Source of the DNA: a virus | IMG/VR virus record: IMGVR_UViG_3300035390_000055 | Location: 1 to 40,792 of that record | Strand: one strand, 5' to 3' | DNA: 40,792 nucleotides | In this document: positions 1 to 40,792 of the stretch, one piece after another | How positions within the stretch are numbered: the stretch's first letter is position 1 | How the letters are laid out: each line of letters opens with the position of its first letter | The notes under the pieces: model-generated | Seen by the model: the letters and a program-made list of their open reading frames with translations, nothing else | Database searches by the model: none | Told to the model about the DNA's origin: nothing | Program-made: the position numbers and the translations under genes

Positions 1-73
1 TCAATGACTGCGCTCGGAGAAATTCAATGTTAAGTGCTTTCGGACGCGGGTTCGATTCCCGCCGCCTCCACCA
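1..73 (+). ncRNA. ssrA: tmRNA (ssrA) 3' end, partial
   Basis: The sequence ends in a T-arm (GGACGCGGGTTCGATTCCCG) followed by an acceptor strand and an encoded CCTCCACCA. This is the usual 3' end of bacterial tmRNA. The upstream part of the gene lies outside the window. A tRNA is less likely because no variable arm or anticodon arm fits upstream and the CUCCACCA end is typical of tmRNA. The prophage has integrated here and rebuilt the 3' end, so tmRNA stays functional. The opposite strand is read as the last codons of the integrase. Confidence 0.78.
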
Positions 74-1776
74 ACCTTTCCCCCGTCCAAACTTTCGGGT
101 TTGGACGGGGTGTTTATTTCAAGTGGCTCCTGGGAAGATTTATTCTTCCTGGGGGCCTTTGTTTTTTTGTAGAAGTCATCACGGCTGATAGTTACCGGGT
201 GAGTCATAAGCGGGCTACCATCAGGGTTTGAGTGCCTTTGAACAAATGAATTTCTGAAGTACTTCTCGTATCCGCAAGAAGATTTGTCGCCATTATTGTC
301 ATCGTCGCTTGGCCCCGGATCCACCTTCAAAATAACATTGATGTTGTCTTTATTTATAACGACTTCCTGAATGAAAGTCTCGACTACGCTACGAACCTGG
401 TCAAATTTTCCGCTGCTTAAAGCATCCCTGGCTCGCAAAAGGCCCTCTATGATATCGTGACGGCTCATATCTTTTGCGGAATTGGATTGATTTAAGTAGT
501 CGATTCGCGTGTTTATATCGTCGAGTTTTTGTTTCAGCGTGTTTGTTTTTCTTGCAAGTACTTTCTTGTCGATAAGGTCCTCGAAGTATAAGTCGAAGGC
601 CTTGTCGATTTTTTTATTTAAAGAAGTAGCTTCTGATGTAAGCCTCTTCATTTCTGAGTCGAATTTTGAGTTTCTGTCTTCAAGCTTGGTAATTAGATTA
701 AGTGCTAGCTTCATGACAGAAACATCACTGAAGAAGATCTCCTTCAATTTGTCTATGACGAATTCTTCGATGGGAACTTTTCGAACGGCAGTATTTATAC
801 ACTCGCTCTTTTTCGATGTTCGGCCAACGCATGCATAGGTATAGTAGCGTTTGCCTCCTCGCCCTGGTTTGGCTCCGTTTCCGGAATAAGCATAACCACA
901 TTCGCCGCAGCGTATCAAACCGATGAGAAGATATCTGCGGTCATCGGTATCAATTCGTGGTCTCCTGGTTCTCGATTTTATACGATTAGTAACCTTCTCA
1001 AAGGATTCCTTGTCGATAATTGATGGCAATGCATCCTCCAAGCGCACCTCTTTGCTGCTACCTTTAGCAAAGATATATGTTCCAATATATTTCTCATTGA
1101 GAAGGACATCACGGATAGAGTTCTTCCGGAACGCTCGGCCTGCCTTTGTAGAGAAGCCCATTTCATTGAGTTTTTCGGCTATAAGACCATATCCATGCCC
1201 TGTAATGAAAAGTTCGTATATTTTGTGTACAGCTTCAGCCTCCGGTTCTTTAATAACATAGGATCCTTCAGCGTTAACATCGAAGCCAAGGGGTGGCACG
1301 CCTCCGTTGTGTTTTGCTTTCAAGGCGTTTTCCTTCATTCCCTTGTGGACCTCACGGGAAAGGTTCTTCGAGTAATACTCGTTCATGCCTTCTAGGACAC
1401 TTTCAAGGATTATGGATTCTGGAGAATCGTCAAGGCGTTCAAGGATAGAGACAACTCTGACCCCTGCATCCCTGAGCTTTTTCTTATAGATTGCAGAGTC
1501 ATATCGGTTCCTGGCAAAGCGGTCAAGCTTATGAACAAGTACAACATCGAATTTATCCTTTGATGCATCAGCTATCATGTCCAGAAAACGTGCTCTGTCG
1601 TCACTGGTGCCCGAAACAGCCTCATCAATGTACGTGCTCGTCAAAGTATAGCCTTCCTTAGAACAGAAGCATTTAATGGCCCTCAGTTGCGCGTCAATGG
1701 ATTCTTCGCGTTGGTTGTCAGAAGAATAGCGGCAGTATGCAACTGCACGTATTATTTTTGTCGGATGGTTTTTCAT
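1..1776 (-). CDS. Large serine recombinase (phage integrase)
   Basis: This 591-residue protein cuts and joins attP and attB through a serine-DNA link. The N-terminal resolvase domain (about residues 8-155) has the YCRYSS motif, with Ser18 as likely nucleophile. It is followed by the recombinase domain (GVPPLGFDV near 160-240), a zinc ribbon starting CGECG, and a coiled coil near 355-420. The start has a strong AGGAGG site. The last 19 codons lie in antisense tmRNA, so this C-terminus exists only in the integrated state. After excision the frame would end in PNITIPPSNKTGK, giving about 585 residues. The promoter carries a LexA-type box. Confidence 0.95.
   Translation of the reverse strand: MKNHPTKIIRAVAYCRYSSDNQREESIDAQLRAIKCFCSKEGYTLTSTYIDEAVSGTSDDRARFLDMIADASKDKFDVVLVHKLDRFARNRYDSAIYKKKLRDAGVRVVSILERLDDSPESIILESVLEGMNEYYSKNLSREVHKGMKENALKAKHNGGVPPLGFDVNAEGSYVIKEPEAEAVHKIYELFITGHGYGLIAEKLNEMGFSTKAGRAFRKNSIRDVLLNEKYIGTYIFAKGSSKEVRLEDALPSIIDKESFEKVTNRIKSRTRRPRIDTDDRRYLLIGLIRCGECGYAYSGNGAKPGRGGKRYYTYACVGRTSKKSECINTAVRKVPIEEFVIDKLKEIFFSDVSVMKLALNLITKLEDRNSKFDSEMKRLTSEATSLNKKIDKAFDLYFEDLIDKKVLARKTNTLKQKLDDINTRIDYLNQSNSAKDMSRHDIIEGLLRARDALSSGKFDQVRSVVETFIQEVVINKDNINVILKVDPGPSDDDNNGDKSSCGYEKYFRNSFVQRHSNPDGSPLMTHPVTISRDDFYKKTKAPRKNKSSQEPLEINTPSKPESLDGGKVGGGGGNRTRVRKHLTLNFSERSH
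61..73. other. attL core (13-bp identity with attR)
   Basis: The 13 bases GCCGCCTCCACCA are identical at 61-73 and 36789-36801, with ATTC also shared three bases further upstream. The left copy is joined to tmRNA sequence and the right copy to phage sequence, as expected for integration in the tmRNA acceptor stem. The bases on either side (60 and 74 against 36788 and 36802) differ, so 13 bp is the full uninterrupted identity. The enclosed prophage is about 36.7 kb. Confidence 0.82.
81..119 (+). terminator. Phage-supplied terminator for tmRNA
   Basis: A perfect 12-bp stem (CCCCGTCCAAAC at 81-92 with its complement at 99-110), a 6-base loop and then TGTTTATTT form a strong intrinsic terminator eight bases after the tmRNA 3' end. 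It lies on the phage side of attL, so the prophage provides termination for ssrA after separating the gene from its own terminator. It is also inside the integrase reading frame on the opposite strand, where no U-run follows the hairpin. Confidence 0.8.
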
Positions 1777-1796
1777 GAAATCGCCTCCTATGAATA

Positions 1797-1826
1797 ATTA
1801 TAGAACAATTGTTCGATATAAAGCAA
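1797..1826 (-). promoter_or_regulatory. Integrase promoter with LexA-type box
   Basis: On the minus strand a perfect TATAAT (1797-1802) lies 18 bases after TTGCTT (1821-1826). The spacer contains the 12-bp palindrome GAACAATTGTTC (1803-1814), read on this strand as CGAACAATTGTTCT. It matches the GAAC-N4-GTTC core of the Bacillus/Clostridium LexA (DinR) box. This position would let LexA block RNA polymerase. Integrase expression, and so excision, would then follow DNA damage. Confidence 0.6.
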
Positions 1827-1923
1827 ATGTATTATATATAAGTGAACTCGTACTAGTAAGAATGTGAATATATTTATATTATAAAATATACCTATAATAC
1901 GAAAAGAAATGAATGGATACAAC

Positions 1924-1986
1924 GATACGTTCACAATAAATGATAAAACGTACACAAAAACAAGCGAAACGTTCTTGATTATAAGC
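1924..1986 (+). repeat. Three 21-bp-phased direct repeats (operator candidate)
   Basis: Three tandem 21-base units start at 1924, 1945 and 1966. Each has ACGTTC or ACGTAC at the same place (1927, 1948, 1969), followed by an AT-rich half with partial similarity. The exact two-turn spacing puts the motifs on one DNA face. The third unit overlaps the -35 of the ATPase-protease promoter. The layout suggests cooperative binding of a regulator, possibly the helix-turn-helix at the C-terminus of the ATPase itself. Confidence 0.6.
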
Positions 1987-2003
1987 ATAAAGTATATTAT
2001 AAT
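1975..2003 (+). promoter_or_regulatory. Promoter of the ATPase-subtilase operon
   Basis: TTGATT (1975-1980), a 17-base spacer and a perfect TATAAT (1998-2003) form a strong vegetative promoter. Transcription should start near 2010, leaving a leader of only about 12 bases that carries the GAGGTG ribosome site of the ATPase gene. The third phased repeat overlaps the -35. Confidence 0.65.
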
Positions 2004-2021
2004 TTACTCGAGGTGAAAATA

Positions 2022-3146
2022 ATGAAATATTCAATTGAAATTGGAAAAATTATCGAAGGTGCATTCAAACACGATAGCGAAAAAGTTAAAGCCTACAGTA
2101 AACAATTAATTAATAAGCTTAAAGAAGATGGTGATATTAGGACAGCGAATAAAATGGATCGGATACTTAAAATGCAGACGGCACATAATCTCACAGCTAT
2201 GAATGAAAAAATTTTTAAGAATATCCCAGTGGATTCTGAATCAAGAACATTATTAGCCGATATTATATATCCATATGAAATGACAGTGGATGTAGCATTA
2301 TCAAAAAATAGTAGAGACCAAATCGATGACTTTATATTGAATTACCAAAATGCAGACAAATTGAATGAAGCTGGAATTGGTGTATCCAATACATTGTTGC
2401 TATATGGGCCTCCAGGATGTGGGAAAACGAGAAGTGCATATTTAATTGCTGAAAAATTAAATCTCCCGCTAGTGACAGCAAGACTTGATAGCATTATTTC
2501 TTCTTACTTAGGAACTACAGCGAAAAACATTAGAACGTTATTTGAGTATATTCAAAAGATGCCATGCGTGTTATTCCTTGATGAATTCGATGCGATTGCA
2601 AAAGCTAGAGATGACAGTAATGAATTAGGAGAACTAAAGAGAGTTGTAAACAGTTTGCTTCAGAATATTGACTCTCTAAGTGATGATAGTCTAATGGTGG
2701 CAGCTACAAATCATGACCAATTATTGGATAATGCTGTTTGGCGTAGATTTGACTATAAGATTACTATTGAACTACCTGATGTTGAAGCTATAAAAGGGTT
2801 GATAGAAATATTTTTAGGGAACACATTTGAATTAGATGAAAAAATAAAATATGAATTGGCCTATGCATTTGAAGGTTTGAGTGGAGCTACTATTGAAGAG
2901 ATTATTAAAAAGGCAATGCGAAATTCAATAATTCATAATAGAGAATTTTCTTATCGCTTAATCTACAATGAGTTTTTTATTAATAGAAAATTGTTTTCAG
3001 ACAATGAATTTATTGATAAAAAAATCTTAATTGATAGAGCAAGGTATTTAAGAACATGCAATGAAAAAATTTTTAGTTATTCAAAGATTGGAGATATTTT
3101 AGGAGTTTCTAAAAGTCATGTTTCTAACATACTAAAGGGGGATTAA
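2022..3146 (+). CDS. AAA+ ATPase with C-terminal helix-turn-helix
   Basis: This 374-residue protein has a full AAA+ core. Walker A is GPPGCGKT (129-136), Walker B is VLFLDEFDA with Asp187-Glu188, sensor 1 is in VAATNHD, and NAVWRRFDY supplies an arginine finger. The N-terminal 120 residues are helical and of unknown role. The C-terminal end (about 350-374, KIGDILGVSKSHVSNILKG) looks like a DNA-binding helix-turn-helix, which is unusual on a FtsH/spastin-like ATPase. The gene is AT-rich compared with the structural genes and sits three bases before a subtilase gene. Such ATPase-protease pairs occur on mobile elements and are suspected defence or conflict systems. ATG2022 was chosen for its spacing from GAGGTG. 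Confidence 0.88.
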   Translation: MKYSIEIGKIIEGAFKHDSEKVKAYSKQLINKLKEDGDIRTANKMDRILKMQTAHNLTAMNEKIFKNIPVDSESRTLLADIIYPYEMTVDVALSKNSRDQIDDFILNYQNADKLNEAGIGVSNTLLLYGPPGCGKTRSAYLIAEKLNLPLVTARLDSIISSYLGTTAKNIRTLFEYIQKMPCVLFLDEFDAIAKARDDSNELGELKRVVNSLLQNIDSLSDDSLMVAATNHDQLLDNAVWRRFDYKITIELPDVEAIKGLIEIFLGNTFELDEKIKYELAYAFEGLSGATIEEIIKKAMRNSIIHNREFSYRLIYNEFFINRKLFSDNEFIDKKILIDRARYLRTCNEKIFSYSKIGDILGVSKSHVSNILKGD

Positions 3147-3149
3147 AAT

Positions 3150-5426
3150 ATGGGTAAAAGGAATCTACCGATTAAAGTTATTTTGCCAAGAACCAGCGAT
3201 AATGTTCCAAATAAGGCGGGCGGGAAATTAAAATATTTTGGAGAAGTGACTGGAGAATTACAAAATTCAATAATAGATCAATTCGAAGAAGTATTTAACT
3301 ATTATGAAGAAGTTTTTATCGAAAGTGAGAACGTACCGGTTGTAGGAAAGATTTATGTTAAAGAGGAGGCCATAGCAAAATCATATAAACCTAATGATTT
3401 ATGTAGAAATTGCCCGATAATTGGAACTGGTCAATTAGATGAATTGTATGTAAAATTAACGTCGAGGAATATTCATGAAACTATTGAAATTATTAAGACG
3501 CTACCATCGCAAAGAGTCAAAGCTAATCTTACAGCATTGCGTGAAGTCAGTCCTTTTGTTCCAGAGGATAAAATTTCAAAACAATTAATTGCAGTAACGG
3601 AAAACAATAAATTTTCGGAGGTCAAAGAAAAAATAAAGATAAAGATTTTTGATTTTGATAATGAATACGACAATGAAATAATACATAATTATGTTAAAAA
3701 TAAGATTCAAGAAATGGAATTGGATTCGGATATTAAATATATTAAGTATGGTGAAAAGATTGAATATATAAAAATAAGGGTTGAATCTGTTGAAGATATA
3801 AATAAATTGGCTAAAGTTAATGGCATTAAAACAATCGATTTTTTTCAAGAATATTCAATGCCAATAAATAGTCAAAACGGAACTGATTTTGGGCGCGTTG
3901 AGGAAAGAGAGTTTCAACAAAGTGATGAAATTATTGGGATAATTGATGGGGGAATTAGTCCAAGTAATAAATATTTAAACCCTTACATAGTGGCGAGAGA
4001 AACTTATGTTCCTTCTGAATACCAGAATCATAGTCATGGTACTTTTATTGCGTCTACAATTCAGTATGGGGATTATTTAAATGGCATAAGTGGAAATAAT
4101 AAAAGTTTTAATTTCCTAGATGTAGTAGCTATTCCAAACAGTGATCCGAAAATTGGTCCAGTGGACAGTATTGGTGAAATTCAGCTTATGGAAATAATTG
4201 AAGACGTTATGGGGAAATATTCGAAAAAGGTAAAGATATGGAATATTTCACTAGGCATGCAATCAATTGTGAGTGATGGAAAAACAATGTCTGACTTAGG
4301 AGTTTTCTTAGATTATATTCAGCACGAATATGATGTGCAGTTTATCGTTTCTAGCGGGAATATTGAAAAACCACCACTGAGAACTTGGCCTCCACAAGAG
4401 AATTATGGAGAGCATGATAGAATAATTTCACCGGCTGATTCTGTTAGGGCAATTACTGTTGGATCCCTAGCATATAGAGATTCTGATATCTCAATAGTGA
4501 ATAAAGATGAACCTTCACCGTTTAGCAGAAGAGGCCCTGGTGTTAATTTCATTGTCAAACCAGATTTAGTTGATTATGGCGGGAATATTGATTGTAAATA
4601 TTGTGTAAATGGACTTGGGATGATAGGAATGGATATCCATGGAAATGCGGTAGAAGGGATAGGAACTAGTTATTCTGCTCCACGTGTGGCAAGGAAAGTT
4701 GCTTGCATTCATGATGAACTAGTCGAAAAAAATAAATTGTTGGCAAAGGCTTTAACTATTCATTCAGCTAGATTGAAATCAAGAGAATTAATTAACAGCG
4801 ATAACGATTTAGTTAAGTATTATGGTTTTGGTATGCCCTCGATTGATTCCAATGAGTGTTTAAAATGTAATAGTAGTGAAGTGACCATGATTTTTAAGCA
4901 GAAGCTTGTACATGGTACGCATCTTGAAATGTATTCATTCCCATACCCTAAATCGCTGATTAAAAATGGCAAGTACATAGGGGAAATATGTATGACATTG
5001 GCTTATGATCCTTTATTAGATGAACGATATGGACAAGAATATTGTAGAGCAAATATTGATGCTTCATTTGGTACATATAATTTAACAGAAAAAGGAATTG
5101 ATTTTCATGGGCAAGTGCCAGTGGAAAAAACATGGGATGGGAATTTTGAAAAAGCCAAAGTAGAAAATGGCTTTAAATGGAGTCCTATTAAATCATATTA
5201 TAGAAAGTTACCAAGAGGTATTAATGTATCGGATGGTTGGAAACTTCGCCTTGATATGTACGCTAGAAATGGCACGTTTATTGAAGAAATGGAATTTGTG
5301 CTTATTGTGACAATAAAAGATCCTAATAATAATGATATATATTCGGAAATAATAAATGGATTAAGAGAAAATGGTTATATTACAAATAATTTAGAATTAA
5401 GACACCAAATAAGACCACGGATATAG
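3150..5426 (+). CDS. Subtilisin-like (S8) serine protease, partner of the ATPase
   Basis: This 758-residue protein has a complete S8 triad: Asp266 in IIGIIDGGI, His296 in HSHGTFIAS and Ser507 in GTSYSAPRVA, with oxyanion Asn404 in SSGN. No signal peptide is visible, so it should act in the cytoplasm. The 260 residues before the catalytic domain and 230 after it match no family I recognise; CRNCPIIGTG near residue 85 is notable. The ATPase may unfold or present substrates, or may hold the protease inactive until a trigger. The gene is AT-rich, co-transcribed with the ATPase and not needed for a phage cycle, so it is probably cargo. Confidence 0.87.
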   Translation: MGKRNLPIKVILPRTSDNVPNKAGGKLKYFGEVTGELQNSIIDQFEEVFNYYEEVFIESENVPVVGKIYVKEEAIAKSYKPNDLCRNCPIIGTGQLDELYVKLTSRNIHETIEIIKTLPSQRVKANLTALREVSPFVPEDKISKQLIAVTENNKFSEVKEKIKIKIFDFDNEYDNEIIHNYVKNKIQEMELDSDIKYIKYGEKIEYIKIRVESVEDINKLAKVNGIKTIDFFQEYSMPINSQNGTDFGRVEEREFQQSDEIIGIIDGGISPSNKYLNPYIVARETYVPSEYQNHSHGTFIASTIQYGDYLNGISGNNKSFNFLDVVAIPNSDPKIGPVDSIGEIQLMEIIEDVMGKYSKKVKIWNISLGMQSIVSDGKTMSDLGVFLDYIQHEYDVQFIVSSGNIEKPPLRTWPPQENYGEHDRIISPADSVRAITVGSLAYRDSDISIVNKDEPSPFSRRGPGVNFIVKPDLVDYGGNIDCKYCVNGLGMIGMDIHGNAVEGIGTSYSAPRVARKVACIHDELVEKNKLLAKALTIHSARLKSRELINSDNDLVKYYGFGMPSIDSNECLKCNSSEVTMIFKQKLVHGTHLEMYSFPYPKSLIKNGKYIGEICMTLAYDPLLDERYGQEYCRANIDASFGTYNLTEKGIDFHGQVPVEKTWDGNFEKAKVENGFKWSPIKSYYRKLPRGINVSDGWKLRLDMYARNGTFIEEMEFVLIVTIKDPNNNDIYSEIINGLRENGYITNNLELRHQIRPRI

Positions 5427-5440
5427 TCGTGATGATATAT

Positions 5441-5956
5441 TTATAAATTTTTGTATAGACACACATTCGGAAAACTTGACAGCACCAAAGCAAGATTGTC
5501 ATTGACTTGAATTACAGAATTCTTCAATGATAAAAATCGCAGTTTTTCATGAAGAATTTTTTTAGAGACATGCAGCCTTTTAGAAACATCATTCAGTGTA
5601 TCGGTAGAATTCTTTATACATGAAATTAGTTCTTCCGTGGGTACAAGTGTATCGCAAGTCCAACGGAGAGCATCCTCTTCGATTTTACTGAGATGAATTC
5701 GATTAGCAATGTGATATAAAGGTCCTACAAAGTCTCCAACAGATGTAAAATGATGACCAAGTTCTTCGGCGAGGACTATCATAAGCTGGTCCTCGTCGTT
5801 TTGTATTTTTGAGTTGATTCCTATTATAGGCCCGGTTTCTTTGGAGGAAAAGTAAACACCAAAAATAGGATCCACTAAAGGGAAATAGTTGATTGTAATG
5901 TTTTCTACATCTGCAATATCGTATAGTTGTTTGAGTTTTGGATTCAATGGTTTCAC
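5441..5956 (-). CDS. ImmA/IrrE-type metallopeptidase
   Basis: This 171-residue protein has the motif LAEELGHHFTSVGD (residues 62-75), a form of the HExxH zinc site found in DUF955/ImmA proteins, followed by the family's EEDALRW helix. The canonical first histidine is a glutamate here, and an extra histidine follows the second one. In phages and ICEs this peptidase cleaves the neighbouring repressor after an SOS signal. It is the last gene of the leftward lysogeny operon, so repressor inactivation is the likely job. Confidence 0.85.
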   Translation of the reverse strand: MKPLNPKLKQLYDIADVENITINYFPLVDPIFGVYFSSKETGPIIGINSKIQNDEDQLMIVLAEELGHHFTSVGDFVGPLYHIANRIHLSKIEEDALRWTCDTLVPTEELISCIKNSTDTLNDVSKRLHVSKKILHEKLRFLSLKNSVIQVNDNLALVLSSFPNVCLYKNL

Positions 5957-6025
5957 CTTGTTAGAGTAGTTATGAAATCTACAATTATTAATAATTCTTT
6001 CTAAAATCTTTGATTAAGTAAATTA

Positions 6026-6712
6026 TTATTTGATTTGAGGTTGATTAATTCTTTGTTGTAAGCTTGATATTTTTTCTTCCAATCTACTAATCTCATCTTT
6101 TTGATAAGAATCATCAATATCATCCTTTTTCAAAAAATATAAAGCTTCTAAGTACTGATCAATAGCTTTTTTATCTTGTTCCTTGAATTCGTATTTGTCA
6201 GCTTTATCAATAATGCAGGTATATTGAGTTTTATGTATGAGCGTATTCATCGTATTTTCATATTTATCAAAATATTCTATATGACCAAAGTTGTTTTTAT
6301 ATTCGCTAATTTTTGTAAAGCATTTTGTCAGAGGACCAATTTTTCCGGCTGGCGTTGTTGCGATTTTTGATTTTTGGACAGCTTTTTCAATTTGAGATTC
6401 GATTTCTTTGATAGTGCATTCATCTTTATCATCAATAACCATTTGCATAAGAATTGAAGGTAATGGGTTAGTTATTGGAATACCTACTTTTTCATATTTG
6501 AGCAATTCCTCAGCATTACTATTAACAACATCGAGTCGGCTGTTTATAGTTTCATATTTTTTTGAAGTACCAACTATTTTTGATGATTCTGTAATTACCC
6601 TTAATCGCGATTGGGCTTCCATAGTAATTCCAGGGGCGCAATTTTTGCACACACCCATTTCATTTATTCCTACAAAAAATCCTTTTCTCCCACACCATTT
6701 ACATTCACTCAT
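6026..6712 (-). CDS. Zinc-ribbon protein of the lysogeny module
   Basis: This 228-residue protein has a four-cysteine zinc knuckle at the N-terminus (Cys4, Cys7, Cys22, Cys25), then a charged helical region and a C-terminal coiled coil (about 170-225). I do not recognise the family. It lies between the repressor and the ImmA-like peptidase, which are often adjacent, so it may act in sensing or relaying the induction signal. The AT-rich composition and helical repeats also fit an accessory gene. The start follows AAGGAGCG. Confidence 0.72.
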   Translation of the reverse strand: MSECKWCGRKGFFVGINEMGVCKNCAPGITMEAQSRLRVITESSKIVGTSKKYETINSRLDVVNSNAEELLKYEKVGIPITNPLPSILMQMVIDDKDECTIKEIESQIEKAVQKSKIATTPAGKIGPLTKCFTKISEYKNNFGHIEYFDKYENTMNTLIHKTQYTCIIDKADKYEFKEQDKKAIDQYLEALYFLKKDDIDDSYQKDEISRLEEKISSLQQRINQPQIK

Positions 6713-6731
6713 TTAGAATCCACGCTCCTTA

Positions 6732-7061
6732 TTATTTTTTTCCATATTTGTGTTTTAGGAACTCGATGTAATCTGCGAGTTCTTTTTGTGCTTCTGGAGG
6801 AAGGTTTTCGTCATAACCATCGGCTCTATGTAGAGCAGCAGTGGTAGGAGCAGGCGCCTTTATATTGGATTTACCAAGGAGGTAATCAGTGGATACATTG
6901 AAAAAATCCGCGAATTTAAGAAGTGTTTCATGGTCGGGTTCTTTTCTTTCGGTTTCATAGCCTGCAATAGTTGAGCGGCTTATCGATAATCTTTGTCCAA
7001 GCTCTTCTTGAGTAAGTCCAAGTTCTTTTCTGAGAAATTTAACACTGTTTGCGAAAGACAT
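6732..7061 (-). CDS. XRE-family phage repressor
   Basis: This 109-residue protein has an N-terminal helix-turn-helix (LTQEELGQRLSISRSTIAGY, residues 15-34) and the STDYLLG segment common in cI-like repressors of Gram-positive phages. The short C-terminal helix (PPEAQKELADYIEFLKHKY) probably dimerises. It is divergent from the Cro-like gene and faces four operators. It has no peptidase domain, so induction should depend on the ImmA-like protein. The ribosome site is AAAGGAGTGG. Confidence 0.9.
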   Translation of the reverse strand: MSFANSVKFLRKELGLTQEELGQRLSISRSTIAGYETERKEPDHETLLKFADFFNVSTDYLLGKSNIKAPAPTTAALHRADGYDENLPPEAQKELADYIEFLKHKYGKK

Positions 7062-7100
7062 AATTTACCACTCCTTTATAATAACAGTTTATGCGAAAAT

Positions 7101-7207
7101 GTCCCTGTTATAAACATAAATCGTGATAATATCCCGAAAAGAAACATTTATATTGACAATGTTTCCATAAGGGACTAATATAAATATAAAGAGTTTCCAA
7201 AGGGGAC
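7101..7207. promoter_or_regulatory. Four 15-bp operators of the lysis-lysogeny switch
   Basis: Four related 15-mers are at 7101-7115 (-), 7131-7145 (-), 7161-7175 (+) and 7193-7207 (+). They read GTTTATAACAGGGAC, GTTTCTTTTCGGGAT, GTTTCCATAAGGGAC and GTTTCCAAAGGGGAC. The pattern is GTTTC-N5-GGGAC, an imperfect palindrome. Starts are 30, 30 and 32 bases apart, about three helical turns, so dimers would sit on one face. The third fills the spacer of the rightward promoter and the fourth lies after its start site. The outer pair are inverted relative to the inner pair. Confidence 0.8.
7153..7181 (+). promoter_or_regulatory. Rightward early promoter (PR)
   Basis: A perfect TTGACA (7153-7158), a 17-base spacer and TAATAT (7176-7181) precede the Cro-like gene. 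The spacer is filled by the third operator (7161-7175), so repressor binding would directly block the polymerase. I could not identify a convincing leftward promoter for the repressor gene. Confidence 0.8.
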
Positions 7208-7222
7208 AATGGAGGTGGCTAT

Positions 7223-7441
7223 ATGAGACATAATTTAAAGGAATCAAGAGAAAAACATGGATTTACTCAAGCGGAAATGGCTATGAAGCTTGGAATAGCA
7301 CGAACAACATATACGAATATTGAACTAGGGACAAAAGATCCTTCTTTTAGATTAGCATTTCGTATTAAAAAACTTCTGAAGGCAGAAGATGAAATTTTTT
7401 TATCTATTAATGTCCCAGATGGAAACAATAAGCGAACTTGA
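7223..7441 (+). CDS. Cro-like XRE regulator
   Basis: This 72-residue protein is almost entirely one helix-turn-helix domain (FTQAEMAMKLGIARTTYTNI, residues 14-33) of the XRE family. It is the first gene of the rightward early operon and divergent from the repressor, the usual place for Cro. It probably competes for the four operators and commits the phage to lytic growth. The ribosome site is GGAGGTGG. Confidence 0.88.
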   Translation: MRHNLKESREKHGFTQAEMAMKLGIARTTYTNIELGTKDPSFRLAFRIKKLLKAEDEIFLSINVPDGNNKRT

Positions 7442-7467
7442 AATTATATTGAATAGGAGGAGGAATC

Positions 7468-7629
7468 ATGAAACGAGACATTATTGTGATTTATAAACCG
7501 CAACCCATCGATTATGAACCGCTTATTTGCAGTTTTGCAGATTGTATTCAGGATCAGCTTGAAAGAGGCATAAAACCGAAGGATCTATTCAAGGAATGGG
7601 AGATGAATGAACCGGTGTATAGAGAGTAG
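7468..7629 (+). CDS. Small early phage protein (53 aa)
   Basis: This short frame begins MKRDIIVIYKPQPIDYE and ends in EPVYRE. It has a very strong ribosome site (AGGAGGAGGAATC), lies 26 bases after the Cro-like gene and fills the gap to the next start, so it is probably translated. I recognise no family. Confidence 0.6.
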   Translation: MKRDIIVIYKPQPIDYEPLICSFADCIQDQLERGIKPKDLFKEWEMNEPVYRE

Positions 7630-7638
7630 GTGAGGCAC

Positions 7639-7794
7639 ATGGAAAGGACGGAGCGACGGTTCTTGGTAACAATTCTTGAAGAAGATGTAGGCGAGAGGTA
7701 CAAGGAAGACTTGCAGGGCTATGTAGGCATGGCAATAACTGAGGCCTTGGCAATTGAAATAGATGTCAGCTTCGGTGTTGAAGAGGTTGATTGA
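7639..7794 (+). CDS. Small early phage protein (51 aa)
   Basis: The frame begins MERTERRFLVTILEEDVGER and ends in GVEEVD. It is acidic, has alternating hydrophobic residues and a weak ribosome site (GTAGGTGAGG), and is packed nine bases after its neighbour. Position and packing support a real gene. Function is unknown. Confidence 0.55.
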   Translation: MERTERRFLVTILEEDVGERYKEDLQGYVGMAITEALAIEIDVSFGVEEVD

Positions 7795-7809
7795 GAGGGG
7801 GGAGTAAGC

Positions 7810-8151
7810 GTGGGAAGTAATGCAGAAAAACTTGTAATACTGGCAAGAAGACATCCGTGCCTTGATATTGTACCAATGGTATATTCGGATGCTGTACAAG
7901 GTGACGATTGGGCATGGTGGTTATGCAGCTTTGGAGATGTATCGGTGCAGGAGTTTGCGTGCAGCGAAGATAGAGTTTATATAAAGTCGAGAGATTTTGA
8001 AGACGCCGTGCAAGATATTTTGAACGGTTTCGACGAAGATGATAAAAAATACAAAGGCAAAGATGATAACGAATTGTACAAAATGGCTGAAACAGAAGCC
8101 AAAAGCCTTAAGTGGAAAAAAGCAATTATTGTGTTTGTTGAGTCGCTGTAG
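7810..8151 (+). CDS. Hypothetical early protein (113 aa)
   Basis: A GTG start follows GAGAGGGGGGAG. The N-terminal half has a tryptophan-rich stretch (DDWAWWLCSFGD) and the C-terminal half is acidic and lysine-rich. No signal peptide, membrane segment or known motif is visible. It lies in the tightly packed early operon. Confidence 0.7.
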   Translation: MGSNAEKLVILARRHPCLDIVPMVYSDAVQGDDWAWWLCSFGDVSVQEFACSEDRVYIKSRDFEDAVQDILNGFDEDDKKYKGKDDNELYKMAETEAKSLKWKKAIIVFVESL

Positions 8152-8163
8152 AGAGGGGGAAAC

Positions 8164-8754
8164 ATGAAAAAGCATAGGATTGGGCTACTTATTATTATGA
8201 TTGCCATTTCGGTGGTCATGGGGGGATTGATTGCTTATGCGCAGACAGAAGCACGAGAGGAGTTATGTGGATACGATAACGGATCAGGCGGAAAGAATTA
8301 TAGAACTGGAAGAGCGCTTAGCAAAGTTGAAATTGCGGAATATAACGCTTCAGCTCCAAAAGGCAAATTTGCTGAGGCAACATGCGAAAGACCTTATGTT
8401 CCATCGGATAGCGTTCTTAGTACTTTTCATGGTTTCGGCGGGGAGTCTCTTGGCCATTTTAAAATAACTGCGTATACTGCGGGCTTTGAGAGTTGCGGAA
8501 AGCCTCCAGATGATCCGCTTTATGGAATTACTGCAATGGGCACGCGTGTAAAAGAGAATTATACAATTGCAAGCGACTGGGACTTTCTGCCGCCAGGAAC
8601 AAAGGTGGCCATAGAAGGTATTCCACACATATTCACTGTTGAAGACCGCGGGGGAGCGGTTAGAGGCAAGCATATAGATATTTACATAGAAGATTTAGAC
8701 GAAGCTCTTAAGTGGGGCGTAAGAGATCGGGAGGTGTGGCTGATAAATGAGTGA
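8164..8754 (+). CDS. Secreted 3D-domain protein
   Basis: This 196-residue protein begins with a signal or anchor segment (residues 6-26, ending AYAQ) and ends with a 3D domain, a double-psi beta-barrel. The hallmark is EDRGGAVRGKHIDIY, with YGITAMGT before it. The domain takes its name from three conserved aspartates and is found in cell-wall active proteins (MltA/Rpf-like fold). Early position, away from the holin and endolysin, suggests a role other than late lysis, such as wall remodelling after infection. The region 8237-8467 is also open in another frame. Confidence 0.85.
   Translation: MKKHRIGLLIIMIAISVVMGGLIAYAQTEAREELCGYDNGSGGKNYRTGRALSKVEIAEYNASAPKGKFAEATCERPYVPSDSVLSTFHGFGGESLGHFKITAYTAGFESCGKPPDDPLYGITAMGTRVKENYTIASDWDFLPPGTKVAIEGIPHIFTVEDRGGAVRGKHIDIYIEDLDEALKWGVRDREVWLINE
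8237..8467 (+). CDS. Possible overlapping gene: coiled coil plus membrane helix
   Basis: A 76-residue frame is fully nested in the 3D-domain gene in the +2 phase. It starts MRRQKHERSYVDTITDQAER, continues as a regular coiled coil (ELEERLAKLKLRNITLQLQK) and ends with one membrane helix (MFHRIAFLVLFMVSAGSL). The heptad pattern followed by a membrane segment is too orderly for a typical shadow frame. A GGGGGG ribosome site lies 11 bases upstream. Either this is an overprinted gene, or the linker of the 3D protein came from an older frame. Unproven. Confidence 0.4.
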   Translation: MRRQKHERSYVDTITDQAERIIELEERLAKLKLRNITLQLQKANLLRQHAKDLMFHRIAFLVLFMVSAGSLLAILK

Positions 8755-9064
8755 GAAACTGTTCATTATCGCAACGCTTAGGCACGAGTCATTATTCGGA
8801 GAAAACTGGGCAATGTTTTGGGCTAAAGACGGAAGCGGGTATACTGCGGATCCCTATACAGCTCAAAGATACAAAGAGTCTGAGATAGGACCATATGGTA
8901 AAGACAGTCGAAACGATGCCGGAGATATTCCATTGCCCGTAGAAGCGCTTGACATTTCACCGGAATACCGGGACCAGGAAGCTGGCGTAATAAGGTTAAT
9001 GGAAAAAGGTTACATCAATAAAAAATTCAAATCTATCTATTTTCATAATAATGATAGCGATTAA
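8747..9064 (+). CDS. Hypothetical early protein (105 aa)
   Basis: The start overlaps the 3D-domain gene by eight bases, so translation is probably coupled. It is a soluble, acidic protein with a GSGYTADPYTAQRY motif and no recognised domain. Similar short proteins are common in early regions of phages of Clostridia. Confidence 0.72.
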   Translation: MSEKLFIIATLRHESLFGENWAMFWAKDGSGYTADPYTAQRYKESEIGPYGKDSRNDAGDIPLPVEALDISPEYRDQEAGVIRLMEKGYINKKFKSIYFHNNDSD

Positions 9065-9089
9065 GAAATTTGGAGGTGCTTAAAAATGA

Positions 9090-9413
9090 GTGAGAAAGAC
9101 GGGTGATGGAATGGGCGATGTAGAGTGCATCAAGACAAATTATTACGCTTTGGCAATTGCAGCAATTGTACCAGAGGTGGTTTCACAGGAAATAGCGTTT
9201 GGATATATCGAGAATGGCAAAAGAAGCTATTCGATTTATTCAGATGAAGATACTGAGGATATGTTGGCGATGCGCCGGCAAGGGATGAAGCTGAAAGAGA
9301 TAGGCGCTATGTATGGAATAAGTGAAGCTGTTATTTGCCATAGGATTAAAAAACTTCTCAAAAAAGGCGGGGGAGGAACCTACGCAAAGATTCCTCCTGG
9401 TAAAGCAGTATAA
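9090..9413 (+). CDS. Helix-turn-helix protein (107 aa)
   Basis: The C-terminal half has a helix-turn-helix of the resolvase/sigma type (MKLKEIGAMYGISEAVICHR). The start is unclear. The best-spaced ATG after GGAGGTG (9086) opens a 6-codon frame, MSEKDG then stop at 9106. The protein itself must start at GTG9090 or ATG9111. The leader copies the first bases of the gene at 8747 (ATGAGTGAGAAA), which suggests duplication or re-initiation control. Confidence 0.65.
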   Translation: MRKTGDGMGDVECIKTNYYALAIAAIVPEVVSQEIAFGYIENGKRSYSIYSDEDTEDMLAMRRQGMKLKEIGAMYGISEAVICHRIKKLLKKGGGGTYAKIPPGKAV

Positions 9414-9509
9414 CGATAGGATTGGGCTGTCTATATTTATATTCTACAAAACGCCTTGGAATATGTACCGGACGGATTATGACAATTTGTATTGAAAGGT
9501 GGAGGATTT

Positions 9510-9554
9510 ATGACAGGTCGGAATAATAAGGCGAGGTCAGACAAATGGAGGTGA
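9510..9554 (+). CDS. Possible 14-codon leader peptide
   Basis: ATG9510 has an excellent ribosome site (GGTGGAGGATTT) and encodes MTGRNNKARSDKWR. Its stop lies inside the ribosome site of the following XRE gene. This looks like a translational leader coupling the two, but could be chance. Confidence 0.3.
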   Translation: MTGRNNKARSDKWR

Positions 9555-9559
9555 ATAGC

Positions 9560-10084
9560 GTGTGTTTTGTAGAGTCTGTGAAGGCAATCCGGGAGAGTAG
9601 GGGATTAAGCCAAGCGGCTCTGGCAAGCAGTGTTGGTGTTACGCAAGCTGCAATAAGCAAGTATGAAAAAAAGGGAAGGCCTATACCGGAGGACGTGGCC
9701 ATAAGAATGACGGAGGTCTTAAAGAGCCCAAGGCTGCATGCGGAATACTTATATGAGAATAGAATGGAATTTTTCAATAGCCCTCTGCTTAACAATGTGG
9801 ACGATCACCTGGTACTGGTACTTGATGTGTTGGTGGATGAGCTGACGGAAGCAAAGGAAGCGGCTATAGAAAACGCAAGGCTTCTTAGGAACAAACGGAA
9901 GGATGCGGACATTGACAGGCATTCGTGGCAAAGGATTATTGAGAACGAGATGCAAATATTAGACCTTTACGCGAATATTAAGCTGCATCTTATACGAATG
10001 GATGAAACATTTGAAAACTTCTCAATAAGGGAGCTTGAGCAGAGGCACAAGGGCAAGCTTAAGATGAAGAAGTATATAAAATAG
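9560..10084 (+). CDS. XRE-family regulator with C-terminal extension
   Basis: Residues 8-55 form an XRE helix-turn-helix (LSQAALASSVGVTQAAISKY), and about 115 further residues are helical and charged. GTG9560 is preferred because GGAGGTGA lies eight bases before it; an ATG at 9545 would place the ribosome site inside the gene. It is probably a second early regulator of the lytic programme. It is co-directional with the next coiled-coil gene. Confidence 0.78.
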   Translation: MCFVESVKAIRESRGLSQAALASSVGVTQAAISKYEKKGRPIPEDVAIRMTEVLKSPRLHAEYLYENRMEFFNSPLLNNVDDHLVLVLDVLVDELTEAKEAAIENARLLRNKRKDADIDRHSWQRIIENEMQILDLYANIKLHLIRMDETFENFSIRELEQRHKGKLKMKKYIK

Positions 10085-10094
10085 GAGGGCTGAC

Positions 10095-10577
10095 ATGGAA
10101 AGAGTTATTGAAAGGCTGGAACTGGACAGAGACTTGCTTCATGGTGAAACGAAAAGGCTTGAAGTAGATGTATATAGCATTGGTATGAATATGGGGGCAA
10201 GAAGGGAATATGTGACAAGCCTGAAGCGTGAAATTAAGAATTTAGGGAAGACATACCAAACGCTGCTGAATCTTTCGAAAAAGATACCGGGGCTAAAGCC
10301 TGCGTTGGAACCGGTTCAGGATCATATTATTATGAAGCGCAGGATTATATCGGCGCAAGAGGACGAGATTGATATCCTCGTGCGAAGTTACAGAGATAAG
10401 AACGTTCTCTTAAAGGATATGAGAAGAGATCAAGAAAGCATTCAGTTGTATCTTGATTCAAGGGATTATTGCCAAGAGAAGGGCCTAGAATATGACATAT
10501 CCGATGAAAAGGTCTTTATTTGTGAAGTGGATATGGAAGCGGATAATGAAAAAAGCCCTATTCAGCGAGTGGGCTAA
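10095..10577 (+). CDS. Coiled-coil early protein (160 aa)
   Basis: The protein is predicted to be mostly helical and strongly charged (start MERVIERLELDRDLLHGETK), with heptad-like spacing in several stretches. There is no enzyme motif. It is co-transcribed with the upstream XRE regulator, with AGGAGGG as ribosome site. Function is unknown; a partner of the regulator or a replication accessory role are possibilities. Confidence 0.7.
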   Translation: MERVIERLELDRDLLHGETKRLEVDVYSIGMNMGARREYVTSLKREIKNLGKTYQTLLNLSKKIPGLKPALEPVQDHIIMKRRIISAQEDEIDILVRSYRDKNVLLKDMRRDQESIQLYLDSRDYCQEKGLEYDISDEKVFICEVDMEADNEKSPIQRVG

Positions 10578-10588
10578 AGGGGCTTTTT
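10550..10588 (+). terminator. Terminator at the end of the first early block
   Basis: AAAAAGCCC (10550-10558) pairs with GGGCTTTTT (10580-10588), leaving a 21-base loop that can form a smaller stem. The 5' arm lies in the last codons of the coiled-coil gene. The arm pattern fits a moderate intrinsic terminator. Confidence 0.5.
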
Positions 10589-10597
10589 AGATAAAGA

Positions 10598-10626
10598 TTG
10601 TCGTTAAATGAAGTATAACATATTAT
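10598..10626 (+). promoter_or_regulatory. Promoter for the replication block
   Basis: TTGTCG (10598-10603), a 17-base spacer and TATTAT (10621-10626) follow the terminator at once. The replisome organiser gene starts about 85 bases on. The arrangement suggests separate transcription of the replication block. Confidence 0.5.
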
Positions 10627-10710
10627 AGTGTAGTTTATAAAAATTTGGTGGAGCTTTTGCTCATTGGGTGGCCGGCGAATGGTCGGTCTCCCTCCCCCTA
10701 AATTAAAAGG

Positions 10711-11688
10711 ATGGTGGCGCGGGTGGCAATATTTCGAAGTGTTCAAATTTCATTTTGGCAGGACAGTTTTGTGTTGGATCTGACTCCGGAAGAGAAGTTT
10801 TTCTATATATACCTTTTGACAAATTCAAAAACGAGCCAATGTGGCATCTACGAGCTTCCCAAAAAGATTGTGGAAATAGAAACGGGATACAACAGGGACA
10901 CCGTTACGAAGCTCCTGCGCAAGTTTATAAATTTTGGCAAGATTGAATACAACGAGGAGACTCATGAAATTTATATTATTAATTGGATCAAGTACAATCC
11001 TTCAAAGAATCCCAATGTGCAGAAGTGCGTTGATAAGGAGCTGGCTTGCGTAAAGTGCCGGGCTTTTGTGGAAGATTATGAAGAAAACTGTAAACGGCTT
11101 GCGAACGGCTTACAAGGGGTTACCAAGCAGTATGCAAGGGGCTTGCGAACAGCTACCAAGAAAGAAGAAGAACAACAAGAACAACAAGAAGAACAACAAG
11201 AAACAATAGCTGAAGCTACGGAACCGGATACGACTGAACCTGTGGATAACTTTGAAGATGGAAAACCAAAAGATGCCGGTCAAGGACCGGAAGCCGTTCC
11301 CTATCAAAAAATAAAAGACGAGTGGAACAGGATTTGCACGGGCTATCCCCCAGTGAAACAGATAACCAGGAAGCGGAAGGTTCACATCAAGGCTAGGTGG
11401 AAGCAATTTGGCAAAGACATGGCCATGTTTACCAATGCCTTCGGGAAGCTTCAGAGCAGCAGTTTCTGCAAGGGTGAGAATGACCGGGGGTGGACAGCGT
11501 CTTTCGACTGGCTAATGGGCGATGATACAAACATGGTGAAGGTCCTTGAGGACAAGTACAAGAACAAGGAAAGCCCAAAAGTTCAGCAGCGGAAGCCGAA
11601 TGCTTTTCATAATTTCAAGCAGGCTCCGCCCGAGTATTCCGAAAAGGAATTGACCAAAATTCTTAAAGAAATCAACAATCTTCAGTGA
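10711..11688 (+). CDS. Phage replisome organiser (DnaD-like initiator)
   Basis: This 325-residue protein begins with the winged-helix domain of phage replisome organisers (AIFRSVQISFWQDSFVLDLT, then YNRDTVTKLLRKFINFGKIE). A low-complexity Glu/Gln linker near 150-170 joins it to a C-terminal domain (WNRICTGYPPVKQI, GWTASFDWLMGD) typical of DnaD-like phage initiators. It should bind the phage origin and load the host helicase; no helicase or loader gene follows. The start may be ATG10711, GTG10714 or GTG10723. Confidence 0.85.
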   Translation: MVARVAIFRSVQISFWQDSFVLDLTPEEKFFYIYLLTNSKTSQCGIYELPKKIVEIETGYNRDTVTKLLRKFINFGKIEYNEETHEIYIINWIKYNPSKNPNVQKCVDKELACVKCRAFVEDYEENCKRLANGLQGVTKQYARGLRTATKKEEEQQEQQEEQQETIAEATEPDTTEPVDNFEDGKPKDAGQGPEAVPYQKIKDEWNRICTGYPPVKQITRKRKVHIKARWKQFGKDMAMFTNAFGKLQSSSFCKGENDRGWTASFDWLMGDDTNMVKVLEDKYKNKESPKVQQRKPNAFHNFKQAPPEYSEKELTKILKEINNLQ

Positions 11689-11704
11689 CTAAGGAGGCTT
11701 GATT

Positions 11705-11959
11705 ATGAATCAACTAAAGGGTCAAGTGAGCATTGAGAATGTGTTGCTTCGCGAGGAAGAAAACCCGGAGAAGCCGTCTTGGGTGATTATTGGAAACAGT
11801 AGGTATCTATGGTGCCCGGTCTGCAAGGATGTAACTGAATTTAAGATGGATCATAAGCTTGGAGTGCCGCGGTGCGAAGGCTGCGGAATGAGTATGAGGG
11901 ATTTTCATGTAAGGCAGAAGAATAGGTTATTCACTAAGGAGGCGCTGAAGGGTGTTTGA
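11705..11959 (+). CDS. Zinc-ribbon protein (84 aa)
   Basis: Two CxxC pairs (CPVCKD and CEGCGM) about 20 residues apart make a zinc ribbon. ATG11705 is well placed after AAGGAGGC. It is soluble and small, directly after the replication gene. Function is unknown, probably nucleic acid binding. Confidence 0.7.
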   Translation: MNQLKGQVSIENVLLREEENPEKPSWVIIGNSRYLWCPVCKDVTEFKMDHKLGVPRCEGCGMSMRDFHVRQKNRLFTKEALKGV

Positions 11960-11992
11960 GTTTGTGTATAGGTTGAAAACGGGGATAGTGGG

Positions 11993-12166
11993 ATGACGAA
12001 AGAGCAATACGAGAAGGAAAGGAAGCGGTTGGTAACTCTTGCTGATATGGCGAACAATACGGCGGCAAGGATGCAGTTTCAAAGCAGGGTCGGTGACTTG
12101 GACGCAAGGTATGCGATGCAGTGCTTGAAAACTTTTGAGAGGGGTGGGATGTGCAATGGAAGATAA
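11993..12166 (+). CDS. Small early protein (57 aa)
   Basis: The frame begins MTKEQYEKERKRLVTLADMA and ends in GGMCNGR. It is helical and charged, and it overlaps the next start by 11 bases. Packing and codon use agree with neighbours. Function unknown. Confidence 0.55.
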   Translation: MTKEQYEKERKRLVTLADMANNTAARMQFQSRVGDLDARYAMQCLKTFERGGMCNGR

Positions 12167-12365
12167 AAGACCAAGGTACGAGATAGTATGTCCAAAGTGT
12201 GGCAAGGTTCAATATGCTTGTAAATCCATATTACAAGAGGGTTTCGGAATGGACGAATTCGGAGCAGGAACTTGCATAGAGTGTGGATTATTTATGAGTT
12301 TAAAGTTTGATCGAGAGACAGAGACAATGACGGCAAGCGAGATGCAGAGAGCGGCAGGGATTTGA
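12156..12365 (+). CDS. Zinc-ribbon protein (69 aa)
   Basis: Two cysteine pairs (CPKCGK and CIECGL) form a second small zinc ribbon in this block. ATG12156 follows GAGGGGTGGGA; an upstream in-frame start is less likely. The stop overlaps the next start as TGATG, so translation is coupled. Confidence 0.65.
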   Translation: MEDKRPRYEIVCPKCGKVQYACKSILQEGFGMDEFGAGTCIECGLFMSLKFDRETETMTASEMQRAAGI

Positions 12366-12457
12366 TGACAACAATAGGACTTGCGAATGGTATTTTTGTT
12401 GGAATGTTTTTTACAATGGTTGTTGTAGTTATTGCAATAGAAAAGCATTTGCCGTAG
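12365..12457 (+). CDS. Small single-pass membrane protein (30 aa)
   Basis: The frame MTTIGLANGIFVGMFFTMVV and ten further residues form one hydrophobic helix with a charged tail (EKHLP). It is coupled to the upstream gene by a one-base overlap. It resembles other phage micro-membrane proteins. Function unknown. Confidence 0.5.
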   Translation: MTTIGLANGIFVGMFFTMVVVVIAIEKHLP

Positions 12458-12479
12458 AGATTAGGGCGGGAGGAGTAGT

Positions 12480-12656
12480 ATGGCGAAAAAGATGAAGAAG
12501 GAAATGCTGAAGGATAGGTTGCACGAGTACATAGATTCTGTCTTGGATATGGCGGATCATCAGGGCAAGCTTGATCATTTTAATATAGAAATCAGCAATC
12601 ACAATGGAAGTCTTCAGATGGATAATACCATGAGGGATAGGGAAAAGGCGTATTGA
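12480..12656 (+). CDS. Small early protein (58 aa)
   Basis: It begins MAKKMKKEMLKDRLHEYIDS after a strong GGGAGGAG ribosome site. It has a basic N-terminus and an acidic middle, with no known motif. It is the last gene of the early block before the membrane-protein cargo gene. Confidence 0.6.
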   Translation: MAKKMKKEMLKDRLHEYIDSVLDMADHQGKLDHFNIEISNHNGSLQMDNTMRDREKAY

Positions 12657-12706
12657 TAGAGGAACACCTCTTGCAATTGTAGAATATGTAAAGTGGAGGT
12701 GAGGGT

Positions 12707-13645
12707 ATGGACTACAATTGGTTTTTTAGCGCATTAGCACAATCTGTTGCGACAATAGTTGGTATATTTGGAGCTTATCTGATAACTAAAATAATTAGTA
12801 GAGATGCTCAATTCGAACAATTAACAAATGATTTGGAAGAAATGAAACTTTTAGTAAAAAATCAAATTAGACGAGTGGAGAGTATTGAATTTGACGAGTA
12901 TAATAGGCAAACAAAATATTTTGTAGCAAAATCAGAATTTTTCGTTATCGCAATGAGTAGTATGAATATAACTAAAATTGAAGAAGTAGATGAATTCATT
13001 TTTGCAGTTGGTTTAAGTATGTTTGTTGAAAGAAAAGAAAATAGAGATTTTACTGAGATGGCATATGTTTTTTTAACGAAAGAAAGGAAAAAGGAGATTG
13101 CAACAGGAAAATACTCAGGTAATGATAAGTTACCAATTCAAGAGAATTTCATAAATAAATATTTTGGACGTAGAGAAGTTAATGTACCGTTATATCGCAA
13201 GCTAAAAAGCGGGATTATTAATGAATTGCTTGCTACTATGTCAATGGCTGAAAAAAGTAATCAAATAAAAAGAAGAGCAAAAACTTTTCCTTTAGAGAAG
13301 AAATTAATTAACTTGGCACTGATATTCTCGGGTCTGTTTTTTTTCGTTGGAGTTGCTTATCCACTCGGTATGTTGCCTTTAGATGGGAATATGGTATATG
13401 AATGGTGGACAGGTAAGATTATCATTTTATCAATTGTTTGTATTTTGTATTTCATTTTTCTATTAGTGTTTTATTTGAAAAACAATAAACAAAATATTAG
13501 TGATGAAAATATGGATTGGGTAGACACGTATTCGAAATATGAGAATTATTCACCATACTATGAAATTTATAAGAAGCATATAGAAAATTTTGAAAAGAAT
13601 GGGTCTATAATAAAAGAGGGGGATATTAATAACTCTTTCTATTGA
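12707..13645 (+). CDS. AT-rich membrane protein (probable moron)
   Basis: This 312-residue protein has one membrane helix at residues 5-27, a coiled-coil and cytoplasmic domain of about 175 residues, two further membrane helices (about 205-225 and 235-258) and a charged tail rich in tyrosine. I recognise no family. The gene is clearly more AT-rich than its flanks, has its own GGAGGTGAGGGT ribosome site and is followed by a strong terminator, which marks it as an insertion. Morons of this form often block superinfecting phages, but that is inference. Confidence 0.75.
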   Translation: MDYNWFFSALAQSVATIVGIFGAYLITKIISRDAQFEQLTNDLEEMKLLVKNQIRRVESIEFDEYNRQTKYFVAKSEFFVIAMSSMNITKIEEVDEFIFAVGLSMFVERKENRDFTEMAYVFLTKERKKEIATGKYSGNDKLPIQENFINKYFGRREVNVPLYRKLKSGIINELLATMSMAEKSNQIKRRAKTFPLEKKLINLALIFSGLFFFVGVAYPLGMLPLDGNMVYEWWTGKIIILSIVCILYFIFLLVFYLKNNKQNISDENMDWVDTYSKYENYSPYYEIYKKHIENFEKNGSIIKEGDINNSFY

Positions 13646-13684
13646 TAGAGGAAATAATGAAAACAATAATCCTACTGGACATCC

Positions 13685-13728
13685 AGCGGACGCATGATCG
13701 GAAGAAATTCCGGCTGTGTCCGCTTTTA
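13685..13728 (+). terminator. Intrinsic terminator after the membrane-protein gene
   Basis: AGCGGAC (13685-13691) pairs with GTCCGCT (13718-13724), and inside it CGGAA pairs with TTCCG. A TTTTATT run follows. It separates early genes from the recombinase block. Confidence 0.75.
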
Positions 13729-13897
13729 TTATGCATAGATATGCAAGAATTCAGGGCCTGAAAATGGGCTTTGAAAAAGGGTTTTAAAACTATTTATTTA
13801 AATTGGCGGGCTACAAGTATTGAAATCACTAAGGCAGGGGCAAGTTGCCCAAGTAGAACATAAGGTAAGTTATGTAATAGGGGGGTTGAAGGGCTGT

Positions 13898-14758
13898 ATG
13901 CGTTCAAATTTCAACGATTACACGGAATTATTTGCAAAATATATGCGTTCTGAAAAACGGAGTGAAAACACCATAAAGTGTTACCTTGGAGACCTGCGGC
14001 AAGTGGGGAAGCTTGCATCTTTATACAATGCGAATATTGAGGACATAGACCAGACAATTATCGAGAAAATCAAGGGTGAATTCTTTGGCCGTGGACTGTC
14101 GGTGAAGACGGTAAATCGCAAATTGATTAGCATCAACCGGTACCTCCAGTATGTCACTCACAATTCAGATATACCTGTCCGGACCGATATCAAAATTGAG
14201 TTCGCTAAGTTCCAGCACCAGGAGTACCTAGAGGACATGATGACCGTGGCGGACTTCAAAAGGTTGGTTAGATTTGCCGAGCGGGAGAATGATTATCGAG
14301 CGATTGGCGTATTTTATACATTGTTCATGACGGGAATGAGAGTATCGGAGATGCTGCAGCTGCGGCTCGAGGATGTTAAGGAAAACATTGTCTCGGTTAA
14401 AGGTAAGGGAACGAAGTACAGGAATGTATTTATCCCTATCAAGCTCAAGAAATATTGGGCCCGGTATCTTCGAATCAGAGATAACACGGATGACGAGGCA
14501 CTTTTTACCGGTCCTTGTGGTCCCATGAACAGGCAGACGGTTCATCGGATAATTAAGAAATATGCTGGCAGGGCCAGGGTGAAATTGAAGAAGGCCCATG
14601 CTCACAATTTCCGGCACCTCTTCGCGCTGGAGATGCTCCGGAACGGACTTTCAATCAGTGAAGTGGCGGATCTTCTTGGTCATTCAGATATCAATATTAC
14701 AAGGATCTATACAAGGAAGACAAAGAAGCAGCTGCTTAAAGCAATAAACAAAATGTAG
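13898..14758 (+). CDS. Tyrosine recombinase (XerC/D-like)
   Basis: This 286-residue protein has an N-terminal SAM-like core-binding domain (1-105) and a full catalytic set: Arg148 in GMRVSE, Lys170 in KGKG, His236 and Arg239 in HNFRH, His262 in LGHSDI and Tyr271. The phage already has a serine integrase at its left end, so this enzyme probably does another job, such as dimer resolution or late-region recombination. It lies next to the late regulator, as in several phages of Clostridia. ATG13898 is favoured over an upstream TTG (13820) because the core-binding domain begins there. Confidence 0.88.
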   Translation: MRSNFNDYTELFAKYMRSEKRSENTIKCYLGDLRQVGKLASLYNANIEDIDQTIIEKIKGEFFGRGLSVKTVNRKLISINRYLQYVTHNSDIPVRTDIKIEFAKFQHQEYLEDMMTVADFKRLVRFAERENDYRAIGVFYTLFMTGMRVSEMLQLRLEDVKENIVSVKGKGTKYRNVFIPIKLKKYWARYLRIRDNTDDEALFTGPCGPMNRQTVHRIIKKYAGRARVKLKKAHAHNFRHLFALEMLRNGLSISEVADLLGHSDINITRIYTRKTKKQLLKAINKM

Positions 14759-14769
14759 GAGGGATAGCG

Positions 14770-15162
14770 ATGAATATATATTTAGCAGGGAAAATGGCAG
14801 GGCTGTCATATGAAGAAATGAACGAATGGAGAATAAAAGCGAAGACATGGCTAAAGGATGCAGGCTTCGGGATACTCAATCCTGTGGAATCGGGAATCAG
14901 CGAGGAGTCGAGTACGAAGGAAATAGTAATGAACAACAAGGCGATGATTATGAAGAGCGATATCATCCTGGCGGAGTTCAATAATGAGGATGTAAGCTTC
15001 GGAACAATTGGAGAGGTCGTTTTTTCAAGTGGGCACCAGAAACCGGTTATAACTTGGGGAAGTCATCCGATAGAAAATCCGTGGATACAGGAGCATGTGG
15101 TTAAGCATTTCGATGAACTAGAGGAAGCAGTGGCATACTTGATAAGTTGCTATTTTTTCTGA
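14770..15162 (+). CDS. Nucleoside 2-deoxyribosyltransferase-like protein
   Basis: The N-terminal IYLAGKMAGL matches the YLAGP motif of this family. The fold continues with helix, strand (SDIILAEFNNEDVSFGTIGE) and a Glu in the position of the usual nucleophile region. At 130 residues it is close to family size. It could move a deoxyribose between bases or cleave a base, and in phages it may tune nucleotide pools or modify DNA precursors. AGGAGGG precedes the start. Substrate unknown. Confidence 0.72.
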   Translation: MNIYLAGKMAGLSYEEMNEWRIKAKTWLKDAGFGILNPVESGISEESSTKEIVMNNKAMIMKSDIILAEFNNEDVSFGTIGEVVFSSGHQKPVITWGSHPIENPWIQEHVVKHFDELEEAVAYLISCYFF

Positions 15163-15177
15163 AGAGGAGGGGCGGGA

Positions 15178-15630
15178 ATGAATTGTATAAAAGAGGCTGA
15201 AGAGCTGTTGTTGAACTATAGAGATATGAAGTACAGCATCAAGCGAATGGAACGAGAGATAGAACGCCTGGCAAATGGGCCAAAAGATATCGAGGCCATT
15301 CAGTATGATAAGCCGGGCAGCAAGAAGTATTACAACCAGGATGAAACCTTGAATTGTCTTTATAAAATCAAGAAACTGTCCGATATGAAAAAGAAGACTG
15401 AAGAAAGAATCCAAGAGATTAATCAAGTATTGGATGATATGGATAAAGATCCGGATTGTGATTTCTTCAAGGAAGTGCTGGTAATGTGGTACATTGAGAA
15501 ATTGTCTAAGGATATGATAGCAGATGAGATAGGATATTCGAGCAGGAAGAGTGTTTACTTATTGAGAAAAAAAGCGGTAAAGAAGTTTTCAACGATGGTA
15601 TTTGGTTTAAATGAGTATCTTTTTGAATGA
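15178..15630 (+). CDS. ArpU/RinA-like late transcription regulator
   Basis: The 150-residue protein has a coiled-coil N-terminus and a C-terminal sigma-region-4-like helix-turn-helix (SKDMIADEIGYSSRKSVYLL). This layout is typical of phage late-gene activators placed just before the packaging genes. It probably activates the structural operon. The most likely targets are the palindromes at 15716-15742 or 17186-17205. Confidence 0.8.
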   Translation: MNCIKEAEELLLNYRDMKYSIKRMEREIERLANGPKDIEAIQYDKPGSKKYYNQDETLNCLYKIKKLSDMKKKTEERIQEINQVLDDMDKDPDCDFFKEVLVMWYIEKLSKDMIADEIGYSSRKSVYLLRKKAVKKFSTMVFGLNEYLFE

Positions 15631-15715
15631 TTAAGATCTGTTTACATTTTATTGAAATAATTAAAAACTATTGCAGGAATTAAGAAATTTTTATAGAATA
15701 GAAGAAGTGACTAAG

Positions 15716-15742
15716 ATTTGTGGCCACAATTGGGCCACAAAT
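15716..15742. repeat. Perfect 10-bp inverted repeat
   Basis: ATTTGTGGCC (15716-15725) and its exact complement GGCCACAAAT (15733-15742) flank a 7-base ACAATTG. No U-run follows, so a protein-binding site is more likely than a terminator. It lies between the late regulator and the HEPN triad. Confidence 0.55.
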
Positions 15743-15770
15743 GGTATATTAGAAGATGTTAAACTAAGCA

Positions 15771-15807
15771 TTTGCATATAGTATTTGTGGGTACAAAATT
15801 TGCATAT
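15771..15807 (+). repeat. Direct repeats TTTGCATAT upstream of the HEPN triad
   Basis: The 9-mer TTTGCATAT occurs at 15771-15779 and 15799-15807, 28 bases apart. A short inverted repeat (TTTGTGGGTACAAA) lies between them. The AT-rich tract should hold the promoter of the HEPN triad, but I see no clear -35/-10 pair. Confidence 0.35.
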
Positions 15808-15854
15808 GATTTATTATTATTGGGTATTTAATACTAACTATAAAAGGGATATTA

Positions 15855-16250
15855 ATGGGTAGTAATATGCTATTAGAGAAATCATTGGAAAACAAAAATA
15901 CAGCTGATTGGGCAGAAAAACAAGAGTATTATGATGTGGCAATTAGTAGATTGTATTATTCTATGTATCAAAAAATCATTTCGATTGCTAACAAAAGAGA
16001 GTATAAAATTGTTAAGAAAAAAGGAAAGGGTTCTCATTATCATTTCATAAATGATTTTATAATAAAAGCAAAAGAAGAATCAGTTGTTGAACCAACTGAT
16101 TGTATATATTTATATAAGATTAATGCGCTTCGTGAACTTAGAAATACTTCTGATTATGATAATGTAAAGATTGAAGATGAAGATGAATTTAAGATGAATT
16201 TTAAATCTTATTATATAAAAATAGATCAAGTGCTATGTAGGTTGATATAG
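15855..16250 (+). CDS. HEPN-domain protein (candidate toxin)
   Basis: This 131-residue protein fits the UPF0332-type HEPN fold, with helix SRLYYSMYQKIISIANKR (31-48) and the RNTSDYD signature (96-102) that takes the place of the Rx4-6H RNase motif. HEPN proteins are often RNases or tRNA-modifying toxins; whether this variant is active is unclear. It is very AT-rich compared with the neighbouring packaging genes and is followed 14 bases later by an unknown gene and then a SecB-like gene. That order matches a toxin-antitoxin-chaperone system. Confidence 0.72.
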   Translation: MGSNMLLEKSLENKNTADWAEKQEYYDVAISRLYYSMYQKIISIANKREYKIVKKKGKGSHYHFINDFIIKAKEESVVEPTDCIYLYKINALRELRNTSDYDNVKIEDEDEFKMNFKSYYIKIDQVLCRLI

Positions 16251-16264
16251 GGAGGATATTATTT

Positions 16265-16723
16265 ATGAATAATCAAGAAAAACAGAAAATAATAGTCGAA
16301 TTTTTACACATAATCAGAAAAGAATATAGCGAGATATATATTAATTATTACTATAATGTTGAGGCAGATCAATTTTTTATTTATCATGATGATTATAATC
16401 TTCAATTTGATAATGAAAAGTTTAATATTTTAATATATGAATTGATTGAAGAAATGTTTTATGGAAACGATTTTGTTAATTTTTCTTTTGGCTTTGATGG
16501 ATTAAAAGTAAAAGAAGATCACAAAAGGATATTTGATTCATTGAAAAATTATACTTTTGAAGATATCGAAATAAAGACTGGAAATCTCACAATAAAGAAC
16601 TGCAAAGAAGATGAAACTAGTACAATGAGTGAAAATGTGTATAATGAAAATCAAAAGTGCAGTGAAATTAAACATTGGAATATCAGTGATTTTAGTTTCA
16701 ATGGGGGGTGCCTTGCAGCGTAA
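16265..16723 (+). CDS. Unknown middle protein of the HEPN triad (candidate antitoxin)
   Basis: This acidic 152-residue protein is rich in Tyr, Phe and Asp/Glu, and I do not recognise its family. Residues 1-110 look globular. A polar linker then leads to an aromatic tail, KHWNISDFSFNGGCLAA. In known toxin-antitoxin-chaperone systems the antitoxin ends in a short hydrophobic chaperone-addiction tail bound by SecB-like proteins, and this tail is a candidate. The stop and the next start overlap as TAATG, which ties its synthesis to the chaperone. Confidence 0.65.
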   Translation: MNNQEKQKIIVEFLHIIRKEYSEIYINYYYNVEADQFFIYHDDYNLQFDNEKFNILIYELIEEMFYGNDFVNFSFGFDGLKVKEDHKRIFDSLKNYTFEDIEIKTGNLTIKNCKEDETSTMSENVYNENQKCSEIKHWNISDFSFNGGCLAA

Positions 16724-17154
16724 TGGATAAGGATAAGCAACCGGGGATTAAATTTGAAAATGTTGTATTAATTGAAGAAAAATTTTGGAGAGATTATGAT
16801 GTAAAGAGCACATGCGAAACAGATATTTCGTTTGAATTATCGAAAAACACTCAAAACAATAAACATTTTACAAAAATCAAGACAGAATTTGTATGTATTG
16901 ATAATGAGAAAGAAGTTCTTAATTTAAGCTGTGTTTTCGTTGGAATTTTTTCGGAAGAAGAAGGTAATGAAAATTTAAATATCGAAGAATATATTAATGA
17001 GTTTTCGGCAGCTTTAATGTTTCCATACATACGAGAACATCTTTACACTGTGACTAGTAAAGCAGGAATTAAACCGTTAAGATTGCCACCAATGAATATT
17101 CTCGCTTTATTGAAGAAAAACGAAGAGAAAAAAGAGAAGGTCGAAGAATTATAA
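16723..17154 (+). CDS. SecB-like chaperone
   Basis: The 143-residue protein follows the SecB fold through its length. The strongest part is the C-terminal helix and loop with MFPYIREHL (99-107) and LPPMNILALL (121-130), which align with E. coli SecB segments around LFPYARECI and LAPVNFDAL. Gram-positives normally lack SecB. Small SecB-like proteins outside Proteobacteria are known from toxin-antitoxin-chaperone modules, where they protect the antitoxin. Here it overlaps the middle gene by one base. A stem-loop terminator follows. Confidence 0.85.
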   Translation: MDKDKQPGIKFENVVLIEEKFWRDYDVKSTCETDISFELSKNTQNNKHFTKIKTEFVCIDNEKEVLNLSCVFVGIFSEEEGNENLNIEEYINEFSAALMFPYIREHLYTVTSKAGIKPLRLPPMNILALLKKNEEKKEKVEEL

Positions 17155-17155
17155 A

Positions 17156-17205
17156 ATTACACAAACAGGGTACACTTTTATAATTATGACATGTTAACAT
17201 GTCAT
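17156..17205 (+). promoter_or_regulatory. Candidate late promoter with a 20-bp palindrome
   Basis: A perfect TATAAT (17179-17184) lies 17 bases after ATTACA (17156-17161). At once downstream, over the likely start site, is a perfect 20-bp palindrome, ATGACATGTTAACATGTCAT (17186-17205). This is the position of an operator. The structural genes begin at 17309. The palindrome could also serve the HEPN triad. Confidence 0.45.
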
Positions 17206-17244
17206 TGAGAGCAGTGTCTCAGCAGACAAATCTTAGTTCGGGAG

Positions 17245-17276
17245 CAAGCATCCAATAGGGTGCTTGTTTTATTTTA
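17245..17276 (+). terminator. Intrinsic terminator before the packaging genes
   Basis: CAAGCATCC and GGGTGCTTG pair around an AATA loop (17245-17266), followed by TTTTATTTTAT. It closes the HEPN triad. If the late promoter is upstream of it, read-through or antitermination would be needed for late genes. Confidence 0.7.
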
Positions 17277-17308
17277 TCCAGAACATCTTGTTTTGAGGAA
17301 GTGATCGC

Positions 17309-17770
17309 ATGGCAAAAAGCAAGTGGCCGCAGGTCAAAGAAAAATTAATCTTAGTCGAAAAGTGGTGCCGTGATGGTTTGGATGAAGAACAGGTTGCCAA
17401 AAATCTCGGAATTTCGAGGAGCACTCTCGAAGTATACAAGAAAAAGTATCCGGACATTATGGACGCCCTAAAAAAGGGGAAGGAACCGTTCATAACGGAA
17501 GTCGAGAATGCATTGGCAAAAAGAGCTCTTGGTTTTGAATGGGAACAGATAAAGACTTATATAAGAGTTGAAGAGGGCAAGGAAGTTAAGTACCAGGAAA
17601 GAGTCACGAAATACTGTCCGCCGGATGTGGCAGCCTGCTTTATCCTCCTTAAGAACAAGGACAAGAAGGGGAACCAGGGCGAAGGTTGGGCGAATAATCC
17701 TGTGAAGTTGAATCTTGATAGAGAATTGCTGGATTTCAAAAAAGAAATGGAGCGATTAAAACTGTTTTAA
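17309..17770 (+). CDS. Helix-turn-helix protein, small-terminase-like
   Basis: This 153-residue protein has an N-terminal helix-turn-helix (LDEEQVAKNLGISRSTLEVY) and a C-terminal part (KYCPPDVAACFILLKNKDK) seen in small terminase or terminase-associated DNA-binding proteins. It would bind the packaging site. A second, better-placed small-subunit candidate lies at 19815, so which gene recognises DNA is open. It begins the structural transcript. Confidence 0.7.
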   Translation: MAKSKWPQVKEKLILVEKWCRDGLDEEQVAKNLGISRSTLEVYKKKYPDIMDALKKGKEPFITEVENALAKRALGFEWEQIKTYIRVEEGKEVKYQERVTKYCPPDVAACFILLKNKDKKGNQGEGWANNPVKLNLDRELLDFKKEMERLKLF

Positions 17771-17799
17771 CAATAAGAGAAATAGACATAGATGAGATA

Positions 17800-19035
17800 T
17801 TGCCATACGACAACAATCCAAGAATAAATGACGGTGCGGTAGAAAACGTTCTCAAGTCAATAAGTGAATTTGGGTTCAAGGTACCAATAGTACTAGATAA
17901 GGATTATGTGATTGTTACAGGGCATGTGAGGTACAAGGCTGCTAGACAGATGGGGCTTAAAAAGGTTCCATGCATTGTTGCAAGCGACCTGACAGAAGAG
18001 CAGATTAAGGCATATAGACTGGCAGACAATAAGACGGCTGAGTACGCCGAGTGGGATATGGAGAAGTTGGAACAGGAGCTGATGGCTTTGTCGGAGATAG
18101 GCTTCGATATTGAGAAGTTTGACTTTCAACTAAAGGATATTGCATCAGACGATGACTTCGACTTTGAAAGTGCTATTGAATCGATCGAGGAACCGGTGAC
18201 CAAAAGCGGGGATATATGGCTTCTGGGTAGACACAGGTTGCTATGTGGAGACAGCACATGCAAGAAAGCATATGAGAGACTGATGAATGGAATGCAGGCA
18301 GGCCTAATCATAACGGATCCGCCGTACAATGTTGATTACACAGGCGGAACTAAGCAGAAAATGAAAATCATGAACGATAGCATGCCCGATGATGTATTCC
18401 AGGAATTCTTGAAAGAAGCTCATTCGAGAATGCACGAAGCGCTTGAACCGGGAGCTCCGATATACGTGTTCCATGCAGACAGCGAGGGAAACAGCTTCAG
18501 GACAGCGTTCACGAGTGCAGGCTTTAAGCTTTCGCAATGTCTCATATGGGTTAAGCAATCCATGGTGCTTGGACGTCAGGACTACCATTGGCGCCATGAG
18601 CCGATACTGTACGGTTGGAAGAAGGGTGCCGCGCACAAGTGGTACGGAGACCGCTGTAATGATACCGTCATAGACGAAGAAAAGATAGTTTTCAGCAAGG
18701 CAAAGAAAGAGGACCTAATAGAGATAATCAAGGATATGCAGCAAAAAATATATTTGAATTCAACTATCATCTATCAAGACAGACCAACTTCAAATGCCGA
18801 TCATCCGACTATGAAGCCGGTGAAACTGATTGGCAAGCTTATGGATAATTCTTCAGAGCGAGGCACATTGGTTCTGGATCCTTTCGGGGGAAGTGGTAGC
18901 ACGCTGATTGCTTCCGAACAGATGGGAAGAACCTGCAACACAATGGAGCTTGATCCTAAATACTGCGATGTAATCGTTCGCAGGTGGGAGGAATGCACGA
19001 GCCAAAAGGCGGAGAGGATACATGGCCAAGCATAA
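17800..19035 (+). CDS. ParB-like nuclease domain fused to DNA methyltransferase
   Basis: The first 100 residues are a ParB-like domain (VTGHVRYKAARQMG) and the rest is a beta-class amino methyltransferase, with DPPY motif (IITDPPYNVDY) before the SAM-binding DPFGGSGST motif. It probably makes N6-methyladenine or N4-methylcytosine to protect phage DNA or mark packaging sites. The family's first strand (REIDIDEILPYDNNPRIN) begins upstream of the first usual start, TTG17800. The true start may be a non-standard ATT (17755) overlapping the previous gene. Confidence 0.88.
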   Translation: MPYDNNPRINDGAVENVLKSISEFGFKVPIVLDKDYVIVTGHVRYKAARQMGLKKVPCIVASDLTEEQIKAYRLADNKTAEYAEWDMEKLEQELMALSEIGFDIEKFDFQLKDIASDDDFDFESAIESIEEPVTKSGDIWLLGRHRLLCGDSTCKKAYERLMNGMQAGLIITDPPYNVDYTGGTKQKMKIMNDSMPDDVFQEFLKEAHSRMHEALEPGAPIYVFHADSEGNSFRTAFTSAGFKLSQCLIWVKQSMVLGRQDYHWRHEPILYGWKKGAAHKWYGDRCNDTVIDEEKIVFSKAKKEDLIEIIKDMQQKIYLNSTIIYQDRPTSNADHPTMKPVKLIGKLMDNSSERGTLVLDPFGGSGSTLIASEQMGRTCNTMELDPKYCDVIVRRWEECTSQKAERIHGQA

Positions 19036-19705
19036 GAAACTTCAAACCTTCTACGCATCAGATACCTGGCGAAACTTCCGAATGAGAATAATTGCTGAGA
19101 GAGGTCTCAGATGCGAGTACTGCAAAGAAAGAGTCGTTCATTCGAGTGAGCTTACGCTGCACCACATAATTGAGCTCACACCAGAGAATGTTGACGATAG
19201 AGCAATATCACTTAATCCAGACAACATTCAGGTTGTTCATCACACATGCCACAACAAGATACACAGAAGAGGCAAAGCCAAGACCGGGCAACAGGTCCAT
19301 ATCGTCTACGGTCCGCCACTATCAGGCAAGACAAGTTATGTGAAGGACCGAATGACACCGGGCGACCTGGTTGTTGATTATGATTCACTTTTTGTCGGAA
19401 TATCAATGCTGCCGATCTATGAGAAGCCTAACGAAATACTGCCGAATGTCAGGCTGGTGCACAGCCAGCTGATAGACAATATCAAGACAAGATACGGCAG
19501 ATGGAACAATGCATGGATCATTGGCGGATACGCCGACAAATACAGACGGGAGAAGCTGGCAAGGGAGACTGGAGCCGAGCTTGTATTCATCCAGGCAAGC
19601 CGAGAGGAGTGCATGGAGAGACTGAAGGCGGATCCGAATAGAAAGAAACGGATTGCTGAGTGGACAGGGTATATAGATAAGTGGTTTGAGACCTATGGGG
19701 AGTAA
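19022..19705 (+). CDS. HNH endonuclease fused to a P-loop kinase-like domain
   Basis: Residues 1-85 form an HNH nuclease (CEYC, then LTLHHIIEL, NPDNIQVVHHTCHNKIH). Residues 90-227 form a P-loop domain with Walker A GPPLSGKTS (about 97-105), like small nucleotide or polynucleotide kinases. HNH proteins beside terminase genes are known to help cut cos DNA in HK97-type phages. The attached kinase may repair or prepare ends. It overlaps the methyltransferase by 14 bases. Confidence 0.85.
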   Translation: MAKHKKLQTFYASDTWRNFRMRIIAERGLRCEYCKERVVHSSELTLHHIIELTPENVDDRAISLNPDNIQVVHHTCHNKIHRRGKAKTGQQVHIVYGPPLSGKTSYVKDRMTPGDLVVDYDSLFVGISMLPIYEKPNEILPNVRLVHSQLIDNIKTRYGRWNNAWIIGGYADKYRREKLARETGAELVFIQASREECMERLKADPNRKKRIAEWTGYIDKWFETYGE

Positions 19706-19814
19706 TTGACTCCCCCCGGGTCTCTTTTACATAGCAAGACAAGGTAACCGGGGAGGGATACCTCGGATGCACACGAACCGAAAATTTTGAAAACGATGGG
19801 AGGTTTTCCGAGCC
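19706..19814. other. Possible cos (packaging) region
   Basis: This 109-base gap between the HNH gene and the small terminase gene holds GACTCCCCCCGGGTC (with CCCCCCGGG at its centre), then CCGGGGAGGGATACCTCGG about 30 bases on, both partly self-complementary and GC-rich. A non-coding gap here, beside an HNH gene, is where cos sites lie in HK97-type phages. The exact nick positions cannot be read from the sequence. Confidence 0.35.
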
Positions 19815-20159
19815 ATGCCGAAAGAAGCCGAATATCAAAAAGAACTGATGAGAATGAGAGAAATATTCGAAAATGTCGACAAGGTTAAGGCGCAATTGGT
19901 GGAAGGTCTCATCGAGGATGCTGCGTGGCTCAGGGTTCAGAATGCGGAGCTGAAGGAGCTTATGGCCGAGACAGGAATGCTAAAAGTGCATCCGGAATAC
20001 AGGCAAATTCAAAAGCCTACCGAAGCAGGCAAGCAATACCTGAAAAATGTGAACAGCTATGCGGTGATTATAAAGACTCTTAACGGTATTCTTCAGAAGA
20101 ATCAGCTGGAGGAAGAGGACGAGTTCGAGAAGTTCTTGAAAGAGCAGCGTAATGAGTGA
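19815..20159 (+). CDS. Terminase small subunit (P27-like)
   Basis: This 114-residue helical protein lies directly before the large subunit, with an 8-base overlap. The AETGMLKVHPEYRQIQKPTE segment resembles P27-type small terminase subunits. It would recognise phage DNA and activate the large subunit. Confidence 0.75.
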   Translation: MPKEAEYQKELMRMREIFENVDKVKAQLVEGLIEDAAWLRVQNAELKELMAETGMLKVHPEYRQIQKPTEAGKQYLKNVNSYAVIIKTLNGILQKNQLEEEDEFEKFLKEQRNE

Positions 20160-21795
20160 GTATTTGCTTGATTATCGGGATTCCATAAGATCCGGTGAAA
20201 TAATCGCTGGGCATGAACTCATAGAGATGTTGGACAATCTCATTGATGACATGGAGAAAGATGAATTCATCTATGATACACGGGATGCTGAGTTCCGGAT
20301 AAAATTCATAGAGCGTTTCTGCAAGCATACGAAGAGCCCTTTCTATGGGAAGCCGTTCATTCTGGAACTTTGGGAGAAGGCGTTGCTTGAGGCCTTTTAT
20401 TCGTTCAAGTGGAGGGATACAGTTCTCCGGAGGTTCAAGAAACTGATTCTTCTTATTGCAAGGAAGAACGGAAAAAGCACATTGAGTGCAGCTATAGCAC
20501 AAGCAGAGTTCATGTGCGGTGCAGGTGGGGTTGACATAGTGTGCAGCTCAAATGATGACGCTCAGGCAGGAATAATCTTTGAGGAGATAAACAACATGAG
20601 GGAACGCTTCGACCCGAAGGGTAAGCGCACCCATAAGAACCTTCAGGGCATATACAACCTTCTTGACAAGAGCACGATCAAGAAGCTGTCGGACAGGACC
20701 AGGAACAAGGAAGGCCGGAACATAGACGTAGGGATTCTAGACGAGGTCCATGAGATGAAGACCAATGTCATAGGAAAGTCCATCGAACAGTCACAGTCCA
20801 CAAAGGACGAGCCTATTCTAATAATGATTACCACTGAGGGATTTGTTTCCGACGGGTATCTCGACAATGAGCTAAAGTATGCAAGAGCAATTCTGGAAGG
20901 AACAATAGAGGATCCTACGCTTTTGCCTTGGCTTTACACCCAGGACAGCGAAAACGAGATATGGCAGGACGAAAACAACTGGCAGAAGTCAAACCCCAGC
21001 CTGGGGCTCATAAAGAAACCTCAATATTTGAGGGACCAAATCCGCAAGGCCCAGCACGACAAGGCAGAGCGGATTTTTACGTTGGCAAAGGATTTCAATA
21101 TCAAGCAGAACAATGCGGAGGCATGGTTGCTGGAGGAAGACTACATCAATCCGGTGACATTGAATATAGAAGATTTTCGGGGATGTGTGGCCATTGGTGG
21201 AGTAGACCTTTCGGAAACCACAGACCTTACGTGCGCGAAGGCGCTCATAATGAGGCCGGGAGATAAGACAAAGTACATTCTTACAAAGAACTTCATTCCG
21301 GAAGCGAAAATTGAGGCTGGAGAAAGCGAGGACAAAAAGAATTATCTCGAGTGGGCAAGGCAAGGACTAATTGAGGTCACGCCCGGAAACGAGAACGATT
21401 TTTCACTGATTACGAAGTGGTTCGTTGACCTCTACAAAACTTACGGCATCCGGATGTATAAGGTGGGCTACGATAATGCTCTGGCCAAGTTTTGGGTCAA
21501 GGAGATGGAGGACACGGGCTTCGACATGGAGAGGGTAAGGATGGATAAATACAGTCTCTCAAATCCCATGCGACTTGTAGAGGCTGATCTTCGAAGTCGC
21601 CTTATAAACTATGACGATAACCCGATAACCAAGTGGTGCCTGGGAAATACGGCACTCAAGGTTGATAATCTCGGTTTGATAATGCCGGTTAAGGTTTGCG
21701 ATCAACGCAATAGAAGGATAGACAACGCGGTCACGCTTATAATCTGCTATGCAGCATATCAGAGGTACCGCACTGAATACTTGAGTTTAATTTAG
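20152..21795 (+). CDS. terL: Terminase large subunit
   Basis: This 547-residue protein has the packaging ATPase with a Walker A variant ARKNGKST (near 103-110) and Walker B DVGILDEVHEM (near 192-202). A C-terminal nuclease follows, with acidic VDLSETTDLT and DNALAKFW segments. Length and motifs match HK97-family TerL. It drives DNA into the procapsid and cuts the concatemer. Translation is coupled to the small subunit. Confidence 0.96.
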   Translation: MSEYLLDYRDSIRSGEIIAGHELIEMLDNLIDDMEKDEFIYDTRDAEFRIKFIERFCKHTKSPFYGKPFILELWEKALLEAFYSFKWRDTVLRRFKKLILLIARKNGKSTLSAAIAQAEFMCGAGGVDIVCSSNDDAQAGIIFEEINNMRERFDPKGKRTHKNLQGIYNLLDKSTIKKLSDRTRNKEGRNIDVGILDEVHEMKTNVIGKSIEQSQSTKDEPILIMITTEGFVSDGYLDNELKYARAILEGTIEDPTLLPWLYTQDSENEIWQDENNWQKSNPSLGLIKKPQYLRDQIRKAQHDKAERIFTLAKDFNIKQNNAEAWLLEEDYINPVTLNIEDFRGCVAIGGVDLSETTDLTCAKALIMRPGDKTKYILTKNFIPEAKIEAGESEDKKNYLEWARQGLIEVTPGNENDFSLITKWFVDLYKTYGIRMYKVGYDNALAKFWVKEMEDTGFDMERVRMDKYSLSNPMRLVEADLRSRLINYDDNPITKWCLGNTALKVDNLGLIMPVKVCDQRNRRIDNAVTLIICYAAYQRYRTEYLSLI

Positions 21796-21809
21796 CGAGG
21801 TGAAGCCTA

Positions 21810-23270
21810 ATGGGTCTAAAAGATTTCATGACGAAACTGACTGCACAACCGAGAAATGCAAGATACGCGAAGCTACTGGGCGGATATACTCCGGTTTTTT
21901 CTCAATTTGGCCAAAGTGTTTATGCATCCGATGTGGTGCAGACGGCAATCGATGTAATTGCCACGGAGTGCAGCAAGCTGGAACCGAGGCATATAAGGAC
22001 CGATAAAAGCGATATGATCACTACGGTTCAGGGGGGAATCAATAGGCTTCTGCGTGTGGCGCCGAATGAGCTCATGACCACAAGGGATTTTTTGGAGAAG
22101 ACCATATGGCTCCTTTACATGAACTACAATGTGTTCATTTATCCGGTCTATGAAATTCGCACGGACGCGAGAGGAAACAAATTCAAGCAGTACATGGCGT
22201 TTTATCCTTTGAATCCGAATCTTGTGGAATTCATCCAGGACGATTCGGGAGGCATATTTGTGCGATTGAGTTTCGCAGGCGGGGACAGGTTTACGTTGCC
22301 ATACAGGGATTTGATACATCTTAGGAAAAAGTACAGTGTTTCGGAGGTCATGGGCGGAGGCATGAACGGCCAGCCCGACAATGACGCCATACTGAGCGTT
22401 CTGGACATAAACGATACGGTTCTTCAGGGGATAGGAAAGGCCATAAAGGCCAGTCTTGCGATAAAGGGTGTTATAAAGATAAACACTATGCTTGACGATG
22501 AGAAGCAGGCGGCGGAGCGTGCGAGGTTTGAGGCTTCGCTTGACGCCGCGAAAAGCGGAATTCTCCCGCTCGACCTGAAGGGCGAGTTTACTCCGATTCA
22601 GATAGATCCGAAGCTCATCGACAAGGATACTATGGAGTTTCTTCAAAACAAGATCCTTAATTATTACGGGGTGTCGGTTCCAATTATTTCGGGGAAGTTC
22701 ACGGATGATGAGTACCAGGCTTTTTATGAGAAGACGCTAGAGCCTCTTATAATTAGCCTCGGACAGGCGTTTTCTAAGACGCTTTTCACTTCCAGAGAAC
22801 TTGATGTGGGAAATGAAATTGTATTTTATCCTCAGAAGCTCCTGTTTACAAATACGAAGAATCGAATAGCGGTTGCGAACATACTTGGAACAAGAGGAGC
22901 GCTAACAAACAATGACCTTCTCGAACTCTTTGGCTATCCTCCATACCCTGAGGGTGGTACGAGATACATGAGTCTTAACTTCGCGGATGTGGCCATTGCC
23001 AACGAGTACCAGATGAGCAGGGCAAAGATGCAGCCGGGAGGGGCAGGCTCGGGAGATCCTCTCGCCGGTTTCGGAGGACTGGAAGACCTGCCGCCATTGG
23101 ATGGGGGATCCGGAAAGACATTGAACGGAGCCCAGGTGCAGAGTCTGATAACCGTTGTGCAGTCCGTAAAGACAGGGGTCCTTAGTAAGAACGCGGCCAT
23201 CGAGCTTATAACCTCGGCATTCGGCCTCAGCAAGGAAAAGGCGGAGAAGATACTTGAGGATGCCGTATAG
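21810..23270 (+). CDS. Portal protein (HK97 family)
   Basis: This 486-residue protein has the expected length and sequence pattern (VVQTAIDVIATECSKLEPRH at the N-terminal wing and stem, APNELMTTRDFLEK after it). Twelve copies form the DNA gate of the capsid. The C-terminus has a Gly/Pro-rich linker (LAGFGGLEDLPPLDGGSG). GAGGTGA precedes the start. Confidence 0.95.
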   Translation: MGLKDFMTKLTAQPRNARYAKLLGGYTPVFSQFGQSVYASDVVQTAIDVIATECSKLEPRHIRTDKSDMITTVQGGINRLLRVAPNELMTTRDFLEKTIWLLYMNYNVFIYPVYEIRTDARGNKFKQYMAFYPLNPNLVEFIQDDSGGIFVRLSFAGGDRFTLPYRDLIHLRKKYSVSEVMGGGMNGQPDNDAILSVLDINDTVLQGIGKAIKASLAIKGVIKINTMLDDEKQAAERARFEASLDAAKSGILPLDLKGEFTPIQIDPKLIDKDTMEFLQNKILNYYGVSVPIISGKFTDDEYQAFYEKTLEPLIISLGQAFSKTLFTSRELDVGNEIVFYPQKLLFTNTKNRIAVANILGTRGALTNNDLLELFGYPPYPEGGTRYMSLNFADVAIANEYQMSRAKMQPGGAGSGDPLAGFGGLEDLPPLDGGSGKTLNGAQVQSLITVVQSVKTGVLSKNAAIELITSAFGLSKEKAEKILEDAV

Positions 23271-23282
23271 AAGCGAAGGGAG

Positions 23283-23888
23283 ATGAGCGGGATGAAAAAA
23301 GAGAAAAAGATAGACAAGAATCGAGAGATTCGCATGGCCGAAATCAGGGCTGTGCCCGAAACTGAAGACGGAACGATGGTCATAGAGGGATATGCGATTG
23401 TTTTTGAAAGCCCTGCAACGCATTACGGGTTTACGGAGATAATCGACAGGAACGCTCTTATTGGGGCGGACATGAGCGACGTCCCCATGAGATACAACCA
23501 CAATGATACATGGCTTATACTGGCAAGAACGAGGAATGGCAGCCTTCAGATGATGGTTGACGATAAGGGTCTTCTGATAAGGGCGGAGCTGATAGATACG
23601 CAGGCCAACCGCGATATCTATAAAAGTGTACAGGCAAAACTACTGGACAAGATGAGCTTTGCATTCAGGACTGAGAAGGATGAGTGGGACTACGAGAATG
23701 ACGTGAGGCGAGTCCTGCAAATCAAAAAACTGTTCGACGTGAGCGTGGTGGATACCCCGTTCTATGACGATACATCAATCTATGCGCGGGCCCTTGAGTC
23801 GCTGGATAGCGGCAAGCGGGCGCTGGAGAGCGAAAAGTCCCGTAAGCTTGAGGTTGAGAAATTGAAATTCAAACTGAGATATCAATAG
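23283..23888 (+). CDS. Prohead protease (HK97, family U35)
   Basis: This 201-residue serine protease shows the His in RYNHND and the Ser in DKMSFAF at their usual spacing. Its fold begins VIEGYAIVFESPA. It trims the N-terminal delta domain of the capsid protein during maturation. ATG23283 and ATG23292 are both possible. Confidence 0.93.
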   Translation: MSGMKKEKKIDKNREIRMAEIRAVPETEDGTMVIEGYAIVFESPATHYGFTEIIDRNALIGADMSDVPMRYNHNDTWLILARTRNGSLQMMVDDKGLLIRAELIDTQANRDIYKSVQAKLLDKMSFAFRTEKDEWDYENDVRRVLQIKKLFDVSVVDTPFYDDTSIYARALESLDSGKRALESEKSRKLEVEKLKFKLRYQ

Positions 23889-23909
23889 GACGAAAAGGAG
23901 GAAGTCATC

Positions 23910-25148
23910 ATGAAAAAAAGACTTTTGGAGTTGCTCGAAAAACGCAAAGCAAAGAAGACAGAACTTCTGACCAAGGCTGATGCAACTGAGGACATTGAGG
24001 AGATTAAGGGGTTCAGAACCGACATGGATGCGCTCGACGCTGAAATAAGGGATTTGGAAGCAATGATCACCGATTTGCCTGATGATGAAGGAATCGAAGG
24101 CAGAAGCATGAAGGTAGACGGCGCAAGAGTCCTGGGCACTTACGGAATGGAAGGCGGAAAACCGGCGGACAAATCCGACGAGAGAGACGTCGAGGATCCA
24201 TACGGAACACTTGAGTACAGGAAGGCCTTTAAGGATTATGTTTTGTCCGGAAAGAAATCGGACGTACTCACTAGATCTGATGCAACTACGGCATCATCCG
24301 ATATTGGGGCCGTTATTCCGACGAACATCCTGAATAAGGTAGTCGAGTCTATGACTGACTTCGGAAGAATCTATTCTAGGGTTGGGAAATCAAACGTGGC
24401 CGCAGGTCTTCAGATTCCCCTTGCAACAGTTAAACCGACTGCATCATGGGTAGCAGAAGGCAGCGTTGCGGATAAACAGAAGAAGACTATCAGCGGATCC
24501 ATCAGCTTCAGCTATTTCAAGCTTCAGGTACGAGTCGCAGAGACTCTCGTTGCTAATACGGTATCCCTGTCTGTGTTTGAAAGCACCATTACTTCAAACA
24601 TCAACGAAGCGATGGTTGTGGGAATTGAGACTGCAATCATAAGTGGAACCGGATCCGGACAACCTATGGGAATCGTCAACGATACAAACATCGCCGCCGG
24701 AAGAAAGATATCTGTAGATGTGGCAGACCTGGGCAACTATCAGAAGTGGACAGAGCTTATGGCCAAGATTCCAAGGAAGTACAGGAACGGCGCGGTTCTC
24801 ATTTTGAACGACCTGGACTGGAACAAATACATTGTGGGAATGGTGGATGCAAATGGACAGCCTGTGGCTAGAACGACCTACGGGTTAGAAGGCATTCAAA
24901 ATGATAGGTTCCTAGGCAAGGAAGTAATCGCCGTGGAAGACTATCTGACAAGCATCGATGCCGCGACATCGGGCGATGTTTTCGGAATACTTGTTCGCCT
25001 TAAGGACTACCTGTTCAATAGCAATATGACGCAGACATTCAGAAGGTATTTCGATGAGAACACCGATGAGTGGGTAAGCAAATCGACACTCATCGCCGAT
25101 GGCAAACTCGCGGATCCGAACGGTGTTGTACTTTTGAAGAAGAAATAA
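23910..25148 (+). CDS. Major capsid protein (HK97 fold)
   Basis: This 412-residue protein has a charged helical delta domain (1-115), then the mature HK97 shell region beginning near GAVIPTNILNKVVESMTDFG. The delta domain should be removed by the neighbouring protease; a cleavage point near residues 105-125 is likely. Start has AAAAGGAGG. Confidence 0.95.
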   Translation: MKKRLLELLEKRKAKKTELLTKADATEDIEEIKGFRTDMDALDAEIRDLEAMITDLPDDEGIEGRSMKVDGARVLGTYGMEGGKPADKSDERDVEDPYGTLEYRKAFKDYVLSGKKSDVLTRSDATTASSDIGAVIPTNILNKVVESMTDFGRIYSRVGKSNVAAGLQIPLATVKPTASWVAEGSVADKQKKTISGSISFSYFKLQVRVAETLVANTVSLSVFESTITSNINEAMVVGIETAIISGTGSGQPMGIVNDTNIAAGRKISVDVADLGNYQKWTELMAKIPRKYRNGAVLILNDLDWNKYIVGMVDANGQPVARTTYGLEGIQNDRFLGKEVIAVEDYLTSIDAATSGDVFGILVRLKDYLFNSNMTQTFRRYFDENTDEWVSKSTLIADGKLADPNGVVLLKKK

Positions 25149-25161
25149 GGAGTGATGCTCC

Positions 25162-25437
25162 GTGACAACCAGTGAATTGTTGATTGAAGTCAAGAAGGGT
25201 CTCAATATTCCTGTAGACAGCACGCATTTTGATGGGGTGCTTACTCAAAAGGTTCTTGCGGTGAAGGGTTATGCGATGAACGCTGGCGTATCCGCAGAAA
25301 ATCTCGACACCGATACAGGGGTCGGTCTTGTTGTCATGGGGGCAGCCGACCTTTGGAACCTGCAGGGCGGGGAGACGAAGTTCTCCCCGGCCTTTAACAC
25401 TATATTGACGCAACTCGCATGTGCGAGCTCGTCATAA
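25162..25437 (+). CDS. Head-tail connector (gp6-like)
   Basis: A 91-residue protein with a GTG start after AAGGAGTG. It is helical (VTTSELLIEVKKGLNIPVDS with the first residue read as Met), as in HK97 gp6-like adaptors, and comes after the capsid gene as expected. It would bind the portal ring. Confidence 0.75.
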   Translation: MTTSELLIEVKKGLNIPVDSTHFDGVLTQKVLAVKGYAMNAGVSAENLDTDTGVGLVVMGAADLWNLQGGETKFSPAFNTILTQLACASSS

Positions 25438-25461
25438 AAGTAAACAAGGGAGGGAAAGATT

Positions 25462-26052
25462 ATGTATCCATATAATCATAAAATGGGTCAAAAAATCCAA
25501 ACTGATGTATCAGGGGAGGAGCTGGATAGAAGCTTTCTGGCTCACTTTCAAGTGGCAGCTGACGATGCTGTTGCTCCGGACAATGTCGGAGTGCATGCAG
25601 CTGTCGATCTAGGCGCGGAAGTACAAGACATTGATACTGAAATTACGGATCCGGCAGTACCGAGAAGCCTGGTCGTGAAAGGAAACGCCTCGGGTATTGC
25701 GGGTGATGTGGTTATAAACGGCACGAACTTCGCTGGCGAGGAAATAACGGAAACCATAGCGCTTAGCGGTGCAGATGCAGTGGCGGGAAGCAAGGCTTTC
25801 AAGACTGTGATAAATATCAATCTGCCGGCAAAGACGAACGCTGAAGGTGATACGGTCAGCATAGGTCTCGGGGCAAAGTGGGGACTCCCGTATATGCTTT
25901 CTCATGATGTTGTCATTTCGGCATATCTCGGGAATGCGCGGGAGGCAACTGTCCCGACCGTGGCGGTAAGTTCGACTGCAATCGAAAGTAATACCATTTC
26001 GCTGAACAGCGCGCTTAACGGATCCGTTGTCGACGCATACCTGATGGTGTAA
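25462..26052 (+). CDS. Beta-rich capsid-associated protein (decoration candidate)
   Basis: A 196-residue protein with repeated short strands (VVINGTNFAGEEITETIALS, INLPAKTNAEGDTVSIGLG), probably immunoglobulin-like. It sits between the connector and the head-closure genes. It resembles proteins annotated as head decoration or head fibre in other siphoviruses. Exact role is not established. Confidence 0.55.
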   Translation: MYPYNHKMGQKIQTDVSGEELDRSFLAHFQVAADDAVAPDNVGVHAAVDLGAEVQDIDTEITDPAVPRSLVVKGNASGIAGDVVINGTNFAGEEITETIALSGADAVAGSKAFKTVININLPAKTNAEGDTVSIGLGAKWGLPYMLSHDVVISAYLGNAREATVPTVAVSSTAIESNTISLNSALNGSVVDAYLMV

Positions 26053-26056
26053 GGAA

Positions 26057-26401
26057 ATGTTTAAACCGAGCATGAGGCAGTTCACTACACTCATTAGGAT
26101 TAGGCACAGGGTGGACCATGCGGTAAATGGCGCGCCGGATCCGACATACGAGGACGCTAATCCAGCTTTGCACAGCTGTGATTTTAAACATTTTTTCGGA
26201 GCCGAGGCAATTCAGGCAGGGCAACTTGGGATAACCGAGGGCGGAACTGTATCAATGTGGTATACGCCGGGCATAAAGGCAAGTGACAGAATCCTTTTGA
26301 ACAATGATGAGAATCAGATTTATGAGGTGATCGGTGTAGAAAATATTGAGAACCGAAATATGTATCTGATACTGAAAGTTAAAAGAGTGGTGAGTGCCTA
26401 A
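26057..26401 (+). CDS. Head closure / head-tail joining protein
   Basis: The 114-residue protein matches the phage head-tail joining family (MRQFTTLIRIRHR start, later YTPGIKASDRILLNN and YEVIGVENIENRNMYLIL). It seals the head after packaging and forms the tail interface. It ends one base into the next gene. Confidence 0.82.
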   Translation: MFKPSMRQFTTLIRIRHRVDHAVNGAPDPTYEDANPALHSCDFKHFFGAEAIQAGQLGITEGGTVSMWYTPGIKASDRILLNNDENQIYEVIGVENIENRNMYLILKVKRVVSA

Positions 26402-26814
26402 TGCCTTCGAACATGCGTTGCGATATCAAATTGAACGGTCTTGAGGAGTATCTCGAGAAGCTCAGACGCGTTGGTGCCGACATTGACAAGATTGCAGAAG
26501 AGGCAGTCGAGGAAAGTGCGAAGCCTGTCTATGAGGACATAAGGAAATGGGCGGAAAAACATAAGCGAACAGGTGCCGCGTATAAGGGTGTTGTAATCCC
26601 GAAGGCGGAGAATTCAGCCGGGGAGATATATACCGAGCTTGGCATAGAATCATCGTTGGCTCACAAGGATGCTTGGCATATTGTTTTTGTTGAGTATGGC
26701 ACGCCGAGGGTTCCTGCGGATCCTGGTCTGAGTGAAGCTTTTCGTAAAAACAAATCAAAGGTAAAACGAATCCAGAAGAGGATTCTTGAAAAAGGCGGGA
26801 TCCCGATTGACTGA
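26401..26814 (+). CDS. HK97 gp10-like tail-completion protein
   Basis: The 137-residue protein has the family pattern GLEEYLEKLRRVG, then a helix ending KHKRTGAAYKG and the HIVFVEYGTPRVPADP motif with a C-terminal helical tail. It joins tail and head. The next gene overlaps its end by 29 bases or 8 bases, depending on the start. Confidence 0.88.
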   Translation: MPSNMRCDIKLNGLEEYLEKLRRVGADIDKIAEEAVEESAKPVYEDIRKWAEKHKRTGAAYKGVVIPKAENSAGEIYTELGIESSLAHKDAWHIVFVEYGTPRVPADPGLSEAFRKNKSKVKRIQKRILEKGGIPID

Positions 26815-27163
26815 TGCATACAGTACCATATATGACACATTGACGTCTATAGGATATCCCGTTCGGGAGCAGGGAACCTATGCGCAGAACGAAACGCTTC
26901 CGGAGACATTTATAACATACTTTGTGCTTGATCAGCCCAATGAGAGCCACGCGGATAATATACCCACCAGCACAACTACCAAAGTTCGGGTGACGCTCTA
27001 CTCTCGAAAGCCGGCGATTGTGCAGCAGACCAACATAGTCTTGAAAGAGGCTATGCTTCCAGCAGGTTTCCTTCGCGCGGGCGGGCGCAATCTTCCGTTT
27101 GATCCAGACACAGGGCACTACGGATACGTGAGCACTTACAATTATTTTGAGATGGAGGGATAG
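26786..27163 (+). CDS. Tail terminator / completion protein
   Basis: This 125-residue protein (or 118 from TTG26807, which has AAAGGCGGG about nine bases before it) shows the ITYFVLDQPNES and TKVRVTLYSRKP strands of siphovirus tail terminators. It caps the growing tail tube. Position before the major tail gene agrees. Confidence 0.78.
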   Translation: MKKAGSRLTDAYSTIYDTLTSIGYPVREQGTYAQNETLPETFITYFVLDQPNESHADNIPTSTTTKVRVTLYSRKPAIVQQTNIVLKEAMLPAGFLRAGGRNLPFDPDTGHYGYVSTYNYFEMEG

Positions 27164-27166
27164 CAG

Positions 27167-27766
27167 ATGGATGAGAAATACGGTGAATTCATAGGTGTGG
27201 ATAGCCTGAATTTTGCTTTGATAACAGCTGACACAGAGGCAGCATATACGCCAGGAACACCAGCGGTACTTGCTCCTGTTGCTGAGATTGCTGCAAAGGT
27301 GCCGATAAACAAGGTTGCCACATATTACGACAACAAGGCAGCGAACAATTATGTGGCTGAGGGACCGACTGAAATAAAAGTGGTTGTTTCGAACCTCGAC
27401 GCCGAGAATTTGGCTACGATTCTTGGGAAGGATTATGTGACTGCAGATGGCGTGGTTTATGACGACGGCCAGGCCAATCCTCCCGAATGCGCACTGGGCT
27501 TCAGATACAACATGGGTACGGCAGGATACAGATACTATTGGTATCTATTGGGGACTTTTTCCGGTGGCGAAGAAGCGGCGGTTACCAAGAAAGATAATGT
27601 GGATGTCAAGACATACGAGCTTACATTCACGGCCCTTCCGACGACCCACAAGTTTCTTGTTGACGGAGAGAACAAGTCGCTCAAGCGCATTTTCGGAGAT
27701 ACGGCTGATGCCAATTTCGACGAGACTGGGTGGTTTACAACTATTCCGACACCGGTGGAGGCATAA
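27167..27766 (+). CDS. Major tail tube protein
   Basis: This 199-residue protein is beta-rich and matches the Firmicute major tail family (FIGVDSLNFALIT, NNYVAEGPTEIKVVVSNLDA, ETYELTFTALP-like strand). It stacks as hexamers around the tape measure. A strong GGAGGG site supports high expression. Confidence 0.88.
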   Translation: MDEKYGEFIGVDSLNFALITADTEAAYTPGTPAVLAPVAEIAAKVPINKVATYYDNKAANNYVAEGPTEIKVVVSNLDAENLATILGKDYVTADGVVYDDGQANPPECALGFRYNMGTAGYRYYWYLLGTFSGGEEAAVTKKDNVDVKTYELTFTALPTTHKFLVDGENKSLKRIFGDTADANFDETGWFTTIPTPVEA

Positions 27767-27820
27767 TGATTTGATGGGGCGGCCATGCGCCGCCCTAATC
27801 TATTTGAGGAGGAAGGCTGC

Positions 27821-28147
27821 ATGAATGTACTTAGCATAAAGGTTAACGAAAGCACTTATAAGGCAGGAAGAATTAGTCTGTACCTAACAAAGGAAGTTTT
27901 GAAGATACAGAAGGAAGCGCTGAAAATTGCCAAGATCAGCGAAGCGGATTTGAATAAAACAGAAGTAGCGGAGGAAATATTGGACAAAGTATTCGAGCTC
28001 ACGGAGAGGAAGGTTTTTCTTATCTGTGAAGTCTATGGAGACCAATTCACCTCTGATGAGCTTGAGCGGGCATTGACCCAGCAGGAGATAGACCATGAAA
28101 TAAACAAGATTCTGAGCGGAGCTTCAAGGGTGATAGAAAAAAACTGA
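27821..28147 (+). CDS. Tail assembly chaperone, short form (gpG)
   Basis: This 108-residue acidic helical protein begins MNVLSIKVNESTYKAGRISL after GAGGAGGAAGG. An in-frame ATG at 27785 would lie 36 bases before and lacks a good site. The gene ends in the slippery sequence and a TGA (28145-28147). As in lambda, gpG is the main product and coats the tape measure protein during tail assembly. Confidence 0.85.
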   Translation: MNVLSIKVNESTYKAGRISLYLTKEVLKIQKEALKIAKISEADLNKTEVAEEILDKVFELTERKVFLICEVYGDQFTSDELERALTQQEIDHEINKILSGASRVIEKN

Positions 28148-28178
28148 TTGCGGGAGCGACGGAGAACGGAGCTCCCGC
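28138..28178 (+). promoter_or_regulatory. Programmed -1 ribosomal frameshift signal
   Basis: The slippery heptamer AAAAAAC (28138-28144) is in the right phase (A AAA AAC). The zero-frame stop TGA follows at once. After a 5-base spacer comes a perfect 8-bp stem, GCGGGAGC (28150-28157) with GCTCCCGC (28171-28178), and a 13-base loop. This has all parts of a classic signal. Confidence 0.92.
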
Positions 28179-28380
28179 TGACATTGAGAAGGTAATAAAC
28201 GATTTGTACAGAAGATTGGTCCGCGAATACGGATGGAGTCTTCGAGATATCGATGAAACCAACCTTGAGACGCTTTTCGATTTTCTTCTACTTGATGCGC
28301 TTGAGGATGAGAATACAATCACTATAAACGGAGAGACATATAAAAGGGCCTCGAGGGACAAACCTCCCACGTGGCTGTAG
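28144..28380 (+). CDS. Tail assembly chaperone, frameshift extension (gpT part)
   Basis: A 78-residue segment with no start of its own, LIAGATENGAPADIEKVIND onward to KPPTWL. It is reached from gpG by a -1 slip on A AAA AAC at 28138-28144. The fusion gpGT would have 186 residues. The T domain recruits the tail tube protein to the tape measure chaperone complex. The frame fills the gap before the tape measure gene exactly. Confidence 0.9.
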   Translation: MIAGATENGAPADIEKVINDLYRRLVREYGWSLRDIDETNLETLFDFLLLDALEDENTITINGETYKRASRDKPPTWL

Positions 28381-28392
28381 GAGGTGACATGC

Positions 28393-30420
28393 ATGTCCAA
28401 TGAGAATGATCTTGGCGGAAAGGTTTCACTTGATATAAGAGATTTCAAGAGCGGGGTTTCAAATCTTAACCGCGAGATACGGGTTATTGAATCCGGATTC
28501 AAGGCTGCGGCGGCAGGGACAGAAGACTGGACAAAGGACGCAGGAGCTCTAGGTACCCGGATTGACAGCCTGACTAAAATTATCGAATTGCAGAAAGAAA
28601 AGGTGGATGCCACCAGAAAAGCTTATGAGTCTGTGGCTAGTGAGAAGGGAAAAAACAGCAAGGCCGCTCAGGATCTTGAGGTAAAGTTGAATCGCGAGAC
28701 GATGGCTTTGAACAAGAGCGAGCTTAAGCTCAAGAAAAATGCGGATGCCCTGGATCATCTTGGCGATGAAAGCAAAACTGCCGGTAAAAAAACCGAAAGC
28801 CTTGGGGATGCGATGGACAACATGAGCAAGCGGACACAGAAAGCTTCGGATCTGGCCAAGAAATCGATTGCAGCAATTGGCGTTGCGGCGGCAGCTGCAA
28901 CGGCAGCAGTTATAGCCTTTGCAAAAGAGGGACTTCAATTGGCATCGGATTTGGATGAGGTTCAGAATGTTGTCGATGTTACTTTCGGAGATGGAGCGGA
29001 CACAATTGGCAAGTGGTCCAAAGATGCAGCGACAGCCTTCGGACTTTCGGAACTTCAAGCAAAGAAATATACAGGAACTCTTGGAGCTATGATGAAATCC
29101 ATGGGACTTAGTGAAGACAAGCTTACAGAGATGTCGACAGGTATGACTGGACTTGCAGGAGACTTTGCATCATTCTACAACCTGGATCCAGAAGAGGCTT
29201 TTGATAAAATCCGCGCCGGAATATCCGGAGAGACGGAACCGCTGAAGCAACTCGGCCTTAATATGAGCGTCGCGAATCTGGAAGCTTATGCTTTGTCTGA
29301 AGGGATAACCGAAAGCTATAAGAGCATGAGCGAGGCTGAAAAGGTATCTCTTCGTTATAACTACCTGATGAAGGTATCTGCAGACGCTCAAGGCGACTAT
29401 GCAAGAACATCCGAGGGGTTTGCAAACAAGCAACGTGAACTCGAGCTTGTGACAAAAAACCAGGCTGCAGCTTTCGGACAAAAGTTACTACCGGCGGCAA
29501 GAGAAGCAATAACTCTTTTGGTAGATGGAATAAAGAACATTGATCCTGCGGCATTCGATGATCTTGCAAAGAAAATCGGAGACATGGCCATTATTATGGC
29601 TGAGGCGGCAATAGACTCCATACCGAAGGTTCTTGATTTCATATCGTTTGTAATTGACCACGGCGACCAGATTATGGCTGTGATTCTTGGCATAGGCGCC
29701 GGGATGGTTGTCTGGAATGTTGTTGGAATAATTCAAAGCGTTATTGGTGCCGTTAAGGCATGGCAGGTGGCGACAACAGGCATGAGCGCTGCGCAAAAGG
29801 CCATGAATCTTGTTATGGCAGCAAATCCAGTGGGGATTGTCATAACTGCGATTGCGGCGCTTACGGCAGGAATCATATATCTCTGGAACACAAACGAGGA
29901 CTTCAGGACCGCGGTAATAGCGACTTGGGGAAGCATTAAGGATACGGTGATTGGAGCTATCGGTAAGGTCAAGGAGACGATAGCCGGGTGGACGCAGCTA
30001 GGAAAGGACATAATCGGAGGAATAGTTGAGGGAATAAAATCTGGTGCTATCAATTTGTATAATGCAGTAAAAGACTCTGTTAAGGGTGCACTACAAAAGG
30101 CAAAAGAAGCTCTTGGGATTGCATCACCTTCGAAGGTTTTTCGGGATCAGGTTGGTCTTATGATCGGTGCAGGCATGGCCCAGGGAATACAGGACAGCAC
30201 GGGTACGGTTAATGCTGCAATGGGTAAACTCAACCGACAGTTGACTGCTGATGGCAATATAAGGCTAAATGCGACCACAACGGCGGAAGTTTCGACGCAG
30301 ACTACGTCAGTGCCTCAGGCTTCCGGGAATACATGGCACATAGTTATCAACACTCGTACTCCGGCCGAAGCTGTAAGAGAAATAAACATTCTTAACCGCC
30401 GGCTTGCGATGCAGCTGTAG
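28393..30420 (+). CDS. Tape measure protein
   Basis: This 675-residue protein has a coiled-coil N-terminus, two hydrophobic segments (about 165-180 and 420-500) and a C-terminal region ([20 protein letters not shown]) typical of tape measures. With the usual rule of about 1.5 angstroms per residue, the tail would be near 100 nm. ATG28393 is best placed after GGAGGTG. Confidence 0.94.
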
Positions 30421-30435
30421 GGGAGGCGACACCAT

Positions 30436-31308
30436 ATGGAAAGATTGACATTTACAAATGCGCAAAGTGAGCAGATTGAGTTCAACAAGACCGGCACATA
30501 TCGCTGGACCAGTATCACAGATTTGGGAGCTGCCGAGGTGGCGATTCAGACGACTGCCAGCCCATACCAGGACGGAAGGACGCCCGTTGGGGAACCCCTG
30601 TTTTTGCCGCGTGCCATACAGATACAGTTTCTGATAGTCTCAGATAGCGTGCCTGCGGCTTTGAGAGAGCTTAACAGTATACTCAATCCAAAGCTTGGCA
30701 ATGGCACAATTACATACGAACGGGACGGAGTCACTCGTATGCTTCAGAAGGTTAGGGCTCGGGTCCTTCCTTCAATGCCGGGCGGTAGATCTAGAGGGTT
30801 GGGATTCCAAATGACCAGCGTAATTCTTGAAGCTTTTGACCCGTTTTATGCGGACGTCGCTGAGACCGAGGCAGGAGTCGCCACAGGCGGAAACTGCTTC
30901 GAATTCCCGCTTAATATTACCGAAGACTTCGTATTTGATTTTATAAATACCGCCGGCGTAATCGTTACCAATAGCGGGGATGTGGAGAGCCCCATAATCA
31001 TTGTTCTTGATGGTCCCAAATCTGCACCTCTCGAGATCGAGAATGTCACAATCGGGGAGAAAATCGTTCTCGCCTTGGAGATTCTGGAAGGGGAGAGGCT
31101 CACCATCACAACCGAACCAGACAACCTCAACGTTATTCTTACTAACATCGGCACCGGTAATGATTCTGTCGCTTTCCAGTATATTGACGTGGCCAAGACG
31201 ACATTCTGGCAGCTGGCAAGAGGGCAGAACAACATCAAGATAGCCGCCGGAGAGGCTGCGGTTGAGGAGGCTGTCGTCAAATACCGAAATAAGTATGTGG
31301 GAGTGTAG
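30436..31308 (+). CDS. Distal tail protein (Dit-like)
   Basis: This 290-residue protein matches the siphovirus tail component family (RTPVGEPLFLPRAIQIQFLI, SMPGGRSRGLGFQM, ILEAFDPFY). Dit forms the hub joining tube, tape measure and tip. Its position after the tape measure gene is standard. Confidence 0.88.
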   Translation: MERLTFTNAQSEQIEFNKTGTYRWTSITDLGAAEVAIQTTASPYQDGRTPVGEPLFLPRAIQIQFLIVSDSVPAALRELNSILNPKLGNGTITYERDGVTRMLQKVRARVLPSMPGGRSRGLGFQMTSVILEAFDPFYADVAETEAGVATGGNCFEFPLNITEDFVFDFINTAGVIVTNSGDVESPIIIVLDGPKSAPLEIENVTIGEKIVLALEILEGERLTITTEPDNLNVILTNIGTGNDSVAFQYIDVAKTTFWQLARGQNNIKIAAGEAAVEEAVVKYRNKYVGV

Positions 31309-31311
31309 AGT

Positions 31312-32976
31312 ATGAAAACCTTAAACGTCATGAGCATTGACTTCACATATAAGGCCGCCCTCCGGGGTTACGAGAGCGTAGTCCTTGCTAGAGCATGGAA
31401 CGGTATGGGTGTTACAGAGCTTGTTATAAGCACGGGAGTCACCAACGCCGATTTAATCGAAACGGACGACATACTATGGTTTGACAATGATAAGCACAAG
31501 GCATACATTGTGGAGCGGATAGAATCCGGCCTTGAGGGCGGCGACGAAAAGCTCTACATAACAGCTAAGAGCATTAAAAGCCTCTTGGAAGATTTCATAA
31601 CCATACCGCCCAATGGATACGATTATGATAGTCGAGCCGGAAACAGAGAAGTTATAGTCCGGGCGTGGGTGAACGAAAACTGTATCAACCCGACTGACAT
31701 TGATCGAGCGCAATACCCAATCGTTCTCGGTGCAATACGAGGGTTCGGATCAAGCATCACCGAGCAAACTCGCTATAAGAATCTGGCTGCCGAGATCACC
31801 AGGGTTTTGGCTACTGAGGATTTGGGCTGGGGTCTCGAGCTTGACCTTGAGAATGAGCAGTTCATCTTTGAGGTGTACCAGGGAGTCAATCGGACCAGCA
31901 CACAGAGTGTCAACCCGCGTGCGCTGTTTGGGGTACGCTATGGAAATATCGCAGCATTTCATGGAGTAAAAGACAGTCTCGCGGCTCGCACTGCCGTTTA
32001 TGTCGGTGGACAGGGAGAGGGATCAGAACGAACTGTTGTAGAAGTAAATGACGCTGCAGCAACCAGGCGTCGGGAAGCCTTTGTGGATGCAAGGGATACG
32101 GATGTCGCCAACGAACTCACGGAACGCGGGCAACAAGCCCTTGTCGAAGCTGCAGCTGTCAGCAGTTACGAGTTCGAGACTTTGGACAGGCAATTCGCTT
32201 ATGGAATTGACTACGACTTGGGTGATTACGTGACTGTCGTAATTGACAAGAATACGTATCAGCACCTCCAGATTCGACGGATCCAGGAAATATATGAGCC
32301 TGAAAACATCAGGATTGTACCTGAGTTTGGGGCGCCTCAGCGAACGTTGAATCAAGTAATCGGAACAATCAAAAAGAAAGTAAGCAGTCTTGAAACGGTA
32401 GAGATTGTAGGTGGGGGAGGCGTTCAGATAAACGACGGCGTTCCTGCAGCAGATGCTGTATATTCAAGTCTAAAGGTTAACAATACCTATGCAATGAAAA
32501 CAGACATCCCGGAGAACGCAATTTTTCCGGCTGGAGCCATTGTCGCCAGCGTTGTGGGCGCTGCATCCTCAGGATGGCTTGAATGCGACGGCTCGGCTGT
32601 TTCCAGAGAGACATATGATTCGTTATTCGCAGCCATTGGCACGGCGTACGGTTCCGGAGATGGATCGACAACATTTAACTTACCGAATATAAAAGGCAAG
32701 GTCATTGTTGGTTATGATTCAGCTCAAACAGAGTTTGATTCCATCGGAAAGAGTGGTGGCGAGAAAACGCATCAGCTGACAATCGATGAAATGCCAAGGC
32801 ATAATCACACTCTTAAAGGGGACAATGACACCGGGCCAGATGGTGGAGATACGATAGGAACAGACGATACACCAGATACTACATTAGAGGATGCTTCGTG
32901 CGGGTATACTGGCGGTGACCAACCGCATAATAACCTTCAGCCGTTTATATCACTGAAATGGATCATTAAAACTTAG
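31312..32976 (+). CDS. Gp37-like tail tip protein with collar domain
   Basis: This 554-residue protein has a Gp37-like (ReqiPepy6 type) N-terminal domain with VLARAWNGMGVTELVISTGV and YDYDSRAGNREVIVRAWVNE-type strands. The C-terminal 140 residues form a phage tail collar domain (SSGWLECDGSAVSRETYDSL, FNLPNIKGKVIVG, EMPRHNHT). The collar domain is common in receptor-binding fibres, so baseplate hub and adhesin parts are joined here. A linker near 355-400 has GGGGVQINDG. Confidence 0.88.
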   Translation: MKTLNVMSIDFTYKAALRGYESVVLARAWNGMGVTELVISTGVTNADLIETDDILWFDNDKHKAYIVERIESGLEGGDEKLYITAKSIKSLLEDFITIPPNGYDYDSRAGNREVIVRAWVNENCINPTDIDRAQYPIVLGAIRGFGSSITEQTRYKNLAAEITRVLATEDLGWGLELDLENEQFIFEVYQGVNRTSTQSVNPRALFGVRYGNIAAFHGVKDSLAARTAVYVGGQGEGSERTVVEVNDAAATRRREAFVDARDTDVANELTERGQQALVEAAAVSSYEFETLDRQFAYGIDYDLGDYVTVVIDKNTYQHLQIRRIQEIYEPENIRIVPEFGAPQRTLNQVIGTIKKKVSSLETVEIVGGGGVQINDGVPAADAVYSSLKVNNTYAMKTDIPENAIFPAGAIVASVVGAASSGWLECDGSAVSRETYDSLFAAIGTAYGSGDGSTTFNLPNIKGKVIVGYDSAQTEFDSIGKSGGEKTHQLTIDEMPRHNHTLKGDNDTGPDGGDTIGTDDTPDTTLEDASCGYTGGDQPHNNLQPFISLKWIIKT

Positions 32977-32990
32977 AGGAGGTAGAAAGT

Positions 32991-34547
32991 ATGAATATAA
33001 ATGACCTCGGCTTCCCGTTTACGTCAGACGGTGGAGACCGACGATATGGTTCCGCTGATTTCCGGGAATATTTTGATAAGCTCCTCGACGGAGGTATTGT
33101 CGGAGACGTTGGGAACGAGCTGTCTGTCGAGCCTCAGGCTGTTCCGAATAAAAGCATATATGTAGATACCGGCGTAATCTTCATAAAAGGCGCTATGCGG
33201 ATCCTCGAGACTACTACTACATTAAGCCTTGCGGACAATACCAGCGGCAATCCCCGGATAGACAGAGTCGTGGCCAGGCTTAACTACATGGACAAGAAGA
33301 TCGAGTTTGCAGTCTTAGAGGGTACGCCTGGAAGTAGTCCGAGCGTTCCAAACCTCACCCAAAATGCAATCTGCTGGGAGTTTTCTTTGGCACAGATTGC
33401 CGTAAGCAACGGTTACAGCACCATCACAGTCAACGAAATCACAGACGAGCGGGACGACGAGACGTTCTGTGGGTACTTCAGATACCGGGCTAAGCCTGCA
33501 TGGTATCCAGGCGGAGAAGTGCCGATGGATGCGTGGAAGTATATTCTATTCAAGAATGAACTTACGGCTCAAGAGATATCCGACATTGAAACCAACAGCA
33601 CCCTCATGGCAATTATCGATGGAAATACGTTCAAGGCATTCAAAGAAAAGTCGTTTTGGAACTTTGCCGCTAAGTTTTATGCAGGGAGCGATGTAACTAT
33701 TTCAATAGATGCAACGCTGACAGATGGGTTTAATTTTTACGACAATTTGACAATTGATGCAGGTATAACACTCACATGCAGGAGCGGGGTAACGTTTATT
33801 ATTGTAAATGAAACCTTGACTCTAAACGGCACTATCAATGCAGATGGAAAAGGCGCATCAGGTGGAAGCGGAGCCACATACTTCCCTGAAGGAGGGGATG
33901 GCGGTGGAGTCTTAGTCATTTATGCAAATGAGGTAACAGGCTCAGGTAATATTATTGCAAACGGCGTAGATGGTTTGCCGAGCATAGGTAATTCAAGTGG
34001 GAGTGACTATGGGAATGGAGGAGGAGCTGGTTCATTCTTAGGACAACCTGTTAATTATACAGGGGCGTCAAAGGTTGCATTAACTCTATTTAGGATGGGT
34101 GAAGGGGATATAGGGGCAGAAGGTGGAGGCTCCGGCGCATACGATGGAGATTCTTCTTATCGACTGTATTATGGTGATGGGGGCGATGGAATCTATGGCG
34201 CTGGAGGAAAAGGTTCTTATGTTGACGATATAAGCGATGGAGCCTCAGGTTCCGGAGGCGGAGGCGGCGGTGCAGTTATTCTCGTCAGTAATGGAGATAT
34301 ACCCGCAATATCTATTAGCGCTAATGGAGGCGATGGAGGCTCTGGCGCGGATGGGTACAACAGCAATCACAAAGGTCTCGGCGGTGGAGCTGGAGGTGGA
34401 GGGCTTATAAGTATTGCAGCTACAGCAAGCAGTGCCGCGACTTCAGCCGTTGCCGGGGTACCCGGAGCAGGAGGTACAGTCGAGGGCCACATTGGTCCAT
34501 CTGGCAGTGCTGGGCTTGTTGAAATTTTTGAATTGGATATTGACTAA
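32991..34547 (+). CDS. Tail fibre / adhesin with glycine-rich tip
   Basis: This 518-residue protein has an N-terminal baseplate-type domain (INDLGFPFTSDGGDRRYGSA, residues 2-150) and a middle linker. The C-terminal half (about 285-510) is built of glycine clusters (GGDGGGVLVIYA, GASGSGGGGGGAVILVS, GGGAGGGGLISIAA). The pattern suggests stacked polyglycine sheets, as in the S16 phage tip adhesin, and host recognition is the likely job. The clusters may also vary by recombination. Confidence 0.8.
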   Translation: MNINDLGFPFTSDGGDRRYGSADFREYFDKLLDGGIVGDVGNELSVEPQAVPNKSIYVDTGVIFIKGAMRILETTTTLSLADNTSGNPRIDRVVARLNYMDKKIEFAVLEGTPGSSPSVPNLTQNAICWEFSLAQIAVSNGYSTITVNEITDERDDETFCGYFRYRAKPAWYPGGEVPMDAWKYILFKNELTAQEISDIETNSTLMAIIDGNTFKAFKEKSFWNFAAKFYAGSDVTISIDATLTDGFNFYDNLTIDAGITLTCRSGVTFIIVNETLTLNGTINADGKGASGGSGATYFPEGGDGGGVLVIYANEVTGSGNIIANGVDGLPSIGNSSGSDYGNGGGAGSFLGQPVNYTGASKVALTLFRMGEGDIGAEGGGSGAYDGDSSYRLYYGDGGDGIYGAGGKGSYVDDISDGASGSGGGGGGAVILVSNGDIPAISISANGGDGGSGADGYNSNHKGLGGGAGGGGLISIAATASSAATSAVAGVPGAGGTVEGHIGPSGSAGLVEIFELDID

Positions 34548-34561
34548 GGGAGGCAACCAGA

Positions 34562-34816
34562 TTGACTAAAAATTATGCGTTGATTAGAGATGGAGAAGTT
34601 GCTCAATTCTGTTCGGGTTTCCGTCCGGATGAAGGTGCCGTTGAGGTACCAGACGAGGTCATAAAAGATCCCGACAGGTTTGAATATATGGATGGGAGAT
34701 TTATTCAGCGGTTTGAAACGGAGACAAAGACTGAAACCCCAACTCTTGAGGGGCGAGTTTCTGCTATCGAGAAACAGCTAATTCAGCTTATGGCACAGAC
34801 GTATGAATCTAAATGA
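34562..34816 (+). CDS. Small tail-fibre-associated protein (84 aa)
   Basis: A TTG start follows AGGGAGGCAA. The 84-residue protein has a beta-rich N-terminus (YALIRDGEVAQFCSGFRPD) and a C-terminal coiled coil (LEGRVSAIEKQLIQLMAQ). Such proteins follow fibre genes in many Firmicute siphoviruses. A fibre chaperone role is inference. Confidence 0.65.
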   Translation: MTKNYALIRDGEVAQFCSGFRPDEGAVEVPDEVIKDPDRFEYMDGRFIQRFETETKTETPTLEGRVSAIEKQLIQLMAQTYESK

Positions 34817-34887
34817 TTAAAGCGAAGCAAACTTGAATTTGAAAAAAGGAGAGAATCCATGGAGAGTTATTATTGGAGGCTAATCAA

Positions 34888-35763
34888 ATGACTAAAAATG
34901 AATTAAAAATGCAAGAGATGAATATTCCTAAATGGAATCCCAAATTACCAATAATGGTTTACGAGAAAGATTCTCCACACGGTTTGACTCCTTATATTGA
35001 AGCGTGCGGCATAGACCCGAATGATACCGATATCCATGCGGATTGGGTGATTATGATTGCCCACATCGGAGTAAGGAATAAAACGAAAGTGTATATTTCA
35101 TCGCTGAAAGCTACATTTGACGAAGTGATTGACTATTGCATGAAGCATGGAATCCGGATCATATCTTCATCCTTTTATTGTGGAGAGACAGAAGAACGCA
35201 TAGCGGCATTGAAGCGTTTCTACGATTGGGGAGGCATATGGATATCGGCTGTGGGGAATACTAATGGGAGGGACGTTAAATTCCCCGCGAATAGCCCTTA
35301 CACCCTTGGGTGTTCAGCTACAAATTCTCCGGATTGTGACGGACCAGAGATTGACATAACGGTTCCTTCATGGTGGGAAGTTACAGGGATTCGCGGACAA
35401 AAGGCGACATTAAACGGTACGAGTGGTGCCAATCCTGCGGCGGCGTTTTGTGTTGATTATATCTTGACTGCCTACCCGTCATGGAGCCTTGGTGATGTGA
35501 AAAAGTTTATTGGGGATAACAGCGTCCCGGGTAGAGAAAAATTCGAGAAGGTATTCAGATTTCCAGATGGGTTTAGGCCAAATGAGGAGGGAAAAATGGT
35601 ATTCAAAGACACTGTAGATCATTGGGCGAAAGATGCAATAGACAAGATGTCAGAGGAGGGGTTACTGGAAGGATTCTCGGATGGAACCTTTAAACCGGAC
35701 TTGGCGCTAACCAGAGCAGAGGCTGCTGTTATTTTTGAACGGCTTATGGAATCCAACCAATAA
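34888..35763 (+). CDS. Degenerate subtilisin-like protein with SLH domain
   Basis: The 291-residue protein has the S8 scaffold: oxyanion Asn in WISAVGN and catalytic Ser179 in NGTSGANPAAAF are kept. The Asp and His motifs are not canonical; Asp28 (EKDSPHG) and His50 (IHADWV) are the only candidates. Residues 237-288 form one S-layer homology domain (WAKDAIDKMSEEGLLEGFSDG, with TRAEAAVIF). SLH binds pyruvylated wall polymers, so the protein may act at the envelope during exit or entry. It precedes the holin. ATG34888 follows GGAGG. Confidence 0.78.
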   Translation: MTKNELKMQEMNIPKWNPKLPIMVYEKDSPHGLTPYIEACGIDPNDTDIHADWVIMIAHIGVRNKTKVYISSLKATFDEVIDYCMKHGIRIISSSFYCGETEERIAALKRFYDWGGIWISAVGNTNGRDVKFPANSPYTLGCSATNSPDCDGPEIDITVPSWWEVTGIRGQKATLNGTSGANPAAAFCVDYILTAYPSWSLGDVKKFIGDNSVPGREKFEKVFRFPDGFRPNEEGKMVFKDTVDHWAKDAIDKMSEEGLLEGFSDGTFKPDLALTRAEAAVIFERLMESNQ

Positions 35764-35789
35764 GGAATTAATGAAAAGGAGGAGAATTC

Positions 35790-36215
35790 ATGAACTACAA
35801 AGTTATTATTAATTCAATTATCGCTACGGCAGCGACAAGCATTGCAACATTATTAGGAGGGTGGGGGATGGCTTTGGAAATACTCGTAATATTGATGATC
35901 ATTGATTATTTGACAGGAATTGCGAAAGCCTTCCTGGAAAAGAAACTGGCAAGTGCGATAGGATGGCGGGGCCTTTTCAAGAAGATAAGCATCATTGTAA
36001 TAATTGTCGTTTGCCACCAGGCGGATATGCTCATATCAAACAGCACCCCGATTTTCAAAACAATGGGGTGTTTTTATTATGCAGCCAACGAAGGTCTAAG
36101 CATACTTGAAAATGTAGGAACTATAGGTTTGCCACTTCCTGGATTCCTGAAGAACGCTCTGCAGCTGCTCAAGGACAGTAACGATAATATTGATTCGTTA
36201 GAAAAGAAGGCCTGA
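35790..36215 (+). CDS. Phage holin (holin 4 / TcdE-like)
   Basis: The 141-residue protein has three or four membrane helices and the family pattern MIIDYLTGIAKAFLEKKLAS. The next part, WRGLFKKISIIVIIVVCHQAD, and the motif AANEGLSILENVG agree. It opens the membrane for the endolysin. The ribosome site is AAGGAGGAG. Confidence 0.92.
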   Translation: MNYKVIINSIIATAATSIATLLGGWGMALEILVILMIIDYLTGIAKAFLEKKLASAIGWRGLFKKISIIVIIVVCHQADMLISNSTPIFKTMGCFYYAANEGLSILENVGTIGLPLPGFLKNALQLLKDSNDNIDSLEKKA

Positions 36216-36216
36216 G

Positions 36217-36660
36217 ATGATACTGACAAGGAATATAAGGCTGACTAGGAATCTTTGCATATCAGAATATGTCTGTAAAGAAGGACGGGGCGAGGTATTT
36301 GTTGAGCCAAGGCATGTACAGTGTGTTCAGGACTTCATATACTTCATTGAGAATAAGCTGAAGAAGTATATTGTTGTTTGGGTAACATCAGGATACAGAA
36401 GCATCGCGTATAATGCGTTCGTAAATGGTAGTCCTACTTCTCAGCATCCTGATGGACTGGCAAGCGATTTGAAATTCTATTGGGTGGATGAGAAAGGCAA
36501 ATGGCATTACATAAAACCGGTTGAGGTCTATGAGGCAGCAATCGATTTTGGGCGATTTACCGGGTGCGGATTGTATGATAATTTTGTTCATTTGGATAAT
36601 CGGCCGAAAGAAAGGATCCCAAGAGGGAAAACAATGTCCACTTGGGATTTGAGAAATTGA
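36217..36660 (+). CDS. Endolysin, peptidase M15 (VanY/D,D-carboxypeptidase-like)
   Basis: A 147-residue zinc peptidase with SGYRSIAYNAFVNGSPTSQH, GLASDLKF and GLYDNFVHLD. His in SQH, Asp in SDL and His in VHLD make the metal site. It should cut peptide bonds in peptidoglycan stems or cross-links. There is no separate wall-binding domain. The start is one base after the holin stop. Confidence 0.88.
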   Translation: MILTRNIRLTRNLCISEYVCKEGRGEVFVEPRHVQCVQDFIYFIENKLKKYIVVWVTSGYRSIAYNAFVNGSPTSQHPDGLASDLKFYWVDEKGKWHYIKPVEVYEAAIDFGRFTGCGLYDNFVHLDNRPKERIPRGKTMSTWDLRN

Positions 36661-36788
36661 TGATATAATTTAAGGGGAATTGAAATTATTCCTTCATTAT
36701 ATATAGGCAAATATTTGACACAAAAACGATTGAAAAAGATATCATCTTATTTGCCGGTTTTATTGGACGGGGGAATGGTTATATTCGG
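36661..36788. other. Right attachment arm of the phage
   Basis: This 128-base stretch between the endolysin and attR is non-coding in the integrated state. In the excised circle it would join position 61 and encode the last 13 integrase codons on the reverse strand, PNITIPPSNKTGK, with a stop at 36747-36749. It also contains TTGACA near 36716 without a matching -10. Confidence 0.6.
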
Positions 36789-36801
36789 GCCGCCTCCACC
36801 A
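36789..36801. other. attR core
   Basis: The 13-mer GCCGCCTCCACCA repeats the attL core. Phage DNA lies to the left and chromosome to the right. A displaced terminator follows within 60 bases. Confidence 0.82.
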
Positions 36802-36825
36802 GAAAATTATCGTATGAACGATGGA

Positions 36826-36852
36826 AAACCACTCATTATAGAGTGGTTTTTT
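36826..36852 (+). terminator. Displaced tmRNA terminator
   Basis: AAACCACTC (36826-36834) pairs with GAGTGGTTT (36841-36849), followed by TTT. It is close enough to attR to have been the original ssrA terminator before integration moved it 36.7 kb away. Confidence 0.65.
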
Positions 36853-36937
36853 AATGCGAAAAAATTATAACTTTAATGGAATAAATGATTTTTTAGGTGC
36901 AAATAGTAAATGGTAATGTGTTATACAAATGTAAATA

Positions 36938-36965
36938 TTAGACATAACCGATGGGTTGATATACA
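36938..36965 (+). promoter_or_regulatory. Promoter candidate for the first chromosomal gene
   Basis: TTAGAC (36938-36943), a 16-base spacer and TATACA (36960-36965) precede the small membrane-protein gene. The gap 36853-36937 shows no other clear signal. Confidence 0.4.
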
Positions 36966-36990
36966 ATGAAAATGAAAGGGGTGTTTCAAT

Positions 36991-37263
36991 TTGAATAAGA
37001 CAATGAAAAACCTATTTAATGAAGAAAGTTTGTTTTATAAGTATTCTAGAGCGATTATTATTATCTCTTATATAGTTTATTACATAAGATTGGGAGTCGA
37101 ATTCAAAATTTATATTATACTTTATCCAGCTATACTAATTGGAACAATTGATGGAATTACTTATTATTTTTCAGGTTATAAAAAAGAAAGTAAAGTGACA
37201 TTAAGTCTTATATTCGTATCTATTATTATCGTCTTGGTATGTCGATACTATTTTAGTAACTAA
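36991..37263 (+). CDS. Small membrane protein (90 aa)
   Basis: A TTG start follows AAAGGGGTG. Two or three hydrophobic helices (AIIIISYIVYYIRLG, IYIILYPAILIGTIDGITYY, LSLIFVSIIIVLVC) make it membrane-bound. I recognise no family. It is the first gene of the chromosomal flank. Confidence 0.65.
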   Translation: MNKTMKNLFNEESLFYKYSRAIIIISYIVYYIRLGVEFKIYIILYPAILIGTIDGITYYFSGYKKESKVTLSLIFVSIIIVLVCRYYFSN

Positions 37264-37274
37264 GCAAATAGTTA

Positions 37275-37297
37275 TTAAGAAATGAAAAATTTCTTAA
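37275..37297 (+). repeat. Perfect 9-bp inverted repeat abutting a ribosome site
   Basis: TTAAGAAAT (37275-37283) and ATTTCTTAA (37289-37297) flank GAAAA. The second arm runs into AAGGAGG of the next gene, so the stem could mask or present the site. No U-run follows. Confidence 0.45.
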
Positions 37298-37310
37298 GGA
37301 GGATTAACAG

Positions 37311-38438
37311 ATGAAAAAGATAATACCACTCGTTATGATATTTGTTCTGCTTTTGGGAGCAGCAGCTTATGTGGAACAGGATGAAACATTAGTGCCAGAA
37401 GTAAATGAAATTAATGAAAAGAAGTATTTTAATGAGTTTTCAAAAATGACAAGTGAAAAGCAGCTTGATAAATATATGGAAAAGCTAGATATAAAAGAAG
37501 CTTTATCAATGATTGCCGAGTGTGCTGAAGAGTTTGATAAGTCAGGAGAATACACGCAGATGGTAGTATTCTCAGAGTATATTAACAAGAATTTGATTTA
37601 TAAAATTCCAGAAAATGTTTATATAAAAGTTTTGGATAATCCAGAATACAGCAAAGCATTTAAGATGTGTATGATTGATATTTACACATCTTTAGGAAAC
37701 GATGGAATGAGCATTAAAAAATTCGATGAAATTATGAGGCGAATAATTAAAGACAAAAATGAAGATTTATCATTGCGTTCTTATGCGTTAGCAAACATGA
37801 AAAATATGAATTCAAATGATATTGAAATGCTAATGAATATAATTAATTCTGAGGAAGAAAGTAATAGGTTAAAAGTTACAAGTTTAAAACAACTTAGTAG
37901 AATTGATAAGAGTGCAGTTTATCCGATCGTTAAGAATATTGTAAAAAAATCAGATCAATACGCGATTGAAGAAGTTAAAATGGCGATGTCTATATTATCT
38001 AGAATCACAGATGAACTGAATGTTCAAAACGAAGAAAATATCATTAATGACATTAATGATATAGCTTACATGATTGAGAACTCAGATGATGCCTTTGTTA
38101 TACGTACTGCTGTAAGTTGTTTAGGAAATATAAAGAATAAAAACACCATGAAAGTGGTTATTAAGCATAGAGATAAAATAAAAGAGGATAGTACCATTGT
38201 TCATTTTGTTAATAAAAGTTATTTGACAATTGAAAAGACGTTAGATTTATCGAATGATACTGATATTATTAAATTGGCTTTTGAATATGTTGATATAGCT
38301 CCATACAAGAGTTTTGCAACAAAACTAAAAGTATTATCAGAGAATCATGAAGACTTGGAGATTAGAAATCAGGCTAAGGCACTTATTGAGAAAATAAATG
38401 TAAATACATATGAAAGAAATACTAGGTGGGATGACTAG
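37311..38438 (+). CDS. Secreted helical-repeat protein (HEAT-like)
   Basis: The 375-residue protein starts with a signal peptide (residues 2-20, IIPLVMIFVLLLGAAAYV). The rest is made of pairs of helices with conserved Leu spacing (SLRSYALANMKNM, RTAVSCLGNIKNK), like HEAT repeats. It is lysine- and asparagine-rich. Function unknown; a surface scaffold is plausible. Confidence 0.72.
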   Translation: MKKIIPLVMIFVLLLGAAAYVEQDETLVPEVNEINEKKYFNEFSKMTSEKQLDKYMEKLDIKEALSMIAECAEEFDKSGEYTQMVVFSEYINKNLIYKIPENVYIKVLDNPEYSKAFKMCMIDIYTSLGNDGMSIKKFDEIMRRIIKDKNEDLSLRSYALANMKNMNSNDIEMLMNIINSEEESNRLKVTSLKQLSRIDKSAVYPIVKNIVKKSDQYAIEEVKMAMSILSRITDELNVQNEENIINDINDIAYMIENSDDAFVIRTAVSCLGNIKNKNTMKVVIKHRDKIKEDSTIVHFVNKSYLTIEKTLDLSNDTDIIKLAFEYVDIAPYKSFATKLKVLSENHEDLEIRNQAKALIEKINVNTYERNTRWDD

Positions 38439-38517
38439 AACAAAGTAAAAAGGTGGCTTTTAAAATGAAAAAATATTCTTAGTTGTTGTAATTGTAGTCC
38501 TAAGTAGTGTTATTTTT

Positions 38518-39243
38518 GTGGGCTGTGATCAACCCACAGAATATTCGGGAAAATTTGATGGGATTCCTATATATCCAGGCATGGAGCTGGCAAGTGATTC
38601 TGAAGTTGAAGAAAGGTATGAAATGATAGAATTTGAAGGTGCCTTTCAAGACGTGATTGATTATTACTTAAATCATATTGATCGTAAAAAATGGTCTGTT
38701 GAAGAAAATTTTCTGTATTGGAACGAGGAAAATCCTCCTAAGTGGAGTCGAAGATATATTCTGACGGATGGACAAGAAGATGTTGCTCTTATGATAAATG
38801 TATGGAAAACGAATGATGAACTAGGCAGATTGTATGTTTATCTAAATGGTTCACCACTCAAGGAAGGAAAATATAGTGCTGAAGGACAAAGTGAGCATTG
38901 GAAAGCATCGGTAGAATATATCCTCGGAAAAGATAAAATATTGATTAATGGAGAAGCAACATATATAGGGGATGAGCTTCCAACTGCAGTAGACGTTGTT
39001 TTTTTAGTATATGAAATGAATTTTAGTCCGCCTTTTGAAGGCAGGGTAGTGGGAGAAGCTTCAACTAGAGAAACGTTAAGCCAACCTGTAGAGGATTCAA
39101 TGATTAAAATTTCCGATTCTGACGATAGAACTTATCAATTTGAAATCTATAAAGAAGCAATCGATAATGCATACATTGTACTTACAGGGGAAGAGCAAGG
39201 GGAAGATAAAATTGAAATAGTTGATATTACAGTTGTGCCATAG
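38518..39243 (+). CDS. Lipoprotein broken by a signal-peptide frameshift
   Basis: The open frame starts at GTG38518, at the lipobox region (VGCDQP), and codes for a 240-residue extracytoplasmic protein with beta-rich C-terminus. Directly upstream the same frame reads LVVVIVVLSSVIF, a lipoprotein signal core. The best start, ATG38465 with AAAGGTGG, is out of frame by one base. Adding one A to the run AAAAAA (38468-38473) would give MKKIFLVVVIVVLSSVIFVG. Phase variation, pseudogene or a sequencing error are all possible. Confidence 0.7.
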   Translation: MGCDQPTEYSGKFDGIPIYPGMELASDSEVEERYEMIEFEGAFQDVIDYYLNHIDRKKWSVEENFLYWNEENPPKWSRRYILTDGQEDVALMINVWKTNDELGRLYVYLNGSPLKEGKYSAEGQSEHWKASVEYILGKDKILINGEATYIGDELPTAVDVVFLVYEMNFSPPFEGRVVGEASTRETLSQPVEDSMIKISDSDDRTYQFEIYKEAIDNAYIVLTGEEQGEDKIEIVDITVVP

Positions 39244-39390
39244 AGAGATTGATACGTGGATTTTTGAGATATAAAAGTGACTTACTCAATTATGGATTAC
39301 ATTAATGGTTTGCAATAGCAAAAAAATAAAAATAACTATGTTTGAACAACAAATAATGTGTCTAAATATAATATGCGAGGAGATAAATAT

Positions 39391-39696
39391 ATGACAGTGC
39401 TATTTAGGTATTTAGTGATGTTTCTTGCAAGTTTAATATACGCCATATTAGATAAAAAGAAACGTAGTTATTGGGAGAGACTTACTGTATTTTATGGTAT
39501 TCTTCTATTTGTAATTCCGATAGAATATTTGAGAATTATTAATTCTAACTATATTATAGAATTAAAATCCATTAGTTATTATAAATATGATGCAACTATG
39601 AACACTTTATATTCTTTTGTTCTAATAACTCTATCACTCTGCTTGTTTATTGTGTCATTGCTTATGTATCGCTCTGAAAAAGACAAAAACCAATAA
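39391..39696 (+). CDS. Small membrane protein (101 aa)
   Basis: ATG39391 follows GCGAGGAGATAAATAT; an upstream GTG (39358) is less likely. Three hydrophobic helices (FRYLVMFLASLIYAIL, FYGILLFVIPIEYLRII, YSFVLITLSLCLFIVSLL) and charged loops are visible. Family unknown. Confidence 0.65.
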   Translation: MTVLFRYLVMFLASLIYAILDKKKRSYWERLTVFYGILLFVIPIEYLRIINSNYIIELKSISYYKYDATMNTLYSFVLITLSLCLFIVSLLMYRSEKDKNQ

Positions 39697-39864
39697 ATCT
39701 AGGATTTGTTAGACTTTAGTATTGTCATTTGACAAAAACAAACGTACTAAAAGATAAGATGACATATATTCGTAATGAGTCGAAGATGCCATCAGTTATA
39801 CACCGGTTAAGAAATAAAAAAGCAGATTCAATTAATGTAAACGGTAAATTCCGTGGATTACTCC

Positions 39865-39953
39865 GCCTAACAGAGTGTTCTCCACATTCATCAGTAGTTT
39901 GGGTCAGGCTTCGTAAGAGCTGATGAATGTCGTAAACACTCGGAACGTTATAC
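39865..39953 (+). repeat. attC-like imperfect hairpin (integron recombination site candidate)
   Basis: An 89-base imperfect palindrome runs from GCCTAAC (39865-39871, fits the RYYYAAC box) to GTTATAC (39947-39953, one mismatch to GTTRRRY). Inside, GAGTGTT (39873-39879) pairs with AACACTC (39935-39941). ACATTCATCAG (39884-39894) pairs with CTGATGAATGT (39920-39930). A 4x4 internal loop and 1/5-base spacers separate the boxes. No integron integrase is in the window. An orphan cassette site is the simplest reading. Confidence 0.55.
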
Positions 39954-39985
39954 GCAATGTCGTTTAAAGTGAGGAGGTAATGAAG

Positions 39986-40792
39986 ATGAAAAAAATATTT
40001 TTCGCCATTATGATAAGTTTGATACTGTTGACTAGCTGTTCATTAAAAGAAGACCCTAATTCTAAATCTAAGCAAGCAATTGAATCGGAGGTTCAAATTC
40101 AGAATAATAGTAATGAAGACGAGAACCAGACAGATAATGTTGATTTAGACGGCAACGGCATCCAGGATAAAATTATTTTAGAATGTCAACCGGGAGGGTA
40201 TGATTTTACACTTACAGTGAATGATGTATCTATTTCTGGACAAGGAGATAATTTGAATGGATTTTTCAAGATTATTGACATAGACATAACAGATAAGCTT
40301 AAAGAGATTGCAATTAGTGAGTCTGGACCAAGCAGCGATGAGAAAACAGCCTTTTACTATTACGATGGGAAAGAATTAATGTTTATGGGAAAAGTACAGG
40401 GTTCTAATAGTAGCATCAAAATTCTTGGAGATGGAAAAGTAATCGCGAATACTCGGGGGCAAATTCTACAGACATGGTTTTACGAGGATCCTTACAAATT
40501 ATCGGAACTACATAGGTTGGAAAGAATATCTCAGGAGTTGTACGAAATGAACTCGAACGTTAGAGTACAAAAGCAACTGAAGCTTCTAAAATCTCGTACA
40601 AGTTCAGAAATTACTGTTGTTCTACAAAAAGGTGAAGATGTCATTATATTATCAAGCGATGATAAGAATTGGTGTTTAGTTGAGAATTCTAAAGGTGAAA
40701 AAGGATGGTTTGCAATTGATAATTTTGATCAAATTAGAGGGACCAATTGGAGAGCCCAGGAGGTTTTCGAAGGGTTATGTTATGCTGACTAA
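39986..40792 (+). CDS. Lipoprotein with SH3-like C-terminal domain
   Basis: The 268-residue protein has a lipoprotein signal with lipobox LLTSC (Cys near residue 18), then a linker rich in Asn/Glu. A VCBS-like calcium-type motif DLDGNGIQDKI follows, and a C-terminal SH3b-like domain is suggested by VVLQKGEDVIILSSDDKNWC and GEKGWFAI. It sits on the outer face of the membrane. ATG39986 is better spaced from GAGGAGG than ATG39980. If the element before it is attC, this could be the gene of the next cassette. Confidence 0.75.
   Translation: MKKIFFAIMISLILLTSCSLKEDPNSKSKQAIESEVQIQNNSNEDENQTDNVDLDGNGIQDKIILECQPGGYDFTLTVNDVSISGQGDNLNGFFKIIDIDITDKLKEIAISESGPSSDEKTAFYYYDGKELMFMGKVQGSNSSIKILGDGKVIANTRGQILQTWFYEDPYKLSELHRLERISQELYEMNSNVRVQKQLKLLKSRTSSEITVVLQKGEDVIILSSDDKNWCLVENSKGEKGWFAIDNFDQIRGTNWRAQEVFEGLCYAD

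What the first reader, a model, noticed from the sequence alone, without database searches (positions are those of the whole stretch)
2022..5426. AAA+ ATPase with a DNA-binding tail paired with a cytoplasmic subtilase
Seen: both enzymes have complete active-site motifs, lie in one operon, lack secretion signals and are AT-rich cargo beside the integrase. The ATPase ends in a helix-turn-helix. Known: ATPase-subtilase gene pairs occur on mobile elements and are suspected conflict systems. Inferred: the ATPase gates the protease, and DNA binding either controls the operon or senses phage DNA.
Basis: partly seen in the sequence, partly recalled or inferred. Interest (0 to 1): 0.75.

Follow-up and report, generated by a model that had tools for sequence, protein, structure and literature searches.

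The report
Prophage IetAS pair with repeat operator
A virus integrated in a bacterial chromosome carries a known two-gene toxin-antitoxin and anti-phage pair (an ATPase that restrains a cell-killing protease). The new part is that the ATPase of most members of this family has a DNA-reading tail, and its own promoter is covered by short repeats spaced every two turns of the DNA helix, which differ in step with the tail.

Summary
ORF 2022-3146 is an AAA+ ATPase with a C-terminal helix-turn-helix (HTH). ORF 3150-5426 is a subtilase with an intact D266/H296/N404/S507 site. Both sit beside the serine integrase of a prophage inserted in the tmRNA gene. The pair is not an unnamed conflict system: it is IetAS (PADLOC IetA E=5.5e-141, IetS E=3.9e-253), also described as a toxin-antitoxin system (pTiC58, SgiAT, Mycoplasma). 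Pairing is near universal (133 of 138 IetA loci with room; all 61 IetS loci checked).

I found no report of the following. In 123 dereplicated ietA upstream regions, 6-mers recur at lags of 20-21, 41-42 and 62-63 bp; 948 control upstream regions do not show this. In close relatives the copies keep a fixed register to the promoter. The repeat word follows the HTH class (STGK gives TGTTCA in bacteria, archaea and a planctomycete). IetA forms without the HTH lack arrays. The window has three copies (1927, 1948, 1969) abutting the -35 box.

Best reading: the antitoxin ATPase also represses its own operon through its HTH on a helically phased operator. This is inferred from sequence. Phage-DNA sensing by the tail is not supported.

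The parts
1927..1932 (+). repeat copy 1 (ACGTTC) of the operator array
   Evidence: 21-bp spaced array found by chain search, shuffle p 0.017; position -48 from the -35 hexamer, the same register as in relatives
1948..1953 (+). repeat copy 2 (ACGTAC)
   Evidence: register -27
1969..1974 (+). repeat copy 3 (ACGTTC), abuts the -35 hexamer
   Evidence: register -6
1975..2003 (+). promoter TTGATT-N17-TATAAT of the operon
   Evidence: best-scoring plus-strand site of the region, 10 of 12; the scan as a whole is near chance, but relatives show TTTACA-N17-TATAAT at the same place
2022..3146 (+). ietA: AAA+ ATPase, 374 aa, antitoxin/regulator
   Evidence: PADLOC IetA 5.5e-141; NCBIfam IteA 484 bits, below the cut-off of 510; Pfam AAA 4e-32
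3018..3137 (+). C-terminal helix-turn-helix of IetA (residues 333-372)
   Evidence: AlphaFold2 model helices 333-346, 353-360, 364-372; tail present in 127 of 128 aligned co-directional IetA proteins
3150..5426 (+). ietS: S8 subtilase, 758 aa, protease toxin
   Evidence: PADLOC IetS 3.9e-253; Peptidase_S8 1.1e-26; catalytic residues invariant; model pLDDT 89.4, pTM 0.91
3633..3842 (+). IetS residues 162-231: beta-alpha-beta-beta-alpha-beta module directly before the catalytic domain, like a subtilisin pro-domain
   Evidence: secondary structure of the model; best Foldseek match is ProN-Tk-SP, a subtilase solved with its N-propeptide; identity with a pro-domain is inferred
1..1776 (-). large serine integrase of the prophage (mobile context)
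   Evidence: its 3' end runs into a tmRNA 3' end at 1-73

Best explanation
This is a prophage-borne IetAS toxin-antitoxin / anti-phage module. IetA (AAA+ ATPase) keeps the cytoplasmic protease IetS harmless; loss or inactivation of IetA, for instance during phage takeover, frees IetS, which kills the cell or stops infection. IetA is also the operon's own regulator: its C-terminal HTH binds a direct-repeat operator (here ACGTTC / ACGTAC / ACGTTC, 21 bp apart) that ends at the -35 box, so an IetA oligomer lies along one face of the DNA and shuts its promoter. Shown here: the genes, their pairing, the HTH, the arrays, their register with the promoter, their covariation with HTH class, and their absence beside HTH-less IetA. 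Shown by others on homologues: subtilase toxicity and its neutralisation by the ATPase. Inferred: IetA binding to the repeats, repression, the trigger, and the protease's substrates.
For: Family. Pairing: 133 of 138 IetA loci with room; all 61 IetS loci with room, 57 upstream co-directional and 4 convergent. Toxin/antitoxin roles: PMC5006074, PMC8562856; prophage carriage with phage resistance: PMC11878078. HTH. Arrays: 6-mer recurrence of 0.92 / 1.64 per region at lags 20 / 21 and 0.71 / 1.04 at 41 / 42, against 0.05 / 0.15 and 0.06 / 0.08 in 948 controls. Chain scores exceed the control 95th percentile in 69 of 123 regions. Register: in the close group copies lie at -69, -48, -27, -6 and +14 from the -35 hexamer; -6 occurs in 18 of 26, +14/+15 in 16 of 26. 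HTH-motif link: six IetA with an S(T/M)GK/Y recognition helix, mostly 36-54% identical to each other (one pair 65%), all have TGTTCA arrays; one of them (L444) was found from the DNA motif alone. Partial Mantel motif~HTH given core: r 0.185, p 0.0005. HTH-less IetA: 0 of 13 with arrays against 9 of 21 with an HTH, Fisher 0.006.
Against: No binding or expression data exist. The motif also tracks the ATPase core independently of the HTH (partial r 0.32), so shared descent explains part of the link. HTH-less loci are mostly one clade with higher GC. Only 7 of 26 upstream regions of IetA below 40% identity show arrays. In the window the copy inside the promoter spacer is missing, so activation cannot be excluded. 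Three-copy patterns in viral contigs are mostly unrelated to ietA. NCBIfam equivalog cut-offs are not reached.
Confidence: 0.8

Rival explanations
1. The IetA tail senses invading phage DNA: the HTH binds sites on phage genomes or replication intermediates, and this binding releases the protease.
For: An HTH is present in nearly all co-directional IetA and its recognition helix varies strongly, as expected of a sensor in an arms race.
Against: The repeat word matched to each HTH class lies on the operon's own promoter in fixed register. HTH-less IetA still form pairs. The motif is not enriched elsewhere in this phage (11 matches, 6.3 expected).
Confidence: 0.06
2. The repeats bind another factor (host regulator or phage repressor) or are a promoter enhancer; IetA does not contact them.
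For: No binding experiment exists; the motif also correlates with the ATPase core. SgiAT was reported to need positive activation (PMC5006074).
Against: The same HTH class carries the same repeat in hosts as different as archaea, Bacteroidota and a planctomycete, which are unlikely to share a regulator; arrays are absent beside HTH-less IetA.
Confidence: 0.1
3. The array is a centromere- or incompatibility-like site: IetA on phased repeats pairs or counts copies of the element, and extra copies titrate IetA and free IetS.
For: Iterated direct repeats on a promoter resemble plasmid partition sites; the founding iet locus determines stability and incompatibility of pTiC58 (title of Yamamoto 2009 as cited in PMC8562856); IetA relatives occur on 558 plasmid records.
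Against: No partition protein is in the operon; a titration role is not exclusive of repression and is untested.
Confidence: 0.1
4. Ordinary unrelated neighbours: a housekeeping ATPase and a degradative protease that happen to be adjacent.
For: AAA+ and S8 families are large and common (general knowledge; Pfam matches).
Against: Pairing in 133 of 138 and 61 of 61 loci over many phyla; full-length matches to IetA/IetS models.
Confidence: 0.01

Closest known systems
IetAS anti-phage system (PADLOC IetA/IetS; NCBIfam IteA NF042959 / IteS NF042956)
   Same: Both proteins full length, same gene order, same domains, mobile context
   Different: Scores below NCBI's equivalog cut-offs, so outside the strict named equivalogs; HTH tail and repeat operator are not part of any description I could read
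SgiAT of Salmonella Genomic Island 1 (PMC5006074)
   Same: ATPase antitoxin followed by subtilase toxin on an integrative element
   Different: Different element; no repeat operator is described there; the report found expression needed positive activation
Mycoplasma TA132/133 (PMC8562856)
   Same: AAA-ATPase antitoxin plus subtilisin-like toxin of nearly the same sizes (353 and 757 aa)
   Different: Chromosomal in Mycoplasma; described only as a toxin-antitoxin system
Pf phage PfAC08 IetAS (OR818368; PMC11878078)
   Same: IetAS carried by a prophage, associated with phage resistance
   Different: Filamentous Pseudomonas phage; HTH of another class with GCAACA repeats about 10 bp apart
Type II toxin-antitoxin autoregulation
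   Same: Antitoxin carries a DNA-binding domain that controls its own promoter (inferred here)
   Different: Antitoxin is an AAA+ ATPase; operator is a row of direct repeats 20-21 bp apart, not palindromes

Membership tests
IetAS | AAA+ ATPase of the IetA family | tested here: met
   PADLOC PDLC02196 5.5e-141 over residues 1-372
IetAS | S8 subtilase of the IetS family with catalytic residues | tested here: met
   PDLC02197 3.9e-253 over residues 1-755; D266, H296, N404, S507 invariant
IetAS | adjacent co-directional genes, ietA first | tested here: met
   3 bp gap; 133 of 138 loci alike
NCBIfam strict equivalogs IteA / IteS | equivalog score cut-offs (IteA 510, IteS 900 bits) | tested here: not met
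   484.2 and 549.4 bits; hence a family member, not NCBI's strict equivalog
IetAS | protease toxic alone, neutralised by the ATPase | not testable with these tools
   shown for homologues only (PMC5006074, PMC8562856)
IetAS | protects against phage | not testable with these tools
   association reported for a prophage-borne homologue (PMC11878078)
Type II toxin-antitoxin autoregulation | antitoxin has a DNA-binding domain | tested here: met
   HTH at 333-372 by sequence and fold; DNA binding itself not tested
Type II toxin-antitoxin autoregulation | operator on its own promoter | tested here: inconclusive
   phased repeats in promoter register; binding not tested
AAA+ protease machines (FtsH, Lon) | ATPase and protease in one chain | tested here: not met
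   separate ORFs; protease is S8

The most novel reading that the evidence does not exclude
The IetA family is an AAA+ antitoxin that reads a helically phased direct-repeat array (period 20-21 bp, two turns), with repeat word and recognition helix co-diversifying across bacteria and archaea. The IetA-on-array complex is the switch: it represses the operon, and titration or loss of the array-bound oligomer (by a rival element with the same repeats, or by phage takeover) releases the protease, joining the incompatibility and anti-phage phenotypes in one mechanism.
Probability: 0.25. Interest if true: 0.75.

Novelty: new member of a known kind. Interest (0 to 1): 0.5.

Why it matters
A 2025 paper states that the IetAS mechanism is unknown (PMC11878078). 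The operator arrays give the ATPase's tail a concrete, testable target, predict which IetA reads which repeat, and suggest how one module can give plasmid incompatibility, element stability and phage defence. The tail-less and convergent forms provide natural controls.

Tried and rejected
A count of repeated 7-mers per region without spacing was too noisy in AT-rich DNA (16 of 132 at p<=0.05) and was replaced by lag and chain statistics. Scanning viral contigs for three spaced copies of three motifs gave mostly coding heptads and other repeats and one ietA locus, so arrays alone do not identify the system. An IetS-anchored viral scan found nothing. Decay asymmetry (IetS split or short in 12 of 121 IetA loci, IetA broken in 0 of 30 IetS loci) points the antitoxin way but is not significant (p 0.125). 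A read-through IetA-IetS model folded both parts well but pTM 0.69 is close to what two undocked parts would give, so it is no evidence for a complex. Proteins related by sequence to IetS are absent from the PDB. Yamamoto 2009 (the pTiC58 iet paper) is not held, so an earlier mention of these repeats there cannot be excluded. Gao 2020 (first report of IetAS defence) is known to me from memory only. The Ti plasmid and Mycoplasma loci were not fetched.

Full report
What was claimed and what is there. The ATPase and subtilase ORFs, their motifs, the HTH tail, the operon layout, the low GC and the neighbouring serine integrase are all present at the stated coordinates. The window is a whole IMG/VR virus record. 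Its first 73 bases are the 3' end of a tmRNA gene (Rfam RF00023, 62.6 bits), so this is a prophage in ssrA with a tailed-phage gene set (terminase, major head protein, tape measure).

Identity. PADLOC names the pair IetA/IetS with full-length matches, and PHROGs holds both as phage families of unknown function (phrog_3757, phrog_3964). NCBI's equivalog models match over the full length but under their cut-offs. Homologues have been shown to be a toxin-antitoxin pair in SGI1 and in Mycoplasma, with the subtilase as toxin, and IetAS on a Pf prophage is associated with phage resistance, mechanism unknown.

Pairing. Of 142 loci (141 fetched with the IetA protein plus the window itself), 133 have the subtilase directly downstream, 4 are cut by the contig end, 4 lack it and 1 is convergent. 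Starting from IetS in about 1,550 genomes of four classes gave 63 loci; one had no room and one a broken IetS. All 61 others have IetA: 57 upstream and co-directional, 4 convergent, and those four IetA lack the HTH.

The operator arrays. Reading upstream regions of the close relatives showed repeated TCGTTC. Over 123 dereplicated upstream regions the number of identical 6-mer pairs peaks sharply at lags 20-21, 41-42, 62-63 and 82-84 bp and is flat elsewhere; 948 upstream regions of other genes in the same loci show no such peaks. A spaced-chain score exceeds the control 95th percentile in 69 of 123 regions, the 99th in 50, and every control in 16. The Mann-Whitney p value treats related loci as independent and should not be read literally. 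Arrays are common in IetA at least 40% identical to this one (65 of 97 by shuffle test) and rarer below that (7 of 26).

Register. In the close group the copies stand at -69, -48, -27, -6 and +14 relative to the first base of a TTTACA-N17-TATAAT promoter. One copy therefore abuts the -35 box and one lies in the spacer next to the -10. The window keeps -48, -27 and -6 (1927-1932, 1948-1953, 1969-1974) before TTGATT-N17-TATAAT. An oligomer bound there would be expected to occlude RNA polymerase; repression is therefore more likely than activation, but this is inference.

Who reads the array. The repeat word changes with the recognition helix: SKTT/SKSH with TCGTTC/ACGTTC, CHHNTI with TGGATA, RQVRN with ATTACGTT, STGK with TGTTCA, KSTVSR with TGCAACGA, RPTIKK with TGGTAAA. 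The best case is STGK. Six proteins, mostly 36-54% identical to each other (L444 and L546 are 65%), from a planctomycete, two archaea, two bacterial genomes and a viral contig all have TGTTCA arrays. L444 was found by searching for the DNA pattern alone, and its tail proved to be STGK. Motif similarity correlates with HTH similarity after removing core similarity (r 0.185, p 0.0005), but also with the core after removing the HTH (r 0.32), so descent contributes. IetA forms that stop before the HTH have no arrays (0 of 13 against 9 of 21, Fisher 0.006), although these loci are mainly one higher-GC group. A tail-less Rhizobium plasmid member also lacks repeats.

Structure. IetS is predicted with high confidence (pLDDT 89.4, pTM 0.91). 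A beta-alpha-beta-beta-alpha-beta module precedes the catalytic domain and a beta-rich domain follows; the best PDB match is a Thermococcus subtilase solved with its N-propeptide. A built-in pro-domain is thus likely, which would make IetS a zymogen-like enzyme; whether it is cleaved is unknown. IetA is predicted as an N-terminal three-helix bundle, AAA+ core and trihelical HTH.

How it most likely works. IetA restrains IetS and represses the operon from the phased repeats; when IetA is lost, IetS acts. The restraint is shown for homologues; the repression is inferred from sequence; the trigger and the substrates are unknown. Sensing of phage DNA by the tail has no support here.

Novelty. The pair is a known kind. 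The repeat operator, its helical phasing and its match to the HTH class are, in the papers I could search, undescribed; the founding pTiC58 paper could not be read.

Noticed in passing
window 1-73: 3' end of a tmRNA gene; the serine integrase ORF runs into it, so the prophage sits in ssrA and the integrase C-terminus overlaps the attachment region.
   Followed up: partly
L513, L552, L554, L555: Convergent IetA/IetS pairs whose IetA lacks the HTH tail: a separate layout of the family.
   Followed up: partly
L559 (OR818368) 216-3526: Record notes swap the names: the ATPase is labelled IetS and the peptidase IetA.
   Followed up: no
L103, L108, L124, L500, L543, L559: Another array layout: direct repeats 10-11 bp apart (one helical turn), for example TGTCCAA or GCAACA, upstream of ietA.
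   Followed up: no
window 37311-39243: Two AT-rich ORFs (GC about 0.28-0.33) near the right end with no Pfam or PADLOC match: possible second cargo block.
   Followed up: partly
window 17800-19035: ParB-like domain fused to a DNA methyltransferase (phrog_498, 4.8e-155).
   Followed up: no
window 5441-5956: Reverse-strand metallo-protease-like protein (phrog_87) directly after ietS, followed by an unknown protein with a CxxC..CxxC start and phage repressor genes.
   Followed up: partly
L003, L018, L020, L050, L065, L089, L106, L135, L140: Serine recombinases within a few kb of ietAS in other hosts: an integrase-side cargo position recurs.
   Followed up: partly
window 1799-1815: Palindrome GAACAATTGTTC upstream of the integrase gene, possible control site.
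   Followed up: no

Follow-up and report, generated by a model that had tools for sequence, protein, structure and literature searches.

Toxin-antitoxin-chaperone (TAC) systems have been described with antitoxins of the HigA and MqsA families and, less often, HicB (PMC5105189), and an ADP-ribosyltransferase type was added to them by PMC7159879. Phage capsid or tail proteins act as the triggers of CmdTAC, which is the system PD-T4-9 (PMC9519451), and of HigBAC (PMC11618068, PMC11980606); in HigBAC, the major tail protein of lambda disrupts the contact between antitoxin and chaperone (PMC11980606). CmdA, the antitoxin of CmdTAC, ends in Leu-Ala-Ala and is degraded by ClpP (PMC11618068), and HigA1 ends in Val-Ala (PMC8165232). 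The toxin CmdT shows no high toxicity by itself (author correction, PMC11445053).

Here we analyze a three-gene locus in a viral DNA record of 40,792 nucleotides, the whole of which is referred to below as the window. An earlier note, made from the sequence alone, had proposed that the locus is a TAC system on a prophage. We consider it likely that the triad is a TAC operon that encodes an HEPN RNase with an alternative active site, a tail-bearing antitoxin, and a SecB-like guard, and that it is phage triggered.

Organization and setting of the locus

The operon consists of three genes and a closing hairpin, as follows.

15855..16250, + strand: gene 1, HEPN-fold protein and predicted RNase toxin, 131 aa (ORF, AlphaFold2, structure and profile matches)
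16265..16723, + strand: gene 2, predicted antitoxin of a new family, 152 aa (ORF; 21 members including the window)
16723..17154, + strand: gene 3, SecB-like TAC chaperone, 143 aa, ATG start (Pfam SecB, PADLOC PD-T4-9_C)
17241..17270, + strand: intrinsic terminator-like hairpin closing the operon (terminator scan)

The earlier note had described three tightly packed, AT-rich genes, closed by a terminator and placed between a late regulator and packaging genes, and the ORF coordinates, composition, and neighbors bear this description out. Genes 1 and 2 are separated by 14 bases, and the sequence TAATG forms the overlap of genes 2 and 3. At 27% GC, the triad is below both the whole record (41%) and the gene that follows (42%), and when the record is scanned in 50-base steps, the 1300 bases of lowest GC start at 15601. 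Three terminator-like sites were found in the region against a shuffle mean of 0.3; besides the hairpin at 17241-17270, they represent a single site within gene 1 that is counted on both strands. Promoter-like sites in the region are not in excess (11, with 12.8 expected by chance), so a promoter belonging to the triad itself is not shown. The left neighbor is a late-regulator-like gene (phrog_36, 7.5e-14; DUF1492 barely over the cut-off), and the right neighbor is the small terminase (phrog_309).

The nearest relatives of the large terminase are found in a human-gut phage (51%) and in Butyrivibrio phages (46%), a relatedness that supports a Clostridia host without proof. The record is consistent with the Clostridia-type prophage put forward in the earlier note, with support of this kind from sequence comparison and no more. 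In two relatives of the small terminase (63% and 61%), the triad is absent from the stretch examined, which comprised 16 and 13 ORFs; absence here means that matches of these ORFs to the three profiles never fell below E 0.04. Since these relatives lack it, the triad appears from sequence to behave as cargo.

Several other genes lie close by. A tyrosine integrase gene (13820-14758; PF00589, 1.6e-31) lies midway along the record, a short distance upstream of the late-regulator-like gene. Beside the integrase gene, in a stretch of 29% GC, there is a 312-aa ORF without a Pfam match (12707-13645), which may be another piece of foreign cargo. A nucleoside 2-deoxyribosyltransferase-like protein is encoded at 14770-15162 (PF05014, 2.6e-9). 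A 411-aa protein (17800-19035), flanked by the small terminase on one side and an HNH protein on the other, appears by eye to combine a ParB-type domain with a DNA methylase (DPPY motif).

Gene 3 encodes a SecB-like chaperone

Gene 3 matches Pfam SecB at 5.7e-9 and 36.4 bits, above the 26-bit cut-off, as expected from the earlier reading of this gene as SecB-like. Its best-scoring profile is PADLOC PD-T4-9_C (1.4e-15, 55.7 bits), and by this match it qualifies as a CmdC-type chaperone. The NCBIfam export SecB models give 34.7 bits at most, with cut-offs of 102.8 or more.

Could gene 3 simply be a SecB for ordinary export that the phage happens to carry, with no relation to its neighbors? The Pfam SecB match alone would allow this. 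However, the same neighbors accompany the chaperone in 15 loci, and PD-T4-9_C outscores both Pfam SecB and the NCBIfam export models, the latter staying below their cut-offs. We find this explanation scarcely credible and rejected it on these grounds, keeping gene 3 as the predicted chaperone of a TAC operon.

Predicted HEPN fold and active site of gene 1

The AlphaFold2 model of gene 1 consists of five helices (pLDDT 89.1). Its top structural match is AF0298 (2hsb; Z 15.1, 2.0 A over 119 residues), and most of the entries ranked after it are HEPN proteins as well; with Foldseek, nothing was found at 0.001 or below (best E 5.1e-3). Taken alone, gene 1 reaches Pfam HEPN at E 0.076 and 13.6 bits, below the 22-bit cut-off, and nine of the 10 aligned members, including the window protein, match it at E <=0.1 (best 3.2e-7). 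A profile built from these 10 sequences matched the PDB HEPN chains 9xbd (7.9e-8) and 9xbc (7.6e-7) and, weakly, AF0298/2hsb (0.043). PADLOC gave no match of gene 1 to PD-T4-9_A. By the predicted model, gene 1 has the HEPN helical fold. The earlier note had assigned gene 1 to HEPN and had named the lack of such a fold as a possible refutation, which the model and the member profiles now remove.

Conservation points to four residues as the predicted active site.

16035-16037, + strand: His61 of gene 1
16140-16142, + strand: Arg96 of gene 1
16152-16154, + strand: Asp100 of gene 1
16155-16157, + strand: Tyr101 of gene 1

His61, Arg96, and Tyr101 are invariant in all 16 members, window included, and Asp100 is present in 15 of the 16. 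The Rx4-6H motif is not met in the window protein, which reads R96xxxDY without a histidine at that spacing. This histidine is missing from 14 of the 16 members; the two that have it are L012 and L053 (spacing 5 and 6). In the AF0298-like HEPN-T and AbiV proteins, the arginine is kept, the usual histidine is lost, and a second invariant histidine lies before the arginine, a layout for which an alternative RNase site has been suggested (PMC3710099). Gene 1 fits this layout, as His61 provides the alternative conserved histidine ahead of the arginine motif (16/16). The loss of the usual HEPN histidine, with an alternative one kept, had not been noticed in the earlier note. RNase activity is uncertain because the usual histidine is missing; we infer RNase action as plausible.

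Gene 2 encodes a predicted antitoxin that joins a folded head to a disordered tail

Three parts of gene 2 could be delimited.

16265..16510, + strand: folded head, residues 1-82, alpha-beta-beta-alpha-alpha-beta (AlphaFold2)
16511..16720, + strand: disordered tail, residues 83-152, candidate chaperone-addiction (ChAD) region (AlphaFold2)
16712..16720, + strand: C-terminal Leu-Ala-Ala, candidate ClpXP degradation signal (member endings)

No family in Pfam, PADLOC, PHROGs, or NCBIfam matched gene 2 (E up to 1), so the family remains unknown, as the earlier note had it. Searches of 13 members against family models returned just scattered weak matches, each in a single member, and the HigA, MqsA, and HicB models were unmatched in 13 members (E up to 0.1). 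All 21 members lie immediately upstream of a chaperone gene; the match of this gene is only weak in L064 and is doubtful in L066. We predict that gene 2 encodes the antitoxin, of a new family.

The AlphaFold2 model agrees with the earlier description of an antitoxin-like protein with a tail: block means for residues 1-80 are 88-97, and residues 85-149 have a pLDDT of <50. The last 30 residues include four aromatics. The C-terminal Ala-Ala, the end of an LAA sequence in the window protein that the earlier note had not remarked on, is present in 18 of the 21 members; the others end in VA (L005), AS (L037), and PC (L066). Neither AA nor VA ends any of the 31 partner proteins (0/16 HEPN, 0/15 chaperone). 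Apart from the C-terminal end, no tail motif is visible among the members. The LAA is a candidate ClpXP signal, and degradation is inferred.

The fold of the head is less readily placed. Foldseek found no reliable match in the PDB (best E 0.038) or among viral models (best E 0.047), and VIA ranked PrgH first (Z 7.5), with KhpB at 7.2 and many ribosomal S3 rows. The head thus bears a weak likeness, at Z <=7.5, to KH-type and ring-building folds. Its alpha-beta-beta-alpha-alpha-beta order matches the topology of type II KH domains. Only one GxxG occurs among the 21 members, in the window protein at residue 76, and it lies outside the loop that joins the two helices. The KH-like label is weak, since it rests only on topology and this weak structural likeness, and with Z scores that tie with unrelated folds, the model offers a hint only.

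The same comparisons bear on a type VII HEPN-MNT-like arrangement, in which gene 2 would be a decayed nucleotidyltransferase that modifies Tyr101 of the HEPN protein. This tyrosine is present in 16/16 members, and the head weakly resembles nucleotidyltransferases (Z ~6). However, that resemblance is no better than the one to KH or ring-building folds, Pfam nucleotidyltransferase was unmatched in 13 members (the window protein and 12 relatives; E up to 0.1), and a loose G[ST]...DxD pattern occurs in only two of 21 members (L008 and L040), not in the window protein. We rejected an HEPN-MNT identity for want of a nucleotidyltransferase match in gene 2 and regard the arrangement as very improbable. 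Gene 2 is better taken as a predicted antitoxin that would act by binding.

The gene order recurs in distant relatives

The earlier note had suggested a homologue search for the same gene order and would have counted its absence elsewhere as a refutation. Such a search passes this check and yields 14 further intact loci, nine on viral contigs and five in Cloacimonadota genomes, which brings the intact triads to 15 with the window; the order is kept in distant relatives. Intergenic gaps range from -37 to +14 bases in 14 of the 15 triads and are 3 and 3 in L009. The set includes L064 despite its weak SecB match (2.3e-6 with our own profile; none with Pfam). Not counted as intact triads are L053, whose SecB is spread over two ORFs, L066, with HEPN in two frames and a weak third gene, L037, with a mere HEPN remnant, L002/L015 (HEPN cut), L003 (contig edge), and L019 (short gene 2, HEPN not found). 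Two further rows were dropped: L048 (unverified record, no SecB ORF recovered) and L044/L056 (G009), in which the contig ends within the chaperone.

Searches with the chaperone, in which later queries included earlier matches, gave 20 distinct viral contigs. Classed by ORFs and profiles, 11 have the gene 2 family, seven have other candidate toxins, and two are cut by the contig end. PD-T4-9_A was matched in four of the seven other-toxin contigs (L014, L027, L028, and L034); L029 has no such match, and its 203-aa gene is also present in L030 and L031. In L027 (3738-5008), the module is CmdTAC-like with the PD-T4-9_A toxin gene (4.7e-43) after the chaperone rather than leading the operon. In L029 (2773-4138) and L046 (1963-3414), a gene of ~200 aa lies ahead of a small middle gene and a SecB-like chaperone; neither the PD-T4-9_A nor the HEPN profile matched these ~200-aa genes, which are possible further TAC toxin types.

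Among 98 genomes of the Cloacimonadota phylum, 16 matched the CmdC profile. Seven of these are HEPN/gene 2 systems, and the remaining nine have, by eye, an HTH-type antitoxin before the chaperone, which in one of them (G009) is cut by the contig end. Gene 2 itself was found in seven of 124 genomes of the phylum, in every case beside SecB and an HEPN gene or remnant; two of the seven supplied the query, G032 has SecB in two ORFs, and G016 has an HEPN remnant. The HEPN profile matched 25 times in the 124 genomes, seven times at gene 2 loci and 18 times elsewhere, and all 18 outside matches are weaker than the six intact ones inside. L004 is labeled Armatimonadetes but was drawn from the phylum to which the Cloacimonadota locus L005 belongs.

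Searching the viral contigs with HEPN queries only led back to the same neighborhoods. The window HEPN alone gave nothing useful. A first search returned a single locus, L015, whose contig had previously been found through gene 2 and the chaperone (L002), and a second returned seven loci, five of them on the query's own contigs and two new (L064 and L066). In both new loci, gene 2 lies next to HEPN, and the third gene is weak (2.3e-6) or doubtful (0.042), respectively.

Beyond these sets, 50,697 phage records contained no match to the window HEPN, middle, or SecB protein, and 72,556 plasmid records contained none to the middle or SecB protein. The HEPN protein of L012 was likewise unmatched in both collections; its chaperone matched six phage or plasmid records, and in the four whose module could be read, it is a different one. 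A 24-kb part of the window, compared with phage records by megablast, gave nothing useful, and the antitoxin profile matched none of 296 Spirochaetota genomes, for which there was no positive control. The lack of phage and plasmid matches indicates that the triad is rare among characterized elements.

Covariation and loss of the toxin gene

Across the 15 triads, pairwise distances correlate at r 0.75 for HEPN and gene 2, 0.60 for gene 2 and SecB, and 0.48 for HEPN and SecB. That HEPN and gene 2 give the highest value is expected if these two proteins touch. Shared descent contributes to all three correlations, and relatedness alone could produce them.

The toxin is the part of the module that gets lost. 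In L015/L002, an element with an ORF that resembles, by eye, a transposase gene interrupts the HEPN gene after ~39 residues; the rest of the gene was not found there, and the antitoxin and chaperone genes stay open. In L037, a remnant is all that is kept of HEPN.

These losses also bear on whether the roles might be swapped, with gene 2 as the toxin and the HEPN protein as an RNA-binding antitoxin or regulator. The missing histidine leaves room for such a swap, and HEPN domains without conserved polar residues are thought to be non-catalytic (PMC3710099). Yet His, Arg, and Tyr are invariant in the HEPN proteins, and it is gene 2, not HEPN, that has the features typical of TAC antitoxins, a disordered tail and an LAA end. 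Gene 2 is also open where HEPN is broken in L015/L002 and L037. A swap seems improbable to us, and we retain gene 1 as the predicted toxin and gene 2 as the predicted antitoxin.

Two of the degraded loci have features of their own. In L037/L057, the HEPN remnant, a gene 2 ending in KAS, and SecB lie directly downstream of a nucleotidyltransferase-HEPN pair (by eye). In L066 (2485-3765), HEPN is split in two frames, gene 2 ends in IPC, and the third gene is very weak; here the entire module seems to be decaying together.

Proposed mechanism

The folds, gene order, co-occurrence, and gene 2 tail with its ending were computed here, and the mechanism we propose extends them by inference. Gene 1 would be an HEPN RNase toxin that uses the alternative His-Arg active site, its RNase activity being inferred. 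The gene 2 head would bind and neutralize gene 1, with toxicity and binding both inferred, and the disordered tail would serve as the chaperone-addiction region and, through LAA, as the ClpXP signal. Gene 3 would hold this tail so that the antitoxin folds and survives, an inferred chaperone dependence. A protein of a superinfecting phage may then compete for the chaperone and free the tail, which is the inferred phage trigger. ClpXP would remove the antitoxin with the freed tail, and the HEPN protein would cut RNA, so that growth and phage production stop. The triad is probably a suicide switch that fires on invasion by another virus, with its role in defense inferred. The toxin-antitoxin-chaperone interpretation of the earlier note is supported; the phage trigger that it contained is still an inference.

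The same mechanism could instead serve prophage maintenance (addiction) or a stress response without an anti-phage role. Toxin-antitoxin modules on mobile elements often have such functions, and this common role speaks for maintenance here. The TAC system of M. tuberculosis has also been studied outside phage defense (PMC5105189, PMC8165232). On the other hand, PD-T4-9 supplies the best profile for the chaperone, and both CmdTAC and HigBAC respond to capsid or tail proteins of phages. Maintenance and anti-phage defense are not mutually exclusive. We hold a maintenance or stress role in place of defense to be possible, though unlikely, and keep to a phage-triggered TAC operon as the preferred reading.

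If this reading is true, TAC systems would gain an HEPN toxin together with a previously undescribed antitoxin family, and the chaperone-plus-tail sensor would be a module that nature has wired to unrelated toxins. It would also provide a second means of restraining HEPN RNases. The 15 natural chaperone-tail pairs could be used to ask what sets the recognition of phage proteins by TAC chaperones.

Comparison with known systems

We looked for three hallmarks of TAC systems, and the triad has each of them: a SecB-like chaperone in the same operon (Pfam SecB, overlap with gene 2, order kept in 15 loci), an unstructured C-terminal extension of the antitoxin (residues 85-149), and a ClpXP-type antitoxin ending (LAA, with AA in 18/21; degradation inferred). 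HigBAC, MqsRAC, and HicAB-type TACs share the SecB-like chaperone, the C-terminal antitoxin extension, and the ClpXP-type ending; the triad differs from them in the all-helical HEPN fold of its toxin.

HEPN-MNT (type VII) systems share the HEPN-fold toxin and a conserved tyrosine near the active-site arginine. They differ in that gene 2 has no nucleotidyltransferase match and that gene 1 has the alternative His61 in place of the usual histidine. The AF0298-like HEPN-T/UPF0332 and AbiV proteins are closer to gene 1, with 2hsb as the best structural match and the arginine kept where the usual histidine is lost. Gene 1, in contrast, heads a TAC-like operon, and PMC3710099, in which SecB does not occur, makes no mention of such an association. 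Among the matches listed in the open-access literature, as far as the texts were available, we found no HEPN TAC; these include PMC6377645, PMC12487901, and PMC11980606 and exclude the main 2024 TAC paper and the 2013 review. The available literature that mentions both HEPN and SecB likewise gave no link between them in one system. Because the main 2024 TAC paper and the 2013 review are not covered, priority for an HEPN TAC cannot be claimed.

CmdTAC (PD-T4-9) is similar in its toxin, antitoxin, and SecB-like chaperone gene order, in the long disordered tail of its antitoxin CmdA, which ends in LAA (PMC11618068), and in its chaperone, whose profile matches that of the triad (1.4e-15). Its toxin, however, is an ADP-ribosyltransferase, whereas that of the triad has an HEPN fold, and CmdA is described as having a pair of N-terminal helices where gene 2 has a folded alpha/beta head. 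We rejected membership in CmdTAC, as the triad has no diphtheria-toxin-like ADP-ribosyltransferase and gene 1 is all-helical HEPN without a PD-T4-9_A match. We lean, with some reserve, toward a new class of TAC defense that would combine an HEPN toxin with an alternative His-Arg site, a KH-like-headed and LAA-tailed antitoxin, direct chaperone-dependent neutralization without AMP transfer, and a SecB sensor of virion proteins. The best reading is that the triad works like CmdTAC and HigBAC yet is no member of CmdTAC.
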